Assembly: GCA_018660685.1 (NCBI GenBank)
Contig: JABJJW010000023.1
Coordinates: 62,001-126,000, forward strand
Direction of reading: 5' to 3'
Source of the DNA: Flavobacteriales bacterium
GTDB lineage: Bacteria; Bacteroidota; Bacteroidia; Flavobacteriales_G; Salibacteraceae
Length of the DNA: 64,000 nt
In this document: in pieces, positions 1 to 64,000 of the stretch
How positions within the stretch are numbered: position 1 is the stretch's first letter
How the letters are laid out: each line of letters begins with the position of its first letter
Notes under the pieces: model-generated
Told to the model about the DNA's origin: nothing
The model's database searches: none
The model's input: the letters and a program-made list of their open reading frames with translations, nothing else
Made by a program: the position numbers and the translations under genes

Positions 1-171
1 TTCAGCGTAGCTGACAGCATGATTACAAACTTCCACGTTCCAGAATCGACATTGTTGATGATGGTCTCTGCCTTTGGAGGTTACGACTTGATGATGGAAG
101 CATATCAAACAGCCATCAAAGAGAAGTATCGGTTCTTCAGTTATGGAGACGCGATGCTCATCATTACCTAA
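1..171 (+). CDS. queA: S-adenosylmethionine:tRNA ribosyltransferase-isomerase QueA, C-terminal end (partial)
   Basis: Only the last 56 codons lie in the window; the gene begins upstream. The visible residues [12 protein letters not shown] and the ending [14 protein letters not shown] are the signature C-terminus of QueA, which transfers and rearranges the ribosyl group of S-adenosylmethionine onto 7-aminomethyl-7-deazaguanine in tRNA to give epoxyqueuosine (queuosine pathway, cytosol). The stop codon (169-171) is 5 bases before the ispD start, so the two genes are probably cotranscribed. The assignment rests on this conserved tail only. Confidence 0.9.
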
Positions 172-176
172 TCCGC

Positions 177-851
177 GTGGATAGACATGTCGTAATCGTT
201 GCAGGAGGAAAAGGAAGTCGCATGCGAAGCGAGCTTCCTAAACAATTTCTTCTTCTGCTCGAAGTGCCTATTCTCATGCATACCGTCGAACGATTCGTAC
301 ATGCGTTCGAGGACATCAATATCATTGTCGTTCTTCCCAGTGATCAAGTCAAGGCTTGGGAAAATCTATGCCTCCAGATGGATTTTGACATTCCACACAA
401 AGTTGTTGCCGGAGGAGAAACTCGCTATGCCTCTGTCACAAATGGACTGAACTCCTGTGAAGGATCTGGCGTAGTAGCAATTCATGATGGGGTTAGGCCT
501 CTATTAAGCCCTGGCTTCATTCAAAAATGCATGAATCACGCAGAAAAGAACGGTTCCGCCATTCCTGTTCTTCCGATTAAGCAGAGTTTAAGAATGGTAG
601 AAGAATCCGGAAGTTCTGCAATTGATCGAAAGGGGATTCACACCGTCCAGACACCGCAGTGTTTTCATTTGGATGAGCTGAAGTCCTGCTACGCTCAAGA
701 TTACAATCCAACATTCACAGACGACGCGACTGTCTATGAAGCTGCTGGCAAATCAGTGTCTCTTGTAGAAGGAGAAGAGAGCAACCTCAAGATTACCACG
801 CCCATTGACATCAAAATTGCGCAGACGATTCTGAAGAAGTCTAAGCGTTGA
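177..851 (+). CDS. ispD: 2-C-methyl-D-erythritol 4-phosphate cytidylyltransferase
   Basis: 224 residues, the normal size for IspD. It couples CTP to methylerythritol phosphate in the non-mevalonate isoprenoid pathway. The N-terminal nucleotide-binding loop is clear (AGGKGSRM at residues 9-16, then PKQF at 21-24), followed by IHDGVRP near residue 102 and the TDDA motif near 186, all typical of the family. The start is GTG at 177; no Shine-Dalgarno site is visible, as usual in Bacteroidota. It sits directly after queA. Together with the polyprenyl synthetase at 3424 it marks an isoprenoid neighbourhood. Confidence 0.95.
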   Translation: MDRHVVIVAGGKGSRMRSELPKQFLLLLEVPILMHTVERFVHAFEDINIIVVLPSDQVKAWENLCLQMDFDIPHKVVAGGETRYASVTNGLNSCEGSGVVAIHDGVRPLLSPGFIQKCMNHAEKNGSAIPVLPIKQSLRMVEESGSSAIDRKGIHTVQTPQCFHLDELKSCYAQDYNPTFTDDATVYEAAGKSVSLVEGEESNLKITTPIDIKIAQTILKKSKR

Positions 852-854
852 GCC

Positions 855-862
855 TACCTTTG
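855..862 (+). promoter_or_regulatory. Possible -7 element before rlmN
   Basis: TACCTTTG matches the Bacteroidota -7 consensus TAnnTTTG exactly. It ends only 4 bases before the rlmN ATG at 867, so if used the transcript would start at or next to the start codon (leaderless). No good -33 TTG at 19-21 bases spacing is seen, so this is weak. Confidence 0.25.
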
Positions 863-866
863 AGTA

Positions 867-1928
867 ATGTCCTCTCCAAAGCGCAACATACGCTCCTTAA
901 GCACTGAAGAACTAATCGAGTTTTTCAAGGAGATAAATCAACCCAAATTTCGAGCAAGTCAAGTGGAGCAATGGCTTTGGCAGAAACATGCCAAGACCTT
1001 TGACTTGATGACCAATCTTCCTGTCGAAACTCGTGCTGCACTCGAGGAGCATTTCACAGTTCATGCGGTTGAAATAGCTGAAGAACAGGTAAGCAGTGAC
1101 GGAACGATTAAATGTGCGTTCAAACTTCACGAAGGAAAGGTTGTCGAGGGCGTTCTCATTCCGGCGAATGATCGAATGACCGCCTGCATTTCTTCTCAAG
1201 TGGGGTGCAGTCTAGCTTGTAAATTCTGCGCTACCGGACGATTGAAGCGAATGCGAAACTTGGAGCCTGACGAAATCTTCGATCAGGTTGTTGCCATTAA
1301 GGATGTTGCTCGCAGGCATTATGACAAACCGCTGACGAACATTGTCTATATGGGCATGGGAGAACCATTGTTGAATTATAAGAACGTGGTCACGTCCATC
1401 GATCGGATCAGCGCCGACTTCGGTTTAGGAATGTCCCCGAAACGAATTACACTTTCCACTGCTGGAATCTCGAAAATGATTCATCGAATGGGCGACGAAA
1501 AAGTGAAATTTAGATTGGCACTTTCACTGCACGCTGCGAATGATGAAAAGCGTAGTAAAATCATGCCCATCAATGAACAAAACAGCCTTGATAGCCTGAT
1601 TGATTCTATGAATCACTTTTACCATGCCACAGGAAATCGAGTGACATATGAATACATCATTTTCAAAGACTTCAATGATTCTATTGAGGATGCCGATGAG
1701 CTGGCCGCCTTCGTCCGCAAGGCACCTGGAAGAGTAAACATCATTGAATACAATCCGATTGACGATGGTGAATTTGAGCAAGCTTCACCTGAAAAAGTGG
1801 ATGCATTTGCTGCGCACCTCGAGCGAAAAAGAGTGATCGTCAACATCCGTCGAAGTAGAGGAAAGGACATTGATGCTGCTTGCGGCCAGCTAGCCAATAA
1901 AAACGAAATCGCCACCAGTGCGGCTTAA
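867..1928 (+). CDS. rlmN: 23S rRNA (adenine-2503-C2)-methyltransferase RlmN (dual-specificity tRNA/rRNA)
   Basis: 353-residue radical SAM enzyme that methylates C2 of A2503 in 23S rRNA (and A37 of some tRNAs in the family). The iron-sulphur motif CSLACKFC places the three ligand cysteines at 114, 118 and 121, preceded by ISSQVGC. The GMGEPLLN segment follows near residue 165. The second catalytic cysteine of the family is present near the C-terminus (C339 in AACGQLA). The N-terminal helical RNA-binding part (residues 1-90) is typical. Its last codons overlap the GTG start of the next gene by 11 bases, suggesting translational coupling. Confidence 0.95.
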   Translation: MSSPKRNIRSLSTEELIEFFKEINQPKFRASQVEQWLWQKHAKTFDLMTNLPVETRAALEEHFTVHAVEIAEEQVSSDGTIKCAFKLHEGKVVEGVLIPANDRMTACISSQVGCSLACKFCATGRLKRMRNLEPDEIFDQVVAIKDVARRHYDKPLTNIVYMGMGEPLLNYKNVVTSIDRISADFGLGMSPKRITLSTAGISKMIHRMGDEKVKFRLALSLHAANDEKRSKIMPINEQNSLDSLIDSMNHFYHATGNRVTYEYIIFKDFNDSIEDADELAAFVRKAPGRVNIIEYNPIDDGEFEQASPEKVDAFAAHLERKRVIVNIRRSRGKDIDAACGQLANKNEIATSAA

Positions 1929-3405
1929 TTTCTTCATACTCATATTTTGCCTGGTCTCAATTAATTCCGTGAACGGACAGTACGTAGAAGCAATCAACTG
2001 GTCCCAAGAAGTCACCGTTGACAAAGGAGAAAAAGTATTGGACCTGTTTGTCGTCAACGATTCGAACGCAGGGATTTTGGTGGAGTCCGTTTCAGGTATA
2101 TCAACTGTAGTCTTTGCCCCCGAACCCGAGCGAATTAACTTGACCACCGATGCATGTTGCTCGGTATATCGGCATTTCGTCAGAGGTGATGTTCTTTCTG
2201 TCTTTACTCGAGTAAATGTGGAGATTGGCGCTTCGCGCCGATTCAGCCAATACGTCTTCAATGCTGACTCGGTTGAGTTACAATCGAGCTACGACTTTGG
2301 TTTGGGTCATAGCGCAGGTTCCCAAGCAAAGCCGACCTTCTCCTATGTTAGTCCAAATAGCGAATATGCAATGGCCTGCCAGCAATCGCCATTCAAACGG
2401 AGCGTAAAAGCCTCCATTAAACTCATTCTCTTTGACGACAAAGAGCAGATCGATGCTAACATTCCAACGGATTTTTCTGGAGATGATTTTGAGATTCTCG
2501 GAGCCTCAATTGATGACAATAAGCAGGTCTATATCGTGGCAAAAACGGGAATTAAACTCAATAGTCCATTCAGAAGGAAGCATCTTCTGCTCAGCTATAA
2601 TCACGCAGAACAAAAGCTCACGGAATTCGACTTGAGTTCAGACAAACTGTTCATTCAAGATCTCCTCATTCGGACAAATTCAGAAGGAATTGAATTGGCA
2701 AGTCTTTACACTGTTGAACCGCTGGAAGAGACCTACTCGGATGGGTATGTTTACATCAAAACTGATCCGATCGGTGAAAATCTGATTGATCGCCGAATCA
2801 GGACCTTCAGTTCTGAGATGATTGCCTCCCATCGCTCCGTTGATGACAAGAAGTCTGGAATCGAACATGTTTTTCTTGATGGAATCTTCACCGTAGAAGG
2901 CGAACCTTTAGTGACATTCGAAAGGCGATTTCAAGACCAAGTATGTACGACTGACCCGAGGACAGGAATAGTTTCCTGCACAGACATGTTTTATTTCAAG
3001 GGAGTTTCAATTGAAACTCCTCGTGATAGAATGATTTCATACACCATTCAGCGAAATCAGGTAGATGTTGATCGCCTCTCGGCTTACTCAACACACGCTT
3101 GGACCTCCACCTCTGAAGGACAGATGATCTTTTATAACGATCACTTCAAAAACCAAAACCAAGAGGGCGAACGCATGATGAATAATGCATCTCGATCCGC
3201 TCTTCGATTTGTCTACGTCGATCATAGAGGATTTAGTCATACAGGAGTATTGACTGAAGAGAAACAAAATGATTTTGTATTCGTCCCCATGGTTGGAATT
3301 GAAACCAGCGGAAATTGGGCATTTCTTATCGCTAAAGACGGACGTGAGCATAGAATTGGAAAGCTCAATTTGAACGAGCTCTTGCCTCGACCTAAGGGTA
3401 ACTAA
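1918..3405 (+). CDS. Secreted protein of unknown function
   Basis: 495 residues starting at GTG 1918, inside the end of rlmN. A clear signal peptide (residues 1-20, hydrophobic FFILIFCLVSI, then VNG before Q21) predicts export. The mature part is rich in beta-strand-like alternation with segments such as LLLSYNHAEQKLTEFDL and GEPLVTFERRF, resembling propeller-type secreted proteins of Bacteroidota, but I recognise no family and no catalytic motif. There is no C-terminal T9SS sorting signature. Two cysteines adjacent at about residue 79 and a pair near 342-352 could form disulphides. A 20-bp perfect palindrome lies in the coding sequence at 3001-3020. Function unknown. Confidence 0.75.
   Translation: MRLNFFILIFCLVSINSVNGQYVEAINWSQEVTVDKGEKVLDLFVVNDSNAGILVESVSGISTVVFAPEPERINLTTDACCSVYRHFVRGDVLSVFTRVNVEIGASRRFSQYVFNADSVELQSSYDFGLGHSAGSQAKPTFSYVSPNSEYAMACQQSPFKRSVKASIKLILFDDKEQIDANIPTDFSGDDFEILGASIDDNKQVYIVAKTGIKLNSPFRRKHLLLSYNHAEQKLTEFDLSSDKLFIQDLLIRTNSEGIELASLYTVEPLEETYSDGYVYIKTDPIGENLIDRRIRTFSSEMIASHRSVDDKKSGIEHVFLDGIFTVEGEPLVTFERRFQDQVCTTDPRTGIVSCTDMFYFKGVSIETPRDRMISYTIQRNQVDVDRLSAYSTHAWTSTSEGQMIFYNDHFKNQNQEGERMMNNASRSALRFVYVDHRGFSHTGVLTEEKQNDFVFVPMVGIETSGNWAFLIAKDGREHRIGKLNLNELLPRPKGN
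3001..3020. repeat. 20-bp perfect palindrome inside the 1918-3405 gene
   Basis: Two 10-base arms (3001-3010 and 3011-3020) are exact reverse complements with no spacer. It encodes GVSIETP in the secreted protein. It could be chance at this length, so no function is claimed. Confidence 0.9.
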
Positions 3406-3410
3406 AGTCG

Positions 3411-3418
3411 TAAGTTTG
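3411..3418 (+). promoter_or_regulatory. Possible -7 element before polyprenyl synthetase
   Basis: TAAGTTTG is an exact match to the Bacteroidota -7 consensus. It ends 5 bases before the TTG start codon at 3424, the same unusual proximity seen at rlmN. A TTG at 3382-3384 is 26 bases upstream, longer than usual spacing, so the call is tentative. Confidence 0.3.
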
Positions 3419-3423
3419 GATCA

Positions 3424-4398
3424 TTGAATGTAGTTGAAAGCATCAAGGCTCCTATTGCGGAGGACATGAAACTTTTTGAAGAGAAGTTCCGCGCTTCTAT
3501 GAAAAGTTCCGTGCCTCTTCTAGATCGCATTACCCACTATATTGTCAAGCGTAAGGGAAAGCAGATCAGACCGATGTTTGTTTTTCTCTCTGCCAAGATC
3601 TTCGGTGAAATCACGGAAAGTACACATCGCGGCGCATCGCTGATTGAGTTGCTACACACAGCAACATTGGTTCATGACGATGTAGTCGACAATGCCTTCG
3701 AACGTCGTGGGTTCTTCTCGATCAATGCTCTTTGGAAGAATAAAATTGCCGTGCTCGTCGGTGACTACTTACTCTCGAGGGGCCTTCTTCTGGCCATTCG
3801 CAATAAGGAGTTTAAGCAACTAGAAATTGTTTCCACTGCTGTTGAAGAGATGAGTGAGGGTGAATTGCTGCAGATTGAAAAAAGCAGAGGCGTTAATCTG
3901 AATGAAGAAATATATTTTGAAATAATCCGTCAAAAGACCGCAACACTCATTGCAAGTTGCTGTGCTTGCGGGGCTGCTTCAGCTGGTTGTGACGATGAGA
4001 TGATCGAAAGAATGAGGATGATCGGAGAGAAAATTGGGGTCGCTTTTCAAATAAAAGATGATCTATTCGACTACGGTCTTGGAGGGAAAATTGGAAAACC
4101 CACAGGCATCGACATAAAAGAGAAGAAAAGTACTCTTCCTCTAATTTACGCTCTGAATCATTCCGCAAATGGCGAGAAACGAGCCATGCTGCGCATCGTA
4201 AAAAAGGATAACAAGAAAAAGGCTGAGATTGACAAAGTCATTCAATACGTCTTGGACAGTGGAGGAATTGAATATGCTGACCAGAAAATGAGGGCACTTT
4301 CATCAGAAGCCAGAACTGAAATCCTGAAATTGCCAGCTGGTGAAGCGCGGGATTCACTGTTAGCGCTGGTAGAATTCACAATAAATCGAGAAAAGTAG
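3424..4398 (+). CDS. Polyprenyl diphosphate synthetase (octaprenyl/solanesyl-type)
   Basis: 324 residues. All-trans prenyltransferase that condenses isopentenyl diphosphate with allylic diphosphates; in Bacteroidota this gene usually makes the menaquinone side chain (inferred). The first aspartate-rich motif is HDDVVDNAFERRG (D85, D86, D89) and the second is KDDLFDYG near residue 212, with the family motif GKQIRP near residue 40. The best start is TTG at 3424, because an ATG reading is blocked by an immediate stop. It ends the queA-ispD-rlmN gene run and shares the isoprenoid theme with ispD. Confidence 0.9.
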   Translation: MNVVESIKAPIAEDMKLFEEKFRASMKSSVPLLDRITHYIVKRKGKQIRPMFVFLSAKIFGEITESTHRGASLIELLHTATLVHDDVVDNAFERRGFFSINALWKNKIAVLVGDYLLSRGLLLAIRNKEFKQLEIVSTAVEEMSEGELLQIEKSRGVNLNEEIYFEIIRQKTATLIASCCACGAASAGCDDEMIERMRMIGEKIGVAFQIKDDLFDYGLGGKIGKPTGIDIKEKKSTLPLIYALNHSANGEKRAMLRIVKKDNKKKAEIDKVIQYVLDSGGIEYADQKMRALSSEARTEILKLPAGEARDSLLALVEFTINREK

Positions 4399-4432
4399 AT
4401 CGTTGATTTTCCCGACTAATCGAATGAAGGCT

Positions 4433-4440
4433 TAGCTTTG
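4433..4440 (+). promoter_or_regulatory. Probable -7 promoter element before small lipoprotein
   Basis: TAGCTTTG matches TAnnTTTG and lies 21 bases before the ATG at 4462, giving a leader of roughly 15 bases that is A-rich (GAGGAAATAAA). The -33 region holds a TTTTC stretch (4407-4411) rather than a clear TTG. Confidence 0.4.
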
Positions 4441-4461
4441 GAGGAAATAAACCATTAGATT

Positions 4462-4692
4462 ATGAAGCGAATAAATCTACTTTTTGCTGCCGTTGCACTT
4501 TTCGGCATGATTTCACTTAATTCTTGTAGCAAATGTCAGACATGCAGTGATTGTCCAGATGACATCACTCTTTATGATGATGCTGGAAACGAAGTTTCTG
4601 AAACTGAAGTTTGCGAAGATGACGCAGCTAGCAAGGAAGAATTTGATCAAGGTATCGCGCTTATCGAAGCGTTTGGATGTACTTGTAAGTAA
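4462..4692 (+). CDS. Small cysteine-rich lipoprotein of unknown function
   Basis: 76 residues. Residues 1-21 form a lipoprotein signal and LNSC (C22) is a lipobox-like cleavage site, so the product is predicted to be lipid-anchored. The mature protein is acidic and contains a short-spaced cysteine run C22, C25, C28, C31, plus C51 and the terminal CTC pair (C73, C75), seven in all. The spacing C-x2-C-x2-C-x2-C suggests metal binding or disulphides, but no family was recognised. It is a single-gene unit with its own promoter-like element and a strong terminator. Confidence 0.8.
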   Translation: MKRINLLFAAVALFGMISLNSCSKCQTCSDCPDDITLYDDAGNEVSETEVCEDDAASKEEFDQGIALIEAFGCTCK

Positions 4693-4715
4693 TATCTACC
4701 TTTTTGAGAATTATG

Positions 4716-4740
4716 AACCCGGTCTAGTACCGGGTTTTTT
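4716..4740 (+). terminator. Rho-independent terminator
   Basis: A perfect 8-bp stem (4716-4723 with 4729-4736), 5-base loop, followed by a T run to 4740. It ends the small lipoprotein transcript and lies against the stop codon of the convergent acyl-CoA dehydrogenase. Confidence 0.9.
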
Positions 4741-5923
4741 ATTTAAAGGCGTTTTCACCCGTAATGTCCATCCCTGTGATCAACAGGTGAATGTCATGGG
4801 TTCCTTCATAGGTAACGACTGATTCGAGGTTCATCATATGGCGCATGATAGGGTACTCATCCGTTATTCCCATCGCACCATGAATTTGTCTTGCCTCTCT
4901 GGCAATTTGTAGCGCGATTTCAACGCTATTTCTTTTTGCCATGGATATTTGGGCGCTCGTAGCCTTTCCCTCATTCTTCAATTGCCCAAGCCTGTGAACC
5001 ATCAACTGAGCCTTGGTGATTTCAGTGACCATTTCGGCGAGCTTTTTTTGCTGCAATTGGAAACCGGCAATCGGTTTGTCGAATTGCCTTCTCTCTTTAG
5101 CATAGCGGAGGGCGCTATCATAGCAATCCATCGCTGCGCCTACAGCTCCCCACGAAATTCCATATCTGGCTGAATCCAAGCATCCAAGAGGAGCTCCGAG
5201 CCCGGACTTATTGGGTAGAATATTTTCTTTTGGAACGCGAACATTGTCAAAAACCAATTCGCCAGTATCAGAGGCTCTTAGCGACCATTTACCGTGCATG
5301 GTTGGGGTCGAGAACCCTTCCATTCCTCTCTCTACAATCAAACCGTGGATTCTCCCAGCTTCGTCTTTAGCCCACACAATTGCGATGTCCGCAAACGGTG
5401 AATTAGAGATCCACATTTTAGCTCCGTTCAAAATGACGTCATCTCCGTCTTCTACAAAATTTGACGTCATGCCGCCTGGGTTGGATCCGTGATCGGGTTC
5501 GGTAAGCCCAAAGCAACCGATCATCTCCCCTGTTGCGAGCTTGGGTAAATATTTTTGTTTTTGATCTTCAGATCCGTACTGCCAAATAGGGTACATGACC
5601 AAGCTGCTTTGAACAGACGCGGTTGACCGGAGGCCACTGTCACATCGCTCCAGTTCTTGCATGATCAAACCATAGGAAATATGGTCCAATCCAGGACCAC
5701 CATATTCCTCTGGGATATACGGACCAAAAGCGCCAATTTCTCCAAGACCTTTAAGCAAGTGTCTTGGGAACTCGCCTGCGGCGAATGCCTCTTCAATGAT
5801 GGGAGAAACTTCTTTCTTAACCCAAGCCCGAGCTGTATCCCGAATGAGCTTATGTTCTTCGGTTAAAACATCGTCTAAATCGTAATAATCAACTCCTTGA
5901 AATCGGTCTTCTCTGTTAGCCAT
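4739..5923 (-). CDS. Glutaryl-CoA dehydrogenase (acyl-CoA dehydrogenase family)
   Basis: 394 residues from the ATG at 5923. FAD enzyme that oxidises and decarboxylates glutaryl-CoA to crotonyl-CoA in lysine/tryptophan breakdown. The acyl-CoA dehydrogenase core is complete (FGLTEPDHGSNPGG, KMWISNSP, RQFDKPIAGFQ). Two features point to the glutaryl-CoA subfamily: RSTASVQSSLVM, which carries the substrate arginine, and YEGTHDIH with catalytic base E373. The frame stays open 62 codons further upstream, but that part would overlap the oppositely oriented gene at 5967 and shows no family similarity, so the internal ATG is chosen. Close relatives acting on other short acyl-CoAs remain possible. Confidence 0.88.
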   Translation of the reverse strand: MANREDRFQGVDYYDLDDVLTEEHKLIRDTARAWVKKEVSPIIEEAFAAGEFPRHLLKGLGEIGAFGPYIPEEYGGPGLDHISYGLIMQELERCDSGLRSTASVQSSLVMYPIWQYGSEDQKQKYLPKLATGEMIGCFGLTEPDHGSNPGGMTSNFVEDGDDVILNGAKMWISNSPFADIAIVWAKDEAGRIHGLIVERGMEGFSTPTMHGKWSLRASDTGELVFDNVRVPKENILPNKSGLGAPLGCLDSARYGISWGAVGAAMDCYDSALRYAKERRQFDKPIAGFQLQQKKLAEMVTEITKAQLMVHRLGQLKNEGKATSAQISMAKRNSVEIALQIAREARQIHGAMGITDEYPIMRHMMNLESVVTYEGTHDIHLLITGMDITGENAFK

Positions 5924-5966
5924 ATTCAGAATACTGAGCGTGCGAAGGTAGGAGATTGTTCTTCCT

Positions 5967-6662
5967 GTGCCAGCTCTTATTAGCTTTGTCCTGCCTATGA
6001 TAGAAGTTCCAGCACAATCGAATACCATTGAGTTCATCATGCTGGGAATCTTACTCATTTCAATAGGGTTCATACGGCAAAGTGAAGGTGCTCGTATGTC
6101 TCTTTTCATTCGGTCATTTGTGAATGAGTCACTCGCCTCTCAACAGATTAGACAGGAGAGGTCATTCAACCGCATGGCAATTCCGGTATTCATCATTTCA
6201 GGCTTCAGCGTCAGTCTATTCGTTGCTCAGATTGCAATTCAAAGTGATCGATTCGAAGGCACACATTTTTTGACCGCCTTCATCGCCGTATTCGCAAGTT
6301 TGTCTGTTCTGAGTGCAGGCAGGTTTGCAATCTATTCAGGAATTTCTTGGTTGTTCAATCTAGATAAGCTGATGAGCATTTTTTCCTTCAATTGGCTGCT
6401 GAATGTATTCATCCTTGCCTTGGCACTCATCCCGATTTCTGCGTTTATCGCGTTTGGTCCAAAGGGATGGGAATATGTCCTTGTTCAATCAGGATTGATG
6501 TTGCTGATTGGCTTTTACATCCTAAGAGCGGTGCGTATGTTCTCCATAGTTCGAAAGTCCTTTAAGGTCCCTTTGGTGTACAATCTTTTCTACCTTTGCA
6601 CGCTCGAATTATTGCCTTTAGTCATTGTGATTTCGGCAATTTCGAAACAAGGATTAGGATAA
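5967..6662 (+). CDS. DUF4271 integral membrane protein
   Basis: 231 residues beginning at GTG 5967; an ATG at 5997 is an equally plausible start. There are about five hydrophobic segments (for example IEFIMLGILLISIGF, IPVFIISGFSVSLFVAQI, LLNVFILALALIPISAFIAF and a C-terminal pair). This matches the DUF4271 family, a Bacteroidota-specific inner-membrane protein that is usually encoded immediately upstream of uroporphyrinogen-III synthase, as here. Function is not established. It may be transcribed divergently from the acyl-CoA dehydrogenase, with 43 bases between the start codons. Confidence 0.8.
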   Translation: MPALISFVLPMIEVPAQSNTIEFIMLGILLISIGFIRQSEGARMSLFIRSFVNESLASQQIRQERSFNRMAIPVFIISGFSVSLFVAQIAIQSDRFEGTHFLTAFIAVFASLSVLSAGRFAIYSGISWLFNLDKLMSIFSFNWLLNVFILALALIPISAFIAFGPKGWEYVLVQSGLMLLIGFYILRAVRMFSIVRKSFKVPLVYNLFYLCTLELLPLVIVISAISKQGLG

Positions 6663-6683
6663 ACCTCAAGTCAGGATCTAGAT

Positions 6684-7451
6684 ATGGGCACGGAAACGAA
6701 GAACGCAAACAAGGTAAAAACCATTCTAGTAAGTCAGCCGAAGCCGGATGGAGAGAAATCTCCCTACTTCGATTTAGCTAAGAAGCAAAAATTAAAGATT
6801 GACTTCAGACCATTCATACACGTTGAGGGACTTACCGCTCAAGAATGGAGAAAGCAGAGAATTCAAATCCTCGATAATAGTGCGGTCATTTTCACGTCAA
6901 GAAACGCTGTGGACCACTTCTTCCGATTATGCGGAGAGACTCGTGTGACTGTTCCTGAGACCATGAAGTATTTCTGTATGTCAGAAGCCATCGCCTTCTA
7001 TTTACAGAAGTATGTTGTCTACAGAAAACGAAAGATTTTTGTTGGTGAACGCAAGTTCGCGGATTTAATGCCTCTCATAAAGAAGCACGGCAGTGAAGGA
7101 TTCTTATTGCCCTCTGCAGACAAGTTAAAAGAGGACATAACCAACCAACTGGAGGCCGCTGAGATCCGCTATACCCGAGGCATTTTCTACCGAACTGTGA
7201 TCAGTGACCTGAGCGACCTTGAAGACGTGAAGTATGACATGCTGGTCTTCTTCAGCCCAAGTGGAATCAAATCTTTATTCCACAATTTCCCAGAATTCAA
7301 GCAAGGAGAAACAAGAATTGCGGCCTATGGTGCCACTACGCACCAGGCAATTGCCGAGCACAAGCTAAGACTAGATTGCTCTGCACCAACACCTGAATTT
7401 CCTTCCATGACGGCTGCGATCAAGACCTATGTAAAAGAGGTCAACAAGTAA
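6684..7451 (+). CDS. hemD: Uroporphyrinogen-III synthase
   Basis: 255 residues, the usual HemD size. It cyclises hydroxymethylbilane into uroporphyrinogen III for haem synthesis. The two-lobed HemD pattern is visible: ILVSQPKPDG at the N-terminus, VIFTSRNAVDHFF near residue 70, a middle lobe with YRTVISD, then FFSPSGIKSLFHNFP and AAYGATTHQAIAEH near residue 210. The enzyme family is poorly conserved, so the call also leans on its position behind the DUF4271 gene, an arrangement common in Bacteroidota. Confidence 0.88.
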   Translation: MGTETKNANKVKTILVSQPKPDGEKSPYFDLAKKQKLKIDFRPFIHVEGLTAQEWRKQRIQILDNSAVIFTSRNAVDHFFRLCGETRVTVPETMKYFCMSEAIAFYLQKYVVYRKRKIFVGERKFADLMPLIKKHGSEGFLLPSADKLKEDITNQLEAAEIRYTRGIFYRTVISDLSDLEDVKYDMLVFFSPSGIKSLFHNFPEFKQGETRIAAYGATTHQAIAEHKLRLDCSAPTPEFPSMTAAIKTYVKEVNK

Positions 7452-7476
7452 TTCCCACTTTTGCGAGGAATTCGAA

Positions 7477-7866
7477 ATGATGAATTCCTTTCCTTCCATA
7501 GAACACCTCAAGCACAAGCGCTTATTCGATGAATTATTTTCATCGGGAAATCGCGCATTTAAACATCCAGTGATGGTGCTTTGGAAAGAAGACGATTTGT
7601 CTGAATCCGTTGCTATTCAGGCTGGTTTCAGTGTTCCTAAAAAGCACTTTAAAAAGGCAATTCAACGGAATAGAATCAAGCGAAGACTGCGCGAAGCTTA
7701 CCGGACTCAAAAAGCGCCATTTATCGATCGGTTGAATCTGTCTGGAAAACAGCTCACCATCCTATTCGTGGTGGTCAAGCCGGATAACATTTCTTATGAG
7801 GAGCTACAGCCTAAAATCCTCTTACTTTTACAAGGAATCGAGGACGCCGTATTCAATGCTGAGTAA
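7477..7866 (+). CDS. rnpA: Ribonuclease P protein component
   Basis: 129 residues. Small basic protein that binds RNase P RNA for tRNA 5' maturation. The diagnostic RNR motif is present ([17 protein letters not shown], residues 64-80), preceded by [11 protein letters not shown]. The rpmH gene that often precedes rnpA is not present here. The stop overlaps the yidD start by 11 bases, the classical rnpA-yidD arrangement. Confidence 0.95.
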
Positions 7867-8068
7867 GCTTTTCATTTTATTTATTCGTTTTTACCAAGGG
7901 GCAATTTCGCCGATGTTCCCTGCAACTTGTCGCTACACTCCTACTTGTTCTGAATATGGCGTTCAAGCTATAATAAAGCACGGAGCACTAAAGGGAGGAT
8001 GGCTTGCGTTAAAAAGAATAGCTTCCTGTAATCCATTTGGAGGAAGTGGATATGACCCCGTTCCATAA
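7856..8068 (+). CDS. yidD: Membrane protein insertion efficiency factor YidD
   Basis: 70 residues from ATG 7856 inside the end of rnpA. YidD assists YidC-dependent insertion of inner-membrane proteins. The family core is plain: [23 protein letters not shown] followed by [24 protein letters not shown], with the three conserved cysteines. A longer upstream reading (from 7796) exists in the same frame but is not family-like. The protein is short, amphipathic and cytosolic/membrane associated. Confidence 0.96.
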
Positions 8069-8078
8069 AGAGAGACCG

Positions 8079-9749
8079 ATGAAAAAGAGATTGATTTGGA
8101 TTAGTATCGCCGCTGTCACCGCCATAATTGGTTCAGCATATGTTCAGAGTTATTTCGAGGTCTCCAAAAACCTAGATATTTTCTCCAGTGTGTATCGTGA
8201 AATCAACGTGAGCTACGTTGAAGAGACCAATCCCGGTGAGCTGATCAAGACTGGCATCGACGCTATGCTTGGTTCACTTGATCCATACACCAATTTTATT
8301 CCTGAAGCAAACATTGAAGATTATCGATTCATGACGACACATGAATACGGTGGTATCGGGGCGCTCATTGGCACTCGAGATGGAAAGGTGATGATCACTG
8401 AACCTTACGAAAACTCGCCGGCTGCTCAGGCTGGACTAAAGGCTGGGGATATCATTATGCATGTTGCCGGCGAAGATGCAACTGGAAAAACATCGTCTCA
8501 ACTCAGCGATATGCTACGCGGGGCGTCTGGCACTGCCATTGAAATAGCAGTTTATAGAGCGGCGACAGATGAGAACCTTACCAAGACCATTGAGCGGAAG
8601 AAAATCAAAATAGATGATGTCCCTTACTATGGAATGGTATCAGAAGGAGTAGGATATATCAGCTTGCGGGGATTTACCGAAACGGCGAGTCAGGACGTAA
8701 AAAATGCCTTTGAAGATTTAAAGAATAATCATGATATGAATAAGGTTATTCTCGATTTAAGAGGGAATGGCGGCGGATTGTTACGAGAGTCGGTTAACAT
8801 CGTAAACTTCTTCGTTCCTAAAGGGAAAAAAGTAGTCGAAACCAAAGGGAAACTGAAGGAACACTACAGTTTACACCGCGCCTTGTCTAACCCGCTTGAT
8901 TTAGATATACCTGTCACTGTATTGATTGACAATGGTTCTGCATCAGCGTCAGAAATTGTTGCTGGTTCTCTTCAGGACTTGGACAGAGCTGTGGTCATTG
9001 GACAAAATAGCTTTGGAAAAGGACTTGTCCAGATGACACAAGATTTATCTTACAATTCAAAGCTGAAGCTCACAATCGCGAAGTATTACACTCCGAGTGG
9101 TCGTTGCATTCAAAGAATCGATTACGGCCATCGTGACAATCGCGGAAAAGCAAATGTTGTTCCAGATTCTCTCATTTCTGAATTTCAAACTGCTGGCGGG
9201 AGAGTTGTTAAAGATGGAATGGGTGTAGATCCAGATGTTTTAATCGAACCGGAGATTTATAGTGACATGCTCGCTTCAATGTTGAGAGAGAACTTCATTT
9301 TTGATTTTGCAACCACGTACTATTTCAATCATGACTCAATCAGTCCCCCTGAAACTTTTGAATTGAGTGAAGATGAATTCGGTCAATTCGTATCCTATGT
9401 GCTGGGCCAAGAATTTGAATACAAGACTTCTAGCAACGAGATGATGTTGGATTTGAAAGTAGTCATCGAAGAAAGTGAGTTCTGGGATGATGTTGATGAG
9501 GAGTTTCAAGCGCTCGACGCGAAACTTCAAAGAGGCAAAGAAGATGACCTGAAAAAGTTTGAAGAAGAAATCAGATTGGTGCTTGAAAATGAAATTGTCG
9601 GGCGCTACTATTATTCAAAAGGTCGAATCAGGGCATTCATGAAAAGTGACCCGGAAGTGATTAAGGCCATCGAAATACTGAATAATTCGGAATACTATAA
9701 TTCCGTTCTTATGGGAACATGCGAAGACTGTCTCGTTAAAAAAGGCTGA
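8079..9749 (+). CDS. S41-family C-terminal processing peptidase
   Basis: 556 residues from ATG 8079, chosen because MKKRLIWISIAAVTAIIGSA begins a normal export/anchor segment and an A-rich leader precedes it. Periplasmic protease: an N-terminal helical part, a PDZ domain (about residues 85-170, GGIGALIG...PAAQAGLKAGDII), then the S41 core with LDLRGNGGG near residue 226, the catalytic serine motif GSASASEIVAG at about 286-296 and the lysine in FGKGLVQ near 314. A C-terminal extension of about 200 residues is charged and helical, longer than in the second S41 protein at 41494. Tail-specific cleavage of envelope proteins is inferred. Confidence 0.92.
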   Translation: MKKRLIWISIAAVTAIIGSAYVQSYFEVSKNLDIFSSVYREINVSYVEETNPGELIKTGIDAMLGSLDPYTNFIPEANIEDYRFMTTHEYGGIGALIGTRDGKVMITEPYENSPAAQAGLKAGDIIMHVAGEDATGKTSSQLSDMLRGASGTAIEIAVYRAATDENLTKTIERKKIKIDDVPYYGMVSEGVGYISLRGFTETASQDVKNAFEDLKNNHDMNKVILDLRGNGGGLLRESVNIVNFFVPKGKKVVETKGKLKEHYSLHRALSNPLDLDIPVTVLIDNGSASASEIVAGSLQDLDRAVVIGQNSFGKGLVQMTQDLSYNSKLKLTIAKYYTPSGRCIQRIDYGHRDNRGKANVVPDSLISEFQTAGGRVVKDGMGVDPDVLIEPEIYSDMLASMLRENFIFDFATTYYFNHDSISPPETFELSEDEFGQFVSYVLGQEFEYKTSSNEMMLDLKVVIEESEFWDDVDEEFQALDAKLQRGKEDDLKKFEEEIRLVLENEIVGRYYYSKGRIRAFMKSDPEVIKAIEILNNSEYYNSVLMGTCEDCLVKKG

Positions 9750-9765
9750 TATTCGTAGACCTGCT

Positions 9766-11346
9766 ATGCTGTCTACCACCCACCATCGTTGGATTTATCT
9801 TGCGGGGCTTGCCCTCATAGTTATTGGCTTGCCATTTTCCAAGGCATTCATCAGCATCGGTGAAATAGTCATTGCGGTAAATTTCCTCCTCGAAGGCCGG
9901 ATTAAGGAACGATGGAATGAGTTAAAGCAGAATCGAACTGCACTTTTGTTCGTCGCTTTCTTTTTTGTCCATATTCTGGCTCTGCTTTGGACGAACGACC
10001 TCTCATTTGCACTGAAAGACCTGAGGGTAAAGCTTCCACTTCTGTTGTTCCCTGTTGTAATTCCTCTTTCTCCGAAACTTTCTAGAAAGGAATTTCACTG
10101 GATAGTTGGACTGTTCATTCTGGCCGTTCTCATAACCTCGGTGATGAGCACATACCAATACATTCACGTCAGAGATATTCTAGGCACGGACTATCGGGAT
10201 TTATCCTTGTTTACGAGCCATATTCGATATTCATTGATGGTCTGTTTTGCCTATCTCTTCTTGCTGTATGCTGCCTGGAACGAATCCAAGAACATTCTAT
10301 CGAAGCTCACATATGTCGCGCTCGCCATTTGGTTGAGTGTATTTATTTTCATCCTTCAGTCCATGACGGGCATGATCGTTTGGTTCATGTGTAGTTACTT
10401 ACTTCTTCTTTACACAATGTTTCATATCCAAAGCCAGCGGATCCGAACTATTGGATTTACTGTTCTCGTTGTTACACCTTTGATTATTGGTTCTTATGTT
10501 CTCTTACAGATTGACGCTTATTATCCAAATGAAAAACCCGACTTCTCGAACCTTGATCAGTACAGTGCGGGAGGCGAATTATATGATAGTGACACGACCA
10601 ACCTGAGCTTGGAGAATGGGCACTACACCCAATTGTATCGGGCCCATAACGAGATGACAAGAGAATGGGAGGAGCGCAGCCCTATTCCTATCAAAGAAGG
10701 TCGAGATAGAAAAGGACATTTCGTACGGACTACGCTCATTCGTTATTTAACAAGCAAGGGTCTGAGGAAGGATTCAGTGGGTGTAAACTCTCTTACCGAC
10801 GACGATGTCCACGCTATTGAAAATGGAATTGCAAACGTTCGATTCACCTATGGGAATCCAATCGACAATCGGATCTACATTGTTATTTGGGAGTTCGATC
10901 GACTGCTAAGAGAAAAACGAGTCCAAGGACATTCGGTCACTCAACGCATCCTCTTTTGGAAGACCGGATGGGAAATTTTCAAGGAAAACTGGCTTTTTGG
11001 AGTTGGCACAGGTGACGCGAACAGAGCGTTCAACGCTAAATACGACGAACAGGTCGAAGCGCTTCCAGATCAGTATCGACTGCGGGCCCACAATCAGTTT
11101 CTGACCGTAGGAATCACGATGGGAATCCTCGGGCTTTTGATATTCCTAATTGGTGCTGCCTATCCTTTCACAAAGTTGAAAACGGCCAATTCTTTCTTAT
11201 ACATCGGGTTTGCCATCATCCTGTACGTGAGCATGTTCAATGAAGACACCCTCGAGACGCAAGTCGGCGTGACCCTCTTCGCTTTCTTTAATGCCCTGCT
11301 GTTATTCGGTTACTCAGCGGATTCCGAAGAGATGACTTCCTTGTAG
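9766..11346 (+). CDS. O-antigen ligase-like membrane protein (Wzy_C/WaaL superfamily)
   Basis: 526 residues with about ten hydrophobic segments in two blocks: residues 10-250 and 440-515. A soluble loop of roughly 170 residues lies between them (about 255-425), ending with the family signature GVGTGDANRAF and RAHNQFL near residues 420-450. That architecture fits O-antigen ligases or polymerases, which join polysaccharide to lipid A-core at the periplasmic face. The unusually long loop is atypical for WaaL. The gene converges on, and overlaps by 37 bases, a glycosyltransferase gene of an envelope operon, which supports a role in surface glycan assembly. Confidence 0.82.
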   Translation: MLSTTHHRWIYLAGLALIVIGLPFSKAFISIGEIVIAVNFLLEGRIKERWNELKQNRTALLFVAFFFVHILALLWTNDLSFALKDLRVKLPLLLFPVVIPLSPKLSRKEFHWIVGLFILAVLITSVMSTYQYIHVRDILGTDYRDLSLFTSHIRYSLMVCFAYLFLLYAAWNESKNILSKLTYVALAIWLSVFIFILQSMTGMIVWFMCSYLLLLYTMFHIQSQRIRTIGFTVLVVTPLIIGSYVLLQIDAYYPNEKPDFSNLDQYSAGGELYDSDTTNLSLENGHYTQLYRAHNEMTREWEERSPIPIKEGRDRKGHFVRTTLIRYLTSKGLRKDSVGVNSLTDDDVHAIENGIANVRFTYGNPIDNRIYIVIWEFDRLLREKRVQGHSVTQRILFWKTGWEIFKENWLFGVGTGDANRAFNAKYDEQVEALPDQYRLRAHNQFLTVGITMGILGLLIFLIGAAYPFTKLKTANSFLYIGFAIILYVSMFNEDTLETQVGVTLFAFFNALLLFGYSADSEEMTSL

Positions 11347-12416
11347 ATATCGAGGGTCTTTTGTGCTGTTAATGACTTCGCAAAATTGGCTAAGGTTTCC
11401 AACCCACTTGCTTTGAAGCGCTGTTGCATTTCTTGATCGGATAGCAAAATTCGGACGGCGCCTGCCAGTTGGTCCACAGACCCGACTTTGCATAACATCC
11501 CATTGACCTGATTTTGAATTATCTCTCCGACACCGCCAGCATTCGTTGCAACGATTGGCAACTCACTAGCAAGTGCATCAATCAGCGATGTCCCCAGTCC
11601 TTCTGTTGTAGAAGTCATCAGAAACAGATCCAATTCTCGAAGAACTACAGGAATGTCCTCTCGGAATCCACATAGAATAATGTGTTCTTCCATCTCGGAA
11701 TCCTTAATCGCTTGAATAACTTCCTTTCTACTTGGACCTTCCCCAACTGCAAGAAATTTAGCCTTTAATCCGCCTTGTATTAATGACTTAGCAGTTGCGA
11801 TAAAAGTCGGATAATCTTTATGAGGTGCCAATGCTGATACATTTCCGATCAATACATAATCTGCTGGAATATTGAACTCCTCTCTCAATCTGCCATCACT
11901 TACGACTCCCTTGAACCGTCGGGCATCGACTCCGCTGTGAACGACTGCCAATTTGCTCTTGTCGTTAATCGAAGGTTCCATCACCTCCTTGATCGCCTTG
12001 GACACACAGATGATTCGCTTAATCTGAGCGTGATTGTACTTGAAGTGTGACATCGAAGTGTCCTGAACTGGAAAATCTACGCGCCTCGAAACAACGATGG
12101 GAAGCTTGTTCTTGGTGAGAACTGCGCTTAGGATGGCGAAGTTGTGAGCGTGGGAATCGTGAACGTGAATAAGGTCAATCTTTTCTCTCGAACAAACATG
12201 ATTCACTCGATAGGCGACCATTGGATTGGCAGAAAACCGCTTGAAATAAGTGACATGATTTAGGTGATGCTTAAGGCAATATCTGTGAACTTCAGAATTG
12301 AAAGGACACATAACCACCTGATCAATCCCTAGTTCTTTTAATTCTTCAACGAGATATATTAGCTGTTGCTCTCCGCCTCTCCATGTCTTAGGTGATGATA
12401 TGTGAAGCACTTTCAT
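11310..12416 (-). CDS. Glycosyltransferase family 4 (GT-B) enzyme
   Basis: 368 residues from ATG 12416. N-terminal Rossmann lobe begins KVLHISSPKTWRGGEQQ with the glycine-rich acceptor loop; the C-terminal lobe carries NVSALAPHKDYPTFI, AVGEGPSRKE and the donor-binding E-x7-E region (STTEGLGTSLIDALASELP), followed by ATNAGGVGEI. These are hallmarks of GT4 retaining transferases. The substrate cannot be deduced; the position with a WaaE-like GT2, murF-alr and an O-antigen ligase suggests lipopolysaccharide core or surface glycan synthesis. Its start overlaps the end of the GT2 gene by 4 bases (ATGA). Confidence 0.88.
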   Translation of the reverse strand: MKVLHISSPKTWRGGEQQLIYLVEELKELGIDQVVMCPFNSEVHRYCLKHHLNHVTYFKRFSANPMVAYRVNHVCSREKIDLIHVHDSHAHNFAILSAVLTKNKLPIVVSRRVDFPVQDTSMSHFKYNHAQIKRIICVSKAIKEVMEPSINDKSKLAVVHSGVDARRFKGVVSDGRLREEFNIPADYVLIGNVSALAPHKDYPTFIATAKSLIQGGLKAKFLAVGEGPSRKEVIQAIKDSEMEEHIILCGFREDIPVVLRELDLFLMTSTTEGLGTSLIDALASELPIVATNAGGVGEIIQNQVNGMLCKVGSVDQLAGAVRILLSDQEMQQRFKASGLETLANFAKSLTAQKTLDIYKEVISSESAE

Positions 12417-13168
12417 GATTCCCTCTGAAGTGCTAATAGTTTCTTGTATCGCAGATAGCTTGCATAAGCTGACTTGGTGCTGATAACCCATCCATAATAA
12501 CCATCCAAAAAGCCCGCTTTGATAATGAATGCTTTTACAAATTTGGCGGTGGGTTTGACCATCAATTTCAGCAATGAAGACCTGGCGCCCTCATCGTACT
12601 TGGCTTTAGCAGCAATGTCCGTGAATTTTTCAATCTGACGGTCATGTTCTGCGATGGTGTAGAACGAATAATGCAGAATGTCGCCGCTCAGGCGCCCTTT
12701 CGTTTTTCCTTCGTTCAAAGTGAATAAGTCGTGGGGGTTTGTGCCTTTCCAAATTCCCGCATCTTTCTTAAACAATCTGATTTTTCGATCGGGATACCAT
12801 CCACAGTGGCGAATCCATTTGCCGCAATAATTGGTGAGGCGGTTCATTTCATAACCATCCTCAACAAGTTTCTCTTTGATATCTTGAACGTTCTTTACAA
12901 GATTGTCATCAAGTGCCTCATCGGCATCCAAACTCAAGACAAGATTGTGACTCGCTTGCTCAATTGCAAAATTCTTCTGTTCAATATGTCCTAAAAACGG
13001 TTGTTCGACCAATTTGGCTCCCATCGAACGGGCTATTTCAGCCGTTCGGTCTTTTGACAGCGAGTCTACCACAATCACTTCATCTGCAATATGCTGAACA
13101 CTTCCTAAACATCGGCCGATGTTCCGTTCCTCGTTAAGAGTGATTATGACCACTGAAAGGAGCTCCAT
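12413..13168 (-). CDS. Glycosyltransferase family 2, WaaE/KdtX-like
   Basis: 251 residues. It starts SVVIITLNEERNIGRCLGSV and has VIVVDSLSKDRT and the metal/nucleotide motif LSLDADEAL near residue 80, typical of GT2. The segment CGKWIRHCGWYPDRKIRLFKK and the LHYSFY motif match the WaaE/KdtX subgroup, which adds glucose to the inner core of lipopolysaccharide in Proteobacteria; the exact sugar here is unknown. The ATG shares one base with the murF-alr stop (TAATG), and its own end overlaps the next gene by 4 bases, so the four-gene minus-strand run from tdk is a tight operon. Confidence 0.88.
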   Translation of the reverse strand: MELLSVVIITLNEERNIGRCLGSVQHIADEVIVVDSLSKDRTAEIARSMGAKLVEQPFLGHIEQKNFAIEQASHNLVLSLDADEALDDNLVKNVQDIKEKLVEDGYEMNRLTNYCGKWIRHCGWYPDRKIRLFKKDAGIWKGTNPHDLFTLNEGKTKGRLSGDILHYSFYTIAEHDRQIEKFTDIAAKAKYDEGARSSLLKLMVKPTAKFVKAFIIKAGFLDGYYGWVISTKSAYASYLRYKKLLALQRES

Positions 13169-15627
13169 TATTCTTGGTGGTAAACGCGGCGCACTCGCTC
13201 GGATATTTTAGTCAGTATTTCATACGAAATCGTATTCAGCTTTTCAGCCATGGCAACAACCTCACTCGAACCGGCAAAGACAATGACCTCATCGCCTTCC
13301 TGAGCTGCGGTGTTCGTTACATCGATCATGCACATGTCCATGCAGATATTACCGACGGTTTTGCATTGAGTGTCCTGCCAGAGGAAGGACCAATTTCCAT
13401 TCCCGAGTCGTCGATCAACGCCATCTGCATATCCAATAGCCACCGTGGCGATCCTTCTCTCACGTTGCTCCACGCCATTTCTAGCATAACCAACCGATTC
13501 ATTTGCTGGCACCGATCTAACCTGAACTATATAGCTCTTTAACTTGCCAAGAGCGTGAAGAAACTTACCGTGTTCACTTCCCGAAAAGCCATAGAGCCCA
13601 ATGCCCAAACGAACCATATCAAATAGAGAATCAGGAAACCGAAGAATGCCTGTTGAATTCAAAGCATGACGCGTGGGCATATAGCCTATTTGTTCCCCTA
13701 TTTCTTCCGATAAATCAGCGAACTTGGTGAGTTGCGCTTTGGTAAACTCGTCAGATTGAGGATCATCAGTTGCAGCTAAATGCGTGAAGATCGACTCAAT
13801 TTTAACAAAAGGAACATCATTTACTCGATTGCACAGCACCTTTATATCGCTTCTCTCAAAACCCAGTCGATGCATTCCAGAGTCAATCTTAAGGTGAATC
13901 GAAAACTCCCTGAAAAGGTGTCGGTATGATTTGGCCGTATTGATGAAGTCTTCTAAGCTGTTCAAGCTATAGATCTCTGGCTCAAGATCATATTGAATCA
14001 TGCTCTCATACGTCTCCTTTGAGGGACTCATGACCATGATTGGAATGCGAATTCCTTTTTTCCTCAGCTCAACTCCTTCATCAGCATACGCTACGCCGAG
14101 GTAATCAATTTTTTGTTTTTCAAGGAATTGGGCCACTTCATATCCTCCACTGCCATAAGCGAAAGCTTTGACCATGACCATGATTTTTGCACGCCCTTTA
14201 ATCTGATCACTGAAATAGCTCAAGTTCTGAGCCATCTTGTGTAGGTCCACCTCAAGCACGGTTTCGTGATGCTTCGCCTGGAGACGTTTTGAAAGGTTCT
14301 CCAATCTAAATTTCCGTGCTCCTTTGATTAGAATCGCCTTGTTTCGAATTGCTTTTGCATCCAAGCTATTCCAATAGGAATCCACATCGTCAAAGCAACT
14401 TATTCCCATTGGCTCGAAGGCTCCAGCATTTTCAGCGATCTGAATGCCAATACCAACTACTTCATCAACCTCCGCTTCTCTCAGCATGCTTCCAATTTGC
14501 TCATAGAGCTGGGTTGGGTTAACGTTTTCCCGAAAGTCAGATAGGATGACCAATTTCTCTCGGTCCATTTGCGTACTCAAGTTCTCAAGAGCAATTCTCA
14601 GCGATCCTAAATCGGAATTATAAGAATCATCAATGATCACACTCTGTTCGATGCCCTGCTTAACTTCCATTCGCATCGCAACCGAAGAAAGATCTTCAAA
14701 GAGATCAATGACCGGTTTTCGTATTCGACGCAATAGTTCAATGCAGACAAAGCAGTGTATGGCGTTCTGAATGCTCGCTTTATCTGTAAAAGGAATAGTG
14801 ACAGTATGACTGCCTGATTTTGATCGTACCGAAAGGACGGACTTCTTATCCTGGGTAATTATCCGCTCGATAAACACATTTGCGTTCGGGTCTTTCGTAG
14901 ACCAACAAAAGCATCTTTTCCGATCTTGTTCACTCAGCCATCCAAACCAGTGGTCGTCACAGCAACCAACAATCTTTTCTGCTGAATCAAAAAGCTTCCA
15001 CTTCTCTCTAAATTTTTGTTCGTCATTGTCAAAATGAGCGGCGTGCGCATCTCCAATATTGGTGAGAATTCCAATGGTGGGACGAATCATTTGAGACACC
15101 ACCTGCATTTCGTCTGGTCTAGAAATACCCGCCTCAAAAATCCCAAGTGAGTGGTCAGGTCCGAGGTTGAAAAGAGAGAGTGGAACTCCAATTTGAGAAT
15201 TATAACTCTTCGGACTTCGGCAGATCGAGTGCTCATTTTCGAGTAGCTGATTCAGCCATTCTTTGACAATGGTTTTGCCATTGCTCCCGGTGATAGCGAT
15301 AACCGGAATATTGTAATTGTCTCGGTGCTCAGCGGCAACTTTTTGCAGCGCTTCAACAACATCTGTAACCAAGATGAAATTCGCCTGTCCTTCAAACGAC
15401 TTTATGACGTCCGGATCTGAGACGAGAAAATGGTGCAGTCCAGATTCGATGAGACTACCGATGAAAGAATGACCATCCACCCGCGCCCCTTTTAAGGCAG
15501 CAAACATGGCGTCTGTTCCATGAGGCTCGCGATGATCAATTATTACCTGGTTCACCAATGAACCAGGAATCGAAATGGTCGGTGCGCCATTGCAGAAATC
15601 GGCTATGCTCTCAATCGTATAATTCAT
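13168..15627 (-). CDS. Bifunctional UDP-N-acetylmuramoyl-tripeptide:D-Ala-D-Ala ligase / alanine racemase
   Basis: 819 residues from ATG 15627, a fusion typical of Bacteroidota. Residues 1-450 are MurF: the ATP loop AITGSNGKT is at about 105-113, with the Mur ligase middle and C-terminal domains after it ([10 protein letters not shown] near 335). Residues about 460-819 are alanine racemase: the PLP lysine sits in [13 protein letters not shown], the catalytic tyrosine region is VGYARNG, and GIGLYG and [10 protein letters not shown] are also family motifs. One protein therefore makes D-Ala and adds the D-Ala-D-Ala dipeptide to peptidoglycan precursors. The start overlaps the tdk stop by 4 bases. 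Confidence 0.93.
15546..15567. repeat. 9-bp stem inverted repeat inside murF-alr
   Basis: Perfect 9-base arms (15546-15554 and 15559-15567) separated by 4 bases, near the 5' end of the murF-alr coding sequence. It could form a hairpin early in that mRNA; there is no T tract and no other sign of a regulatory role. Confidence 0.7.
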
Positions 15628-16217
15628 GACCCCTTGTTGCTTGGTTTCAGCCCACCATAAAAACAAGCCCTGCAAAGGGGTTTGTACTCGCCTGCTTCTC
15701 CTAGCTCTACAAGATTTGAACTATCCGTCGTTCTATGTGAGTGATTGGCCAGCGATCCACAAACGACGCAGATTGCGTGCACCTTAGTAACGTATTCAGC
15801 AATTGCCAATAGTCCGGGCATTGGGCCAAACGGTCTACCTCGGTAGTCCATATCTAGTCCCGCGACAATCACTCGCTTACCCATGTTTGCCAATTGATTA
15901 CAGACGCTGACGAGCTCGGAATCAAAAAATTGCGCTTCATCCACGCCCACCACATCCGCCTCGTTGGATAGTATTAAAATGTTGCCTGAAGATTCAACTG
16001 GCGTAGAAGAAATACTGTTTTCGTCATGAGATACGACCAGTTCTTCGTCATATCGCTGATCGACATCCGGTTTAAAAATCTCAACTTTCTGTCCTGCAAA
16101 CTGCGCCCTTTTGAGGCGGCGAATCAGCTCCTCTGTTTTTCCTGAAAACATGGAACCACATACTACCTCAATCCATCCATATCGATTGCCATTCGTGCCT
16201 GTGTACTCAAGAAACAT
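15624..16217 (-). CDS. tdk: Thymidine kinase (type II, TK1-like)
   Basis: 197 residues. Phosphorylates thymidine with ATP in pyrimidine salvage. The P-loop is [11 protein letters not shown] (about residues 21-31), the Walker B-like VDEAQFFD is near residue 92, and the lasso/active-site segment is [12 protein letters not shown]. The zinc ribbon is complete (CVVC near 149-152 and CRAC near 184-187). It heads the minus-strand run tdk / murF-alr / GT2 / GT4, joined by a 4-base overlap. Confidence 0.95.
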
Positions 16218-16350
16218 TGTCCTACAAATATGCTAATCGAAGTCAAGCAAATTTTTGACTTGGATGAAGAATCACTTTCGAAAGATTAACGGGAAATGGG
16301 GCGAATGATGATATCAATTTCGATCTTTGGAGCTATTCACAGCGCTTACC

Positions 16351-16959
16351 ATGGAAGAACTTCGAACGCGATTAGAAGAAATAGCTGAACTCATCAACCA
16401 AAAGGAAGGCGAGATCTCATTACTCAAGCAAGACTTAGAAGCTATTCGAGTGGCCTTGGAAGTCGAAGAAGAACGTCGAGATTCCGAAGAAGTTCCATCG
16501 GAGGAAGAAACAGTGGAGCCAGAATCTCAAGCGATTGAAGAACCCACTATTCAAGAAGTTAAGACAGCGGAGCCGAAACCAATCAAGGTAGAAGAATCTG
16601 TGGAGGAGTCCGAAACCATCATGCATGCGATCGACATGATGACCCATGAGATGGACGCCCAATCCTCTTCGGCTAATGAACAATTCGAAGAAGCTGCTAC
16701 AGTTGGAGACAAAGCGAACACTAAGCATCTCTCAGATTTGAAAAAAGCAATCGGACTCAACGAACGGTTCTTGTTTGCGAATGAGTTGTTCAATGGGGAC
16801 GTCGATGCGCTTGGAAAGGCAATCGAAGAACTTAACCATGTTGAACAGGCTGATGCAGAACGTCTGATGAATGAAGAATTTGCAACTCGCTATAAGTGGG
16901 ATGATGAAAATACCACTGTAATCACTTTTAAATCTTTAGTAGCGCGGCGTTTTTTATGA
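16351..16959 (+). CDS. Conserved acidic coiled-coil protein of unknown function
   Basis: 202 residues from ATG 16351 (a TTG 24 bases upstream is less likely). Residues 1-50 are strongly coiled-coil (EELRTRLEEIAELINQKEG), followed by a Glu/Pro-rich disordered stretch to about 100. The C-terminal 75 residues contain LKKAIGLNERFLFANELFNGD and YKWDDEN, a pattern I associate with a conserved but uncharacterised Bacteroidota family. No enzyme motif is visible; it should be cytosolic. A TTTG-containing element (GATCTTTG at 16322-16329) could be a degenerate -7 box. The stop overlaps the next start by 4 bases. Confidence 0.75.
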   Translation: MEELRTRLEEIAELINQKEGEISLLKQDLEAIRVALEVEEERRDSEEVPSEEETVEPESQAIEEPTIQEVKTAEPKPIKVEESVEESETIMHAIDMMTHEMDAQSSSANEQFEEAATVGDKANTKHLSDLKKAIGLNERFLFANELFNGDVDALGKAIEELNHVEQADAERLMNEEFATRYKWDDENTTVITFKSLVARRFL

Positions 16960-18206
16960 GCCGAATTACTCTGCTACTCATCCTCCTTTCTTCTGTGTCA
17001 CAGGCGCAGGATATTGACTTTCTGAAATCGCGAATAGATTCTCTTTGTGCACCTCGCTATCACGGGAGAGGATATGTTGAAAATGGTGATGTAAAAGCAG
17101 CCTCCTTCCTTCAGCGCGAAATCACGGCTATTGGCCTGAGTAAAGTCCAAGATACATCCACCCAGCCGTTTGAACTTGGAGTGAATACGTTCCCGGGAAA
17201 GATGTCAGTGAGTTTTGATTCCCAAGAATTAAAGACAGGTGTTGATTACATCATTGACCCTCGCTCAATGGGATTGGAAGGGGAGTACAAAACGTTCAAG
17301 TTCAAAGACAAATGGATCGACGACCGCAAAAAGCTATTTAAGATTAGGAACAATCCCAAGTTAGGAGAACGAGCTGCGGTAATCGACCTGAGGGAATCGA
17401 GTGAGGAAATGAAGTCGTTTGCGAACCGAATCGGTGAAAACCCGTTGGATGTTCCTGCTTATGTCATCTTAACTCCGGACAAGCTGACTTGGTCCATTGC
17501 GAGAAGAACGGTGGACTTTGCATTGGTACGAGCCCAAACCGATCATCTAGAGAAGGATCCAAAATCGGTGACGCTCCAAATTGACCAAGAATGGATTAGT
17601 GACTATTCAGCGCAGAATGTCATTGGAATGATTCCAGGTGAATCCGATTCAATGATTGTCTTTACGGCTCACTATGACCATCTGGGAAGAATGGGCAAAG
17701 ACATTTACATCCCAGGAGCAAATGACAACGCAAGTGGATCGGCAATGCTGCTCGACCTAGCAAAAGACTATGTAGGTTCAAAACCAAAACACACTTTGGT
17801 CTTTATCTGGTTCGCCGGTGAAGAAGCTGGATTGGTTGGCTCTCGGTACTTTGTCGACAACCCCATGATTTCTCTGGAGAAGATCAAGTTTTTGATCAAT
17901 CTTGACTTAATGGGAGATGCTGGCAAAGGAATTACAGCAGTCAATGGGAAAATATTCACGGATCATTTTGACCAGCTCGTAGAGATCAATACTAAGAACT
18001 CGCTATTGGATGAAGTGAAGGCAAGGGGAGTTGCGGCAAATAGTGACCACTTTCCATTTTTTGAGAAAGGAGTTCCGTGCTTCTTTATATACACACGTGG
18101 TGAATACATGCATTATCACGATGTCAATGACAAGCCTGAAAACTTAACTCTTGTAAAATATGGGGAGACTTTTCAGCTGATCAAGCTATTCGCCGAATCG
18201 CTCTAG
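16956..18206 (+). CDS. Secreted M28-family zinc aminopeptidase
   Basis: 416 residues with an N-terminal signal peptide (LLLILLSSVSQAQ, cleavage near 17). The M28 di-zinc centre is fully readable: H in FTAHYDHLG, D in GANDNASGS, the catalytic base pair in AGEEAGLVGS, D in NLDLMGD, and H in EYMHYHD near the C-terminus. It is therefore an exported exopeptidase, probably periplasmic or surface, acting on peptides. Start overlaps the preceding gene by 4 bases. Its 3' end overlaps the convergent gene at 18203 by 4 bases. Confidence 0.92.
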   Translation: MSRITLLLILLSSVSQAQDIDFLKSRIDSLCAPRYHGRGYVENGDVKAASFLQREITAIGLSKVQDTSTQPFELGVNTFPGKMSVSFDSQELKTGVDYIIDPRSMGLEGEYKTFKFKDKWIDDRKKLFKIRNNPKLGERAAVIDLRESSEEMKSFANRIGENPLDVPAYVILTPDKLTWSIARRTVDFALVRAQTDHLEKDPKSVTLQIDQEWISDYSAQNVIGMIPGESDSMIVFTAHYDHLGRMGKDIYIPGANDNASGSAMLLDLAKDYVGSKPKHTLVFIWFAGEEAGLVGSRYFVDNPMISLEKIKFLINLDLMGDAGKGITAVNGKIFTDHFDQLVEINTKNSLLDEVKARGVAANSDHFPFFEKGVPCFFIYTRGEYMHYHDVNDKPENLTLVKYGETFQLIKLFAESL

Positions 18207-19159
18207 TTCCCGATAACCGTAATGAAAGACTTAGTCTTTCGACCTTTGTATTGGACTCCGTCGTAATCGAACGCCATGATAATGAAGTAAACTGTGTGAG
18301 TGCCTTCTAGCGTTTTTCCTTTTGTATCAGTTCCACACCAGCGGAACATTGGATCTTTTGTTCTCTCAAGAAGTACTCCTTCCCGTGTAAAGATTTCGAT
18401 TTGAAATTCTGCCACATTGTTCATGTATGGCAATTCGAAACAATCGTACAAACCTCCTTTTCCTGGAGCAATGGTAATGTTTCCATCTTCAGGTATTCCT
18501 AAATCAACCATTGAAATAGCCTCAACTTGTTGCTCATGGTTCGTCGGAGTTTCTTCGTTCAATCCAGGCTCTTCCTCGTTGGCCGTTTTATTTGCCTCTC
18601 CGCCCTCATCAGTACTTTGACCAGTCGCAGCCTCGTCTTTCTGCGGTTCAGACTTAACGGGCTCACCTTCAGTCACATTGTTCATTTCAGGAGTGGTCTC
18701 ATCTACTTCTGAACTCGGAGTTGTTCCAACGACCAGTTCCGAAATCTCTTCTCCGGAGGCAATCTCTTCAAAGTTTACTATCTCAATTTCCGTCGTCACA
18801 AATTCTGTCGTTGCTTCAATCTCAGCAATGACACGCTTAGCTTCATCCCGCGTGATTGTATCCGCTGTTGGCTTTTGATCAACATCCGCTGCTACGTGTT
18901 CAACCTTATCGTTGGCAGAAATAACTTCTTGGTTTTGGTATTGGATCTCTCCAATTACAGCTACGGTACAAAGAGCGGCAACAATTGCCGCAGAGGTAAG
19001 GCTCATTGCCAAACTGGACGAACCAGCAGCCGCAGAAGCTCCAGCACCAGCAGAAATCGAAGCCTGAACTCCTGTCCAAACATTCGGATTCACCGGCATC
19101 TCGTGGTTAGCGAGTCCTTCGCGAAATAGATCTTCGATATTCGATCCTTTAATTGCCAT
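18203..19159 (-). CDS. Single-pass membrane protein paired with an ECF sigma factor, gliding-type C-terminal domain
   Basis: 318 residues. Residues 1-45 are a short cytosolic part (IEDLFREGLANHEMPVNPNVW), then one membrane segment at about 48-70 (LAMSLTSAAIVAALCTVAVIG), then an acidic low-complexity stretch (90-215), and a compact C-terminal domain of about 95 residues. That last part (VAEFQIEIFTREGVLLERT, FRWCGTD, GTHTVYFIIMAFDYDG) resembles the gliding-motility-associated CHU_C/FlgD-like Ig domains found at the ends of T9SS cargo. The gene abuts the ECF sigma gene without a gap. An anti-sigma role is inferred from position and topology; no ZAS/zinc motif is visible. Confidence 0.7.
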   Translation of the reverse strand: MAIKGSNIEDLFREGLANHEMPVNPNVWTGVQASISAGAGASAAAGSSSLAMSLTSAAIVAALCTVAVIGEIQYQNQEVISANDKVEHVAADVDQKPTADTITRDEAKRVIAEIEATTEFVTTEIEIVNFEEIASGEEISELVVGTTPSSEVDETTPEMNNVTEGEPVKSEPQKDEAATGQSTDEGGEANKTANEEEPGLNEETPTNHEQQVEAISMVDLGIPEDGNITIAPGKGGLYDCFELPYMNNVAEFQIEIFTREGVLLERTKDPMFRWCGTDTKGKTLEGTHTVYFIIMAFDYDGVQYKGRKTKSFITVIGN

Positions 19160-19693
19160 TTAAATATTCTCTCGTTCTACGATAATATTCATCAAATATG
19201 TCCGCGCCTTGCGGAACTGTGTCTTTGAAGTGCTTTCTGTTACTCCTAACTGCTCAGCTATTTCCTGATGAGAATAACCTTCGATGGCGAACATGTTAAA
19301 AACAGTTCTATATCCCGGAGGCATCTCTTCAATCAGCTTCATCATCTCCTCAACTCTCAACTTGCTTACAGATTTCTCATCATCGCCAGCTAGATATTCT
19401 GCTTCCGAAATGTCCGTGTCAAGTTTCATTTTATTTGCTTTTCGCAAAAAATCCAATGAGGTATTGACCATCGTTCGGCGTATCCAACCTTCAAAACTTC
19501 CTTCACGCTTAAATGCGCCAAGATGTTTGAATACTTTGACGAATCCATCTTGCAAGATGTCTTCAGCACTTTCATTATCCCCAGCATATCGATAGCACAC
19601 TGCCATCATCTTGCCGGAAAATCTGTCAAACAACGCTTTTTGTGCCCTTTGATCTCCTTCCAAACACTTATCAATAAGCTCGTCGTCGGTCAT
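19160..19693 (-). CDS. RNA polymerase ECF-type sigma factor
   Basis: 177 residues from ATG 19693; upstream in-frame codons are not sigma-like. Region 2 is visible in ALFDRFSGKMMAVCYRYAGD and AEDILQDGFVKVFKHL (residues 20-60), with GWIRRTMVNTSLDFLRK following, and region 4 is PPGYRTVFNMFAIEGYSHQEIAEQLGVTESTSKTQFRKAR (about 125-165). This is the sigma-E/SigW-like pattern. The stop codon directly abuts the start of the membrane partner at 19159, so the pair is cotranscribed and probably works as a sigma/anti-sigma or signalling unit. Confidence 0.9.
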   Translation of the reverse strand: MTDDELIDKCLEGDQRAQKALFDRFSGKMMAVCYRYAGDNESAEDILQDGFVKVFKHLGAFKREGSFEGWIRRTMVNTSLDFLRKANKMKLDTDISEAEYLAGDDEKSVSKLRVEEMMKLIEEMPPGYRTVFNMFAIEGYSHQEIAEQLGVTESTSKTQFRKARTYLMNIIVERENI

Positions 19694-19848
19694 TGGGTCC
19701 AAAACAAATGAATAGATGCAAGTTTTCGTGAAAAAGTTGTCTGCGACACAAAATATTCTTTGGCGGTTCAAGTTTAAGGGTTGAAAATCTTGAGATTTGG
19801 AACTACCAAGCCTCATCCAGAGTTTTACTTTTACCGCACATTAAGCGC

Positions 19849-20853
19849 ATGAAAATCTCCGCATCGCTCTATTCAAGCAAAGACGTAGCACTAAAAGATC
19901 TAGTGGAAGAACTGGATCAACATAAAATCGACTTCTTTCATATCGACAGCCGTGATGATGAGAGCGTCTTTGATGACATTGCAAAGATTCGAACGTATAG
20001 TTCAACGCCCATTGACCTTCATCTTATCAGTGCAAATCCTGAGAAGTATTTTGATAGGATCAACGAATTGAAGGTTGACCATGTCACGCTTCAGTTTGAG
20101 GATTTAAATGGCTATGAATATACCGGTGGTTTGAATTCAGACATGGGACTGTCCATTGTGTCAAACACTCCAATCAGCGCTCTTGAGGGTCAGTTTGAAC
20201 ACTACGATTTCATCTTGTTCATGGCTACTACGCCTGGTGAAAGCGGAGGTCAATTCGATAAAATCAACTTCCGAAAAATTCGTGAGTTTAGAAAGATGTT
20301 TCCTGGCAAAAGCATCCATGTGGATGGTGGAGTGAATGACGAGGTAAGCTTCATACTTCGGAATATGGGAGTGCGAGTTTCCGTCGTCGGATCATACTTA
20401 TTTCGTGATCAGTCTGTTGGTGCAGCCTTGCTAAATTTAAAAACACACGAAATCGACAGTCATTTTCAGGTGGCCGATTTCATGAGAACTCGAACTGAGA
20501 TTCCGTTGTTGAATCGATCGCAAAGAGGATTGAAAGATGTGCTCCAAAGCATCGAAGAACATAAGCTAGGATTTACAATATTGGAAGACGAACAAAATCA
20601 ATTAGAAGGAATTGTGAGCAATGCTGATTTGCGCCGTGAGTTACTTGCCCACGTGGATAATCCGTCGGACATCACCGTTGAATCAATGATTAACAGAAAT
20701 CCCATTTCCGTAAACGAAACGAGCACGGTTGAAGACATGCTTAAGCAAATTCGACAATTCACTTTCCCAATAAATTACCTCCCGGTGGTGGATTCGAACA
20801 ATCGCGTTACCGGCGTAGTTTCTTTCCTCAATCTTGTCAAAGGCGAATTATGA
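19849..20853 (+). CDS. Ribulose-phosphate 3-epimerase-like barrel fused to a CBS domain pair
   Basis: 334 residues. Residues 1-200 follow the ribulose-5-phosphate 3-epimerase barrel: the metal ligands appear to be kept (H and D in FFHIDSRD, H in DLHLISANPEKYFD, D in VDGGV), and MATTPGESGGQ matches the phosphate loop usually seen as NPGFGGQ. Residues about 205-334 form two CBS domains with MRTRTEIPLLN, LGFTILEDE, VSNADLRREL and LPVVDSNNRVTGVVS, closely like the CBS pair of the arabinose-5-phosphate isomerase KdsD. I know no standard protein with this combination. First gene of a run with 4-base overlaps into DAHP synthase and a KdsC-like phosphatase. Epimerase activity and adenosyl-nucleotide control are inferred. 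Confidence 0.8.
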   Translation: MKISASLYSSKDVALKDLVEELDQHKIDFFHIDSRDDESVFDDIAKIRTYSSTPIDLHLISANPEKYFDRINELKVDHVTLQFEDLNGYEYTGGLNSDMGLSIVSNTPISALEGQFEHYDFILFMATTPGESGGQFDKINFRKIREFRKMFPGKSIHVDGGVNDEVSFILRNMGVRVSVVGSYLFRDQSVGAALLNLKTHEIDSHFQVADFMRTRTEIPLLNRSQRGLKDVLQSIEEHKLGFTILEDEQNQLEGIVSNADLRRELLAHVDNPSDITVESMINRNPISVNETSTVEDMLKQIRQFTFPINYLPVVDSNNRVTGVVSFLNLVKGEL

Positions 20854-21848
20854 TTATTCACACTAAAGATTCTACTTCAGGACAACGAGTTGAAGAGATA
20901 ACGAAAGCTCTCAAAGCTATTTCCTTCGAACAAGAAGGATCACATGTCGTTGTAACCAGCTCTTCTCTCAAAGAAGTCCCATCACAATATGCGGACGACA
21001 TCGAGGACTATTGGGTCATGGATACGGATATCCAATTAGCCAGCAATAAATATCGCGGTGAACGCCGAGAGGTTCGGTTAGGTAAACTCAAAATCGGTGG
21101 TGCTACCTCCAACACCATGGTCATAGCTGGCCCTTGTTCGGTGGAATCTGAGGAACAAATTGAACAGAGTGCTTCATTTATGAATTCACTTGATGTTCAT
21201 GGATTCAGAGGGGGTGCGTTCAAACCACGAACTTCTCCCTATTCTTTTCAAGGCATGGGTGTCGACGGCCTTAAACTGCTCGGCAAGATGCGTGAGAAAT
21301 ACGGTTTTGTAATTTTTAGCGAGGTTCGAGATGCTACACACGTCGATGATGTCATTGAGCATGCTGATGTCATTCAGATTGGCGCAAAAAGCATGTACGA
21401 TCACGGCATACTTCGGGCTTGTGCCAAAACCACAAAGCCAGTGATGATCAAAAGAGGATTTGGGACTACGTTACAAGAGTTTGTGCAGGCGGCAGAATTT
21501 ATCCTGAGTGGTGGTAACCCAAATGTCATTTTATGCGAGCGCGGAATTCGAACCTTTGAGACCAAGACGCGATTCACACTCGATCTGTGTGGAGTGGCCT
21601 GGCTGAAGGAAAACACAAATCTCCCAATCATCCTTGATCCTTCTCATGCGCTTGGCTACCGATATGGAATATCCGATTTAAGTAAGGCCTGCATGGCGAT
21701 GGGGATTGATGGACTGCTCATTGAGGTACATCCAAATCCCGCAGTGGCTAAAAGTGACGCTTCTCAGCAACTTCATCATGAGCAATTTGAACAACTGCTC
21801 AGAGAGCTGGAGCCAGTGGCCAACGCCGTAAACAGAAACCTCGTTTGA
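20850..21848 (+). CDS. 3-deoxy-7-phosphoheptulonate synthase, type I-beta
   Basis: 332 residues. Residues 1-85 form the ferredoxin-like N-terminal domain found in some type I-beta enzymes; the barrel follows with IAGPCSVES (about 92-100), GFRGGAFKPRTSPYSFQG, SEVRDATHVD, QIGAKSMYDHGIL, KRGFGTTLQEF and the metal/PEP residues in LDPSHALGYR and IEVHPNP. This is the DAHP synthase rather than the KdsA pattern. It normally condenses PEP with erythrose 4-phosphate to start aromatic synthesis. There is no fused chorismate mutase. Overlaps of 4 bases on both sides tie it to the RPE-CBS and phosphatase genes, which is not a standard shikimate context. Confidence 0.88.
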   Translation: MIIHTKDSTSGQRVEEITKALKAISFEQEGSHVVVTSSSLKEVPSQYADDIEDYWVMDTDIQLASNKYRGERREVRLGKLKIGGATSNTMVIAGPCSVESEEQIEQSASFMNSLDVHGFRGGAFKPRTSPYSFQGMGVDGLKLLGKMREKYGFVIFSEVRDATHVDDVIEHADVIQIGAKSMYDHGILRACAKTTKPVMIKRGFGTTLQEFVQAAEFILSGGNPNVILCERGIRTFETKTRFTLDLCGVAWLKENTNLPIILDPSHALGYRYGISDLSKACMAMGIDGLLIEVHPNPAVAKSDASQQLHHEQFEQLLRELEPVANAVNRNLV

Positions 21849-22489
21849 ACCAGTTCCTAGAAAATATAGACTACATCAGAAGTCAAGATTCTAGTTTTCC
21901 TGTACTCGACACCAATTCGACCTGGGAAGAAATTACAACTGCTTTTGACGAGTCCAGCTACGATCTGTCCAACGCTCTGCAATACAACTTGAACGCGCAA
22001 GCACTCAACTGGAACTCGATCAAGCTGGTGCTACTTGATGTTGACGGCGTAATGACCGAAGGAGGAATGTTTTATACCGAGTCCGGAGATGAGTTTAAAC
22101 GCTTTGACACCAAGGATGGAATGGCCATCAAACATGGAATGAAATCTGGAATTGAATTTGGAATAATCTCCTCTGGAATCAACACTCAGATTATTGAGCA
22201 TCGGGCTCAAATGTTTGGCATCGAACGGGTTTACGTCGGAACAGAAAAGAAGCTTGCCATCGCCGAAAAATGGCTCGAAGAAATGAACCTCGAATGGCAA
22301 AATGTCGGGTACATCGGAGACGATGTCAACGATATTCAGCTGTTTGATCGAGTGGGAATCTGCGCAGCACCATCCGATGCTACCAATCCAATCAAAGAAG
22401 CATCTGATTTTGTCTTAAATAGCACCGGTGGGCACGGCTGCATTCGTGAATTCATGCGATATCATCCTGAACTAAAGGGGCAGTTGTGA
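21845..22489 (+). CDS. KdsC-like HAD phosphatase with N-terminal extension
   Basis: 214 residues from a TTG start that overlaps the upstream stop (TTGA). Residues 1-57 are an extra N-terminal region of unknown role. The HAD core then shows LLDVDGVMTEGG (catalytic D64 and D66 by count), IISSG, the KKLAIAEKW lysine and GDDVNDIQLFDRVG, the exact layout of KDO-8-phosphate phosphatase and related sugar-acid phosphatases. GGHGCIREFM near the C-terminus is also KdsC-like. Substrate unknown: KDO 8-phosphate is possible, but the neighbouring DAHP synthase suggests another 3-deoxy-ulosonate phosphate. Next gene start overlaps by 4 bases. Confidence 0.85.
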   Translation: MNQFLENIDYIRSQDSSFPVLDTNSTWEEITTAFDESSYDLSNALQYNLNAQALNWNSIKLVLLDVDGVMTEGGMFYTESGDEFKRFDTKDGMAIKHGMKSGIEFGIISSGINTQIIEHRAQMFGIERVYVGTEKKLAIAEKWLEEMNLEWQNVGYIGDDVNDIQLFDRVGICAAPSDATNPIKEASDFVLNSTGGHGCIREFMRYHPELKGQL

Positions 22490-23184
22490 GTGGTAAACTA
22501 ATCATCATTCCAACGCCCATTGGGAACCTCGACGACATCACACTTCGGGCACTTGAAATTCTAAAGACGGCCGACGCAATACTCTGTGAAGACACTCGAC
22601 ACAGCTCGAAACTGTTGAAGCATCACGGGATTGAAAATAAGTTGATGCCCTTCCACCAACACAATGAACACAAGGCATTGGAATCTACATTGAATAGGAT
22701 AAATACCGGTGATGTGTTGGCCCTCATTTCTGATGCTGGAACCCCAGGAATCAGCGACCCTGGTTTCATGCTCGTGAGAGGTGCGATAGCAGCCGATCTT
22801 GAAGTTGAGGTGTTGCCTGGCCCTACCGCCCACATTACCGCTTTAGTGGGATCAGGACTGCCCTCAGAAAAATATGTATACCTCGGCTTTCCGCCCCAAA
22901 AGAAAGGAAGACAGACTTTTTGGAAATCCTTGTCCGAACAAGATTTCACGATGGTGATTTACGAAAGCCCACATCGTATTCTAAAAGCTCTAAATGAAGC
23001 AAAGGAAGTTTTGGGAATTGAACGACTTGGGTGCGTTGCACGAGAGTTGAGCAAAATCCATGAAACGTATCATCGTGGCAAATTACATGAGCTAGCAGAA
23101 GCGTGTGAACAAACCCCATTCAAAGGCGAAATCGTTCTCATATTAGAAGGTAAAGCCCATTTCGAAAAACGTCAAAAAGCATGA
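22486..23184 (+). CDS. rsmI: 16S rRNA 2'-O-ribose C1402 methyltransferase RsmI
   Basis: 232 residues beginning at GTG 22486. Tetrapyrrole-methylase-fold enzyme that methylates the ribose of C1402 in 16S rRNA with S-adenosylmethionine. Signature motifs are IIPTPIGNLDDITLRAL (residues 6-22), CEDTRHSSKLL, ALISDAGTPGISDPG, VLPGPTAHITALVGSG and YESPHRI, and RELSKIHETYHRG near residue 190. It overlaps both neighbours by 4 bases, so it is transcribed with the RPE-CBS/DAHP synthase/phosphatase genes without obvious functional link. Confidence 0.95.
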   Translation: MSGKLIIIPTPIGNLDDITLRALEILKTADAILCEDTRHSSKLLKHHGIENKLMPFHQHNEHKALESTLNRINTGDVLALISDAGTPGISDPGFMLVRGAIAADLEVEVLPGPTAHITALVGSGLPSEKYVYLGFPPQKKGRQTFWKSLSEQDFTMVIYESPHRILKALNEAKEVLGIERLGCVARELSKIHETYHRGKLHELAEACEQTPFKGEIVLILEGKAHFEKRQKA

Positions 23185-24206
23185 AGGCAGTTGTACTGGT
23201 GAGAGAAGGTCAGGCTGATCAAGCCTTTGAACTTCGTGACATTCCGAAACCAAGCCCCGCTTCACATGAGGTGCTCATAAAAGTAAGTCACTTCGGGTTG
23301 AATTTCGCTGATGTAATGTCGAGAAACGGTAAGTATAATGATCGTCCAGAGCTGCCATGTGTGCTTGGCTATGAAGTGGTTGGCACGATAGAAGCTCTCG
23401 GTTCAGATGTTAGTTCATTTAGTATTGGAGACAGAGTTGTAAGTCTGGTTCAATTTGGAGGCTACGCAGAATATGCAGCGGCAAATTCCCAAGGTGTACT
23501 GAAACTGGGAGACAACGAAGACGCTGCCGAAGCGACAGCATTGGCTACGCAGTATTGCACTGCATGGCTCAGCGCCTGCATGATGATCAATTTGAGAAAG
23601 GGAGACCGGGTTCTAATCCACGCAGCTGCCGGTGGTGTTGGAACTGCTCTTGTGCAAATTGCCAAATGGAAGGAATGCGAAATATTTGGCACTGCAAGTC
23701 AGCCCGACAAAATGGACTATCTCCGAGAACAGGGAGTGGATCACCCAATCAATTACAAAGAATCTCGGTTTGAGGAAGAAGTCCAAAATCTTTTAGGTGA
23801 CAAGAGGTTAGATGCAGTTTTTGACCCCGTGGGCGGAGCCAATTTTAAGCGCTCTCTTAAGCTTCTCGGATCTGGTGGCAGGATCGTCACATTTGGCGCG
23901 AGCGATTGGGCTTCATCGAAAGGGAGTTTCATCGACAAGCTTCGTTTGGCATTTGGGTTCGGGTTCCTCCACCCTATTGCGTTGTTGATGAAGTCAAAAT
24001 CAGTCATCGGGGTTAACATGCTCCGGATAGGTGAAAATCGTCCTGATTATGTGAAGGCGGCTTTTGAAGAAGTCATGGTTCACTACCGAAACGGAACGCT
24101 CAAACCAACAATAGATTCAGTTCATCACGTAGAGGACATCCAAAAAGCCCATGAATTGCTCGAAAATCGGAGTACGAAGGGAAAGGTCGTCGTCCGCTGG
24201 AATTAA
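23181..24206 (+). CDS. NADPH:quinone reductase-like zinc-independent alcohol dehydrogenase family protein
   Basis: 341 residues of the medium-chain dehydrogenase superfamily. The N-terminal catalytic part has SHFGLNFADVMSRNGKY and LGYEVVGTI; the nucleotide-binding motif is IHAAAGGVGTALVQIA near residue 150, and QVDHPINY-like spacing follows. The catalytic and structural zinc cysteines of true alcohol dehydrogenases are absent, which places it with quinone oxidoreductase/VAT-1-type reductases. The natural substrate cannot be read from sequence. Last gene of the plus-strand run; its end overlaps the convergent epimerase by 4 bases. Confidence 0.85.
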   Translation: MKAVVLVREGQADQAFELRDIPKPSPASHEVLIKVSHFGLNFADVMSRNGKYNDRPELPCVLGYEVVGTIEALGSDVSSFSIGDRVVSLVQFGGYAEYAAANSQGVLKLGDNEDAAEATALATQYCTAWLSACMMINLRKGDRVLIHAAAGGVGTALVQIAKWKECEIFGTASQPDKMDYLREQGVDHPINYKESRFEEEVQNLLGDKRLDAVFDPVGGANFKRSLKLLGSGGRIVTFGASDWASSKGSFIDKLRLAFGFGFLHPIALLMKSKSVIGVNMLRIGENRPDYVKAAFEEVMVHYRNGTLKPTIDSVHHVEDIQKAHELLENRSTKGKVVVRWN

Positions 24207-25117
24207 AATGTAAATCTTCCTTTAAATTCAGTCAGTCTTTCGAGAAGTGATTTCCCTTTGTGAAACTGCGGTCCAAGGTTGCCATTGACCAAGTCGACTT
24301 TCAGCTCTCTCAGTTTCATATTATGATTGATGAATATTGTCTCCAAATCTGGATACAATTCTTTGAGCGCAAGAGCAATTTCATTTATCTCATAGTTCTG
24401 GCCCACTAAATTGTAGGTCCCTGGATCAATCTCTGATCCGAGCATTGCTCCCAATACTGACTGAACGGTTTCAATAAAAACAAATGGACGGTGCTGATTG
24501 CCATTGCCATGAATATTGATTTTTCCATTGAAGTTGGCTTCAAATAGCAACTTGTTAATCACCGCATCGAAGCGCATGCTCTTGTTGTATCCATAAACAT
24601 TCCCACATCGCACAACGAACACTTCTTTCTTTTCCGCGAGACGACGCACGTGTTCCTCCCCACGCATTTTTGAGATCCCATAGAACGTTCGGGGATTCAA
24701 TTCAGACTCGAGCGTTTTTTCGTTCTCTCCAGATCCGTATACCGAAACGCTACTCACATATACCAGTTTCGCAGCATCACTTTCTTCGACTGCATAACAC
24801 ACCTCGGCGGTCCCCCAGTGATTGACTTGCTCAAATAAGTGCGCATCCTGATCCGCGAATGGCGTTGTCACTTTGGCTGCCAAATGGAAGACTACATCAG
24901 CTTTCGCTATAGCTCTTCTCAGGTTTCGACTATCGAGTATGTCGCCCTCGATAAATTTGAATCGGTGATCTAACTTCTGAAAACCCATAAACAGATTGTA
25001 GTTGTGTCTGCTCAGGTTGTCATAGACAACAATCTCTTCAACTTGGTCATTGGACATCAGCTCAGCACACAATGCTGTGCCGATATAACCTGCCCCGCCT
25101 GTAATCAATACTTTCAT
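24203..25117 (-). CDS. NAD-dependent epimerase/dehydratase (extended SDR)
   Basis: 304 residues. The Rossmann motif TGGAGYIGTAL (residues 6-16) and the catalytic YGISK (Y and K of YxxxK, near 147-151) with SSVSVYGSGE before it define an extended short-chain dehydrogenase acting on a nucleotide sugar. HRPFVFIETV near residue 210 is also typical. The exact sugar is unknown. It follows the CysH gene with a 4-base overlap, so sugar modification and sulphur reduction genes are expressed together; a link to sulphated or amino surface sugars is only speculation. Confidence 0.87.
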   Translation of the reverse strand: MKVLITGGAGYIGTALCAELMSNDQVEEIVVYDNLSRHNYNLFMGFQKLDHRFKFIEGDILDSRNLRRAIAKADVVFHLAAKVTTPFADQDAHLFEQVNHWGTAEVCYAVEESDAAKLVYVSSVSVYGSGENEKTLESELNPRTFYGISKMRGEEHVRRLAEKKEVFVVRCGNVYGYNKSMRFDAVINKLLFEANFNGKINIHGNGNQHRPFVFIETVQSVLGAMLGSEIDPGTYNLVGQNYEINEIALALKELYPDLETIFINHNMKLRELKVDLVNGNLGPQFHKGKSLLERLTEFKGRFTF

Positions 25118-25791
25118 TTACTTACCAATTCAGTATGAAGGCCACACTCTGTCTTTGATTGGCCCAACCATCGTCCATCCCTTTCCTCTCCCAGGGTAGG
25201 TTTAAGTGTGCACGGCTCACAACCAATGCTCATATAACCTTGGTTATCCAAAGGATAACGAGGAAGGTTCATTTCAGTAATGTATTCCCATATCTCCTTA
25301 CGAGACCAATCCAACATGGGATGATACCGCATTCCTCCTTGAGGAGTGTTTTCAATAGAATTTAAATTTTTTCTGTTTGCATTTTGATCTGCTCGAACTC
25401 CATTCACCCATACGTCGAACTGAGCAAGCAGAGGCTGCATGGGTTGAGTCTTGTTGAGAAAACAACAATAGTCCGGATCTGAAGTGAAATAAAGATTTCC
25501 CTGTGCATTTCTCTGCTGAGACTTCGGCACGTGAGATTCAATGTTCTTTAAAGTGAGATCGAACTCTTTTGCGACCTTATCTCGAAAAGCAAGCGTTTCA
25601 GGGAAGTGGAATCCAGTCTGGATAAAGTAGACGGGTAAATCTGCAACGCTCCTGCCCAAGATGTGAAGCATCGGTAGGCTATGCGTTTGAAATGATGAAG
25701 AGGCAAACAGACTTTTTTTGTCATCTTGAAAATCCGCAATCTGTCGATGAATCAGCTGGACTTTATGGTCAAGATTTGAGCTTAGTCCCAT
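25114..25791 (-). CDS. Phosphoadenylyl/adenylyl-sulfate reductase family protein (APS reductase type, CysH)
   Basis: 225 residues. Assimilatory reductase releasing sulphite from APS with thioredoxin. The catalytic cysteine motif ECGLH is at the C-terminus (about 216-220). The iron-sulphur cysteines expected in APS-specific enzymes are present as a CC pair (DYCCF, near residue 109) and C-x2-C (GCEPC, near 191). FIQTGFHFPETL and YHPMLDWSRKEIWEYI are family motifs. The remaining sulphate assimilation genes (cysD, cysN, cysI) are not in the window; instead it sits between an epimerase and an iron-binding lipoprotein with short overlaps, an unusual setting. Confidence 0.88.
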   Translation of the reverse strand: MGLSSNLDHKVQLIHRQIADFQDDKKSLFASSSFQTHSLPMLHILGRSVADLPVYFIQTGFHFPETLAFRDKVAKEFDLTLKNIESHVPKSQQRNAQGNLYFTSDPDYCCFLNKTQPMQPLLAQFDVWVNGVRADQNANRKNLNSIENTPQGGMRYHPMLDWSRKEIWEYITEMNLPRYPLDNQGYMSIGCEPCTLKPTLGEERDGRWLGQSKTECGLHTELVSK

Positions 25792-26846
25792 TCTGCTGCT
25801 TCAAAAACTACAATGGCATCCGCTTGGAGTCTGCCAACAACCTCAAGGTCCAGCGTATCCTCCTCAAATTCTCCCCATGAAGCCAAAAGTTCAGACATCG
25901 GAACATTCGGATTAACTGGGTACTCATAGTTTGCCTCAACGTACAACGATTGAGCGTCTACCGAGACAAGGTATTCAAGTAACTTAATTGCGTTTGTCTT
26001 GTTCGATGCTCCTTTTACAACTCCCGCTCCGCTAATATTTACATGGGCCCCGCGACCATCTTGATTCGGGAAAAACGGAAGAATTTTCGCCGCGGCGGCT
26101 CTTTCTGCTTCGTTTTCCGAGTTGAGCATCAAACCAAGATAATATGTGTTTGCCAAAGCAATTTTTCCGGTTCCGCTGACAATGTTTTTAAGTTGATCTC
26201 GATCATTTCCTTTAGGGTCAGTTGCCATGTTATCTCTGACAGATGCTGCCCATTCCGTTGCTTGTTCAATTTTATGATGCGCAATTATTGAAGATAACAA
26301 TGAGCGATTGTAAATGTTAGTTGATGACCGAACGCTGATTTGACCTTTCCATTTATCAGTTGCTAAGTCTTCGTACGTGCTTAATTCGGAAGGATCAACA
26401 AGATCTGTGTTATACATGATTACACGAGCTCTTTTTGTAAGTCCGAACCATTCGTTGTCACTATCACGTAAATGGGATGGAATGCGCTCGATGAGCGTTT
26501 TAGAATCGGCATAATCTAGAAGTCCAAGGTCCTGAGCATAGACCAAACGACCAATGTCCGTTGTAATCAGAAGGTCTGCCGGAGAGTTTTCGCCTTCCGC
26601 TTGAATGAGCTGAATAAGGCGGTCGGCATCGTCCATCTTGATGTTGACTACGATTCCTGTTTCTTCTTCAAATCGCTTGAACAATTCCTTGTCCGAATCA
26701 TAATATCGATGGGAGTAAACATTTACCTCTCCTGAATGCTTGATTGCCTTGTCCGCATTAGAATCATTTGATTTCGCATCCTGTTCTGCGCAAGACCATA
26801 TCAGGATTGTGGCCAATAATATGAACCCAACACTCTTCAATTTCAT
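25782..26846 (-). CDS. FutA-like iron(III)-binding lipoprotein (ABC transporter solute-binding protein)
   Basis: 354 residues from ATG 26846. A lipoprotein signal (LKSVGFILLATILIWSC, lipobox IWSC) anchors it. VNVYSHRYYDSDKELF near residue 40 and VEANYEYPVNPNV near 310 match the tyrosine-bearing iron-binding segments of FutA/FbpA proteins, and LLITTDIGRL and GAGVVKGASNK are typical of the periplasmic-binding fold. The role is ferric iron capture at the envelope. No permease or ATPase gene is adjacent; instead the gene overlaps cysH by 10 bases, which may couple iron supply to an iron-sulphur reductase (inference). Confidence 0.87.
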   Translation of the reverse strand: MKLKSVGFILLATILIWSCAEQDAKSNDSNADKAIKHSGEVNVYSHRYYDSDKELFKRFEEETGIVVNIKMDDADRLIQLIQAEGENSPADLLITTDIGRLVYAQDLGLLDYADSKTLIERIPSHLRDSDNEWFGLTKRARVIMYNTDLVDPSELSTYEDLATDKWKGQISVRSSTNIYNRSLLSSIIAHHKIEQATEWAASVRDNMATDPKGNDRDQLKNIVSGTGKIALANTYYLGLMLNSENEAERAAAAKILPFFPNQDGRGAHVNISGAGVVKGASNKTNAIKLLEYLVSVDAQSLYVEANYEYPVNPNVPMSELLASWGEFEEDTLDLEVVGRLQADAIVVFEAAEWD

Positions 26847-26887
26847 AACCCCCATTTGAGAGGACAAGGTTACGGCCTGTGAGTGGC

Positions 26888-27727
26888 TTATGCAAGCTGC
26901 TTATTGTCAATAAGTCTTACTTCTCCAGCGTAGGCTGAAATGACTCCTCGGACCTCTTTTTGACCCTCAAATTGATGCATTCTTTCAAAATTGCTCGCAT
27001 GAATAATTTCAAAATATTCAAGTCTCAATTCAGGATCATTTTTAAACATGTCTTCAACGTGCTCATTAATGTCTTCTACTGAAGATTGGCCCAGCTCGTC
27101 TGCTGCGTATTTCAGCGCCTCATATAGAAGGTTTGCGTGACTTCGCTGCAGGGGTGTGAGTCGACGATTTCTCGAGCTCATCGCTAGGCCGTCGCTCTCT
27201 CGAACTGTGGGTAAGCCTACAATATCAATGTCCAAGTTGCACATGTCAACCAGCTTTCTAATCACCTGCAATTGCTGAAAATCCTTTTCTCCAAAAAAGG
27301 CTGAATGAGGTTGAACTATTTCGAATAGGATGTGAACAACTTGCCCGACTCCCTTGAAATGGCCCGGCCTAAAAGCACCCTCAATATTGGTTTCAAGTGC
27401 TCCAAAATCGTGTAAGTACTTGGGGTCTTCGATTGATTGGGTGTAGACCTCATCCTTGTTGGGGATAAAGACCAAATCACATCCGGCTGCTTCAAGCAAT
27501 TTTAGGTCTCCCTCAATATCAATCGGGTAGGCATCTAGATCCGTTGCATTGTTAAATTGAGTGGGATTGATAAAAATGCTGCAGACTGTATAAAGCTTAA
27601 GTTTCCTACTCGCGTCAATCAAGGAAATATGCCCTTCATGCAGAGCTCCCATCGTTGGCACAAAGCCAATTCTCGAAATGTCCTCAAGTGCATCGCGCAC
27701 CTCTTCTTTCTTTTTAACAACTTTCAT
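26888..27727 (-). CDS. panC: Pantothenate synthetase
   Basis: 279 residues from ATG 27727. Joins pantoate and beta-alanine with ATP for coenzyme A synthesis. Motifs: FVPTMGALHEGHISLI (ATP HIGH-like site, residues 23-38), SIFINPTQFN, FRPGHFKGVGQVV near residue 118, FGEKDFQQLQVI, and the KMSKS-like AMSSRNRRL near 180. Start chosen by family length; six upstream codons are open but unnecessary. It is divergent from the 27831 gene, the common Bacteroidota arrangement in which panC faces a glycogen-synthase-like gene. Confidence 0.95.
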   Translation of the reverse strand: MKVVKKKEEVRDALEDISRIGFVPTMGALHEGHISLIDASRKLKLYTVCSIFINPTQFNNATDLDAYPIDIEGDLKLLEAAGCDLVFIPNKDEVYTQSIEDPKYLHDFGALETNIEGAFRPGHFKGVGQVVHILFEIVQPHSAFFGEKDFQQLQVIRKLVDMCNLDIDIVGLPTVRESDGLAMSSRNRRLTPLQRSHANLLYEALKYAADELGQSSVEDINEHVEDMFKNDPELRLEYFEIIHASNFERMHQFEGQKEVRGVISAYAGEVRLIDNKQLA

Positions 27728-27748
27728 ATACCCAGAGGCTTGCATCTA

Positions 27749-27779
27749 TTGACGAGAAGCCTTATTATCCGTAACTTCG
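27749..27779 (+). promoter_or_regulatory. Bacteroidota-type promoter for the 27831 gene
   Basis: -33 TTG (27749-27751), 20-base spacer, -7 TAACTTCG (27772-27779; one mismatch to TAnnTTTG). A start of transcription near 27786 would give a leader of about 45 bases. Confidence 0.6.
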
Positions 27780-27830
27780 CGTCTCTTTTTGACAAAATTG
27801 AGTTCTTTTCGTTAAACCCAAGGATTCTTT

Positions 27831-28661
27831 ATGAGTAATTACGATCGAGTACTATACGTATCCCACGAGATAAACCCCTACCTTCCTGAAAACTACATGT
27901 CCTTTATGGGTCGACAGCTTCCACAAGAGGCTCAAGACTTCGGCAAGGAAATTAGGCTTTTCATGCCAAGGTTCGGAAGTGTTAATGAACGACGCCATCA
28001 ACTTCACGAAGTCATTCGGCTTTCTGGTATGAATTTGATCGTTGATGATACGGACCATCCGTTGATCATCAAAGTGGCCAGCATCCAACCAACCCGCATG
28101 CAGGTTTATTTTATTGACAACGAAGAATTTTTCAAGCGTAAAGCAACATTTTGGGATGAGGATGATAATTTCTTCCCAGACAATGATGAACGCTCTGTTT
28201 TCTTTTGCCGTGGAGTATTCGAAACGGTCAAGAAACTTGGTTGGATGCCAGAGATCATCCACTGTCAAGGATGGTTTAGCTCATTGATGGCTCTTTATCA
28301 AAAGACATTCTACACCGACGATCCTCTGTTCTCGGATGCGAAAATTGTTTTCTCCATTTATGATGAAGAATTCGAAGGTTCTCTTGATCCACGCTTTATT
28401 GAAAAGCTGGCCTATGACGAGATTGAAGGCGAGGACGTGGAGCTGATGAAGAACCCGACTTACGAGAACGTTTTGAAGCTCGGAATCAAGCATTCTGATG
28501 CAATTGTCTTTGCAACAGAATATATCAGTGATGAGATTCGTTCTTATGCCAAAGCTTCGGGTAAGTCAATATTGGATGCGCAACCAGAAGAGAACCTCAT
28601 GAGTGTATTTGACGACTTCTATTCTGAAGTGATGGCAAGTGACTCAGTTATGGCTGAATAA
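27831..28661 (+). CDS. Starch/glycogen synthase N-terminal-domain protein
   Basis: 276 residues equivalent to the catalytic N-terminal lobe (GT5) of glycogen synthase: VLYVSHEINPYLPENYMSFMGRQLPQEA, FMPRFGSVNERRHQLHEVIRLSG, and PEIIHCQGWFSSLMALYQK. The usual C-terminal GT-B lobe with the E-x7-E donor site is missing, and the N-terminal K-x-G-G-L donor loop of true synthases is not present, so activity is doubtful. Such stand-alone lobes are widespread in Bacteroidota next to panC and a DUF4270 gene, as here, and are of unknown function. The length and context are normal for that group rather than a truncation. Confidence 0.8.
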   Translation: MSNYDRVLYVSHEINPYLPENYMSFMGRQLPQEAQDFGKEIRLFMPRFGSVNERRHQLHEVIRLSGMNLIVDDTDHPLIIKVASIQPTRMQVYFIDNEEFFKRKATFWDEDDNFFPDNDERSVFFCRGVFETVKKLGWMPEIIHCQGWFSSLMALYQKTFYTDDPLFSDAKIVFSIYDEEFEGSLDPRFIEKLAYDEIEGEDVELMKNPTYENVLKLGIKHSDAIVFATEYISDEIRSYAKASGKSILDAQPEENLMSVFDDFYSEVMASDSVMAE

Positions 28662-28663
28662 TA

Positions 28664-30043
28664 TTGATCGCAGACAAAGTGCTTAAATTTTTAAAACAAC
28701 GGTTGGCCATTTGGCGAGCCGTTCTTTTTTTCTCCATTATTCTCATCAGCGGAAGCTGCAAAGACGACCGACTGCTCGGGTTAGATGTCTTGCCAGATGG
28801 ATCTCTTGATCACCTTCAACTGATTGACACGCTGACCATCGAGAGCTACAGTTTCATGTCAGAGTCGCAGAGATCGGATAACTACCGAAATTTTGTCGGA
28901 AAGCTGAACAGCCCAGAATTTGGAACAAGTTCATCAAATTGGGCATTTAACCTTACGTCCCCTTCAGAGGCTGTCACCGTCCTTGAAAACATCGAAGACA
29001 CGGTAGGAATTGACTCTGTTGTTCTATACATAAGGCCGGTTAATGTTTATGGCGACATTACAGAGAATTTAGAAATCGAAGTGTATGAATTGGCTGAAGC
29101 ATTAGATGACACGGCTTATTTCTCTGATACCAATCTCACGCTCAACCCACTTCCCATTGCCACAGAGACGTGGAGCTTCGAAAGTCACGATGACTTCTTA
29201 GATACGACAGTGATCGTGACGGACTCCTTCCTGTTCAAAATTGGCGTCTCACTGCCCAATTCAATTGGGTCTAGACTTTTAAAGGGTTCTGGCCGTGATT
29301 ACACCGACTCAGAATCGCTGCAAAGGTTTTTTAAAGGGCTGATGATCAAGGTTTCTGACAACTATCAACCGGCTGGAAATGGTGCATTGTATGATTTTAT
29401 CACCTCGTCTGTCAACTCATTTGTGCAGGTCTTTTACACTGTAGAAGAAGAGGATGGTACCACTTCTCAATACTTCGTTAGATATCCAATCAACAACTCA
29501 TCCTTGAGAGTGAATGAGCAGTCAAATGACCCAAGTGGTAGCCTGCTCGATCAATATCTTCAAGACCCATCAAAGACAGATGATTTATTATTTGTGCAAG
29601 GTTTATCTGGATCGAAAGCTCAGATCAATATTCCTCATCTCAACAACCTTGGGGAGAATACACTGTTGGCGGTTAGTAAAGCAACCTTAACCGTCCCAGT
29701 TGCATCTGAACAACCCACTAATTTTGACAGATCGTCAAAACTCTACCTCTTGGATGTGCAATATGATGAAAGCAATAACGATTCAGCGGAGACGCTGACG
29801 CTCGACTATGTATTTAGTACAACGAGGCATGGTGGTTTTTTGGTAGATGATGAATACGTATTCGATGTCACGCGTCAAATTCAACAGGCTCTACTTGACG
29901 CAAATGCCGGAAATAATTCGAACTATGGATTTAGGCTCAACGCCCAAGTTCCAATTATCAATGGCAACGTAAGAGATCAGAACATTTTGAAAGGGTCAGA
30001 AAATATCGTGCTGAGAATATATTACACCGATATAAGCAACTAA
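28664..30043 (+). CDS. DUF4270 family outer lipoprotein
   Basis: 459 residues beginning at TTG 28664 (GTG at 28679 is an alternative). The lipobox is in LISGSC, cysteine at about residue 32. The mature N-terminus DDRLLGLDVLPD and the later ISLPNSIGSRLLKG and DSVVLYI segments match DUF4270, a beta-rich Bacteroidota lipoprotein family of unknown role, normally encoded between the glycogen-synthase-like gene and glmS, as here. It starts 2 bases after its upstream neighbour and ends 1 base before glmS. Confidence 0.8.
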   Translation: MIADKVLKFLKQRLAIWRAVLFFSIILISGSCKDDRLLGLDVLPDGSLDHLQLIDTLTIESYSFMSESQRSDNYRNFVGKLNSPEFGTSSSNWAFNLTSPSEAVTVLENIEDTVGIDSVVLYIRPVNVYGDITENLEIEVYELAEALDDTAYFSDTNLTLNPLPIATETWSFESHDDFLDTTVIVTDSFLFKIGVSLPNSIGSRLLKGSGRDYTDSESLQRFFKGLMIKVSDNYQPAGNGALYDFITSSVNSFVQVFYTVEEEDGTTSQYFVRYPINNSSLRVNEQSNDPSGSLLDQYLQDPSKTDDLLFVQGLSGSKAQINIPHLNNLGENTLLAVSKATLTVPVASEQPTNFDRSSKLYLLDVQYDESNNDSAETLTLDYVFSTTRHGGFLVDDEYVFDVTRQIQQALLDANAGNNSNYGFRLNAQVPIINGNVRDQNILKGSENIVLRIYYTDISN

Positions 30044-30044
30044 T

Positions 30045-31886
30045 ATGTGCGGAATTGTAGGCTACACAGGGACTAAAGATGCATTCCCAATTCTGATAAA
30101 GGGCCTCCAAAGACTCGAATATCGAGGCTACGACAGCGCGGGAGTGGCCTTGGCCAATGATGGGTTACAACTCTACAAATGCAAAGGAAAAGTTGTCGAC
30201 CTACAAAATCACATTGGGAATGGTACCACCCACGGTAACTCCGGAATAGGGCACACGAGATGGGCGACACATGGTGAGCCAAATGACGTCAATGCGCACC
30301 CGCACTTTTCAATGGGAGGTAACATTATCTTGATTCACAATGGAATTATTGAGAATTACGACAGTGTAAAAAAGGAGCTCGTAGCGAGAGGATACATCTT
30401 TAAATCAGACACTGACACTGAGGTGCTAGTGAACCTGATTGAGGAAATCCAGAAAAGTGAGAATTGTAAGTTGAGTGAAGCCGTCCGCAAAGCCTTGAAT
30501 GAAGTCCATGGAGCGTACGCGATCGTTGTGATGTCGGAAGATGAGCCAGGAGTGATCGTAGCAGCACGAAAGAGTAGTCCTCTAGTCATTGGAATAGGAG
30601 AAGACGGTGATTTTTTTCTCGCATCCGACGCCACGCCAATCGTAGAATACACGAAGAATGTGGTATACCTCGAAGATGGAGAGATAGCTGAAATCGTCCC
30701 AGGTCAAGAATTAAAACTTTTCACAGAAAAGAAACAAAAAGTCACCCCGTACATTCAAGAGCTCGAGCTGCATCTTGAGGAGCTTGAAAAAGGCGGCTAC
30801 GACCACTTCATGCTGAAGGAGATTTACGAGCAACCTCGATCGGTACACGATAGTATGAGAGGTCGACTGAGCGTCAAACGTGGTTTAGTCCATCTCGGTG
30901 GAATGGGAGATTACGAAAAGAAGATGCTCGCGGCGGACAGAATCATCTTCATTGCTTGTGGCACTTCTTGGCACGCGGGGCTTGTCGGAGAGTATTTGAT
31001 TGAGGATCTCGCTCGTATACCTGTTGAGGTTGAATACGCTTCTGAATTTCGATACAGAAACCCAATCATCACCGAGCGCGATGTAGTGATTGCTATTTCT
31101 CAATCTGGAGAAACGGCTGATACATTGGCAGCACTAGAATTAGCCACACGAAAAGGGGCAACCATATTGGGTATCTGCAACGTTGTTGGGTCTTCCATTG
31201 CGCGAATCACCGACGGCGGATCCTATACACATGCCGGTCCTGAAATTGGGGTAGCGAGTACCAAGGCATTTACTTCGCAAGTAACGGTCTTATCTCTGCT
31301 TGCACTTATGCTTGGTCAGGCAAAAGGCACCATAGAGCGATCGCGTTTCCATCGAACCCTAGTTGATCTTAGCGTTATCCCTGAGAAGATTGAAGCAGCG
31401 CTTCAAACCGATGCCATCGTCAAGAAAATTGCGGCTGAATTCAAGGATGCCAGAAATTTCCTCTACCTCGGTCGAGGATACTGCTTCCCATTAGCGCTAG
31501 AAGGCGCTTTAAAACTGAAGGAAATTAGCTACATCCACGCCGAGGGTTATCCAGCGGCGGAAATGAAACATGGGCCAATCGCCCTCATCGATGAAGAAAT
31601 GCCTGTGGTAGTTATTGCGACGAAAGGTCCATCTTACGAGAAAGTGGTAAGCAACATCCAAGAGGTCAAGGCTCGAAAAGGAGTTGTAATTGCTGTGGTT
31701 TCTGAAGGGGATGAGCAAGTTAAGGAGATCGCAGATTACACTATTGAAATTCCAGAGACAGAAGAGATGTTCGCTCCGCTAGTGGCAAGTGTTCCACTTC
31801 AGCTGCTGTCCTATCACATCGCTGTGATGCGTGAGTGTAACGTCGACCAACCACGGAATCTAGCCAAGTCGGTCACAGTCGAGTGA
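30045..31886 (+). CDS. glmS: Glutamine-fructose-6-phosphate aminotransferase (isomerizing)
   Basis: 613 residues. Makes glucosamine 6-phosphate for peptidoglycan and lipopolysaccharide. The N-terminal nucleophile is C2 in MCGIVGYTGT; RLEYRGYDSAG and GHTRWATHG follow in the glutaminase domain (1-240). Two SIS domains carry ACGTSWHAGLVGEYL, SQSGETADTLAAL and RGYCFPLALEGALKLKEISYIHAEGYPAAEMKHGPIAL, and the family C-terminus is PRNLAKSVTVE. It starts one base after the DUF4270 stop. It is the last core gene before the A+T-rich block. No glmS ribozyme is present, as expected outside Firmicutes. Confidence 0.97.
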   Translation: MCGIVGYTGTKDAFPILIKGLQRLEYRGYDSAGVALANDGLQLYKCKGKVVDLQNHIGNGTTHGNSGIGHTRWATHGEPNDVNAHPHFSMGGNIILIHNGIIENYDSVKKELVARGYIFKSDTDTEVLVNLIEEIQKSENCKLSEAVRKALNEVHGAYAIVVMSEDEPGVIVAARKSSPLVIGIGEDGDFFLASDATPIVEYTKNVVYLEDGEIAEIVPGQELKLFTEKKQKVTPYIQELELHLEELEKGGYDHFMLKEIYEQPRSVHDSMRGRLSVKRGLVHLGGMGDYEKKMLAADRIIFIACGTSWHAGLVGEYLIEDLARIPVEVEYASEFRYRNPIITERDVVIAISQSGETADTLAALELATRKGATILGICNVVGSSIARITDGGSYTHAGPEIGVASTKAFTSQVTVLSLLALMLGQAKGTIERSRFHRTLVDLSVIPEKIEAALQTDAIVKKIAAEFKDARNFLYLGRGYCFPLALEGALKLKEISYIHAEGYPAAEMKHGPIALIDEEMPVVVIATKGPSYEKVVSNIQEVKARKGVVIAVVSEGDEQVKEIADYTIEIPETEEMFAPLVASVPLQLLSYHIAVMRECNVDQPRNLAKSVTVE

Positions 31887-31982
31887 TTTTTTCCAACACA
31901 AACATTTGAACCCCTCAACGAAGAAAGTGAAATAGGTTTTCTGAAAAAAGTTTAGTTCGGATTACATTAAAATACCCCACAC

Positions 31983-32222
31983 TTATTCAATCAATCCCTT
32001 AGTTTGTTTGTTGATTTTGTAAAGTTGATACGTAGATATTCCAGTTAATAGGTTATTTGTGTCTATTGAAGAATTTATACCTTTTATTGTAATTGGCATT
32101 CCATGTAAAATCTTCAAAAAAACAAAATCACAAAATATATATTCTGGAGGTAAAAAGCCAAAGTTGATTTTAGTTTTAAAAAGTCCGGAGATTTCATTCA
32201 GTCTTTTTGATTTTTTTTCTCA
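31983..32222 (-). pseudogene. Frame-shifted continuation of the 32198-32356 gene
   Basis: On the minus strand this stretch is open for about 76 codons and reads like real coding sequence (for example LNEISGLFKTKINFGF, LPPEYIFCDFVFLKIL, GISTYQLYKINKQTKGLIE then TAA at 31983-31985), but it has no ATG, GTG or TTG start of its own in a sensible place. It is in the -1 frame relative to the upstream 52-codon gene, and the two frames meet at a run of eight A (minus strand; T run 32211-32218). One extra A, or ribosomal -1 slippage there, would give a single protein of about 124 residues. No family recognised. Confidence 0.5.
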
Positions 32223-32356
32223 TAACTTTCAGTTCTAAGAATTGTATTTTCTTCATTCTTTTGAATTTCGTGTTGCTTGGATACCATTCTTAATAAAAAG
32301 AACATATAAGTAGCAAAGATTAATAATCCTATTATGAAAATTTCTGTGTTTCCCAT
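32198..32356 (-). CDS. Small single-pass membrane protein
   Basis: 52 residues from ATG 32356: one membrane segment (IFIIGLLIFATYMFFLL, residues 6-22) and a charged C-terminal tail ending KKNQKD. The tail is encoded over an A8 run (minus strand) after which a second, -1 frame continues downstream, so the present stop may reflect a frameshift. It starts 2 bases after the stop of the 32359 gene, hence cotranscribed with it. No function recognised. Confidence 0.6.
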   Translation of the reverse strand: MGNTEIFIIGLLIFATYMFFLLRMVSKQHEIQKNEENTILRTESYEKKNQKD

Positions 32357-32358
32357 TT

Positions 32359-32526
32359 TTAATCGTTTTTTACTACTCTGATGAATATTCCTAAAGCTAA
32401 AATAGATGGAACCCATATTCCAACAAACATACCTTCATCTTTCTGGCCAATGAACCATAAGTAAACGGATAAAAGAAAACTTAAAAATGCAAGTATAACC
32501 GGGTAATATTTTTCTAAAAATTTCAT
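32359..32526 (-). CDS. Small membrane protein, two hydrophobic segments
   Basis: 55 residues from ATG 32526 with an A-rich leader (ATAAAAAA just before the ATG). Two hydrophobic segments, residues 8-24 (PVILAFLSFLLSVYLWF) and 33-48 (VGIWVPSILALGIFIRV), separated by GQKDEGMF. Similar short proteins occur widely in Bacteroidota without known function. A perfect -7 element (TAACTTTG, minus strand 32557-32564) lies about 30 bases upstream within a 28-bp palindrome, so it probably has its own, regulated promoter. Confidence 0.7.
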   Translation of the reverse strand: MKFLEKYYPVILAFLSFLLSVYLWFIGQKDEGMFVGIWVPSILALGIFIRVVKND

Positions 32527-32556
32527 TTTTTTATATAATTGTTTTTGTGTGAGGTG

Positions 32557-32564
32557 CAAAGTTA
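32557..32564 (-). promoter_or_regulatory. -7 promoter element overlapping a palindrome
   Basis: On the minus strand TAACTTTG is an exact TAnnTTTG match, 30 bases before the ATG at 32526. It overlaps one arm of the 28-bp palindrome at 32558-32585, so a dimeric protein bound to the palindrome would block it. No clear -33 TTG at normal spacing. Confidence 0.5.
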
Positions 32565-32585
32565 AAAAACTAGTTTTTTAACTTT
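32558..32585. repeat. 28-bp perfect palindrome (candidate operator)
   Basis: The 14-base arms 32558-32571 and 32572-32585 are exact reverse complements, centred on ACTAGT, with A/T-rich flanks. It lies at the promoter of the small membrane-protein pair and is not followed by a gene on the plus strand for 150 bases. Confidence 0.9.
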
Positions 32586-32761
32586 TATACCTACAATAAG
32601 AGGAGAGAACCTCCTAAGTAGTCTCCTGGGTTATCAGACCTACATCGGTATCTGAATACTAAAATGGTTAATCAACCTCAGGAGGTCAGCCAAGAATCAC
32701 AACCTGATTTCCAATGGAACAATATATGGAGTAAGAAATGAGAATTGGAGAGAATGGTCTC

Positions 32762-33091
32762 CTAATACATCAAATGTTGTTTAGATTTATCTCTCCAACC
32801 TGATTGATTCTTATACTTCACAAAGAATATCTTCAAATCACTTTGGTTTGGATAATCAACAAAGTATATCTTCTTATCGGATTGGTTAGGGTAATCCACA
32901 AAATACCATAACCCATTGTTCCCATCAGATTGATTCGGATAATCTACTTTGAACACCTTCAAATCACATTGATTTTCATAATCTACTACATATACCTTAA
33001 CATCAGATTGGTTAGGATACTTAACTGAGTACACCTTCTGAGAGTATGAGGTAAGTGGGAGTAGAAATAATATGAAGAGGAGGTGTTTCAT
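32762..33091 (-). CDS. Secreted short-repeat protein (DUF6150-like)
   Basis: 109 residues. Signal peptide at residues 1-18 (LLFILFLLPLTSYS, cleavage before QK). The mature protein is six imperfect copies of a 13-residue unit of the form KVYFVDYPNQSD, with one copy interrupted by a short GNNGLW insertion. The pattern matches the DUF6150 repeat proteins of Bacteroidota, whose role is unknown; alternating strand and N-Q-S-D turns suggest a small beta-solenoid or a sticky periplasmic protein. It is followed downstream by noncoding sequence with no clear terminator. Confidence 0.75.
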   Translation of the reverse strand: MKHLLFILFLLPLTSYSQKVYSVKYPNQSDVKVYVVDYENQCDLKVFKVDYPNQSDGNNGLWYFVDYPNQSDKKIYFVDYPNQSDLKIFFVKYKNQSGWRDKSKQHLMY

Positions 33092-33203
33092 GTGTTACTC
33101 AATGATTCAACTGTTTTTTCGTAGCCAGCGTGGTCTCCATTAAGCTTGATTTGTCAAATTGTAAATTTCATTGCTGGCATGCTTGACATTGAGAATCCGG
33201 GAG

Positions 33204-33533
33204 CTATAGGGGCTCTAAGCAAAATAATTCTACCCTATAGTCCCCTATACATTGCGGAAAAAACTGATCAGACACCCTGAAATCGGCTTGGATCTGAGTG
33301 GAATCTCCTAGTGATGCTGTAAAATTAAACTGAGAAATATTTGCAGGCTCATAAATAAGGCTCTCGGAAATGATTACAAAACTGCACTCATTCGAAATAT
33401 TCGTTCTGACTAGGGCGTATGTATTTGAACACTCGGCAACTGAACCTGTACATCCGCCTTGAGTTAAGCAAATAATGATTAAACTGATATTCAGCGTTGC
33501 TATTAATAAAATGGGTGGTTTATTCTTCTGCAT
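33204..33533 (-). CDS. Small secreted protein of unknown function
   Basis: 109 residues from ATG 33533, overlapping the end of the MORN-type gene by 14 bases. The N-terminus is a signal or anchor (PPILLIATLNISLIIICLTQGGC); C22 or C28 might be lipidated but neither has an ideal lipobox. Mature part has four further cysteines (C34 in AECSN, ECSF, QCIGD, LFCLE), suggesting two disulphides. No family recognised. It is the last gene of the minus-strand unit that begins with the PapD-like chaperone. Confidence 0.65.
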   Translation of the reverse strand: MQKNKPPILLIATLNISLIIICLTQGGCTGSVAECSNTYALVRTNISNECSFVIISESLIYEPANISQFNFTASLGDSTQIQADFRVSDQFFPQCIGDYRVELFCLEPL

Positions 33534-34467
33534 TATCGTAATCAATTCTATTGATTATTTCTCCTTGATCATTGTAAATGTTTAAATGCCCAGAAATCTC
33601 TCCTCTTTGCATAAATGCGGAGCTCACTAACACTCCGTTTCCATCGAAAACCTCCCAATCCCCATTCTTCTCTCCGTTAATATAGTTTCCGCTTTCCATC
33701 ACTACACCATTTTCATGATACGAAACAAACCGACCTATCCTTTTGTTATCCAAGTAATTACACTCTGATTTAAGTTGACCACTTGAATAATAGGTTAAAT
33801 GCAGTCCATTCAGAACGTTGTCGCGATAACTCAATTTTTGAGAAATAACTTTTGAATCCACGTGGTATATCACTGTTTGACCTTGCAACCTTCCACTAAC
33901 ATAATTTTCCGACTTAATGAGCCCTCCAGCCTCTAAATAGTATAAACGCTTTCCATGTCTTATACCTAATTGAAATTTTGAAACCTCTCTTATTCCTCCC
34001 GATTCGAAATAGGTAGTTGTCTTTCCTTCACGTAAGTTCTTTTTGTAAAGGCTTTTTTCCAAAAGTGACCCATTCTCAGTAAAAAAGATTATCCACCCTT
34101 GGAGTAAATTATTTCGATACCTACCATAGCAACTGAGTTCTTCTGTTTGAATATGATACTTTTCGAAAGAGCCGTGTTGTTTCCCCTTTTTATAATTTAC
34201 TCTCTGTTCTAAATACCCATTTCGATCAAATAACCTCCACTCACCGCTGAGATTATTTTTTTTATATCCCCCCATTTGATCTGGCATCCCGTTTCTGTAA
34301 AACGAATTATAAAAGCCGCATCTAATAGTATCTCCTTCTTGATTTATTTTAACTAAATATTCTTCCCTTACAACTGTATCTCCCGTGTAAGTTACGACTA
34401 CAGTGTCAGGCTCCTGCAGAGCGTTTAATGGAAATAACGCCCCGAAATACATGAATATAATCAACAC
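33520..34467 (-). CDS. MORN_2-type repeat protein (YwqK-like)
   Basis: 315 residues with a signal peptide (IIFMYFGALFPLNALQ). From about residue 45 it consists of roughly ten repeats of about 22 residues with the pattern YKxNxLxGxWxxFxxNGxLxxxxxYKKG (for example KNNLSGEWRLFDRNGYLEQ and YINGEKNGDWEVFDGNG), the MORN_2 arrangement of so-called YwqK family proteins. The repeat probably forms a beta-meander used for binding. It begins immediately after the chaperone stop codon, so it is coexpressed with the chaperone, and could be a surface or periplasmic helper of the assembly system. Confidence 0.78.
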   Translation of the reverse strand: MLIIFMYFGALFPLNALQEPDTVVVTYTGDTVVREEYLVKINQEGDTIRCGFYNSFYRNGMPDQMGGYKKNNLSGEWRLFDRNGYLEQRVNYKKGKQHGSFEKYHIQTEELSCYGRYRNNLLQGWIIFFTENGSLLEKSLYKKNLREGKTTTYFESGGIREVSKFQLGIRHGKRLYYLEAGGLIKSENYVSGRLQGQTVIYHVDSKVISQKLSYRDNVLNGLHLTYYSSGQLKSECNYLDNKRIGRFVSYHENGVVMESGNYINGEKNGDWEVFDGNGVLVSSAFMQRGEISGHLNIYNDQGEIINRIDYDNAEE

Positions 34468-35223
34468 CTAGTCTAAAACAATTTGAACTCCCTTTAAATC
34501 CTCATTTGGGCTATAATCCATCAAAACCGTTAGCATTGCTTTTGGATACTCATGATCGGGAATCTCGGTGATTAGTGTCTTCTCTTCCCCAGGCAATAAC
34601 CCAGCTGCCATTTCGTTTATCTCTACTTCGTCTCCCGTCCTAACATTAGTAAGGAGAAACGTGACTTTTGCTTTTAATTTCGAATCCCCGGTATTTCTAA
34701 TGAGCACACTGTATCCTGAGTCGATTTTTTCAGGAGTAAAAATTTCCGCATCGGGCATAGCTTGGTCGGTATGCGCATATACTATTACTGAAATGGCAGG
34801 TTTTATTTTGACCCCCGCGCCCAACGATGCTACTTCCTCAAGCACTGACACTTGGTTCTCAGCAATTATTGTCAATTTCCCCCATCTCATTTTGGAGCTC
34901 ACAATAGGGTCAATTGTTACCGTGAAAAAACTTTTCTCATTTGGCTGCAATAGCAAAGTTGAGGGAGAGATATTCAATGCTCCCTTCAAAGTTCGGGGTG
35001 TAGAACCAAACTCGGCAGACATCTTTTTCCCTTCGTCTTCTATGATAAAATCATATTCCTTGACATTAAAGATTTTTGGGGAATCAGTATGATTAAAAAC
35101 CATGATGTCTCTTGATACACGCCCTCGGCTAGCATTAGCCTCTATTAGAACCGGGCTCACCTCAAAATCCTGCGCTACGAGGCTGTTAGCCATAACAAAT
35201 AGTAAAAAGGGGAAATATCTCAT
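34468..35223 (-). CDS. PapD-like periplasmic chaperone
   Basis: 251 residues, signal peptide 1-17 (FLLFVMANSLVAQ). The mature part reads as two Ig-like domains: an N-terminal domain (FEVSPVLIEANASRGRVSRDIMVFNHTD, then ISPSTLLLQPNEKSFFTVTI, the typical beta-strand pair of pilus chaperones) and a C-terminal domain (residues about 150-245, GYSVLIRNTGDSKLKAKV, LLPGEEKTLI). Such chaperones deliver subunits to an outer-membrane usher. The conserved Arg-Lys pair of classical PapD is not evident, so it is a divergent member. It is transcribed away from the two subunit genes from a shared control region. Confidence 0.72.
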   Translation of the reverse strand: MRYFPFLLFVMANSLVAQDFEVSPVLIEANASRGRVSRDIMVFNHTDSPKIFNVKEYDFIIEDEGKKMSAEFGSTPRTLKGALNISPSTLLLQPNEKSFFTVTIDPIVSSKMRWGKLTIIAENQVSVLEEVASLGAGVKIKPAISVIVYAHTDQAMPDAEIFTPEKIDSGYSVLIRNTGDSKLKAKVTFLLTNVRTGDEVEINEMAAGLLPGEEKTLITEIPDHEYPKAMLTVLMDYSPNEDLKGVQIVLD

Positions 35224-35244
35224 CTGTCTTTTTAAAAGTCAACA

Positions 35245-35276
35245 CAAATATAGTTTCCCCAAGCTCCACAATCCAA
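35245..35276 (-). promoter_or_regulatory. Promoter of the chaperone operon
   Basis: Minus strand: -33 TTG (35274-35276), 21-base spacer, -7 TATATTTG (35245-35252), an exact consensus match, 22 bases upstream of the ATG at 35223. Confidence 0.7.
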
Positions 35277-35299
35277 TTTTTCGTTACGCTCACAGAAAA

Positions 35300-35332
35300 T
35301 TCGTAACCGTATTAGAATGCAATGTACTTTTG
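35300..35332 (+). promoter_or_regulatory. Promoter of the subunit/barrel operon
   Basis: -33-like TTCG (35300-35303), 21-base spacer, -7 TACTTTTG (35325-35332), exact TAnnTTTG. It is back to back with the chaperone promoter, 24 bases apart, leaving room for shared regulation. The leader before ATG 35363 is A-rich (AAAAAAAGTATAAAA). Confidence 0.6.
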
Positions 35333-35362
35333 ATGTTAGGTTAACTCAAAAAAAGTATAAAA

Positions 35363-36043
35363 ATGAAAACCAATCACCTAAATTTATTAACCGCGTGTAC
35401 CATTCTGGTCAGCCTAATGGTTTCCACCCTCTCTAGTGCTCAAGCCGTTAGAGATCGTAATGTCATTCCTGTAGCAGTAAACTTAAACCAAGTTTTAAGA
35501 ATGTCTATTTACGATGGCGGTAACATTGAATTCGTCTTCAACACCATCGATGATTATCGTGATGGTTTATCCGGTGACGCAGCGTCTGCTTCTGCTAATG
35601 CTGCTACCTCTTTCGGGTTTTATCAATCCTCTTTTACAATTTCATCATCTACTGAATGGGATTTAATGTATGGAGCCGAAAACGCAACTTTTATCGGAGT
35701 AGATGACGGGTCGACTCCAAACACTTTAGCATTGGATAATGTAGGTCTTCAACTTGCAGCAAATGGAGCACACACCTTTGGAACGGGTGAAATCATAAGC
35801 GCCCCCACCACGCTCGCTACTGTTGTGGCTGACCTAGATTTGTATCCAGTTGAGCTCATAGGTTGGGATAATACCGGCGCCTCTAATGCAGGAGATGAGG
35901 CAGATAATGATTTCACCATCACGTGGAGATGTGGCACTGCAGAAGGAGATATGAATGCTGTTTCATTAATTGAGCAGACAGCAGTTGATCCCGATAGATA
36001 TGTTGTCAACGTTCTATTTGAATTGCAGGTCTCTGATAATTAA
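35363..36043 (+). CDS. Secreted subunit-like protein 1 of the chaperone/usher-like locus
   Basis: 226 residues. Signal peptide 1-27 (cleavage after SSAQA). The mature protein is beta-rich, acidic and Ala/Ser/Thr-rich, contains no paired cysteines, and ends with the strand VNVLFELQVSD, as expected for a pilin-type C-terminal strand. The block LRMSIYDGGNIEFVFNTIDDYRDG (about 45-68) recurs in the next gene (LSVLSGSSVDFNFQTISDYKNG), so the two are paralogues. First gene after the divergent promoter, suggesting the major subunit. Family not recognised; pilin role inferred from context with a PapD-like chaperone. Confidence 0.65.
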   Translation: MKTNHLNLLTACTILVSLMVSTLSSAQAVRDRNVIPVAVNLNQVLRMSIYDGGNIEFVFNTIDDYRDGLSGDAASASANAATSFGFYQSSFTISSSTEWDLMYGAENATFIGVDDGSTPNTLALDNVGLQLAANGAHTFGTGEIISAPTTLATVVADLDLYPVELIGWDNTGASNAGDEADNDFTITWRCGTAEGDMNAVSLIEQTAVDPDRYVVNVLFELQVSDN

Positions 36044-36054
36044 AATGTTAATAT

Positions 36055-36091
36055 AAGGCGAAAGATTACGGTTTTTCGCCTTTATCTTTTT
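36055..36091 (+). terminator. Intergenic hairpin with T-rich tail (attenuator or weak terminator)
   Basis: Perfect 9-bp stem (36055-36063 with 36074-36082), 10-base loop, then TATCTTTTT ending directly at the ATG of the next gene (36092). It would end some transcripts after the first subunit gene, or hide the translation start of the second. Confidence 0.7.
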
Positions 36092-36784
36092 ATGAATCTT
36101 CTGCGAAACTCCGTCCTTATTTTTGCGCTTTTTTCAATAACACAGGCCCGAGGACAGTGCTCTCCTTGCAATGATCCTGCTCCAGTTGGTATAATTGATT
36201 ATAACAGCGCTAGACTTAGCGTGCTATCTGGGTCGAGTGTAGATTTCAATTTCCAAACCATCAGCGACTATAAGAATGGAATAACAAAATCCAATAGTAC
36301 AGTCATGGGAATATCAGTTTGTAATTGCAATTCCGAAGGGGGTACCTCTGCGGATCCTGTAGCAGGATCGACCATTACTGGTTACTCAATATATTTAGAC
36401 ACAGATGACCCCAATTTCACGGGGTTGAATCCTGCCAATTCGCTTCCACTCTGTGCTCTAGAGGCCTCTGCAACAGTATCAGCAGGTTTCGCTGCATCCG
36501 CAGTAACCGTCACGGGTACGAAAGTTGCTTTGGACCAAATACCAACCGCAGAGGGGCCAATCTTTCAAGAAGATAATTCCCCTTTACAGGTAGCTGATCG
36601 GTTTTGGACGACTGATCAAATTAGTATTGATTATTTTATGGGAGTATCTCCAGCAAGTGGACCTTGTGCTTTATCCGTTCCTTTTATTGATGCGGCCGGA
36701 GGGTATGTGCCAGATGCATACTATGTTACTATATCATTCACCTTGGTCCCTGAGTGCACAGTATGTCTAGACCCTAATTACTAG
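36092..36784 (+). CDS. Secreted subunit-like protein 2
   Basis: 230 residues with a signal peptide (LIFALFSITQARG, cleavage before QCSPC). It shares the block LSVLSGSSVDFNFQTISDYKNG with subunit 1 but has additional cysteines: CSPC at the mature start, VCNCN near 86, C126, C206 and ECTVC at the C-terminus. The cysteines suggest disulphide-stabilised or adhesive/tip function, while subunit 1 has none (inference). The C-terminal strand AYYVTISFTLVP is again pilin-like. It starts within the tail of an intergenic hairpin, which may lower its expression relative to subunit 1. Confidence 0.62.
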   Translation: MNLLRNSVLIFALFSITQARGQCSPCNDPAPVGIIDYNSARLSVLSGSSVDFNFQTISDYKNGITKSNSTVMGISVCNCNSEGGTSADPVAGSTITGYSIYLDTDDPNFTGLNPANSLPLCALEASATVSAGFAASAVTVTGTKVALDQIPTAEGPIFQEDNSPLQVADRFWTTDQISIDYFMGVSPASGPCALSVPFIDAAGGYVPDAYYVTISFTLVPECTVCLDPNY

Positions 36785-36797
36785 AGGTCTATAAAAA

Positions 36798-39700
36798 ATG
36801 CGATTAGGCCAAATCATACTCTTGTCCTTCTTTTCCGCGGTAATAACAGCTCCCGCCTTCTCACAGCGCTCCGATACGAATGTTCTTGAATTAAGCGACA
36901 GCGCAGTGAACGAGCTAACAATAGACAGTTTATTATTTCTAGACAGCATAGCTAAGTCGATTGATCCGTTTTTTGATAGATCCGACAGTATTAACGCAGA
37001 AAAATTAACCCTCCCAACTGATAGTATTAGTAAAGAACTTAAGTTTTCCATTTATAAGCAAGATATCGATGATCAAACCTCTGTTTTCAATAGTTTGGTT
37101 TTTCTCAACAACTCACAGGAGCTCACATCAGGTGAGTTAAGTCTACAATTACCAAATGGCTGGAGCCATTTGGCCTCTCAACAATTAGAGTTTACAGCTA
37201 ATCCTGGTGAAACAACTTATATTCCAATGCGACTGATTGCCCCTAAGAATTTAGAAGGCGGTCGATCATACATCATAGGCGCCACAGTGAGCCTTAAAGA
37301 TGGCGAAAAATTAAAGGCTTATGCGTACGTCCAAAAAACAACTCTCTTCAATTTAACTGCTATAAATCAAACCAGTTCCATTCGTATAAACCCCATCACC
37401 CTCGCTGGTGAGACAGGCATAAGGATAATCAATGATGGCAATGTGAATGAACCGATTCAAATATCTTTTGACCATTCACTTGACTATGATTTGATTACCC
37501 CTAACTCACTTGTCTTGACTTCTTTTAATTTAAAGGCAAAATCAGACACATTAATTTCTCTAAAGATTAGGAGAACGCTGATTAAGGATTCATTAGATGG
37601 TAATAATGCTTTACGGGATGAATTGCGCTATAAGATCTCCTCATCCAATGCACAAATAGAGGGGGGCTTTTTTATTGAAAATTTTCAATCAAGCCTATTA
37701 GATGACACGTATAAAAGACTTTCACCGCTATTCATTTCGGGAGGAGTTTACAATATAGGGAGTCCTGGCGGAGAACGATATATGACTGCTGCAGGTGGGA
37801 AACTTCAATTAAGTGCTAAAAAAGATTTAGATTATTTCTTAGGAAGCTACAATTTAGGCCAAGTTGGAAGCGCAGCACTCGGAGATGGCGCAATTAGAGG
37901 GGTTTACCAATATAGACTTGGATTTAGAGCCGGGTTCAATCGATTTGAATTAAACAGCCGACTCAATAACAAGCATATCCCAATCTGCTATCAAGGCATA
38001 AGATATCAATACCATCGTGAGAGAATTATCTTTTCATCAGAATTAGGCAAGAGTTACCGCCCCGATACTTATGTGTCTAGCTCTTCACTTGCGGTAAGCC
38101 GATTCGGATTACCCTTCAACTTAGGATATTCCCAAACCTTTGGGAATAGAAATTATAATTTAAGTGCATTCGAAGCCGGAATTAAGACGCCTGTGTTTCG
38201 TTTTTTAAGATTAGGTGGTGGTGCTACCTATTACATGGGCGAAATAACCACACCTACAGCGGCAGCACCACGAAGTATTAATCAATTTGGTTATTACGCT
38301 GCTGGAGATTTTAATGCAGGAAAAGTTTCTGTGTCCGGACGTTGGAATTTTAGGCCCGTCAATGGCTTTACTATTTCTGGTGATCGTGCCTCATTGGTAT
38401 TATCAGGAAAAATTAAGACCAATAATGCCTTTAATCACCGTTTTGACCTTACTAATATGAGTCAAGATTTTACACGTGAAGATTTTTCTAATAACATAGA
38501 AAATAGATTCGCGTCTTGGACAACCACTTACAATACTGCTAGTAATATGATGGTGAGCCTCACACCTCAGTATCGCAGTTTGGTCAGAGAGAATGTCGCG
38601 CCCTCCTCGACCACTAGACTAAGCACATTTTATTATGGTTCATCCTTTGGCATTAGTAAAAGGCTAAGTCACTTAGATGTTATTTCGGTTTTTGCTAACC
38701 CAATGATTACCACTGCCGTCTATGATTTTGAACCAACCCTCATAAGAGGTTACACTGTTCGAACCGACCTAAATCCGGCATACAATTTAGGGTTGCGCTA
38801 TACTAGAAATAATACATTAAATATCACAGGAGACGTATTTAGGGGCCCTTTCTTTATTTATAACTATTCCGTAATCACAGCAGATACAGCGATCATCCCG
38901 TTCTCCTCAGGCTTAATACGAGTATCGGCAGGATATAATAAAGAATTCAAAATTTCGAATATTGATTTAATTCTAAATCTAAGAACCTTTTATAGCCTAG
39001 ACGTTGTTACCTTATCAGAGCAATTTAATGTTGGAGCTAATGCTGTCGTTATGCTTCCGAAAGGAATCAGCATAACTAGCTACGTCAATTGGTTTGCTTC
39101 TTCCTATGAAAGTCCAACGGGAGAGATTAGCAATAAAAACATCAACATAAACGCAGCAATCAAAAAGTCCTTCTATTGGCAACAACCCTATGAGAAATTT
39201 TATAAGCTGATAATTTTATGTTTCGAGGACTTAAACGGTAACGGAATCAGAGAAAATAATGAGCCCATTTTGCCCAATGTGAATATTAGCTTGAGAGCTG
39301 AAAAACAAGATTTAATTAATAAAAAGCATTCCCGGTCACCCAATACTGATCTCATTACGGATATTTCTGGCAGGGTAAGGTTTAACAAGATCCCTGCTGC
39401 GACTTATGATATTAAGTTTTATGAGCTTTTTAATGTGTCTGATTTGCACCCGACTTTTGGGTTTGAGCAAGAAATACTTCTAAATGAGGATAAGATAATT
39501 GAAGTCCCATTTATCAAGAATTATCACGTCCGAGGTTCAGTAGCCATAATTAAAGCCAAGAGATCGCGATTAGCATCATTTAATTTGGAGAGTCTCATAA
39601 TTACCGCAGAGTCAGAAAATGGTGAGGTTTATAAAACATTGACGGATGAATTTGGCAACTACAATTTATCAATCCCAGGAGCGGGAATTTACAACCTGAC

Positions 39701-40286
39701 CTGCAAGCATGGCTACCAAGAAATGTTAGAATCTAAAAATGCCGAGGCTCTTGTTGACTTCAATGGAATGAAGGAATATAGCTACGACTTTATATTTTAT
39801 GAAAAGGATCGATTGATTGATTTTTCTGGAGGAGAGTTAGGGGAAAAGGAGCCAGCGGAAGAGCAAATAATGGACGAAATGAAGGAGCCTTTCTCCCAAC
39901 CCAATGAAATGCCAGATTTCTTTAAGTCTCTGGCTGATGAAATGAGCGGGGATAAATTAGAGCCATATAAATACCCTGATAAAACCATATCTCGGCAAGA
40001 AGCTATTGAACAAATTGGCAATGATTTCGAAAGACAAATTGAATATAGATTAGTGATCGGCTCCTACAAAGAGTCTTTAAAAAATGAAGACTTAGAGCGA
40101 ATGATTGACGTAGCTAAAAACAATAAACTCAACATTGAAGTCATAAACAACTACTTGATAGTGAACCGTGATTTTATTGATAAAGAAAGTGCTGACAGGT
40201 TCTCTGATAGTCTCAGAAACGTTGGGATTAAAACGGCTGTCATGCTAGGAAAGTATGAAGGTGTTCTCATTGAGCTTGACGAGTAA
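36798..40286 (+). CDS. Large outer-membrane barrel protein, usher-like, with SdrD-like and SPOR-like domains
   Basis: 1162 residues, signal peptide 1-22. Residues about 85-300 look like two Ig/NEW3-type domains (LSLQLPNGWSHL, RIINDGNVNEPIQISF). Residues about 305-790 are a beta-barrel-like region of amphipathic strands with aromatic ends (YFLGSYNLGQVGSAALGDGAIRG, LGYSQTFGNRNYNLSAFEAGI). Residues about 800-905 form an SdrD B/carboxypeptidase-regulatory-like domain (CFEDLNGNGIRENNEPILPNVNI), followed by another at 908-1005, an acidic linker, and a SPOR-like domain at about 1083-1155 (YRLVIGSYKESLKN). Usher role is inferred from its operon with a PapD-like chaperone and subunit genes; another porin-like function cannot be excluded. 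Confidence 0.68.
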   Translation: MRLGQIILLSFFSAVITAPAFSQRSDTNVLELSDSAVNELTIDSLLFLDSIAKSIDPFFDRSDSINAEKLTLPTDSISKELKFSIYKQDIDDQTSVFNSLVFLNNSQELTSGELSLQLPNGWSHLASQQLEFTANPGETTYIPMRLIAPKNLEGGRSYIIGATVSLKDGEKLKAYAYVQKTTLFNLTAINQTSSIRINPITLAGETGIRIINDGNVNEPIQISFDHSLDYDLITPNSLVLTSFNLKAKSDTLISLKIRRTLIKDSLDGNNALRDELRYKISSSNAQIEGGFFIENFQSSLLDDTYKRLSPLFISGGVYNIGSPGGERYMTAAGGKLQLSAKKDLDYFLGSYNLGQVGSAALGDGAIRGVYQYRLGFRAGFNRFELNSRLNNKHIPICYQGIRYQYHRERIIFSSELGKSYRPDTYVSSSSLAVSRFGLPFNLGYSQTFGNRNYNLSAFEAGIKTPVFRFLRLGGGATYYMGEITTPTAAAPRSINQFGYYAAGDFNAGKVSVSGRWNFRPVNGFTISGDRASLVLSGKIKTNNAFNHRFDLTNMSQDFTREDFSNNIENRFASWTTTYNTASNMMVSLTPQYRSLVRENVAPSSTTRLSTFYYGSSFGISKRLSHLDVISVFANPMITTAVYDFEPTLIRGYTVRTDLNPAYNLGLRYTRNNTLNITGDVFRGPFFIYNYSVITADTAIIPFSSGLIRVSAGYNKEFKISNIDLILNLRTFYSLDVVTLSEQFNVGANAVVMLPKGISITSYVNWFASSYESPTGEISNKNININAAIKKSFYWQQPYEKFYKLIILCFEDLNGNGIRENNEPILPNVNISLRAEKQDLINKKHSRSPNTDLITDISGRVRFNKIPAATYDIKFYELFNVSDLHPTFGFEQEILLNEDKIIEVPFIKNYHVRGSVAIIKAKRSRLASFNLESLIITAESENGEVYKTLTDEFGNYNLSIPGAGIYNLTCKHGYQEMLESKNAEALVDFNGMKEYSYDFIFYEKDRLIDFSGGELGEKEPAEEQIMDEMKEPFSQPNEMPDFFKSLADEMSGDKLEPYKYPDKTISRQEAIEQIGNDFERQIEYRLVIGSYKESLKNEDLERMIDVAKNNKLNIEVINNYLIVNRDFIDKESADRFSDSLRNVGIKTAVMLGKYEGVLIELDE
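37152..37173. repeat. Inverted repeat inside the barrel gene
   Basis: Perfect 10-base arms (37152-37161 and 37164-37173) around a GG centre, within the coding sequence of the Ig-like part. May be coincidental. Confidence 0.8.
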
Positions 40287-40484
40287 GCTTAACTCAATGA
40301 CGCTTAACAATGACAAGTTTCTGCTAAGATCTCAAATAAAGAAATTCCCATCCCACCAGACATATACGCAGGTCTGAGAATAGTTATTTAGAGCCTGAGT
40401 CGAGAAAACATTTGATTAAACCATGCTTGATCAACTCAGACTGTTTGAATATCCCCCTGTAATGCATCCCCCCCAGAATAAGCA

Positions 40485-40517
40485 CAAAAAACCCCCAGTC
40501 TTGATTAAGACTGGGGC
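40485..40517 (-). terminator. Rho-independent terminator of the superoxide dismutase gene
   Basis: Minus strand: 10-bp perfect stem (40507-40516 with 40493-40502), 4-base loop, followed by a T run (A run 40486-40491 on the plus strand). Confidence 0.92.
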
Positions 40518-40539
40518 CTTTGATTCTTACTATTCTGAT

Positions 40540-41148
40540 CTATTTTCCTGCTGCGAATCTTGCAGAAACCTCATCCCAATTAATAACATTCCAAAACGCT
40601 GAAATGTAGTCCGGTCTTCTGTTTTGATAGTTGAGGTAGTATGCGTGCTCCCAAACATCAATTCCCAATATTGGGTGACCCCCACAACCGACACCAGGCA
40701 TCAGTGGATTGTCTTGATTTGGAGTACCACACACATCTAATTCACCCCCCTTGTGTACACAAAGCCAAGCCCAACCTGAGCCGAATCGAGTAGCCGCTGC
40801 GTTGGCGAAGGCATCTTTAAAAGCATCAAATGACCCAAAGGCACTATTAATTGCTTCAGCCAATTCTCCTGATGGTTCTCCACCACCATTTGGTGACATT
40901 ACTTTCCAAAACAAGTCGTGATTGTAATATCCGCCGCCGTTATTTCGTACAGCTCCGTTATTCATGTCCAGGCCACCAAGAATATCTTCAATGGACTTTC
41001 CATCTAGATCTGTCCCAGCAACGGCACTGTTCAATTTGCTCGTGTATCCAGCATGGTGCTTACCGTGGTGGATTTCCATAGTACGTGTGTCAATATGTGG
41101 CTCTAATGCGTCGTGTGCGTAGTCCAAAGCCGGTAGTTCAAATGCCAT
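40540..41148 (-). CDS. Iron/manganese superoxide dismutase
   Basis: 202 residues, typical Fe/Mn-SOD length. Converts superoxide to peroxide in the cytosol. The four metal ligands are readable: H in [12 protein letters not shown] (residue 27 region), H in YYNHDLFWK near 76, and D and H in [10 protein letters not shown] near 165-169. GSGWAWLCV and NVINWDEV are family motifs. The GGGYYNH and MSPNGGG segments point to the Mn/cambialistic group common in Bacteroidota, but the metal cannot be fixed by reading. Single gene with its own strong terminator. Confidence 0.96.
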
Positions 41149-41273
41149 AGTTTGTTAGTTTTATTTTTGTTCGGACAACAGAGATGAACCTAATTTGCCG
41201 TTTTCTGCTCCGATTCGTTTGACTTAATTTGGCTCAAATATTTAGTTTCTATTTTAAACCTATACCTCTAGAG

Positions 41274-41489
41274 ATGAAAAAAGTGTTAGCATTTTCAATA
41301 GTAGTCGCATTTGTCGTGGTTGGCTGCATGAGTGAAGAACAAAAAGCAGAAGAGCAGGCCAAGAACGAAGAGATGGTTGATGCAAAGGTTGACGAGATCA
41401 TGGAAAAGTTGGACGAAAGTTCTCCTGTCAAGGAGGTCGAGGCTGATTCTGCTTCCGAAGAGATGCCCGATTCTGCTTCGGTGGACTAA
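41274..41489 (+). CDS. Small acidic lipoprotein
   Basis: 71 residues from ATG 41274 (15 upstream codons are open but not needed). The signal MKKVLAFSIVVAFVVVGC carries a lipobox-like VVGC with C18. The mature 53 residues are highly acidic and helix-forming (EEQKAEEQAKNEEMVDAKVDEIMEKL), ending in a Ser/Ala/Asp-rich tail. No family is recognised. It converges on the CtpA gene with only 4 bases between the stop codons. Confidence 0.72.
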   Translation: MKKVLAFSIVVAFVVVGCMSEEQKAEEQAKNEEMVDAKVDEIMEKLDESSPVKEVEADSASEEMPDSASVD

Positions 41490-41493
41490 GGCC

Positions 41494-42990
41494 TTACGAC
41501 GCCTTAGATGCTAGGGCTTCTATTGATGCTCGAATGTATTCATCGGAGACATTGTTGATTTTGAAATAGACTTCTTCTCCATAGATGCTCCGAGCAATTA
41601 TTCCTTGCGCTCGACCTATCATATGTCCAATTGAACGGGACCATTCTTTCTCATTGATTTCATAGTCCTTGCCAATTAAGTATGCCCGAAGTTCCTGTTC
41701 GAAAACAATGGTGTCAAAATTCATTACGAAGTTTTCGCCCCCATGAACGGTTATTTCTTCGACATGTTGATCTCGAAAGCGGTAAGCAAAATCCCCGAGC
41801 CATGCACGGTGCACGAGTTCAGCATATAGCCAAGTGATTCCAGATGTATCTCTATCAACTTGAACATCCGGGTCAATCCCACCTTCGGAAAAGGTGGTGT
41901 CGAAGCTATTGCTCGAGACAGATTCATATTGTTTTTGAATACTTCTTCCTAAGGGTGTGAAATACCTTGCCACCGTCAACCGCGTCGCGCTGCCATCTTT
42001 CCACTCACTTTGTTCTTGAACCAATCCTTTACCAAAAGATCTCGTACCGACTATTGTTGCTCGATTGTGATCTTGCAACGCGCCAGCCACAATTTCAGAT
42101 GCACTTGCACTATACCCATCGATAAGGACAATTAGGTTAAGGTCTTCAAACGCCCCTTGGTTTGTAGCGGTGAATTCCGTTCGAGGTCTGGATTTTCCTT
42201 CGGTATAGGTGATCAACATATTGTCGACTAGAAATTCGTCTGCAAGCCACACAGCTTCATCTAACAAACCGCCTCCATTGCCTCTTAAATCGAGGATGAA
42301 GGACTCCACCTTATCATTCTTCAAGGGGTAGACTCTTTTTTGAAATTCTTCGTGGGTAGTTTTAGAAAACTTAGAGAGTCGTGTATAGATTGTCTTCTCG
42401 TCCAACAAATAGGCAGCATCAATGCTGGCGAGTGGAATAGTGCCTCTTTCGATGTCAAAATCTATCAGATCAGTCTCATTCTTTCGCTTGACCCCCACAC
42501 TAACGCTTGAGCCTTTGGGCCCTTTCAGTAGAGCCATGACCTGTCTGTTACTCTGCCCTGTTCCAGCAATGACTTGACCATCAACAGAAATGATTCTGTC
42601 CCCTCCTCTCAATCCAGATTTCTCACTGGGGCCGCTCGGTATTACATTGATGATGTAAATGGTGTCTCTTCTCAAATTGAATTGCACACCAATCCCTTCG
42701 AAGCTTCCTTCAAGAGGTTCATTCATAGAGGCAAGTTCATCTTCCGAAATGTAATAACTGTGTGGATCGAGTCTCTGAAGGAGAAAGGATATGATTTCGT
42801 CTTCCAGACGACCTTTCGAAACCGTGTCTACATAGTCATTTTGAACGTATTGAAGAATCTGCTCGATCTTGACCCAGCCTTCATTACTTTGCTTTTTCTG
42901 GAATGGATTTACCAACCCACTTCCGAGCCAAACGCCAAGAGCCATGGACGCCGCTAGTAGAAATGGTATAGTAGTATACTTAGATTTCAT
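41494..42990 (-). CDS. S41-family C-terminal processing peptidase (CtpA-like)
   Basis: 498 residues. N-terminal anchor/signal (YTTIPFLLAASMALGVWLGSGL, 4-25), helical part to about 90, PDZ domain (EGIGVQFNLRRD to about 175), then the S41 core: LDLRGNGGG near 238, serine motif GYSASASEIVAGALQD near 295-310, lysine in RSFGKGLVQE near 322. It is a periplasmic processing protease and a paralogue of the protein at 8079, which has a longer C-terminal tail. It begins directly after the dCMP deaminase stop (no gap), so the two share a transcript. Confidence 0.93.
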   Translation of the reverse strand: MKSKYTTIPFLLAASMALGVWLGSGLVNPFQKKQSNEGWVKIEQILQYVQNDYVDTVSKGRLEDEIISFLLQRLDPHSYYISEDELASMNEPLEGSFEGIGVQFNLRRDTIYIINVIPSGPSEKSGLRGGDRIISVDGQVIAGTGQSNRQVMALLKGPKGSSVSVGVKRKNETDLIDFDIERGTIPLASIDAAYLLDEKTIYTRLSKFSKTTHEEFQKRVYPLKNDKVESFILDLRGNGGGLLDEAVWLADEFLVDNMLITYTEGKSRPRTEFTATNQGAFEDLNLIVLIDGYSASASEIVAGALQDHNRATIVGTRSFGKGLVQEQSEWKDGSATRLTVARYFTPLGRSIQKQYESVSSNSFDTTFSEGGIDPDVQVDRDTSGITWLYAELVHRAWLGDFAYRFRDQHVEEITVHGGENFVMNFDTIVFEQELRAYLIGKDYEINEKEWSRSIGHMIGRAQGIIARSIYGEEVYFKINNVSDEYIRASIEALASKAS

Positions 42991-43434
42991 CTAAGGCTCT
43001 ATTTGCTCAATTTGTAATATCTCCAGGCCAGCTTTTCCCAAGAACTCCAGACCGCTTTGGTCTTTGTATGAATTTGTGTAAACGAGTCTTTTGATGCCCG
43101 CTTGTAGTACTAGTTTACTGCAGTCTTTGCAAGGAGCGTGCGTCAAGTATAATGTGGCCCCGGCAGCTTGACTACTGGTTCGCGCAACCTTGAGTAAAGC
43201 GTTGGCTTCTGCATGAAGTACATACCATTTGGTCTCTCCATTCTCATCTTCACATTGATTCTCAAAACCTGTGGGTGTTCCGTTGTAGCCATCGGCTATA
43301 ATGGTAGAGTCTTTCACGATTAGAGCTCCGACCTGCTTGCGCTTGCAGTGGCTCAGTCTTGCCCACTCTGTCGCAAGTCTGAGGTATGCCTTATCATAGC
43401 GCATTTGCTTTTGTTCCTTGACGTTCGGACTCAT
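42991..43434 (-). CDS. Deoxycytidylate (dCMP) deaminase family protein
   Basis: 147 residues from ATG 43434 (a later ATG at 43404 or an earlier one at 43482 are possible). Zinc deaminase: the catalytic HAEANAL motif is near residue 76 and the PCKDCSKL zinc cysteines near 105-109. GALIVKDSTIIADGYNGTPTGFENQCED is the family segment of ComEB-like dCMP deaminases, which feed dUMP into thymidylate synthesis. Coexpression with a CtpA protease is common in Bacteroidota. Confidence 0.9.
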   Translation of the reverse strand: MSPNVKEQKQMRYDKAYLRLATEWARLSHCKRKQVGALIVKDSTIIADGYNGTPTGFENQCEDENGETKWYVLHAEANALLKVARTSSQAAGATLYLTHAPCKDCSKLVLQAGIKRLVYTNSYKDQSGLEFLGKAGLEILQIEQIEP

Positions 43435-43562
43435 GTCGCGAAAGTAATAGCTGAACATGGCACTCCTTAACCGAAAAAACATGAATTACACCTTTCACCA
43501 CAGGAAACCGAATAAGAGCCGACTATTCTGTTTTCTTTGCGCCTCACAAATCAAACAAAACA

Positions 43563-45533
43563 ATGAAACGTAACAGATTATTAGCTTTTGGTCTAATGGT
43601 TTCAATCGCTGCACTCACTGCATGCGGTGGCAGTAATTCTGAAGATTCAGCGAGCATGACAGAATCAATAGCTCCAACCATTGAGTTGGAAGACTTTTTC
43701 AAGAACCCTGAGAGAACCAGCTATCAAATTTCTCCCGACGGGAGTCACTATTCTTATTTGGCGCCATACGAGAATCGACGAAACATCTTCGTAGAGAACA
43801 TCGAAACCGGCGAAACAAAGCGGATCACGTCACAAACAGACAGAGATATCGCTGGATACTTCTGGGCTAATAACGAGCAACTCATTTTCATGCGTGATGA
43901 CGGTGGGGATGAGTTTTGGTATCTAGTTGCAACGGATGTAAGCTCAGGAGAGGAGAAGGTTCTCACGAAGGCTGACAGTGTCCGAACTCAGATCATCGAT
44001 GATCTAGAAGATATTCCAAATGAAATGATCATTGGGTTGAACAAGCGTAATCCTCAGGTATTTGATCCGTATCGACTCAACCTCGAAACAGGTGAAATGA
44101 CAATGGTTGCTGAGAATCCTGGAAATATCACAGGTTGGATGACCGATCATGACGGCAAACTAAGAATTGCGTTCGTGACAGACGGAGTGAACCAATCAAT
44201 CATGCACCGAGCGACTGAAGAAGACGATTGGGCCAATGTGATTACAACCAACTTCAAGCAAAATGTATCTCCGCGCTTCTTCACATTTGACAATCAAAAC
44301 ATCTACGCTACCTCCAACGTGGGCCGAGACAAGGAAGCCGCGATCATTCTCGACCTTTCCAATGGAGAAGAGATTGAGGTGCTTTATGAGAACGAAACCA
44401 ACGATGTAAGTGGTCTCATGTACTCAAGGAAAGACAAGAAGATTATTGGCGCTAGTTATTACACAGATAAGGCAGGTCGTCACTATTTTGACGAAGCTTC
44501 AAAGGCACGATATGATCGACTTACCAAAGAATTGGAAGGTTATGAAGTTGCCATTACAGGTTACACCAAGGCTGAAGATAAATTCATGGTGAGAACTTAC
44601 AGTGATAGATCGTTAGGTGATTATTATCTGTATGACGACAGCACAGATGAACTAAAGCATCTTGCCAATGTGAGTCCATGGATTAATGAAGATGATATGG
44701 CGTCGATGAAGCCTATCTCTTATAAGTCTAGAGATGGTTTAACCATTCATGGCTACCTAACCTTACCTAAAGGAATGGAGAATGCAAAGAACCTTCCAGT
44801 GGTCGTTAACGTTCACGGTGGCCCTTGGGCAAGGGATCGATGGGGATTCAATCCGGAGGTCCAGTTCCTAGCTAACCGAGGGTATGCTGTCCTTCAAATG
44901 AACTTCCGTGGTTCAACCTCTTACGGTCGTGAATTCTGGGAAGCTTCTTTCGATCAGTGGGGATTAAGCATGCAAGAAGATGTGCAAGATGGAGCCCTTT
45001 GGCTTGTGGAACAAGGGATTGCTGATCCTGCTCGATTGGCAATTTACGGCGGAAGCTACGGCGGTTATGCCACTCTACAAGGATTGGTTAAAGATCCTGA
45101 CTTTTACGCTTGTGGCGTAGATTACGTCGGCGTTTCGAACCTCTTCACGTTCATGAACGGTATTCCTCCTTACTGGAAGCCTTACCTCGAAATGATGTAT
45201 GAAATGGTTGGAGATCCTACCGACGCAGAAGACAGCACACGCATGGCTTCAACATCACCGGCATTGAATGCTGATAAAATCACTGCACCATTGTTTGTTG
45301 CTCAGGGAGCGAACGATCCTCGTGTGGTGAAGTCTGAGTCAGACCAGATGGTCGACGCTATGAAGTCAAGAGGTATCGAGGTTCAGTACATGGTAAAAGA
45401 TGATGAAGGTCACGGGTTCAGAAATGAAGAAAACAAATTCGATTTCTACCGTGCTATGGAATCATTCTTGGGCGAGCACATAGGCACGGTTGAGGCAGAA
45501 GAAGCTGCAACTGAAGAGACCGCGTCTCACTAG
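43563..45533 (+). CDS. S9-family prolyl oligopeptidase-like lipoprotein
   Basis: 656 residues. The N-terminal signal ends in a lipobox (LTAC, C21), so it is probably a membrane-anchored lipoprotein. Residues about 40-380 form a beta-propeller; the alpha/beta hydrolase part has VNVHGGPWARDRWGF, the nucleophile elbow GGSYGGYATLQ, the aspartate in ANDPRVVKSESD and the histidine in DDEGHGF near the C-terminus. Such enzymes are dipeptidyl/acylaminoacyl peptidases that help peptide use in the envelope. The C-terminal tail EAEEAATEETASH is low complexity. Followed by a good terminator. Confidence 0.92.
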   Translation: MKRNRLLAFGLMVSIAALTACGGSNSEDSASMTESIAPTIELEDFFKNPERTSYQISPDGSHYSYLAPYENRRNIFVENIETGETKRITSQTDRDIAGYFWANNEQLIFMRDDGGDEFWYLVATDVSSGEEKVLTKADSVRTQIIDDLEDIPNEMIIGLNKRNPQVFDPYRLNLETGEMTMVAENPGNITGWMTDHDGKLRIAFVTDGVNQSIMHRATEEDDWANVITTNFKQNVSPRFFTFDNQNIYATSNVGRDKEAAIILDLSNGEEIEVLYENETNDVSGLMYSRKDKKIIGASYYTDKAGRHYFDEASKARYDRLTKELEGYEVAITGYTKAEDKFMVRTYSDRSLGDYYLYDDSTDELKHLANVSPWINEDDMASMKPISYKSRDGLTIHGYLTLPKGMENAKNLPVVVNVHGGPWARDRWGFNPEVQFLANRGYAVLQMNFRGSTSYGREFWEASFDQWGLSMQEDVQDGALWLVEQGIADPARLAIYGGSYGGYATLQGLVKDPDFYACGVDYVGVSNLFTFMNGIPPYWKPYLEMMYEMVGDPTDAEDSTRMASTSPALNADKITAPLFVAQGANDPRVVKSESDQMVDAMKSRGIEVQYMVKDDEGHGFRNEENKFDFYRAMESFLGEHIGTVEAEEAATEETASH

Positions 45534-45558
45534 ATTAAAAACAATACTTGATTTGAAA

Positions 45559-45586
45559 GGCTCTCCCAGAAAGGAGGGCCTTTTTT
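45559..45586 (+). terminator. Rho-independent terminator after the S9 peptidase gene
   Basis: 8-bp stem with G-T pairs tolerated (45559-45566 with 45573-45580), 6-base loop, then TTTTTT (45581-45586), overlapping the stop codon of the convergent OmpA gene. Confidence 0.85.
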
Positions 45587-47201
45587 AGTGTACCACCTCT
45601 ATTTCTACGCGGCGGTTATGCTCTCTTCCCGCTGGCGTATCATTGGCCATTAGGGGACGGAGCGATCCGAATCCCTCACATTTAATGCGGCCAGCATCAA
45701 TTCCTTTTGCAACAAGGTATTTCTTGACCGTTTCTGAGCGATCCAGTGACAAGACCATGTTGTCTCCTTCGGAGCCAACATTATCGGTATGGCCCATAAT
45801 TTTGATCGTTACGCTTGCCTGGCTCTCCATAGCAATAGCCAGCAAATTCAATTCTTCATTATTGGCCACGGATAGCTCACTTGAGTTTGACTTGAATTTT
45901 ATTGTTTCAAGCGTAAGAGGCTGATCGATGTCTTCAAGATGTTTTAAGTCCCTTACTTTCATTGGCCCGTGATCGACTGCCTCCATTCGCTTTAACTGTA
46001 CTTCTTGCTCCGGTAGTTTTTCGAATCGGAAGTATCCATCATCGTCTCTGGTATCAGAATTCGCCCCCGAATACGGTACGTTTAAGTCATCGACTAAAAC
46101 TATTTCAACGTAGTCTTTATCAGGATTGTGATCGACTTTTACGACATACTCTTTCTTCTCGAGATTAGCGAACTCAAACCTACCATCCGAATCTGTTACT
46201 GCTTGAGTTAGGAGACTTTTATCTGCGGAATACAACCCGACGGTTACACCCTCTTTCCCAATCAAGAAAGTCTCTCGGTCGACCACCTTGCCCACCATGC
46301 CGCTTTCGTTTTGAGTCACATCTACAACCACATCTTTGGCGGTCAATACTGTAATCTGCCTGAAAAAGTGATCCCGTGGGTGGAAGCTGTACATTCTGTG
46401 GCCTAGCTTTCGAGCCTTTCCGATAACTTGCCCTTTGTGATCGTAGAGGAACATTTTTATGTCTAGATCTGCGTCATCCTCAGTCATTCGAACGAGAAGA
46501 ATACTGTGCGGATCGATATTGAAAAACCTATAAACTCCTTGAGCATAGGTGGTGTACTCATCAACGACCACCAAGTCATCACTCAGCAATTCCACTTCAA
46601 AACCCTGAAGCGGCTTTTTATCTGGCCCTTTAATGCGCCCAAAAATCCTTGCTTTCGACGGATCAATCTCAACCTTCTTCGGTTTTTCAGGTTCTTCAAC
46701 CTTAGCCTTTTCGGGCTCCGGCGAAGAAAACCGGTGAGTGAGGTTCAGGGCAAATGTTTCTTCACCTCCAGATCCCCCAATCAATACCAAATACTTCTTA
46801 TCGCGCTCGATGCCGTATACATCCAAAACGAAATCTCCCTGCTCATCTGTGGCCTTTTGACAACTTACTTCTTTGAGAATTTCAATTCCTTCAACGGTGT
46901 CAATTCGCCCAATGTAAATGAAAGGAAACGTTAGGTCTCCCCAATTCATCCCTGTAGACACTCTGATTCTGAGCTTTCGTGAAAGAGGGTAAAACTTGAA
47001 CCACTTTCCACTTTTGACCACGGTGGTTTTACACTTAGAGTCAAGCGCTCCCCAGCTGAGGTCCTTAGTCTTGAATTGCTTAGGTTTTGGAGTCTGCTCC
47101 GCCTTAATGCTTTTTGGAGCACCGATTACGTAGTCCTCTTGAGCGCGCACTTGAATGAATAAAATCATCCAAAAGGCGAAGAATAGGGCCAGGCTCTTCA
47201 T
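45585..47201 (-). CDS. OmpA-domain envelope protein A
   Basis: 538 residues with signal peptide 1-20. Residues about 40-160 form an N-terminal beta domain of unknown type (SWGALDSKCKTT, WGDLTFPFIYIGRI). Two or three carboxypeptidase-regulatory-like domains follow (RIFGRIKGPDKKPLQGFEV; GMVGKVVDRETFLIGKEGVTVGLYS; DGRFEFANLEKKEYVVKV). The C-terminal OmpA domain (about 425-538) contains IKIMGHTDNVGSEGDNMVLSLDRSETVKKYL and NRRVEIEV, which bind peptidoglycan. It is a tandem paralogue of the 47326 protein. A structural role at the cell envelope is inferred. Confidence 0.88.
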   Translation of the reverse strand: MKSLALFFAFWMILFIQVRAQEDYVIGAPKSIKAEQTPKPKQFKTKDLSWGALDSKCKTTVVKSGKWFKFYPLSRKLRIRVSTGMNWGDLTFPFIYIGRIDTVEGIEILKEVSCQKATDEQGDFVLDVYGIERDKKYLVLIGGSGGEETFALNLTHRFSSPEPEKAKVEEPEKPKKVEIDPSKARIFGRIKGPDKKPLQGFEVELLSDDLVVVDEYTTYAQGVYRFFNIDPHSILLVRMTEDDADLDIKMFLYDHKGQVIGKARKLGHRMYSFHPRDHFFRQITVLTAKDVVVDVTQNESGMVGKVVDRETFLIGKEGVTVGLYSADKSLLTQAVTDSDGRFEFANLEKKEYVVKVDHNPDKDYVEIVLVDDLNVPYSGANSDTRDDDGYFRFEKLPEQEVQLKRMEAVDHGPMKVRDLKHLEDIDQPLTLETIKFKSNSSELSVANNEELNLLAIAMESQASVTIKIMGHTDNVGSEGDNMVLSLDRSETVKKYLVAKGIDAGRIKCEGFGSLRPLMANDTPAGREHNRRVEIEVVH

Positions 47202-47325
47202 TGGTCGAGCACGAATTTAGGCGAATTTGAGCCTCAAAATGCATTGAGAGATGGCGCTTGTGCACTCTTCGTTAGTGATTTCTTTGGAACTCTAATAACA
47301 ATCAGGAAAGCAAGGGTATACGCTC

Positions 47326-48912
47326 TTATTCGACGACAATAAATTCGACTCGGCGGTTTTTCCTCTTGCCTTCATCCGTTGCGTTATCTGCAATTGGTTT
47401 GGTCTCGCCAAAACCCTTGAAAGTAAGTCTCGCTTTATCAACCCCTTTGCTGATTAGATAGTCTTGAACCGATTTAGCCCGATTCTGGGACAGAATGAGG
47501 TTAGTCGAGGACACCCCAGTATTGTCCGTGTGTCCGCTAATTTCAATTTTGACACTAGCTCTGCTTTGAAGCTCCTTGACTAGCCGGTCCAGCTCGCTGT
47601 GAGAAGTTGACATCAAGTCTGAAGAGGCACTTTCGAAAAGAATGTTTTTGAGAATGATTGGAGCTCCTTCCTCCATTGCAGAAAAATCAGTTCCACCAAG
47701 CGGCATTCTTGTGTCTCGAACTTCCATTCTCTTTAATTCGACCACTTCAAGCGGAAGTCGTTCAAACTTGAAGTAGCCCTTCGAATCGGCCATGGATGAA
47801 TTCGAATATTCGTACGGTACGTTCAGGTCATCAACCAACACCATTTCCGTGAAATGTTCATCTTTTTTCTCGTCAACTTTTACGACATAATCCTGACGAT
47901 CCAAATCGCTGAACTTAAACGAACCATTTGCATCTGTACTTGTTTCGTTGACTAAATTCTTATCTCCAGAATACAGTCCAACGTTGACTCCTTTGATTCC
48001 ATAAAGATGTGTTGCAGCATCAACGACGCGACCCATAATACCAGATTTATCGCGTTTAACATCGATAGTCCAATCGCGTTCTTTCAACAACTGAAGTTGG
48101 TTGAAGTCACTCGACTCGGAACTAAATGCATATAACTTATCTCCGATTTTCGTGGCCGTTTCTGAAATATGACCTTCTCCATCGTACAGATAAATGTCCA
48201 CTTCCAATTTCGGCTCTTCGGCTTCAATTCGGGCTAAGTATACTTTCAATGGGGCCAGCTTCTCAAATCGAAACATGCCTTGAGAATTGGTTTTAGCCGA
48301 ACTAATGAGCTTGTTTTCGTCATCGAGCAGGGAAACCTCCACTCCTTCTCGGGATTTGCCGTACTCATCCCTGACCCGACCCATGATTGTTACCTCATTA
48401 CTTTCAGGGGCCTCCTCAGCTGGAGCTTGATAGACAAATTTCTCAGTAACTGAGATTACAAACCGTTCTCCTTTGTCCGCACCTCCAACCAGGGCATAGT
48501 ATTCTCCCTTTTTGTTGAGGTCTTTTGCTTGAACAGAGAACTCACCATAATCTTCTTCCGCTTTCGTGCAAGAAAGCTCTTCGATGATTCTCCCGTCAGG
48601 AGTCTCTTTTACCTTCCCAAGATAGACATAGGGCGCTTTAAGATCTCCCATTTTGTCTCCTGTGTGAACAGTAAATTGAACCTTGTCAGAGGATACGTTT
48701 ACTCGAAACCATTTACCGTACATGATTTTGGTATCCGTACACTCAGACGCCACTCCACCCCATTCAAGCTCTGAGGTAAAAAAGCTGTTCTGAGGCATGG
48801 GCTTCCACTCAGCTTTTACGTTATCCGCCTTTCCAGTTTTGTAGTTGGACTGGCCTATTCCTAAGAGCGCTGAGGAGCTTAATAATAGAATGATTAGAAG
48901 TCGGAGCATCAT
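47326..48912 (-). CDS. OmpA-domain envelope protein B
   Basis: 528 residues (the start may be the second ATG, 3 bases later); signal peptide 1-21. Same architecture as the 45585 protein: N-terminal beta domain (LEWGGVASECTDTKI, GDLKAPYVYLGKV), regulatory-like domains (MGRVRDEYGKSREGVEV; KGVNVGLYSGDKNL; GYFKFERLPLE), and an OmpA domain with ISGHTDNTGVSSTNLILSQNRAKSV and FKGFGETKPIADN. The pair clearly arose by tandem duplication. They are separated by 124 bases without a clear promoter or terminator. Confidence 0.88.
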   Translation of the reverse strand: MMLRLLIILLLSSSALLGIGQSNYKTGKADNVKAEWKPMPQNSFFTSELEWGGVASECTDTKIMYGKWFRVNVSSDKVQFTVHTGDKMGDLKAPYVYLGKVKETPDGRIIEELSCTKAEEDYGEFSVQAKDLNKKGEYYALVGGADKGERFVISVTEKFVYQAPAEEAPESNEVTIMGRVRDEYGKSREGVEVSLLDDENKLISSAKTNSQGMFRFEKLAPLKVYLARIEAEEPKLEVDIYLYDGEGHISETATKIGDKLYAFSSESSDFNQLQLLKERDWTIDVKRDKSGIMGRVVDAATHLYGIKGVNVGLYSGDKNLVNETSTDANGSFKFSDLDRQDYVVKVDEKKDEHFTEMVLVDDLNVPYEYSNSSMADSKGYFKFERLPLEVVELKRMEVRDTRMPLGGTDFSAMEEGAPIILKNILFESASSDLMSTSHSELDRLVKELQSRASVKIEISGHTDNTGVSSTNLILSQNRAKSVQDYLISKGVDKARLTFKGFGETKPIADNATDEGKRKNRRVEFIVVE

Positions 48913-49014
48913 GTGTGGTTATGACAAATGTATTACTTGGTTTTCACCATGCAATTCCTCGAATTCAATATTCGGGTAGTAATTCTATTTTCGGTGTCCA
49001 AATTGCCTCCGATT

Positions 49015-50031
49015 ATGCTCAAAATTGACATGCACTCTCATATCCTCCCCGGCAGCCTCCCAAGGTTTGCTGACAAATTCGGCTATGGCGATTTCATCTA
49101 TCTCGAGAAACGCTCGGATGGAGCGGCAGACATGATCAAGGGGGATAAGTACTTCCGGACAATCCAGCCAAATTGTTGGGATGAGCAACTCCGGATAGAT
49201 GAGTACGCAACACATGGAACGCAGGTTCAAGTGGTGTGTACAATTCCCGTAATGTTTAGTTACTGGGCCAAGCCCGCCGACTGTTTAGAGCTGTCGAGGT
49301 TTCTGAATGATCACATTGCTGAGGTGGTAGCGAACAACCCAAAACACTATATCGGCTTGGGCACAGTCCCAATGCAAGACACTGACTTGGCGGTTAAGGA
49401 ATTGGAGCGAATCAAGAATGAATTAAGACTTCCAGGAATCCAGATTGGAAGTAACATTAACGACCTCAACTTAGACGAAAAGCAATTTGATCCAATTTTT
49501 GAAGCTTGCGAAAGACTTGACCTCGCAGTCATGATTCACCCATGGAACATGATGGGAATGGACAAAATGACTAAGTATTGGTTGCCGTGGTTGGTGGGAA
49601 TGCCTGCAGAGACTTCAAGGGCAGCATGTTCCCTCATATTCAGCGGAGCCTTTGAAAAATGGCCAAAACTGAGGGTTTGTTTTAGTCACGCAGGAGGTTC
49701 GTTTTTTGGAACATTGGGTCGTATCGAGCACGGTTACAATTGTCGGCCAGATCTGGTAGCTGTGGATAACGATCACAACCCCAGAGAATACTTGGGTAAG
49801 TTTTGGATTGACTGCATTACACATGATGAGAAAGCTTTGAATTATATTCTTGAGCACATCGATGCGAAGAAGGTCTGTCTGGGCTCTGATTATCCATTTC
49901 CACTTGGCGATTTAACCATCGGAGAGTTCATCGAGAAAGGCGAATTCGACGGCCAGGTCCGCGAGGACATCTTCTCCAATTCAACCTTGGAATGGTTAAA
50001 TCTGGATAAGTCACAATTCATCACCCCGTAG
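49015..50031 (+). CDS. Amidohydrolase, 2-amino-3-carboxymuconate-6-semialdehyde decarboxylase-like
   Basis: 338 residues from ATG 49015 (29 further upstream codons are open but not family-like). Metal-dependent decarboxylase of the amidohydrolase superfamily. DMHSHILP near the N-terminus gives the H-x-H ligands, MIHPWNMMG near 190 and FSHAGGSFFGTLGR near 230 give the next histidines, and GSDYPFPLG near 295 the aspartate. These match ACMSD, which acts in tryptophan/kynurenine and 2-nitrobenzoate catabolism. No other kynurenine-pathway gene is in the window; the glutaryl-CoA dehydrogenase at 4739 could serve the same route downstream. Confidence 0.9.
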   Translation: MLKIDMHSHILPGSLPRFADKFGYGDFIYLEKRSDGAADMIKGDKYFRTIQPNCWDEQLRIDEYATHGTQVQVVCTIPVMFSYWAKPADCLELSRFLNDHIAEVVANNPKHYIGLGTVPMQDTDLAVKELERIKNELRLPGIQIGSNINDLNLDEKQFDPIFEACERLDLAVMIHPWNMMGMDKMTKYWLPWLVGMPAETSRAACSLIFSGAFEKWPKLRVCFSHAGGSFFGTLGRIEHGYNCRPDLVAVDNDHNPREYLGKFWIDCITHDEKALNYILEHIDAKKVCLGSDYPFPLGDLTIGEFIEKGEFDGQVREDIFSNSTLEWLNLDKSQFITP

Positions 50032-50087
50032 GGCACCGAGCACAGATTCCTTTTGTAACTCACAAATTCTCACTAGAATTACCATTG

Positions 50088-51944
50088 ATGCTAATCACAA
50101 ATAATCCATTTCTAAAGCCGGTCTTGGGCGTTCTACTATGTCTCAGTTCCGGAATTTCAATCGCTCAGGGTTATTGGCAACAAGAAGTCGAATACGACAT
50201 CAATGTTGACTTCGATCATGTTTCCCACCAATTTGAAGGAGAACAAAATGTGAAATACACCAACAACTCCCCTGATACGCTCCATCAAGTCTTTTTTCAC
50301 TTGTATTTCAACGCTTTTCAACCTGGTAGCATGATGGATGCTCGCTCTCAATCCGTGGAAGATCCAGATCCAAGAATTGGTGACAGGATTAGTAAGCTCA
50401 AGGATGATGAAATTGGATATCACCGAGTCTCTAAATTGAAACAAGACGGCAAAAAGCTGGCCTACCAGGTAGTTGGAACCATAATGGAAGTCGATCTCTC
50501 GGAACCCATACTTCCAGGTAAGTCTACAGACTTCAGTATGGAGTACATTGCTCAAGTTCCGATACAAATCAGGAGAAGTGGCAGACACAACTTTGAAGGG
50601 ATAGACTACACCATGACACAGTGGTACCCAAAGCTGGCCGAGTATGATCGAGATGGATGGCACAGCAATCCATATGTGGGCCGAGAATTTCATGGAGTAT
50701 TTGGAACCTACAATGTCAAGATCACAATTGATTCGTCATTCACACTCGCCGGAACCGGTGTTGTACAAAATGTAAATGACGTAGGTCATGGATACTCTAC
50801 AAACAAGAAGGATTCGCCTCGACTTGAATGGCAGTTCACAGCGGAGAATGTCCATGATTTTGCATGGGCCGCGGATCCAGAGTACAGGCATTTGCGAACG
50901 ACCCTCGACAACGGAACTGTCGTTCGTTTTTTTCATCGAAACGACACGAATCTCAATGCCAATTGGCAGAAACTGATCCCATATACTGAGAAGATGTTCA
51001 AGATCATGAACGAAAAGTTTGGGGAGTATCCATATCCCGAATTCAGCGTGATCCAAGGCGGCGACGGAGGTATGGAGTATCCAATGTGCACGATGATCAC
51101 GACTTCTGGAACATTCAATGGACTGATTAGCGTGACCGTTCACGAAGCGATTCACAACTGGTATTACGGCGTCTTAGCCAGCAATGAACTTAAGTATCCG
51201 TGGATGGATGAAGGGTTCACCACATTTGCCCAGAATATTGTTTTGGATTCATTGCACCAGAAAGGAAAACAAAACAAGCATCAAAGAAGCTACAATGGTT
51301 ATATCCAGAATGCACGTTCTGGCAGAGAAGAACCTTTGACAACGCTTGCCGATAATTATCATTCAAACGGGGCGTACGGCGCCAATGCCTATTCAAAAGG
51401 ATGTTTGACTTTAGCCCACCTCGAGCATATTGTCGGAACAAAAGCCTTTTATAATGGCATGAAGAACTATTGGAATCTCTGGAAATTCAAGCATCCAACT
51501 CCTACCGACTTTAAAAGGTGCATTGAGAAGTCGAGCAGGATGGAACTTGATTGGTTCTTTGAATACTGGATCGGTACCACAAAGACAATCGACTACGAAA
51601 TTGGAAACGTTTTTTCATTTGAGAATAAGAGTGAAATTGAAATAAATAGGCTTGGCGGAATGCCCATGCCTATTGAGGTTTTAGTGGATCACGAAGGGAA
51701 GCAGCGCTACTATTACATCCCATTGGAAATCATGAGAGGTCAGCGGCAAATTCCAATCAACCGACAAAGCTCAATCTCAATTTTAGAAGACTGGCCGTAC
51801 ACCTATCCGACCTATGTCCTTAAGCTCGATTTTGCACTAGACGCTTCCTCACGAATCACGATTGATCCACAATCAGGGTTGGCGGATATCGACCGCGGGA
51901 ACAACGAATTTCCAAGAAGTAAAATTCAGTTTCATGGGGAATAA
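50088..51944 (+). CDS. M1-family metallopeptidase
   Basis: 618 residues from ATG 50088, with a signal peptide (LGVLLCLSSGISIAQG). Gluzincin aminopeptidase: the zinc motif HEAIHNWYYG with the second glutamate in WMDEGFTTFAQ is at about residues 350-380, and the M1 exopeptidase-type GGMEYP motif precedes it. The first 300 residues form the N-terminal beta domain (DINVDFDHVSHQFEGEQNVKYTNN). Exported, probably periplasmic peptide degradation. There is no C-terminal sorting domain. Confidence 0.93.
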   Translation: MLITNNPFLKPVLGVLLCLSSGISIAQGYWQQEVEYDINVDFDHVSHQFEGEQNVKYTNNSPDTLHQVFFHLYFNAFQPGSMMDARSQSVEDPDPRIGDRISKLKDDEIGYHRVSKLKQDGKKLAYQVVGTIMEVDLSEPILPGKSTDFSMEYIAQVPIQIRRSGRHNFEGIDYTMTQWYPKLAEYDRDGWHSNPYVGREFHGVFGTYNVKITIDSSFTLAGTGVVQNVNDVGHGYSTNKKDSPRLEWQFTAENVHDFAWAADPEYRHLRTTLDNGTVVRFFHRNDTNLNANWQKLIPYTEKMFKIMNEKFGEYPYPEFSVIQGGDGGMEYPMCTMITTSGTFNGLISVTVHEAIHNWYYGVLASNELKYPWMDEGFTTFAQNIVLDSLHQKGKQNKHQRSYNGYIQNARSGREEPLTTLADNYHSNGAYGANAYSKGCLTLAHLEHIVGTKAFYNGMKNYWNLWKFKHPTPTDFKRCIEKSSRMELDWFFEYWIGTTKTIDYEIGNVFSFENKSEIEINRLGGMPMPIEVLVDHEGKQRYYYIPLEIMRGQRQIPINRQSSISILEDWPYTYPTYVLKLDFALDASSRITIDPQSGLADIDRGNNEFPRSKIQFHGE

Positions 51945-52163
51945 CGACTAGGCTTTCGTCTGTAACCGAAACGTGATATTGTGGTCGATCCTTTTGCCCG
52001 TGCCAACTAAAATTATATTTTTTGTTAGCGAACCCTAGAAACGCAACCTTCCGAACCAAGTGTTTAACCCACACTTTTTCAGTCAGTATTGAGGTGATTT
52101 CAGTTAGCTGAGATTCCTCAATTCCCCGTGTTTCCAGAAAATAAATATTACCTTGAAAAAGTA

Positions 52164-52664
52164 ATGAAACATCAATTTACATCTATCATAGCTTCAGTCG
52201 CGTTGGTGGCTGGGCTATCGTTCAGCTCTTTTTCACAAGAGCTGGAAATACTAGGTAGTGCCGGAACAGAAGCTTCCTCAAGTGGAGCATCCATTAGTTA
52301 TACCGTTGGTGAACTAGTGGTAGAAACCGGCGTCTCCTCTTCGTCTGTGTTGACTCAAGGGTACCAACAAGGTTTCCTGACGCCAACAGCAATTGACGAA
52401 GTGCCATCAGAGTTGGAGCTTTCGCTTTATCCGAATCCAACTTCTGAATTCCTGATTATCGAGTCCGTTGACCTAAACAAGTTTGACCAAATCACGATGT
52501 ACGACATCAATGGCAAGCTTCTGTGGTCGGAAAACGGCAATTCTCATGTTGAAAACAGACTACGGGTGGATTTTACACCATATGCTGCGGGGAACTACAT
52601 ACTGAAGATGGTTGACAGCCAGAATCAGGAGAGTTACTCATACAGTGTTGTGAAATCCCATTAA
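52164..52664 (+). CDS. Small T9SS-sorted secreted protein
   Basis: 166 residues from ATG 52164 with a signal peptide (SIIASVALVAGLSFSSFSQ). The middle has the repeat-like segment GTEASSSGASISYTVGELVVETG typical of short Bacteroidota cargo proteins. The last 75 residues are a Por secretion-system type A sorting domain (LELSLYPNPTSEFLIIESVD, MYDINGKLL, AAGNYILKM), so it should leave the cell by T9SS and be anchored or released. The stop codon lies only about 3 bases before coding sequence of the truncated fibre protein in another frame. Confidence 0.88.
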   Translation: MKHQFTSIIASVALVAGLSFSSFSQELEILGSAGTEASSSGASISYTVGELVVETGVSSSSVLTQGYQQGFLTPTAIDEVPSELELSLYPNPTSEFLIIESVDLNKFDQITMYDINGKLLWSENGNSHVENRLRVDFTPYAAGNYILKMVDSQNQESYSYSVVKSH

Positions 52665-52749
52665 AGTTGGAGTTGGAACAGATGAGCCAGCAGCGAACCT
52701 CAACGTAAAAGGTTCATTCGTTGATCCTGACAATGCAAGTGGAGCATTA

Positions 52750-54429
52750 ATGATTGGTGATGTTGACAGCGCTCATCTTGCAATGGACGGTAACGACATC
52801 CTTGCGAAGTACGGCGCAGATTCTGCTGATCGTGTTTACCTACAACGAAGAGGTAAGTTGAGTATTGGTAATTGGGACCACACACAATACAAGGCAATAT
52901 TTGCTACTGATTCCAACGACTACCAAGGTGGATATGGTGGAATCTTTAACTACCGATATTACCCCCAAGGAGAACATGGCTGGGCCGCGATGTACAACTT
53001 TAATAATGCGTCTTCAGGAGGTTCGAATACGTTCGGGGTTATCAATATAAACCAGAACTCAGACAGTACTGATTTTGGAACGTACAATTTCAACTATGGG
53101 AATGGTTATGGCAACTCTTATGGAACCTATAACGATTTGATGTACTCTGCTGACAGCGCTTTTGGAACGTACAATTCCGTGGCTAACCCGACCACAAATA
53201 GTTTCGGAGTATATAATAAACTGAAGTCTGATAACTACTATAACCACTACGGGGTGTACACTCAAGTTGACAGCACGTACTATGGTTATGGTACATACAA
53301 CGATTTGGATGAAGGAACGTATCAATACGGCACCTATAATAACATGTGGGATGCTAATTCGTATGCCTACGGTAATTACAATAACATCTACTATCCTTAC
53401 TATGGTTATGGTAATTATTCAAGGATTTACTATCCCAACTACGGATATGGTTCTTACAATTATGTCTATTATCCGACGTATTCTGGTTATGGAACATACA
53501 ACTACGTAGCAGCTTCTAACGGTTATGGCCAATATGGAATTTACAATTATGTTAACCAAAACAGCACCGGCCAAGCTATGGGAATGTATAACTATACACG
53601 AGGCTCCGGTTATGTCTATGGTTTGGATAACTCTGTCTATGGTTATGGTACCTACGGTAACTTGTATGCTGTAGATAACTACACATACGCATCAGGTACT
53701 GCGAGTGGCTATACCGCCTATGGAACCTACAACAGAACTTACAACTATAGATCGGGCTATTCCGCGTACAATTATGGTCTTTACAACTACACGTACTCTG
53801 CAAACGGAACCTACAATTACAACTATGGGTTGTACAATTATTCATATACAGGGTCCGGTACGTACAGATATAATTATGCATTGTATTCATACGCCGGCGG
53901 AGGTACCATTGTGAACTCAGCTGGGTACTTCGTGGGAGCAGTATATTCAACTGGGGGTTATACTTCCTCTGATAGAAATATCAAAAAGAATATAGCCGAC
54001 TATGACGGTGCGCTTGGCGATGTCATGCAGCTCAGAGCTAGGACCTACGAATTCGATCTTGAAAACAATCCGACGATGGGCCTACCTGAGGAAGGTCAAA
54101 TCGGTGTGATTGCGCAAGAATTAGAAACCGTATTTCCAGAGCTTGTCAAGACGATGATCAACCCTAAGGTTCGTCTTGGTGAAGGGGCAGCGCGTGAGCA
54201 GGGATTAAAATTCACGATAATTGAAGAGGCTCAGTACGATGATGAAGGAAATCTTGAGAAAGAAGCTCAAGTGGAAGCAGGTGAAGAACTTGAATTCAAG
54301 GCTGTAAACTATGACGGTTTGATTCCCGTCCTTATAAAGGCTACACAAGAACAGCAAGAGATTATAGAATCTCAAAATGCTACAATCGACACGCTGATTC
54401 AGCGAATCGAAGCTCTTGAGAACAATTAA
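52750..54429 (+). CDS. Fibre-like protein with Tyr/Gly/Asn repeats and S74 chaperone domain, 5' truncated
   Basis: 559 residues from ATG 52750, but the same frame is coding-like upstream to 52654 (VGVGTDEPAANLNVKG), where an in-frame stop lies inside the preceding gene; there is no signal peptide. The paralogue at 55880 has about 285 more N-terminal residues, so this gene has lost its 5' part. Residues about 100-385 are repeats of about 15 residues with GTYN or GNYN at their core, probably a trimeric beta-stalk. From about 405 comes an S74 intramolecular chaperone (SSDRNIKKNIADYDGAL, GQIGVIAQELETVFPELV), ending in a coiled coil. Expression and export are doubtful. Confidence 0.75.
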   Translation: MIGDVDSAHLAMDGNDILAKYGADSADRVYLQRRGKLSIGNWDHTQYKAIFATDSNDYQGGYGGIFNYRYYPQGEHGWAAMYNFNNASSGGSNTFGVININQNSDSTDFGTYNFNYGNGYGNSYGTYNDLMYSADSAFGTYNSVANPTTNSFGVYNKLKSDNYYNHYGVYTQVDSTYYGYGTYNDLDEGTYQYGTYNNMWDANSYAYGNYNNIYYPYYGYGNYSRIYYPNYGYGSYNYVYYPTYSGYGTYNYVAASNGYGQYGIYNYVNQNSTGQAMGMYNYTRGSGYVYGLDNSVYGYGTYGNLYAVDNYTYASGTASGYTAYGTYNRTYNYRSGYSAYNYGLYNYTYSANGTYNYNYGLYNYSYTGSGTYRYNYALYSYAGGGTIVNSAGYFVGAVYSTGGYTSSDRNIKKNIADYDGALGDVMQLRARTYEFDLENNPTMGLPEEGQIGVIAQELETVFPELVKTMINPKVRLGEGAAREQGLKFTIIEEAQYDDEGNLEKEAQVEAGEELEFKAVNYDGLIPVLIKATQEQQEIIESQNATIDTLIQRIEALENN

Positions 54430-54450
54430 TTAACGAGCACCCATTTTTGA

Positions 54451-54478
54451 AAAGCGCTCCATTTGGGGCGCTTTTTTT
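54451..54478 (+). terminator. Rho-independent terminator after the first S74 gene
   Basis: 10-bp stem with G-T pairing (54451-54460 with 54465-54474), 4-base loop, T-rich tail to 54478. Confidence 0.88.
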
Positions 54479-54496
54479 ATTTGGCCATATTTGAAT

Positions 54497-55774
54497 ATGC
54501 GCACGCTCATTTTTCTTGCCTTATTTCCCATATCACTATTCGCCCAAGTCCCTACCAATGTGATTATCTATGAGGAAGAAGAGGAAGAATACGCGCCTTG
54601 TGAGCCGAGCATTGCCGTGCACCCAAATGATCCGTCCATCGTGGTTGGAGCTGCGGTGCTTGACTACATTTTTACTTCCTCCGATTCCGGGCAAACCTGG
54701 AATGTAGATCGTAACGAATCACCTCATGGAGTCTATGGCGATCCTTGCATTGTCACTGATGCAAAGGGCAATTTTTATCACCTACATCTAAGCAATCCCT
54801 CTGGAGAAGGATGGGAAAATCCAGACATCCTTGATCGTATCGTTTGTCAACGCAGTGAAGACAATGGAAAATCTTGGACAGAAGGCGGCAGCATTGGCCT
54901 TAATCATCCGAAAGATCAAGATAAAGAATGGGCTGTGTACAGTGCTGAAAATGGACATTTGGTTGCTTCCTGGACTCAATTTGACGAATACGGAAACTCC
55001 ACTCCAGAATGTTTTTCAAACATCCTCTTCAGTTGGTCCTCTAACGGAGATGAGTGGTCAGAACCCGTTCAAATTAATGAACATTCAGGCAACTGTATTG
55101 ACAACAGTGGTACTACAGAGGGAGCGGTTCCCGCTGCTGGACCAGACTCTGAAATCTACATCAGCTGGGCAGTGAACGGAAAAATTTACTTCGATCTTCT
55201 TGCTTGGGATGGAGAGAAGTATGATCAATTACAGTATGATGTCGAAGTCGTTTCGGACAACGCCAATTGGGATTTTGAGATCCCCGGATTAGGCAGGGCA
55301 AACGGCATGCCCATTACAGACTGTGACTTGAGTGGTAAAGAACATCAAGGAAGGATATACATCAACTGGGCAGATCAAAGGAATGGAGATGATGACACGG
55401 ACATCTGGTTGGCATATTCTGATGACAAGGGTGGTTCATGGACAGATCCAATTCGGGTCAATGATGACAATCCCGGAAGACATCAATTCTTTACGTGGAT
55501 GGACATAGATCAGAGTACCGGATATATCTACATTGTGTTCTATGACCGCCGACACTACAAGGATAATCGGACGGATGTGTACTTAGCAGTCAGCAAAGAC
55601 GGGGGTGACTCATTTGAAAATCGTGTGATAAGTGAAACTCCCTTTTCCCCGCCCAAGAAGAAATTCTTTGGAGATTACAATAATATCTCTGCGGTGAATG
55701 GTGTAGTACGGCCGATTTGGACCCATCATGAAAAAGATAAGCTCAGCGTCAGGACGGCCTTGATCAACGAGTAA
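54497..55774 (+). CDS. Secreted BNR/Asp-box repeat protein (sialidase-like fold)
   Basis: 425 residues from ATG 54497; signal peptide MRTLIFLALFPISLFAQ. At least five Asp boxes (S-x-D-x-G-x-x-W) are visible: SSDSGQTW, SEDNGKSW, SSNGDEW, SDDKGGSW and SKDGGDSF, spread over six propeller blades. The FRIP arginine motif of sialidases is not seen and the catalytic Tyr/Glu pair cannot be identified, so enzymatic sialidase activity is not supported; it is a secreted beta-propeller. It lies between the two S74 fibre genes and could be a surface or glycan-binding partner. No T9SS tail. Confidence 0.82.
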   Translation: MRTLIFLALFPISLFAQVPTNVIIYEEEEEEYAPCEPSIAVHPNDPSIVVGAAVLDYIFTSSDSGQTWNVDRNESPHGVYGDPCIVTDAKGNFYHLHLSNPSGEGWENPDILDRIVCQRSEDNGKSWTEGGSIGLNHPKDQDKEWAVYSAENGHLVASWTQFDEYGNSTPECFSNILFSWSSNGDEWSEPVQINEHSGNCIDNSGTTEGAVPAAGPDSEIYISWAVNGKIYFDLLAWDGEKYDQLQYDVEVVSDNANWDFEIPGLGRANGMPITDCDLSGKEHQGRIYINWADQRNGDDDTDIWLAYSDDKGGSWTDPIRVNDDNPGRHQFFTWMDIDQSTGYIYIVFYDRRHYKDNRTDVYLAVSKDGGDSFENRVISETPFSPPKKKFFGDYNNISAVNGVVRPIWTHHEKDKLSVRTALINE

Positions 55775-55879
55775 CGTCCAGAGGCCAACCATAATCTGAC
55801 CGATCTCAGTCGTAACACTGCCTGCGGTAATAAACTTTCCAGCAATTTTACTCGTACATTGTAAGAACAATAGCTAGGA

Positions 55880-58102
55880 ATGAAAAAACTGATTACCGTA
55901 CTATGTACACTGACCTTTGTTGTGCTCGGGGCCATGGCTCAAAGCCCAGCAAAATTTAACTATCAAGCAGTTGCTCGCGATGCCAATGGCGCCCTCCTTG
56001 ACAACACTTCTGTAGGAATCAAGATTAGCATCCTTCAAGGATCCTCTTCAGGCACTGAAGTTTATTCTGAAGAACATACGCCTTCAACAAATGACTTTGG
56101 ACTGTTCAATCTTCAAGTTGGAGCGGGTAACAATGTCAGTGGCGACCTCGAAACAATTGATTGGGCAGGTGACAGTTATTACCTCCAAGTTGAATTTGAT
56201 GAAGCTGGAGGAACGAGCTACTCTCTCATGAGTTCATCGGAACTGGTCTCAGTTCCATATGCTCTGCTTGCCTCGAATGTTGCCAATGACAGTGTTTTGG
56301 ACGATGACGGCGATCCGATGAATGAAATGCAAACGCTGATGTTGATGAATGACACCTTATCCCTATCAGGAGGCGGCGGGGTTGACTTGAGCGGATACGA
56401 TCAAAGTGCTGAGATATCGACAAATTCATTGGCGATCGATAGCCTTGGAGATGAAATTGACACCGTTGCCTTGGATCTGGCGGATCACATAAACATGGAC
56501 TTTGACATTGACACAACCAATGAGTTGATTACTGGACTTGCGCTCGACAATGACTCGACCCTGACGATTACGGAAGCTGGAACTGACTTCGATGTAGACT
56601 TGAGTGCCCTTATCGATGATGACGATTGGGCTAGAATGGATGACAGCACGATTTACAACACTACCGACAACATTGGAGTAGGCACGGAAGACCCTGAAGC
56701 CAAACTTCATCTGCTCGGAGATATGGTCATTGGTCATCCGGACAGCGCACATATACTTTATGACAGCAATCAAGTCCAAGCTATGAATGGCTCCGATGAT
56801 GGCTCTTTGTGGTTGCAATACGGTGGCAAACTCAACATAGGGAAGTTCTTCTACGATCCTTCGAAAGTCATGCTAACGGCCGATTCAGGGATGGGTCTGG
56901 TAGTGTATCGCGATCAAGCAAATGGATGGAATGGAACCTATGGAAACGGAGTTTACATCTATGATGATCAATCGACAGCATCAGTAACTAATGGTTTAGT
57001 TTCAGAATTGTATGCGCCTACTAACCTCGCTCGTGCTCAATGGAATTTGATGTCGTACATGGGTGGAGACGGCTACGGAATGCACACGCAAATGGCTTAT
57101 AGCACTGGAGACATGTTCGGAATCATCAATGATTTAGACTATACGACAGGCAGCGCTTATGGCGTGTTCAATGACATACAGAATTCATCTGGGATTGGTT
57201 ATGGTATTTACAACTACATATTAACGAGCAACGCATCCCCTCAATATGGAACAAGAAACTATACGAGAAATAGTAGCACCGGGCCAGTATATGGAGCATA
57301 CAATTTTGGTCAAGGGTCAGGTCCGACATACGGTGTCTTCAACTATGCATTTCAAACGGGTTCCTTGACAACTTCAATCATGTATGGTGCGTACAGCCGC
57401 GCAAGTAATTCTAGTTCTAGCACCACAAAAACGACCTATGCAACCTACAACTATGGTCAAAGCGTAAGTGGTGGAACATCTTATGTCTACGGTTCATATA
57501 ACACAACTGCCAACTCGGCGACCACGGCATTTACATACGGTGTTTACAGCGAAGCAACCGGTGGAACAGCCTATGCGGGATACTTCAGTGGATCAGTTTA
57601 CTCCACAGTTGGCTTTACGACTTCCGATGCAAAATTCAAGACGAACGTTCAGGATCTTGGATCGGGCATTAGCACAGTGATGAGCCTAAAGCCTAGAACG
57701 TACTCATTTAAGACCGATGAGTATAGCATGATGGGATTACCACAGGGTGAACAAATTGGTCTGCTCGCCCAGGAACTTGAAGACGTCATTCCTTTTCTCG
57801 TAAAGGAAACGCACCAACCCGCCCGAATTATTCCCGAATCAAGAGCGGTTCAAGAACGTCTTGATTTCGAGGTGGTGGAAGATGCCATATTGAATGAGGC
57901 CGGTGAGGTGGACAAAGAGGCGATGGTTAAAGTAAGTGACGGAATAGATTTCAAAGCCATCAACTACGAAGGCCTAATACCTGTACTTATCCTCGCTACT
58001 CAGGAGCAGCAAGAACTTATTGATCTTCAAAATGAGCGGCTAGAATCTCAAGAAAGCGTGATCAGCGAATTACGTGATCGGGTTGACGCTCTCGAAAAGT
58101 AA
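55880..58102 (+). CDS. Secreted fibre-like protein with S74 intramolecular chaperone domain
   Basis: 740 residues. Signal peptide 1-20 (LITVLCTLTFVVLGAMA). Residues 22-135 form a conserved Bacteroidota N-terminal domain (SPAKFNYQAVARDANGALL, SVPYALLAS). An Asp/Ser-rich linker follows to about 265, then DNIGVGTEDPEAKLHLLG, and from about 330 to 570 repeats with GIYN/GVFN/GAYN cores. The S74 domain starts near 580 (TSDAKFKTNVQDL, GEQIGLLAQELEDVIPFLV), with the serine-lysine positions of the self-cleaving chaperone, and a C-terminal coiled coil (QNERLESQESVISELRDRV). S74 domains trimerise phage tail spikes and similar fibres and cleave themselves off. Intact counterpart of the 52750 gene. Confidence 0.88.
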   Translation: MKKLITVLCTLTFVVLGAMAQSPAKFNYQAVARDANGALLDNTSVGIKISILQGSSSGTEVYSEEHTPSTNDFGLFNLQVGAGNNVSGDLETIDWAGDSYYLQVEFDEAGGTSYSLMSSSELVSVPYALLASNVANDSVLDDDGDPMNEMQTLMLMNDTLSLSGGGGVDLSGYDQSAEISTNSLAIDSLGDEIDTVALDLADHINMDFDIDTTNELITGLALDNDSTLTITEAGTDFDVDLSALIDDDDWARMDDSTIYNTTDNIGVGTEDPEAKLHLLGDMVIGHPDSAHILYDSNQVQAMNGSDDGSLWLQYGGKLNIGKFFYDPSKVMLTADSGMGLVVYRDQANGWNGTYGNGVYIYDDQSTASVTNGLVSELYAPTNLARAQWNLMSYMGGDGYGMHTQMAYSTGDMFGIINDLDYTTGSAYGVFNDIQNSSGIGYGIYNYILTSNASPQYGTRNYTRNSSTGPVYGAYNFGQGSGPTYGVFNYAFQTGSLTTSIMYGAYSRASNSSSSTTKTTYATYNYGQSVSGGTSYVYGSYNTTANSATTAFTYGVYSEATGGTAYAGYFSGSVYSTVGFTTSDAKFKTNVQDLGSGISTVMSLKPRTYSFKTDEYSMMGLPQGEQIGLLAQELEDVIPFLVKETHQPARIIPESRAVQERLDFEVVEDAILNEAGEVDKEAMVKVSDGIDFKAINYEGLIPVLILATQEQQELIDLQNERLESQESVISELRDRVDALEK

Positions 58103-58122
58103 ATCGCATTGCTTACCTCGGG

Positions 58123-58152
58123 AAGCGCTCCTCAGAAATGAGGGGCGTTTTT
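58123..58152 (+). terminator. Rho-independent terminator after the second S74 gene
   Basis: 12-bp stem allowing G-T and one mismatch (58123-58134 with 58139-58150), GAAA loop, T run to 58152. Confidence 0.85.
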
Positions 58153-58160
58153 CATTGCAT

Positions 58161-58187
58161 AAAAAAAGGCTCTCGAGGAGAGCCTTT
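58161..58187 (-). terminator. Rho-independent terminator of tRNA-Leu
   Basis: Minus strand: perfect 10-bp stem (58178-58187 with 58165-58174), 3-base loop, then a run of seven T (A run 58161-58167 on plus). It directly follows the tRNA 3' end. Confidence 0.92.
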
Positions 58188-58188
58188 G

Positions 58189-58272
58189 TACCCGGGGCCG
58201 GGATCGAACCGGCACGATATTGCTATCACTGGATTTTGAATCCAGCGCGTCTACCAATTCCGCCACCCGGGC
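58189..58272 (-). tRNA. tRNA-Leu (anticodon CAA)
   Basis: 84-nt class II tRNA on the minus strand. Acceptor stem GCCCGGG pairs with CCCGGGT (first pair G-U), D arm contains AATTGGTAGACGC, the anticodon stem CTGGA/TCCAG encloses loop TTCAAAA with anticodon CAA (decodes UUG), a long variable arm follows, and the T arm is GCCGG-TTCGATC-CCGGC. The discriminator is A and CCA is not encoded. Promoter and terminator are both visible, so it is a single-gene unit. Confidence 0.95.
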
Positions 58273-58287
58273 TAAAATTGTGGGGGG

Positions 58288-58320
58288 CGAAAATAAACAT
58301 ATTGGCTCTTAATTCTCAAA
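58288..58320 (-). promoter_or_regulatory. Promoter of tRNA-Leu
   Basis: Minus strand: -33 TTTG (58317-58320), 21-base spacer, -7 TATTTTCG (58288-58295), one mismatch to TAnnTTTG; 15 bases before the tRNA 5' end. Confidence 0.65.
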
Positions 58321-58423
58321 CCCTAATGAGCAAGATGAGCTCGTTCAGATCAATTGGAAGTCGAGCAGAAAACCCAATTACTGAAAATTCAGCTATTCCC
58401 CTCGTTTTCAAGAAGTCAATAAT

Positions 58424-58431
58424 TACATTTG
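58424..58431 (+). promoter_or_regulatory. -7 element before prs
   Basis: TACATTTG, exact match to TAnnTTTG, followed by GC and lying 11 bases before the prs ATG, giving a leader of only about 5-6 bases. The -33 region (CTCGTTTTC) is weak. Confidence 0.5.
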
Positions 58432-58442
58432 CAGCCCTCTAA

Positions 58443-59384
58443 ATGGATGGAATGACCGAACTCGTCAAAATATGCGCTGGTACTGCTTCCATAGCTTTAG
58501 GAGAAAAAATCTCCCAGACCTATGGTAAGGAACTTGCCAATGTGAACATCCTCAGGTTCAGTGATGGTGAATTTCAGCCGTCGTTTGAAGAGACTGTCAG
58601 GGGTGCTGACTTGTTCATTATCCAAAGCACAATGCCACCTGCAGACAATCTAATGGAGCTGCTCCAAATGATTGATGCCGCCAAAAGAGCATCCGCAAAG
58701 AACATAATTGCAGTCATCCCTTACTTCGGGTATGCGCGGCAAGATCGAAAGGATAAGCCAAGAGTGTCAATTGGTTCAAAGCTCGTTGCTAATTTGTTGA
58801 GTGCGGCTGGCGCAACGCGAATCATGACCATGGATTTGCATGCTGATCAAATTCAAGGGTTTTTTGAATTCCCGGTCGATCATCTGTTTGCATCCACGTT
58901 ATTCATCCCTTATATAAAAAGTTTGAATCTCCCGGACCTTGTAATGGCTGCTCCAGACACTGGGGGAACGAAACGAGCGAATGCGTATTCAAAATTTCTG
59001 AATTGTGATCTTGCTATTTGCTACAAGCAAAGGAAGGTTCACAACCAGATCGAATCGATGACCGTAATTGGGGATGTTAAAGGAAAAGATGTTGTCATCA
59101 TTGATGACCTAATCGACACAGCAGGTACTTTGACTAAGTCAGCTCAAATGATGATGGAGCACGGAGCCAAGACGGTTCGAGCGTTGATCACTCATCCGGT
59201 GCTGAGCGGTCCTGCTTATGAAAGAATTGAAGATTCTGTTTTGACAGAGTTGGTGGTGACTGACACCATCCCTCTCAAACAAGAATCAAGTAAGATAAAA
59301 GTGTTGGGCGTGGCAGATTTATTTGCGAGCACCATGCGCAGCATTGTTAGTGATGAATCAATCAGCTCGCAATTTATAATTTAA
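58443..59384 (+). CDS. prs: Ribose-phosphate pyrophosphokinase
   Basis: 313 residues; converts ribose 5-phosphate and ATP to PRPP for nucleotide, His, Trp and NAD synthesis. Motifs: FSDGEFQPSFEETVRGADLFIIQST, IPYFGYARQDRKDKPR near residue 100, MTMDLHADQIQGFF (metal site) and the PRPP loop VVIIDDLIDTAGT near 220, with MAAPDTGGTKRA between. The N-terminus SIALGEKISQTYGKEL is normal. It starts the prs-rplY-pth run that is standard in many bacteria. Confidence 0.97.
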   Translation: MDGMTELVKICAGTASIALGEKISQTYGKELANVNILRFSDGEFQPSFEETVRGADLFIIQSTMPPADNLMELLQMIDAAKRASAKNIIAVIPYFGYARQDRKDKPRVSIGSKLVANLLSAAGATRIMTMDLHADQIQGFFEFPVDHLFASTLFIPYIKSLNLPDLVMAAPDTGGTKRANAYSKFLNCDLAICYKQRKVHNQIESMTVIGDVKGKDVVIIDDLIDTAGTLTKSAQMMMEHGAKTVRALITHPVLSGPAYERIEDSVLTELVVTDTIPLKQESSKIKVLGVADLFASTMRSIVSDESISSQFII

Positions 59385-59401
59385 CCAATTACGAATCGAT
59401 A

Positions 59402-60082
59402 ATGAAAACGATCGAGATAAAAGGGCATTTGCGAGAGGCGACCGGTGGTAAACCCACTAAGGAGTTGCGCAGAGAAGGCCACGTTCCATGTGTAGTTTAT
59501 GGTGGAGAAAAGAACATCCACTTTTACGCAGACGAACGCGAATTAATGAAACTTGTTTATACGAAAGATGTCTATCGTATCAAGTTTGATCTAGATGGAA
59601 CTAGTGTAGAAGTTGTACTTCGCGAAACTCAGTACCATCCGGTAAAAGACAATATCATGCACATGGATTTTGTTGAAGTAGTCGTTGGAAAGCAAGTGTC
59701 TATTACACTTCCAGTATTACTCAATGGAAGTTCAGTAGGAATAAGGAATGGAGGCGTTCTTCGACGAAATGCCAAGAAGGTATTCGTGCGAGGGAGGATC
59801 GAGGATATCCCGGAAGCCATCCAAATTGATATTTCCAATATGAATATTGGTGAATCAATCAAGGTTGGAGATTTGAACATCCCAGGCATTGAAATTTTAG
59901 AAGCTGCCAACCGAGTCGTTGTAGCCGTCAAAACTTCTCGTAGAGCAATTGCTGAAGAAGAGGAAGAAGAAGAGGGCGAAGAAGGAGAAGGTGAAGAAGG
60001 GGCTGAAGAAGGAGCTGAGGGATCTGGCGAAGGCGGAGAGTCTAAATCTGAAGCCTCTGCAGAAGCAAAGGCTGAGGAATAG
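59402..60082 (+). CDS. rplY: 50S ribosomal protein L25/general stress protein Ctc
   Basis: 226 residues, the long CTC form. Residues 1-92 are the 5S rRNA-binding L25 domain (GHLREATGGKPTKELRREGHVPCVVYGGEKNIHFYAD), residues 93-180 the TL5-type C-terminal domain (MHMDFVEV, GGVLRRNAKKVFVRGRIEDIPE). The last 45 residues are an unstructured Glu/Gly/Ala-rich tail (EEEEEEGEEGEGEEG), common in Bacteroidota and of no clear function. Between prs and pth with short gaps, hence cotranscribed. Confidence 0.96.
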   Translation: MKTIEIKGHLREATGGKPTKELRREGHVPCVVYGGEKNIHFYADERELMKLVYTKDVYRIKFDLDGTSVEVVLRETQYHPVKDNIMHMDFVEVVVGKQVSITLPVLLNGSSVGIRNGGVLRRNAKKVFVRGRIEDIPEAIQIDISNMNIGESIKVGDLNIPGIEILEAANRVVVAVKTSRRAIAEEEEEEEGEEGEGEEGAEEGAEGSGEGGESKSEASAEAKAEE

Positions 60083-60093
60083 TAACCTCATTT

Positions 60094-60657
60094 ATGAAGT
60101 ATCTGATTGTCGGTCTTGGTAATCCCGGAGAGGAGTATTCCAACACCCGACATAATATAGGTTTTAAGGCATTGGACGCACTTGCAAGTGCGTCCAATGT
60201 TGTTTTTAGCCCTGGGCGATATGCAGATACAGCAGAAATTAAACACAAAGGGCGTACGCTGATTCTGGTCAAACCCATGACCTTCATGAATCTCAGTGGG
60301 AAAGCAGTGAACTACTGGATGCAGAAGGAAAAAATTCCTGTTGAACGCATCCTAGTAATTACTGATGACCTTGCCCTTCCTTTTGGCAAGATTCGAATCC
60401 GAGCGAAGGGAAGTGATGGAGGCCACAACGGATTGAAAAACATTCAGGAAATTCTTGGAATCAACGCCTATCCACGAATGAGATTCGGTGTGGGTGATGA
60501 CTTTTCAAAAGGGCAGCAAGTCAATTATGTGCTTGCCGAATGGTCCGAAGAAGAGCGGGGAACACTGCAAGAGCGTCTTAAAAAGGTGAGCGAAGCGGTC
60601 CTCTCGTTTCCGGCCATTGGTCTAGAACGGACCATGAACTTCTTTAATAATTCTTAG
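60094..60657 (+). CDS. pth: Peptidyl-tRNA hydrolase
   Basis: 187 residues. Releases peptides from prematurely dissociated peptidyl-tRNA. Catalytic and binding motifs: VGLGNPGEEYSNTRHNIGF (N and H, residues 5-23), LVKPMTFMNLSGKAV near 63, DDLALPFGKIRIRAKGSDGGHNGLKNI with the catalytic aspartate near 93, and RMRFGVG. The reading frame contains a perfect 30-bp palindrome at 60170-60199 (encoding ALDALASASN), yet the protein here still matches the family, so it is not an insertion. Convergent with the TonB receptor gene, 3 bases apart. Confidence 0.96.
   Translation: MKYLIVGLGNPGEEYSNTRHNIGFKALDALASASNVVFSPGRYADTAEIKHKGRTLILVKPMTFMNLSGKAVNYWMQKEKIPVERILVITDDLALPFGKIRIRAKGSDGGHNGLKNIQEILGINAYPRMRFGVGDDFSKGQQVNYVLAEWSEEERGTLQERLKKVSEAVLSFPAIGLERTMNFFNNS
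60170..60199. repeat. 30-bp perfect palindrome in the pth coding sequence
   Basis: The 15-base arms 60170-60184 and 60185-60199 are exact reverse complements without spacer. It lies about 75 bases into pth and would form a very stable hairpin in mRNA or a cruciform in DNA. Confidence 0.97.
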
Positions 60658-60660
60658 GCT

Positions 60661-63087
60661 CTAGAAGTTAGCTCTTAAGCTCAATAAATAATTTCGACCC
60701 GGCGCAGCGATGCCCGATGAGTATGGTCGATACCTCTCGTCCAAAATGTTCTCGACTCCGGATGAAATGAGCAAGTCCGTGGTGATTTGGAATTGCGCTT
60801 TAAGGTTCAGCGTGTACCAAGATGGAGAGTACGGCACCCCGTTTTGGTCATTGGCATACAAATGAGGTTTATTCCGTTCTGACGGAGCCAACATCGAATT
60901 GCTGATTTTACCATTCGCTTGTGCATACGCTATTATCTGTAGCTTTTTTCGCTTATAGGACACATTGAACATCCCAAATGAAGGAGCCACGTGTCTCAGA
61001 GATTCCCACGAACCGTCGGCGAGTTGTTCTTGACCAATCTGATAGTTGTAGCGAGCAACAGATGACCAGTGTCTGCCAATCTTGAGTTCATATCCAGCGT
61101 GAAATCCGTATACGAATGCGCTTGATGCGTTTTGAATTGTCTGGACTCTACTTAAGTCGCCTTGGTAGAGAATACTGTCAGCGCCATCGAAGGTTGAATT
61201 TCTTCGCACCATTGCGTTTTCAAGGATTGTATAAAACCCTGTTACATCAATTTTCAAGACATCATCGATCACTTTTAAAATTCCGAAATCAATATTGTAG
61301 GCGTGCTCAGGTTTAAGTGTGGTGTTTGGCAGTACTACTGCTCCGGGTTCGGAATCAAAGACTTTGGCCAAATCATCGATGTTTGGAGCTCTGAATCCCG
61401 TAGAGGCATTGAAGTTAATCTGCCACGTAGACGAAGGCTTGTATGCAATTCCAATACTTCCATTCGCTGCAGCATTACTGTTCTGTAGTTGCGACAACGG
61501 GAGTTTGATGTAAGTGGTATCCAACGTCCCATTAGCTAGGATGTAATTGGCTCTTATCCCTGTCTGCATCGTCCATTCTCTGCTGAATCTCCATTGGTGT
61601 GCGGCATAGAGAGCGGCAGAATACCACTCACTTCCATCCGGATATCTTGTTTGAGTAGCCGCTTTAGAATCATCATTCACATTCAATAGCGTTGCGGTCG
61701 ATCCAACCCAATTTCCAACCCCTTCAAGACCGTAGTACAAATTCTGTTTCTTATTGAGCCTCTTCGTTAAATCAAGGTTTAAGCTCACGGCATGCAAATT
61801 CTCATGTTGATTCAATCTTTGTGTGTCATTGAATAATCGGCTGTGTCGACTCTCTTTGAATTCCTGATACGCGAGCGTGAGGTTTAGCCCATCGTATAGA
61901 TTGGAATCTCCTGAGTGCTCAATCGAAAGATTGTGCATCGTCCATTGTTGTGGTCCATAATACCATTCTGCATACTTGAGAGAATCCGCTTCGTACTCAA
62001 TTAGACGATCATATCGCGGAATGTTCGACGTCTTTGCAAAATGGCCTCCATACTTGACCTTCAGGCTTTTATTCGGTTGAAAAAGAATCTTCTGCATCAG
62101 GTTTATCTGTTCGTAGCCAGAATAAATCTGTTTCCGGTCATTGTTGCTGAGCAAGAGTGTATCGCCCTCCGGTCTAGCCACAATAAACTCAGGCCTTAGG
62201 TATTCGCTTGGTCCATTCGAGCCCATCAGGAGGTCATCATACGCTGAAAATGTAATACTCGACAGTGAGGCCCACTTGCCTCCGTCAAAGTTGATCTCTA
62301 TGTGCCCTGTTCGTTCTTGATTCGCTGTGGACGTCCGCGCCAATGCGCTTCCCGAAACGGCTTGAGAATCCGTCGTGTAAATTTTAGGCCCTTTTGTAAA
62401 GTAGCTAAGGACACCGCCAAGAGCATCGCTGCCATAAATGACAGATCCGGGTCCATAGTTCACCTCTACTCGATTGACAGATTGGGGGTCGATAGATATC
62501 ACATTCTGCACGTTGCCGCTCCGGAAAATAGCATTGTTCATTCTCACTCCGTCAACAGTCAGTAAAACCCGGTTGGCCGAGAAACCTCTAATCATTGGAC
62601 TACCACCCCCAAGCTGTGACTTTTGTACGAATACTTCTCCTGATCCTTGGAGAACGTCCGCTGCCGTTTGGGCATTATCTATGGCGATATCATCCGGTGA
62701 AATTGAAACAATCCTATTGGGCACATCACGTCGACTTTGGCGCCATCGAGTTGAGCTGATGATAAACGTATCGAGTGGAAACGAAAGTGAATCAAGCTTC
62801 AATGGTAAGGACACATACATGGTTAACTCCTGATACGTATACCATTTTCTCAAGAATCCCAATCGGCTTATTTGGATGCTATCGAAGCCAGTGAACTCGC
62901 TTATGTCCACTTCTCCGTTGGGGTTAGATATAGAAAGCATCTCAGGATTGAATGACAAGACATTCACCAATTCGAGAGGTTTACCAGTCATTCCATCAAC
63001 AATTCTGATTGTCTGCGCCTTTGCGGCGGAATGGAAAAATGCGATTATAAAAATCACTCGGTATAGAAGTAAGAGAAACTTCTTCAT
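60661..63087 (-). CDS. TonB-dependent outer-membrane receptor (haem/haemoglobin-receptor-like)
   Basis: 808 residues with signal peptide 1-24. Residues 25-110 form a carboxypeptidase-regulatory-like domain (TIRIVDGMTGKPLELVNVLS) that precedes many Bacteroidota receptors. The plug follows (about 130-240) with SPMIRGFSANRVLLTVDGVRMNNAIFRSGNVQNVISIDPQSVNRVEVNYGPGSVIYGSDALGG. The barrel continues to the C-terminal strand LLSLRANF ending in phenylalanine. The FRSGN and NVISID segments resemble haemoglobin/transferrin-type receptors, but the ligand is not proven. No SusD partner is adjacent, so it is unlikely to be a polysaccharide system. Confidence 0.88.
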   Translation of the reverse strand: MKKFLLLLYRVIFIIAFFHSAAKAQTIRIVDGMTGKPLELVNVLSFNPEMLSISNPNGEVDISEFTGFDSIQISRLGFLRKWYTYQELTMYVSLPLKLDSLSFPLDTFIISSTRWRQSRRDVPNRIVSISPDDIAIDNAQTAADVLQGSGEVFVQKSQLGGGSPMIRGFSANRVLLTVDGVRMNNAIFRSGNVQNVISIDPQSVNRVEVNYGPGSVIYGSDALGGVLSYFTKGPKIYTTDSQAVSGSALARTSTANQERTGHIEINFDGGKWASLSSITFSAYDDLLMGSNGPSEYLRPEFIVARPEGDTLLLSNNDRKQIYSGYEQINLMQKILFQPNKSLKVKYGGHFAKTSNIPRYDRLIEYEADSLKYAEWYYGPQQWTMHNLSIEHSGDSNLYDGLNLTLAYQEFKESRHSRLFNDTQRLNQHENLHAVSLNLDLTKRLNKKQNLYYGLEGVGNWVGSTATLLNVNDDSKAATQTRYPDGSEWYSAALYAAHQWRFSREWTMQTGIRANYILANGTLDTTYIKLPLSQLQNSNAAANGSIGIAYKPSSTWQINFNASTGFRAPNIDDLAKVFDSEPGAVVLPNTTLKPEHAYNIDFGILKVIDDVLKIDVTGFYTILENAMVRRNSTFDGADSILYQGDLSRVQTIQNASSAFVYGFHAGYELKIGRHWSSVARYNYQIGQEQLADGSWESLRHVAPSFGMFNVSYKRKKLQIIAYAQANGKISNSMLAPSERNKPHLYANDQNGVPYSPSWYTLNLKAQFQITTDLLISSGVENILDERYRPYSSGIAAPGRNYLLSLRANF

Positions 63088-63135
63088 GAGGTCCGCGGAA
63101 TCAACAAGAATTAAGCCATGAATGCAAGAATAGCC

Positions 63136-64000
63136 CTAGTAGACGGCTTCTCTAATTTGCTTTGAGAGTTCGGTAGAAGGAACGCGATATTGCTTCATTG
63201 AATCACGCTCTCGGATGGTTACCGTTCCGTCTTCCAGGGTCTGATGATCCACAGTCACGGCCAGTGGAGTACCAATCGCATCTTGTCTTCGATACCGCCG
63301 GCCGATAGCATCCTTTTCATCGTACTGACACATAAATTCGCCTTTCAAGGAATTTAGAATTTCTCGACTCCTTTCCGGTAGTCCGTCCTTTTTAACCAGC
63401 GGGAATACAGCTACTTTATATGGCGCCAATACAGCGGGAATTCGCATCACTACCCTCTCCGATCCATCTTCGAGTTTTTCATTTTGAATTGAATATGACA
63501 GGATCGCTAAAAAAGTTCGGTCAAGCCCAATGCTTGTCTCCACTACATAAGGCACATAGTTCTCGTTTATCTCAGGATCGAAGTATTGCAGTTTTTTACC
63601 GCTATGTTCTTCGTGTTGCTTCAAATCAAAATCGGTCCGAGAGTGGATTCCTTCCAATTCTTTGAAGCCAAATGGGAAATTAAACTCAATGTCACAGGCC
63701 GCGTTGGCATAGTGAGCAAGCTTCAAGTGATCATGAAAACGGTACTCGCTTTCTGGAATCCCCAGCGATGTATGCCATGCAATTCTCTCAGTCTTCCAGT
63801 GCTCATACCATTCTTTTTCCGTTCCTGGCTTCACAAAAAATTGCATCTCCATTTGTTCAAACTCTCGCATACGAAATATGAACTGTCGGGCAACAATTTC
63901 GTTTCTAAATGCCTTCCCAATTTGAGCAATGCCAAAGGGAATTTTCATTCGGCCAGTTTTCTGAACATTCAAGAAATTCACAAATATTCCCTGTGCTGTC
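63136..64000 (-). CDS. glyS: Glycyl-tRNA synthetase, C-terminal part (partial)
   Basis: The last 288 codons of a class II synthetase whose 5' part lies beyond the window edge; the reading frame is open through 64000. Dimeric-type GlyRS features: TAQGIFVNFLNV, RMKIPFGIAQIGKAFRNEI (motif 2), FIFRMREFEQMEMQFFV, HSRTDFDLKQHEEHSGK, VVETSIGLDRTFLAIL (motif 3) and the anticodon-binding domain from LAPYKVAVFPLVKK to ERDSMKQYRVP. It charges tRNA-Gly. Only the C-terminal half is visible, so the gene's length cannot be checked. Confidence 0.95.
   Translation of the reverse strand, partial: TAQGIFVNFLNVQKTGRMKIPFGIAQIGKAFRNEIVARQFIFRMREFEQMEMQFFVKPGTEKEWYEHWKTERIAWHTSLGIPESEYRFHDHLKLAHYANAACDIEFNFPFGFKELEGIHSRTDFDLKQHEEHSGKKLQYFDPEINENYVPYVVETSIGLDRTFLAILSYSIQNEKLEDGSERVVMRIPAVLAPYKVAVFPLVKKDGLPERSREILNSLKGEFMCQYDEKDAIGRRYRRQDAIGTPLAVTVDHQTLEDGTVTIRERDSMKQYRVPSTELSKQIREAVY

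Follow-up and report, generated by a model that had tools for sequence, protein, structure and literature searches.

The window examined in this study is a 64,000-nucleotide stretch of DNA from a Flavobacteriales assembly of 2.58 Mb, and it contains a locus with genes on both strands. On the minus strand, a 251-aa exported protein with two predicted Ig-like domains in the PapD arrangement is encoded at 34468-35223 and is referred to here as the PapD-like periplasmic chaperone. Directly after the chaperone gene comes a gene for an exported MORN_2-repeat protein (33520-34467, minus strand; PF07661, E 1.7e-16), and a small lipoprotein-like ORF of 113 aa (33204-33545, minus strand) is kept beside the MORN gene within the genus. 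On the plus strand, subunit 1, the probable major pilin (35363-36043; 226 aa including the signal peptide), is followed by a 12-bp hairpin with a U-tract (36055-36082), by subunit 2, the probable tip or first-assembled subunit (36092-36784; 230 aa with a signal peptide), and by a 1162-aa outer-membrane barrel protein (36798-40286) that is the putative usher-like secretion platform. Adjoining the locus, at 32762-33091, is a gene for a small secreted DUF6150 protein (E 5.7e-22) with repeats of a 'VDYPNQSDxKxY'-like motif. The closest named relatives of the locus are found in Flavobacteriales/Salibacteraceae metagenome bins, with identities of up to 95% in subunit 1. A preliminary description of this region, made without database searches, had listed the ORFs of the locus, and all of them exist where it placed them; the minus-strand MORN-type repeat protein and small secreted protein that it reported were also confirmed as ORFs, the small one being lipoprotein-like.

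The preliminary description had proposed that the chaperone, subunit and barrel genes should be checked for co-occurrence in other genomes. Relatives were drawn from whole genomes and from 65 named genome contigs found with a subunit 1 profile, which are labelled Flavobacteriales, Bacteroidales, Marinilabiliales, Chitinophaga and other Bacteroidota. Linkage was counted from HMM annotation of the relatives' loci, 54 of which had enough flanking sequence. Subunit 1 is conserved in 64 named loci, and the genes do co-occur: the barrel gene lies downstream of subunit 1 on the same strand in 54/54 testable loci, far above chance, and subunit 2 is adjacent in 51 of the 54. The chaperone is present in 41 loci, with the MORN gene beside it in 40 of these, and 23 loci share the arrangement of the window, with the chaperone immediately upstream in divergent orientation. 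When only relatives with at least 18 kb of sequence are considered, the chaperone is in the locus in 25/32, and in some relatives the chaperone-MORN pair is found elsewhere in the genome. These data show that the genes are linked.

A broader sample of 296 Bacteroidota genomes yielded chaperone profile matches in 32, and a recognisable barrel homologue was close to the chaperone in 11 of the 15 neighbourhoods taken from this set. With the subunit profile, the source genome was the only one of this sample of 296 in which subunits were detected; in distant loci the subunits were recognised only by gene context and profile-profile comparison. Distant Bacteroidota loci combine tandem pilins, chaperone and barrel with a FimH-like two-domain protein, which is 343-478 residues long, lies near the barrel and has its pilin-like domain at the C-terminus, as in FimH. 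Three distant loci (L147, L148 and L149) have tandem arrays of four to six nearly identical pilin-like genes next to the chaperone, the barrel and a two-domain protein of 478 residues, and each has a response-regulator-like gene nearby.

The MORN protein is a constant yet unexplained partner of the chaperone, and to our knowledge no pilus system has a MORN_2-type partner. It carries a lipoprotein-type signal in some relatives. Some additional variation was observed in the relatives' loci. Nine of them have an ORF of ~620-680 residues between the chaperone-MORN pair and subunit 1, and three others have a larger ORF with MORN matches in the same place. The barrel gene of one close relative (95% identical; L076 11437-14924, on G004 contig 12) is broken into two overlapping frames, which could be a sequencing error or a recent pseudogene.

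The preliminary description had called the minus-strand protein a two-domain PapD-like chaperone, and had noted that a match to a non-pilus Ig family would refute the proposed system. The identification held, as the protein matches fimbrial chaperones in both fold and profile, with WxLIP about equally close. An AF2 model built from 41 relatives (pLDDT 88.8) gave VIA Z scores of 14.5 for CfaA (4ncd), 13.2 for WxLIP, 12.6 for CsuC, 12.1 for Caf1M and 12.0 for FimC, and scores of 11-12 were obtained across the comparisons with FimC and PapD; the rmsd of the VIA matches was 4-6 A over ~180-200 residues. Foldseek also groups the model with fimbrial chaperones. When the chaperone was compared by hhalign with nine E. 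coli K-12 chaperone-usher chaperones, a probability of 94% was obtained over both domains, rising to 96% with distant members added, and reversed controls stayed below 1%. These data show the kinship. The protein falls below the Pfam cut-off for PapD_N. A single-sequence search of the PDB gave no match, and profiles were required to detect the kinship. No classical usher or PapD families were found in the source genome.

Several features of the chaperone bear on how it might hold a subunit. Residues 138, 140, 144, 146 and 148 are hydrophobic in all 41 relatives, and the alternating hydrophobic and polar residues of 138-148 resemble a G1 donor strand, although a role as such a strand is inferred from sequence alone. 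The least confident inner part of the AF2 model is ~121-140, and the flexibility that the model predicts there would be in keeping with an F1-G1 loop that has no subunit bound. No conserved basic residue was found at the chaperone positions aligned with the Arg8/Lys112 cationic pair of classical chaperones, in what is a remote alignment (13% identity). An Arg is present at position 143 in 31/41 relatives and is missing from the window protein. In the AF2 model the chain closes with a beta strand that reaches residue 250 of the 251, and there is no C-terminal transmembrane helix. For a distant chaperone homologue, that of L149, weak similarity (21%) was seen to DUF916 proteins encoded by Streptomyces plasmids (NZ_CP115937.1 and three others), and this points to a wider PapD/WxLIP superfamily.

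Subunits 1 and 2 had been described as related proteins with signal peptides, which was upheld; they have in common a C-terminal '[PD]xYxVxVxFxL' strand and an N-terminal core motif. A joint profile of the two matches the filament proteins of PDB entries 9ikk (TLP-2, E 6e-20 over profile positions 26-207 of 212) and 9ikj (TLP-1, E 3e-18), and each of these entries contains 16 chains. TLP stands for Tsinghua Lotus Pond, and TLP-1 and TLP-2 are attributed to the CryoSeek study of freshwater (Wang et al. 2024), a paper that is cited in PMC12967142. The kinship with filament proteins is also shown in a direct comparison, in which TLP-2 and subunit 1 of locus L069 are 42% identical across 236 alignment columns (E 6e-52); L069 carries chaperone, subunit 1, subunit 2 and barrel in one gene run. 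The subunits matched no family in Pfam or NCBIfam, including no pilin or spore-coat-U family in Pfam, and hhalign against the K-12 pilins gave no detectable homology to FimA-type pilins (10-15%).

The two subunits differ at their N-termini. The subunit 1 extension is hydrophobic at residues 35, 37, 39 and 41 in 100, 99, 100 and 100% of 68 sequences, respectively, with small or polar residues between. The distance from the signal peptide to the conserved core phenylalanine has a median of 30 residues in subunit 1 compared to 17 in subunit 2, and most subunit 2 proteins lack the alternating extension. In the window's genus the subunit 2 N-terminus is longer and contains Cys and Pro, and it too is without the alternating pattern. 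The data thus show that subunit 1 carries the alternating extension and that most subunit 2 proteins do not. What it does is inferred: it is what a donor strand looks like (in the window, residues 28-43, 35444-35491 on the plus strand, AVRDRNVIPVAVNLNQ), though the incomplete Ig fold has not been modelled, and a subunit without it is what a tip subunit looks like.

The hairpin between the two subunit genes is also a shown feature of the family. In the window it has a folding energy of -14.2 kcal/mol (z -3.05), and a terminator-like hairpin is present at this position in 49/54 relatives, whereas the same rule finds one in 35% of shuffled sequences. The mean fold z of the stretch separating subunit 1 from subunit 2 is -4.34, and that of the stretch between subunit 2 and the barrel gene is -1.27. 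Among close relatives the hairpin sequence varies and the pairing is kept. An attenuator or processing signal would fit these data, with partial termination or mRNA processing favouring the major subunit, but this role is inferred only from the sequence. Signals that favour the major subunit in this way occur in several chaperone-usher operons.

The AF2 model of the barrel protein (pLDDT 74) has two Ig-like domains at the N-terminus, then the barrel and the C-terminal beta-sandwiches, and, after a disordered linker, a SPOR-type domain. The periplasmic Ig/NEW3-like pair spans residues 78-300 (37029-37697; PF10633 E 1.3e-4, AF2 strands), the transmembrane barrel residues 311-792 (37728-39173), the beta-sandwich domains residues 800-1003 (39195-39806; SdrD_B PF17210 E 2e-6, CarboxypepD_reg-like PF13620 E 2e-4) and the SPOR-type peptidoglycan-binding domain residues 1080-1160 (40035-40277; AF2 topology), all on the plus strand. 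The preliminary description had assigned Ig-like, SdrD-like and SPOR-like domains to this protein and had stated that it lacks usher motifs, and both statements held, the domains from Pfam and, for SPOR, from the model and the relatives. The PF00577 usher family was not detected in the barrel, in the source genome or in the 296 Bacteroidota genomes, while the E. coli control was positive. Periplasmic N-terminal domains and two C-terminal beta-sandwich domains flank the barrel in an usher-like layout, although the families differ from those of FimD. The 24-stranded barrel with an inserted plug that is typical of ushers was not seen in the model, which predicts ~26 strands (AF2/DSSP), no plug-sized insertion and a longest inter-strand stretch of near 20 residues.

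Comparisons of the barrel with known proteins gave mixed results. Among outer-membrane proteins, Foldseek matches it best to FimD chains. In VIA, however, chain B of 6r2q (Mtr complex) scored highest (Z 18.7), and TonB-dependent receptors (15.8) were level with FimD/PapC (14.6-16.2); VIA fails to tell usher barrels from other large barrels, and the fold search therefore leaves the kinship of the barrel undecided. The barrel proper showed no homology to K-12 ushers by hhalign (5-14%). Only the C-terminal beta-sandwich of a combined barrel profile matched, to the FimD C-terminal domain (74%, E 2.7e-5; reversed and shuffled controls 0-2%). The barrel family profile matches SPOR 1x60 (E 7e-4). When the C-terminal pieces of barrels from 42 relatives were scanned with Pfam, 9 of them had SPOR and 10 had an OmpA domain. 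Peptidoglycan anchoring, itself an inference, would therefore be common but not universal, and distant barrels of ~930 residues end before the SPOR/OmpA region. A phylum-wide barrel profile mostly caught OmpA domains through its C-terminus (~990-1170), and the 77-genome count obtained with it was not used.

Together, these data suggest that the locus likely encodes a chaperone-usher-like pilus of Bacteroidota, that is, a surface fibre and its assembly machine. The preliminary description had proposed such a pathway, and the proposal is supported because of the chaperone fold, the N-terminal extension of subunit 1, the homology to filament proteins and the strict co-occurrence of the genes; homology of the barrel to ushers remains unproven, and its usher function is inferred. 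In the proposed model, subunits 1 and 2 would be exported to the periplasm and held there by the PapD-like chaperone, which would lend its G1 strand. The barrel would act as the outer-membrane assembly and secretion platform, with its N-terminal Ig-like domains receiving the chaperone-subunit complexes, and the subunits would be joined by donor-strand exchange during passage through the pore. Subunit 2, having no donor strand, would go in first and become the tip, and repeats of subunit 1 would build up the shaft, with every new copy giving its N-terminal strand to the one before. The hairpin between the genes would keep subunit 1 in excess over subunit 2, and the SPOR (or OmpA) domain at the C-terminus of the barrel would tie the platform to peptidoglycan. 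That donor strands are exchanged, that secretion runs through the barrel, that subunit 2 is the tip and that the platform is anchored are all inferences. Several points speak against the pilus reading: the barrel proper lacks both a plug and sequence homology to ushers, and its model is matched about equally by TonB-dependent receptors; the subunits have no detectable FimA-type homology, Arg8/Lys112 are not conserved in the profile alignment and WxLIP is about as close to the chaperone; and the chaperone is outside the locus in some relatives, with no models available for subunits or complexes. No description of this gene set or machine was found in the literature searched, which excluded the primary CryoSeek paper.

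Other explanations of the locus were considered. The subunits might polymerise by donor-strand exchange and exit by another route, with the barrel serving as a peptidoglycan-anchored base or attachment point instead of a secretion pore. The lack of clear usher homology, the missing plug and the SPOR/OmpA anchoring in many relatives are in favour of this. Against it, no other gene neighbours subunit 1 as constantly as the barrel does, the barrel protein keeps the usher-like order of N-terminal periplasmic domains, large barrel and two beta-sandwich domains, and no PF00577 usher was found in the 296 Bacteroidota genomes. A mere base is considered unlikely. Less plausible still is a WxL-like surface complex, in which the two-Ig protein is a structural partner that remains attached to the small proteins, like WxLIP to WxL proteins in Gram-positives, and no long filament is made. 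WxLIP is indeed among the best matches to the chaperone (sequence E 5e-5 as well as the fold score). However, CfaA matches as well or better, the chaperone has no C-terminal membrane helix of the kind described for WxLIP (PMC10599100), and the filament proteins to which the subunits are homologous were deposited as assemblies of 16 chains. This reading is considered very unlikely.

It is also possible that the locus is an extremely diverged archaic (sigma) chaperone-usher pathway whose barrel derives from FimD/CsuD-type ushers, which would be a version of the main reading and not an alternative to it. The closeness of the chaperone to CfaA and CsuC, the match of the combined barrel profile to the FimD C-terminal domain (reversed control 2%) and the occurrence of archaic pathways in many phyla (PMC9452303) are consistent with this idea. 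On the other hand, PF00577 is absent from barrel and genomes alike, the modelled strand number and missing plug do not fit, and the subunits match no Pfam pilin or spore-coat-U family. A bolder reading is that Bacteroidota invented their own donor-strand pilus platform, a plug-less barrel of ~26 strands that is often peptidoglycan-anchored and not descended from FimD, and joined it to a chaperone of the PapD type and to a pilin family of their own. This reading is possible but is held to be somewhat less likely than not; if it is true, the machine would make TLP-type freshwater filaments. The chaperone-usher-like pilus remains the preferred reading, in which the locus is inferred to work like a chaperone-usher pathway, and the origin of its pore, by divergence from an usher or by independent invention, is left open.

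Of the known systems, the alternative (CfaA) and archaic (CsuC-CsuA/B-CsuD-CsuE) chaperone-usher pathways are similar in having clustered genes and a two-Ig PapD-like chaperone. The likeness extends to an alternating N-terminal strand of donor type in the subunit, a probable tip subunit without a donor strand, a large barrel in the outer membrane with beta domains on either side of it in the sequence, and FimH-like two-domain proteins in distant relatives. The locus differs from them in its barrel, which lacks PF00577 and a plug, has ~26 predicted strands and in many members has a peptidoglycan-binding C-terminus, and also in its subunits of no Pfam pilin family, its constant MORN partner and its often divergent chaperone gene. 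TLP-1 and TLP-2 are homologous to the locus subunits over nearly their whole length, but their PDB entries contain the filament protein only. WxLIP (DUF916/DUF3324) of Gram-positive WxL clusters shares a tandem Ig-like fold and detectable sequence similarity with the chaperone; however, it has a C-terminal membrane helix and WxL-domain partners, with no barrel and no such subunits. The Type V (FimA/Mfa1) pili of Bacteroidia are likewise Bacteroidota pili, and their assembly has been proposed to follow a donor-strand mechanism (PMC4789730). Type V pili are made from lipoprotein precursors that are matured by a protease, and are not known to have a PapD-like chaperone or a dedicated barrel. No match to Type V pilus proteins was obtained in the searches made.

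Chaperone-usher pili are a paradigm of ATP-free secretion and assembly and are best known from Proteobacteria. A counterpart in many Bacteroidota lineages, with a pore that cannot be recognised as an usher, would separate the essential parts of the mechanism from those that are lineage-specific. It would also provide candidate genes for the assembly of filaments whose structures have been deposited in the PDB, and it offers a set of genes with which adhesion and the formation of biofilms by environmental Bacteroidota can be tested.

Follow-up and report, generated by a model that had tools for sequence, protein, structure and literature searches.

Gene content of the locus

The window, that is, the whole stretch of DNA that was analysed (64,000 nucleotides), is part of contig 23 of a 2.58-Mb assembly (G000; 28 contigs, 96% complete). 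In this stretch, a small gene for a T9SS-sorted protein abuts the frame of an S74 fibre that lacks its N-terminal part. The two stand between a peptidase gene and a BNR-repeat gene, and an intact paralogous fibre gene follows. The features are:

50085–51944, + strand: peptidase, which we take to be of family M1; left neighbour, present in 12/12 named loci (the peptidase being the search query)
52164–52664, + strand: T9SS-sorted small protein of 166 aa, intact to its usual last residue (YSVVKSH); from PF18962, TIGR04183 and alignment to relatives
52654–54429, + strand: anchorless S74 fibre frame with tip, YGTYN repeats and S74 chaperone, and no ATG, GTG or TTG before 52750; from PF13884 (3.6e-12), the list of open reading frames (ORFs) and alignments
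52661–52667, + strand: junction, the TAA of the T9SS gene followed directly by the fibre frame; from the sequence, alignments and uniqueness in the genome
52666–52701, + strand: capping-loop-like motif VGVGTDEPAANL, the anchor/tip boundary; from the sequence, likeness to the motif of MAT fibres and the conservation change nearby in intact fibres
53968–54150, + strand: S74 domain with SDxxxK motif (SDRNIK); from the sequence and Pfam
54448–54480, + strand: putative terminator-like hairpin 3' of the fragment; seen by eye in the sequence
54491–55774, + strand: BNR-repeat protein, right neighbour; from Pfam BNR_2 and synteny
55880–58102, + strand: intact paralogous fibre with signal peptide, MAT_N-like anchor, stalk, tip and S74; from Pfam, NCBIfam and alignments

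The T9SS-sorted gene runs from the ATG at 52164 to the TAA at 52662-52664. Its product matches Pfam Por_Secre_tail (PF18962, 2.4e-10) and carries a C-terminal sorting domain, a trait of T9SS type A cargo (TIGR04183, 38.3 bits at a cut-off of 23). Residues 84-164 are predicted to form beta strands; the N-terminal half gave no confident structure prediction, and the model is therefore uninformative on the idea, taken up below, that the protein is a partner of the fibre. In the alignment, the protein ends at the same residue as six relatives, all seven being alike, and it shares 50-63% identity with the same-locus T9SS gene in seven genomes of the genus.

From 52654 to its stop at 54429, the fibre frame reads on without interruption (591 codons). 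By the ORF list and the sequence, the in-frame stop upstream of it is a TGA at 52651-52653, which sits within the T9SS gene in a different frame from the T9SS reading; an earlier sequence-only reading of this DNA, which had let the open frame begin at about 52654, was right to a few bases. The first start codon is the ATG at 52750, with no ATG, GTG or TTG ahead of it in this frame (ORF list). The codon score for 52654-52749 is +0.19 in the fibre frame and -0.49 and -1.25 in the other two, in line with the coding-like character that had been claimed for the sequence before this ATG. Alignment places the beginning of homology to intact fibres at 52666, with the residues VGVGT (GVGTxxP motif; K/W-VGVGT), and finds none upstream. 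From 52666 on, the fragment aligns over its whole length with the intact fibres of two relatives (G007 and G009) at 44-45% identity, its residue 1 pairing with both. The four residues ahead of VGVGT, NPIK, are T9SS-gene sequence read in the other frame, the K possibly being shared, and the gap between the T9SS stop codon and the start of fibre homology is 0-1 bp.

The signal peptide and N-terminal domain, both MAT traits, are missing from the fragment, in which homology starts only at the tip motif; compared with the intact paralogue, it lacks ~264 codons, those for signal peptide, anchor and stalk. The missing anchor was sought elsewhere in G000; the search gave a single MAT_N match and no additional fibre. 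These alignments support the reading of the frame as a fibre fragment that has lost its 5' part at a precise junction. The 591-codon frame is free of decay. The fragment has neither a signal peptide nor a start codon where it joins the T9SS gene, so that in its present form it cannot yield a surface fibre; this cell would obtain its surface fibre from the intact paralogue at 55880.

Position of the cut at the anchor/tip boundary of the fibre

The intact fibre has ~264 residues before the tip motif and ~280 before the position of ATG 52750, in agreement with the signal peptide and "about 285 extra residues" of the sequence-only reading. Its signal peptide, read by eye, is followed by a domain of ~90 aa that matches MAT_N (NF053851, E 5.2e-9) at 36 bits, below the cut-off of 60. 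This domain is predicted to be beta-rich and to lead into a coiled coil, with a mean pLDDT of only 63.7. The anchor model had no match in the PDB at E <= 0.001, nor was any found by sequence, and a plasmid collection gave one weak match, to the N-terminus of the intact fibre. Both fibres end in an S74 domain (PF13884; 3.6e-12 with SDRNIK in the fragment, 3.8e-11 with SDAKFK in the paralogue), and they share ~41% amino acid identity. At the boundary their DNA differs and no long DNA repeat links them; on these grounds, the idea was rejected that the anchor had recently been duplicated and its copies had then collapsed into one. The paralogue sits between the BNR protein and a tRNA-Leu, beyond which lies an enzyme that is presumably a ribose-phosphate pyrophosphokinase. 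The tRNA-Leu (caa; window 58188-58272, - strand) lies between the intact fibre and this next gene, and a listed ORF of 122 aa across it is spurious.

Conservation along the fibre was compared among six fibres of the genus that are intact or almost so (15 pairs); for G009, the two frames were joined end to end. In 14 of the 15 pairs the tip was less conserved than the anchor, and in all 15 it was less conserved than the S74 domain. The strongest single change point lay within 15 residues of the motif in 8/15 pairs, most clearly in G003-G012, where conservation drops from 0.88 to 0.51 at +4 residues; in 7/15 pairs it lay more than 15 residues away, some of these change points being weak or distant, and the pairs share sequences and are not independent. 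For G007-G009 it fell at +168 residues, inside the YGTYN repeats. The cut in the fragment coincides with this anchor/tip module boundary.

The YGTYN-repeat tip at the locus is also far more divergent than its flanks at the DNA level (L126 13246-13800 against L127; L131 against L132), with identity between G007 and G009 down to 0.47 in the tip and 0.85-0.96 in the flanks. Such divergence of the tip would be as expected of a fast-changing binding surface.

Gene order in relatives

The 12 named relatives with the locus are all metagenome-assembled genomes (MAGs) from the Flavobacteriales, of which two are listed under Salibacteraceae. In six, the M1-type peptidase is followed by a fibre gene and then a T9SS gene, after which comes the BNR protein or the end of the contig; the other six loci are empty, with the peptidase directly beside the BNR protein. 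Comparison with relatives, in which the sequence-only reading had hoped to find an intact first copy, thus gave the order fibre then T9SS gene at 6/6 occupied named loci, whereas the window has the T9SS gene first and the fibre fragment behind it. One contig of G010 carries fibre, T9SS gene and BNR gene, the part that was read having no peptidase. In its C-terminal part, the fragment is 50-58% identical to the same-locus fibres of relatives.

Because the relatives have the fibre first and both window parts are closest to the genes of that locus, the gene order has changed besides the loss of the anchor, and a single simple deletion is insufficient to explain the window. The precise deletion that had been suggested as the joint between the T9SS gene and the middle of the fibre gene therefore holds in part: the 5' loss and the precise junction stand, but a simple deletion fits only if a T9SS-then-fibre order came first, the opposite of what all six relatives show. 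If that order did come first, a deletion inside such a pair would be the simplest real event.

A comparison by script of listed coordinates in 35 genomes of the family (G000 and 34 others) bears on this point. A small T9SS-sorted gene directly before a MAT_N-like fibre gene is a recurring pair there: 49 of the 69 typed T9SS rows have a MAT_N-like anchor next on the same strand within 700 bp, mostly at 33-160 bp. Of the S74 rows (74 listed, 62 typed), 13 of the typed ones have a T9SS gene in front, and the anchor is present in 12 of these 13 and absent only from the window fragment, which is thus the exception. Since the T9SS-then-fibre order is common in the family, the window may derive from such a pair, its anchorless state being peculiar to it.

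The T9SS and fibre frames stand in a +1 relation and the fibre frame is open, a constellation that would allow expression through a +1 shift at CAT-TAA-A, as the sequence-only reading had offered as an alternative, or a shorter, functional protein in the cytoplasm that starts at ATG 52750 or ATT 52660. We consider this highly improbable. A T9SS sorting domain has to be C-terminal, and a +1 shift would place it in mid-protein; the T9SS gene, as in its six aligned relatives, ends at its usual residue, and all other typed T9SS-preceded S74 fibres of the family have an anchor of their own. The arrangement is found in no relative, and a conserved overlap or shift site is absent. Homologues of the same short form, which the sequence-only reading had named as a possible objection to a lost 5' end, did not turn up in a search of 13 genomes from the genus and 42 from the order, and a fibre without signal peptide would remain in the cytoplasm.

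A second anchorless S74 fibre was seen at the same locus in G001 (L085 / L135), ~130 bp after the peptidase gene; this MAG is 78% complete and has no anchor elsewhere. It was rejected as a case of the same short form: it begins inside the YGTYN repeats, unlike the window fragment. Another observation concerns the BNR gene, of which G010 appears to have two copies (L082 6182-7477 and L128 11851-12996), with an identity of just 64%, one of them next to the peptidase and the other following the fibre–T9SS pair. The two being divergent and one standing with the pair, the BNR gene may travel with it.

A probable silent remnant or a possible assembly artefact

We lean, by a modest degree, towards the reading that the fragment is a real, silent, anchorless remnant (an "orphan tip") of a gene for a MAT-like, presumably trimeric S74 fibre. 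A recombination event where the anchor and tip modules meet would have placed the tip directly behind the stop codon of its T9SS-sorted partner and taken away the signal peptide, anchor and stalk. Several features of the sequence argue for this. The edges are meaningful on both sides, as the junction lies 0-1 bp after an intact T9SS stop codon and at the capping-loop motif. The outer flanks look natural, with 219 bp from the M1 stop to the T9SS ATG on the left and, on the right, the hairpin and then the BNR gene. There is no N in the window, and no repeat in the window or the assembly to explain a misjoin: the 14-mers of 52640-52760 do not recur within the window, the 22-base junction sequence has no second occurrence in the genome with up to 3 mismatches, and no mobile element or repeat was found at the junction. 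We infer that the junction exists in the organism as it does in the assembly, that recombination produced it and that the remnant is silent.

Other points count against a remnant. The junction is known from one assembly of the species, the undecayed frame fits a very recent event and an artefact equally well, and, starting from the order typical of the genus, the changed order and the truncation together need more than one event. A multi-strain assembly would also branch at module boundaries.

The main rival is accordingly an assembly artefact, in which strains share anchor and T9SS sequences and differ in their tips, and the end of the T9SS gene was linked to one tip during assembly or gap closing, with loss of the anchor. 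We regard this as possible and the less probable of the two. The named relatives with the locus are MAGs without exception, and in G000 the one 16S rRNA gene that was found breaks off at a contig end, as happens in short-read assemblies. Fibres of this locus are broken in other MAGs as well (N gaps in G005, a frame break into 237 + 606 aa in G009, a 5' truncation in G001), a fibre split over two frames occurs outside the genus in G034, and the tip divergence among relatives suggests that strain graphs branch near the boundary. Against this, the junction has neither N nor a repeated k-mer, and an artefact must also account for the changed order on the M1 side and for the hairpin behind the fragment. 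Branching assembly graphs usually leave k-mer overlaps or broken contigs and rarely seamless joins, and the seamless join at this junction is, by such general knowledge, unlike their usual outcome.

Among the contigs of relatives, the break in the G009 fibre (L126 12600-12660; frames of 237 and 606 aa) lies in the stalk, where G007 reads through. In G003, the same region is found on two contig ends (L080 at the start of C5, L088 at the end of C4) with 95% identity; on one of these ends the T9SS gene contains stops and the BNR gene is broken, and the two may be strain variants, or this one an error-rich contig end.

A real remnant would show the place at which such fibre genes break and recombine and would offer, in bacteria that are not predators, a concrete site for testing tip swapping. 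An artefact would be a warning that such genes in MAGs need checking against the reads before they are called pseudogenes.

Comparison with known systems

Orphan cdiA-CT modules sit behind a boundary motif and have no start codon (PMC3150448). The fragment resembles these and rhs cassettes in being a 3' module that starts at the boundary motif of the variable end, without a start codon and with an open frame. By this analogy, a displaced tip might be kept as a reservoir that can be reloaded onto an anchor, which we think unlikely. The route would be a cassette of new tip, S74 and T9SS gene that was inserted into an older fibre at its tip boundary, so that the former tip came to lie behind the T9SS gene, a course of events of similarly low probability. 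Given the fibre-then-T9SS order of the relatives, cassette entry accounts for a T9SS gene that abuts a tip without spacer, and tip swapping has been proposed for MAT fibres (PMC10769870). However, the displacing fibre, expected before the T9SS gene, is absent, and the case is the single one among the 13 T9SS-preceded S74 fibres of the family. The fragment also differs from the orphans in that it is not a toxin, has no immunity gene, occurs as a single copy and shows no recombination tract; it lies upstream of the intact fibre, whereas CDI orphans lie downstream of the full gene, and it shares with that fibre no boundary DNA and only the ~41% identity given above. Flavobacterial MAT-like fibres might diversify by tip swaps at the capping-loop boundary, the window holding a start-less tip and S74 module parked behind the T9SS partner gene and loadable onto a fibre anchor; this wider reading, too, we think unlikely.

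With phage Peptidase_S74 tail fibres (PF13884) the fragment shares the C-terminal S74 domain with SDxxxK, and both PHROG tail-fibre profiles and a solved phage fibre (6f45) match. It differs from them in having no match in 50,697 phage records (tblastn) and in lying among chromosomal genes that are conserved in relatives, and a phage origin of the locus was rejected on these two grounds. The junction had no match in viral contigs, and an initial scan of genome contigs with the fragment as query returned no relatives.

Within the open-licence literature, no paper combined all terms for a pair of T9SS-sorted gene and fibre in Bacteroidota, and looser searches there led to the MAT fibres of Bdellovibrio and to contractile injection systems. 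The MAT fibres of Bdellovibrio bacteriovorus are described with a capping-loop motif, diverse tips on a constant N-terminal domain and a mention of tip swapping (PMC10769870). Compared with that description, the intact paralogue appears to have the same build, namely a signal peptide, a conserved domain right after it, a stalk, a capping-loop-like tip motif and S74, and the start of the fragment, VGVGTDEPAANL, resembles the MAT capping-loop motif (PMC10769870). The differences are that the MAT_N match of the paralogue, at 36 bits, stays below the cut-off of 60, that the fragment has no anchor, and that the host of the window is a flavobacterium with relatives in Salibacteraceae and a T9SS-sorted gene beside the fibre. 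The MAT work leaves the surface partner of the anchor domain open (PMC10769870). The T9SS protein could be such a partner, and its pairing with a MAT-like fibre is a lead to the surface partner of the anchor domain.
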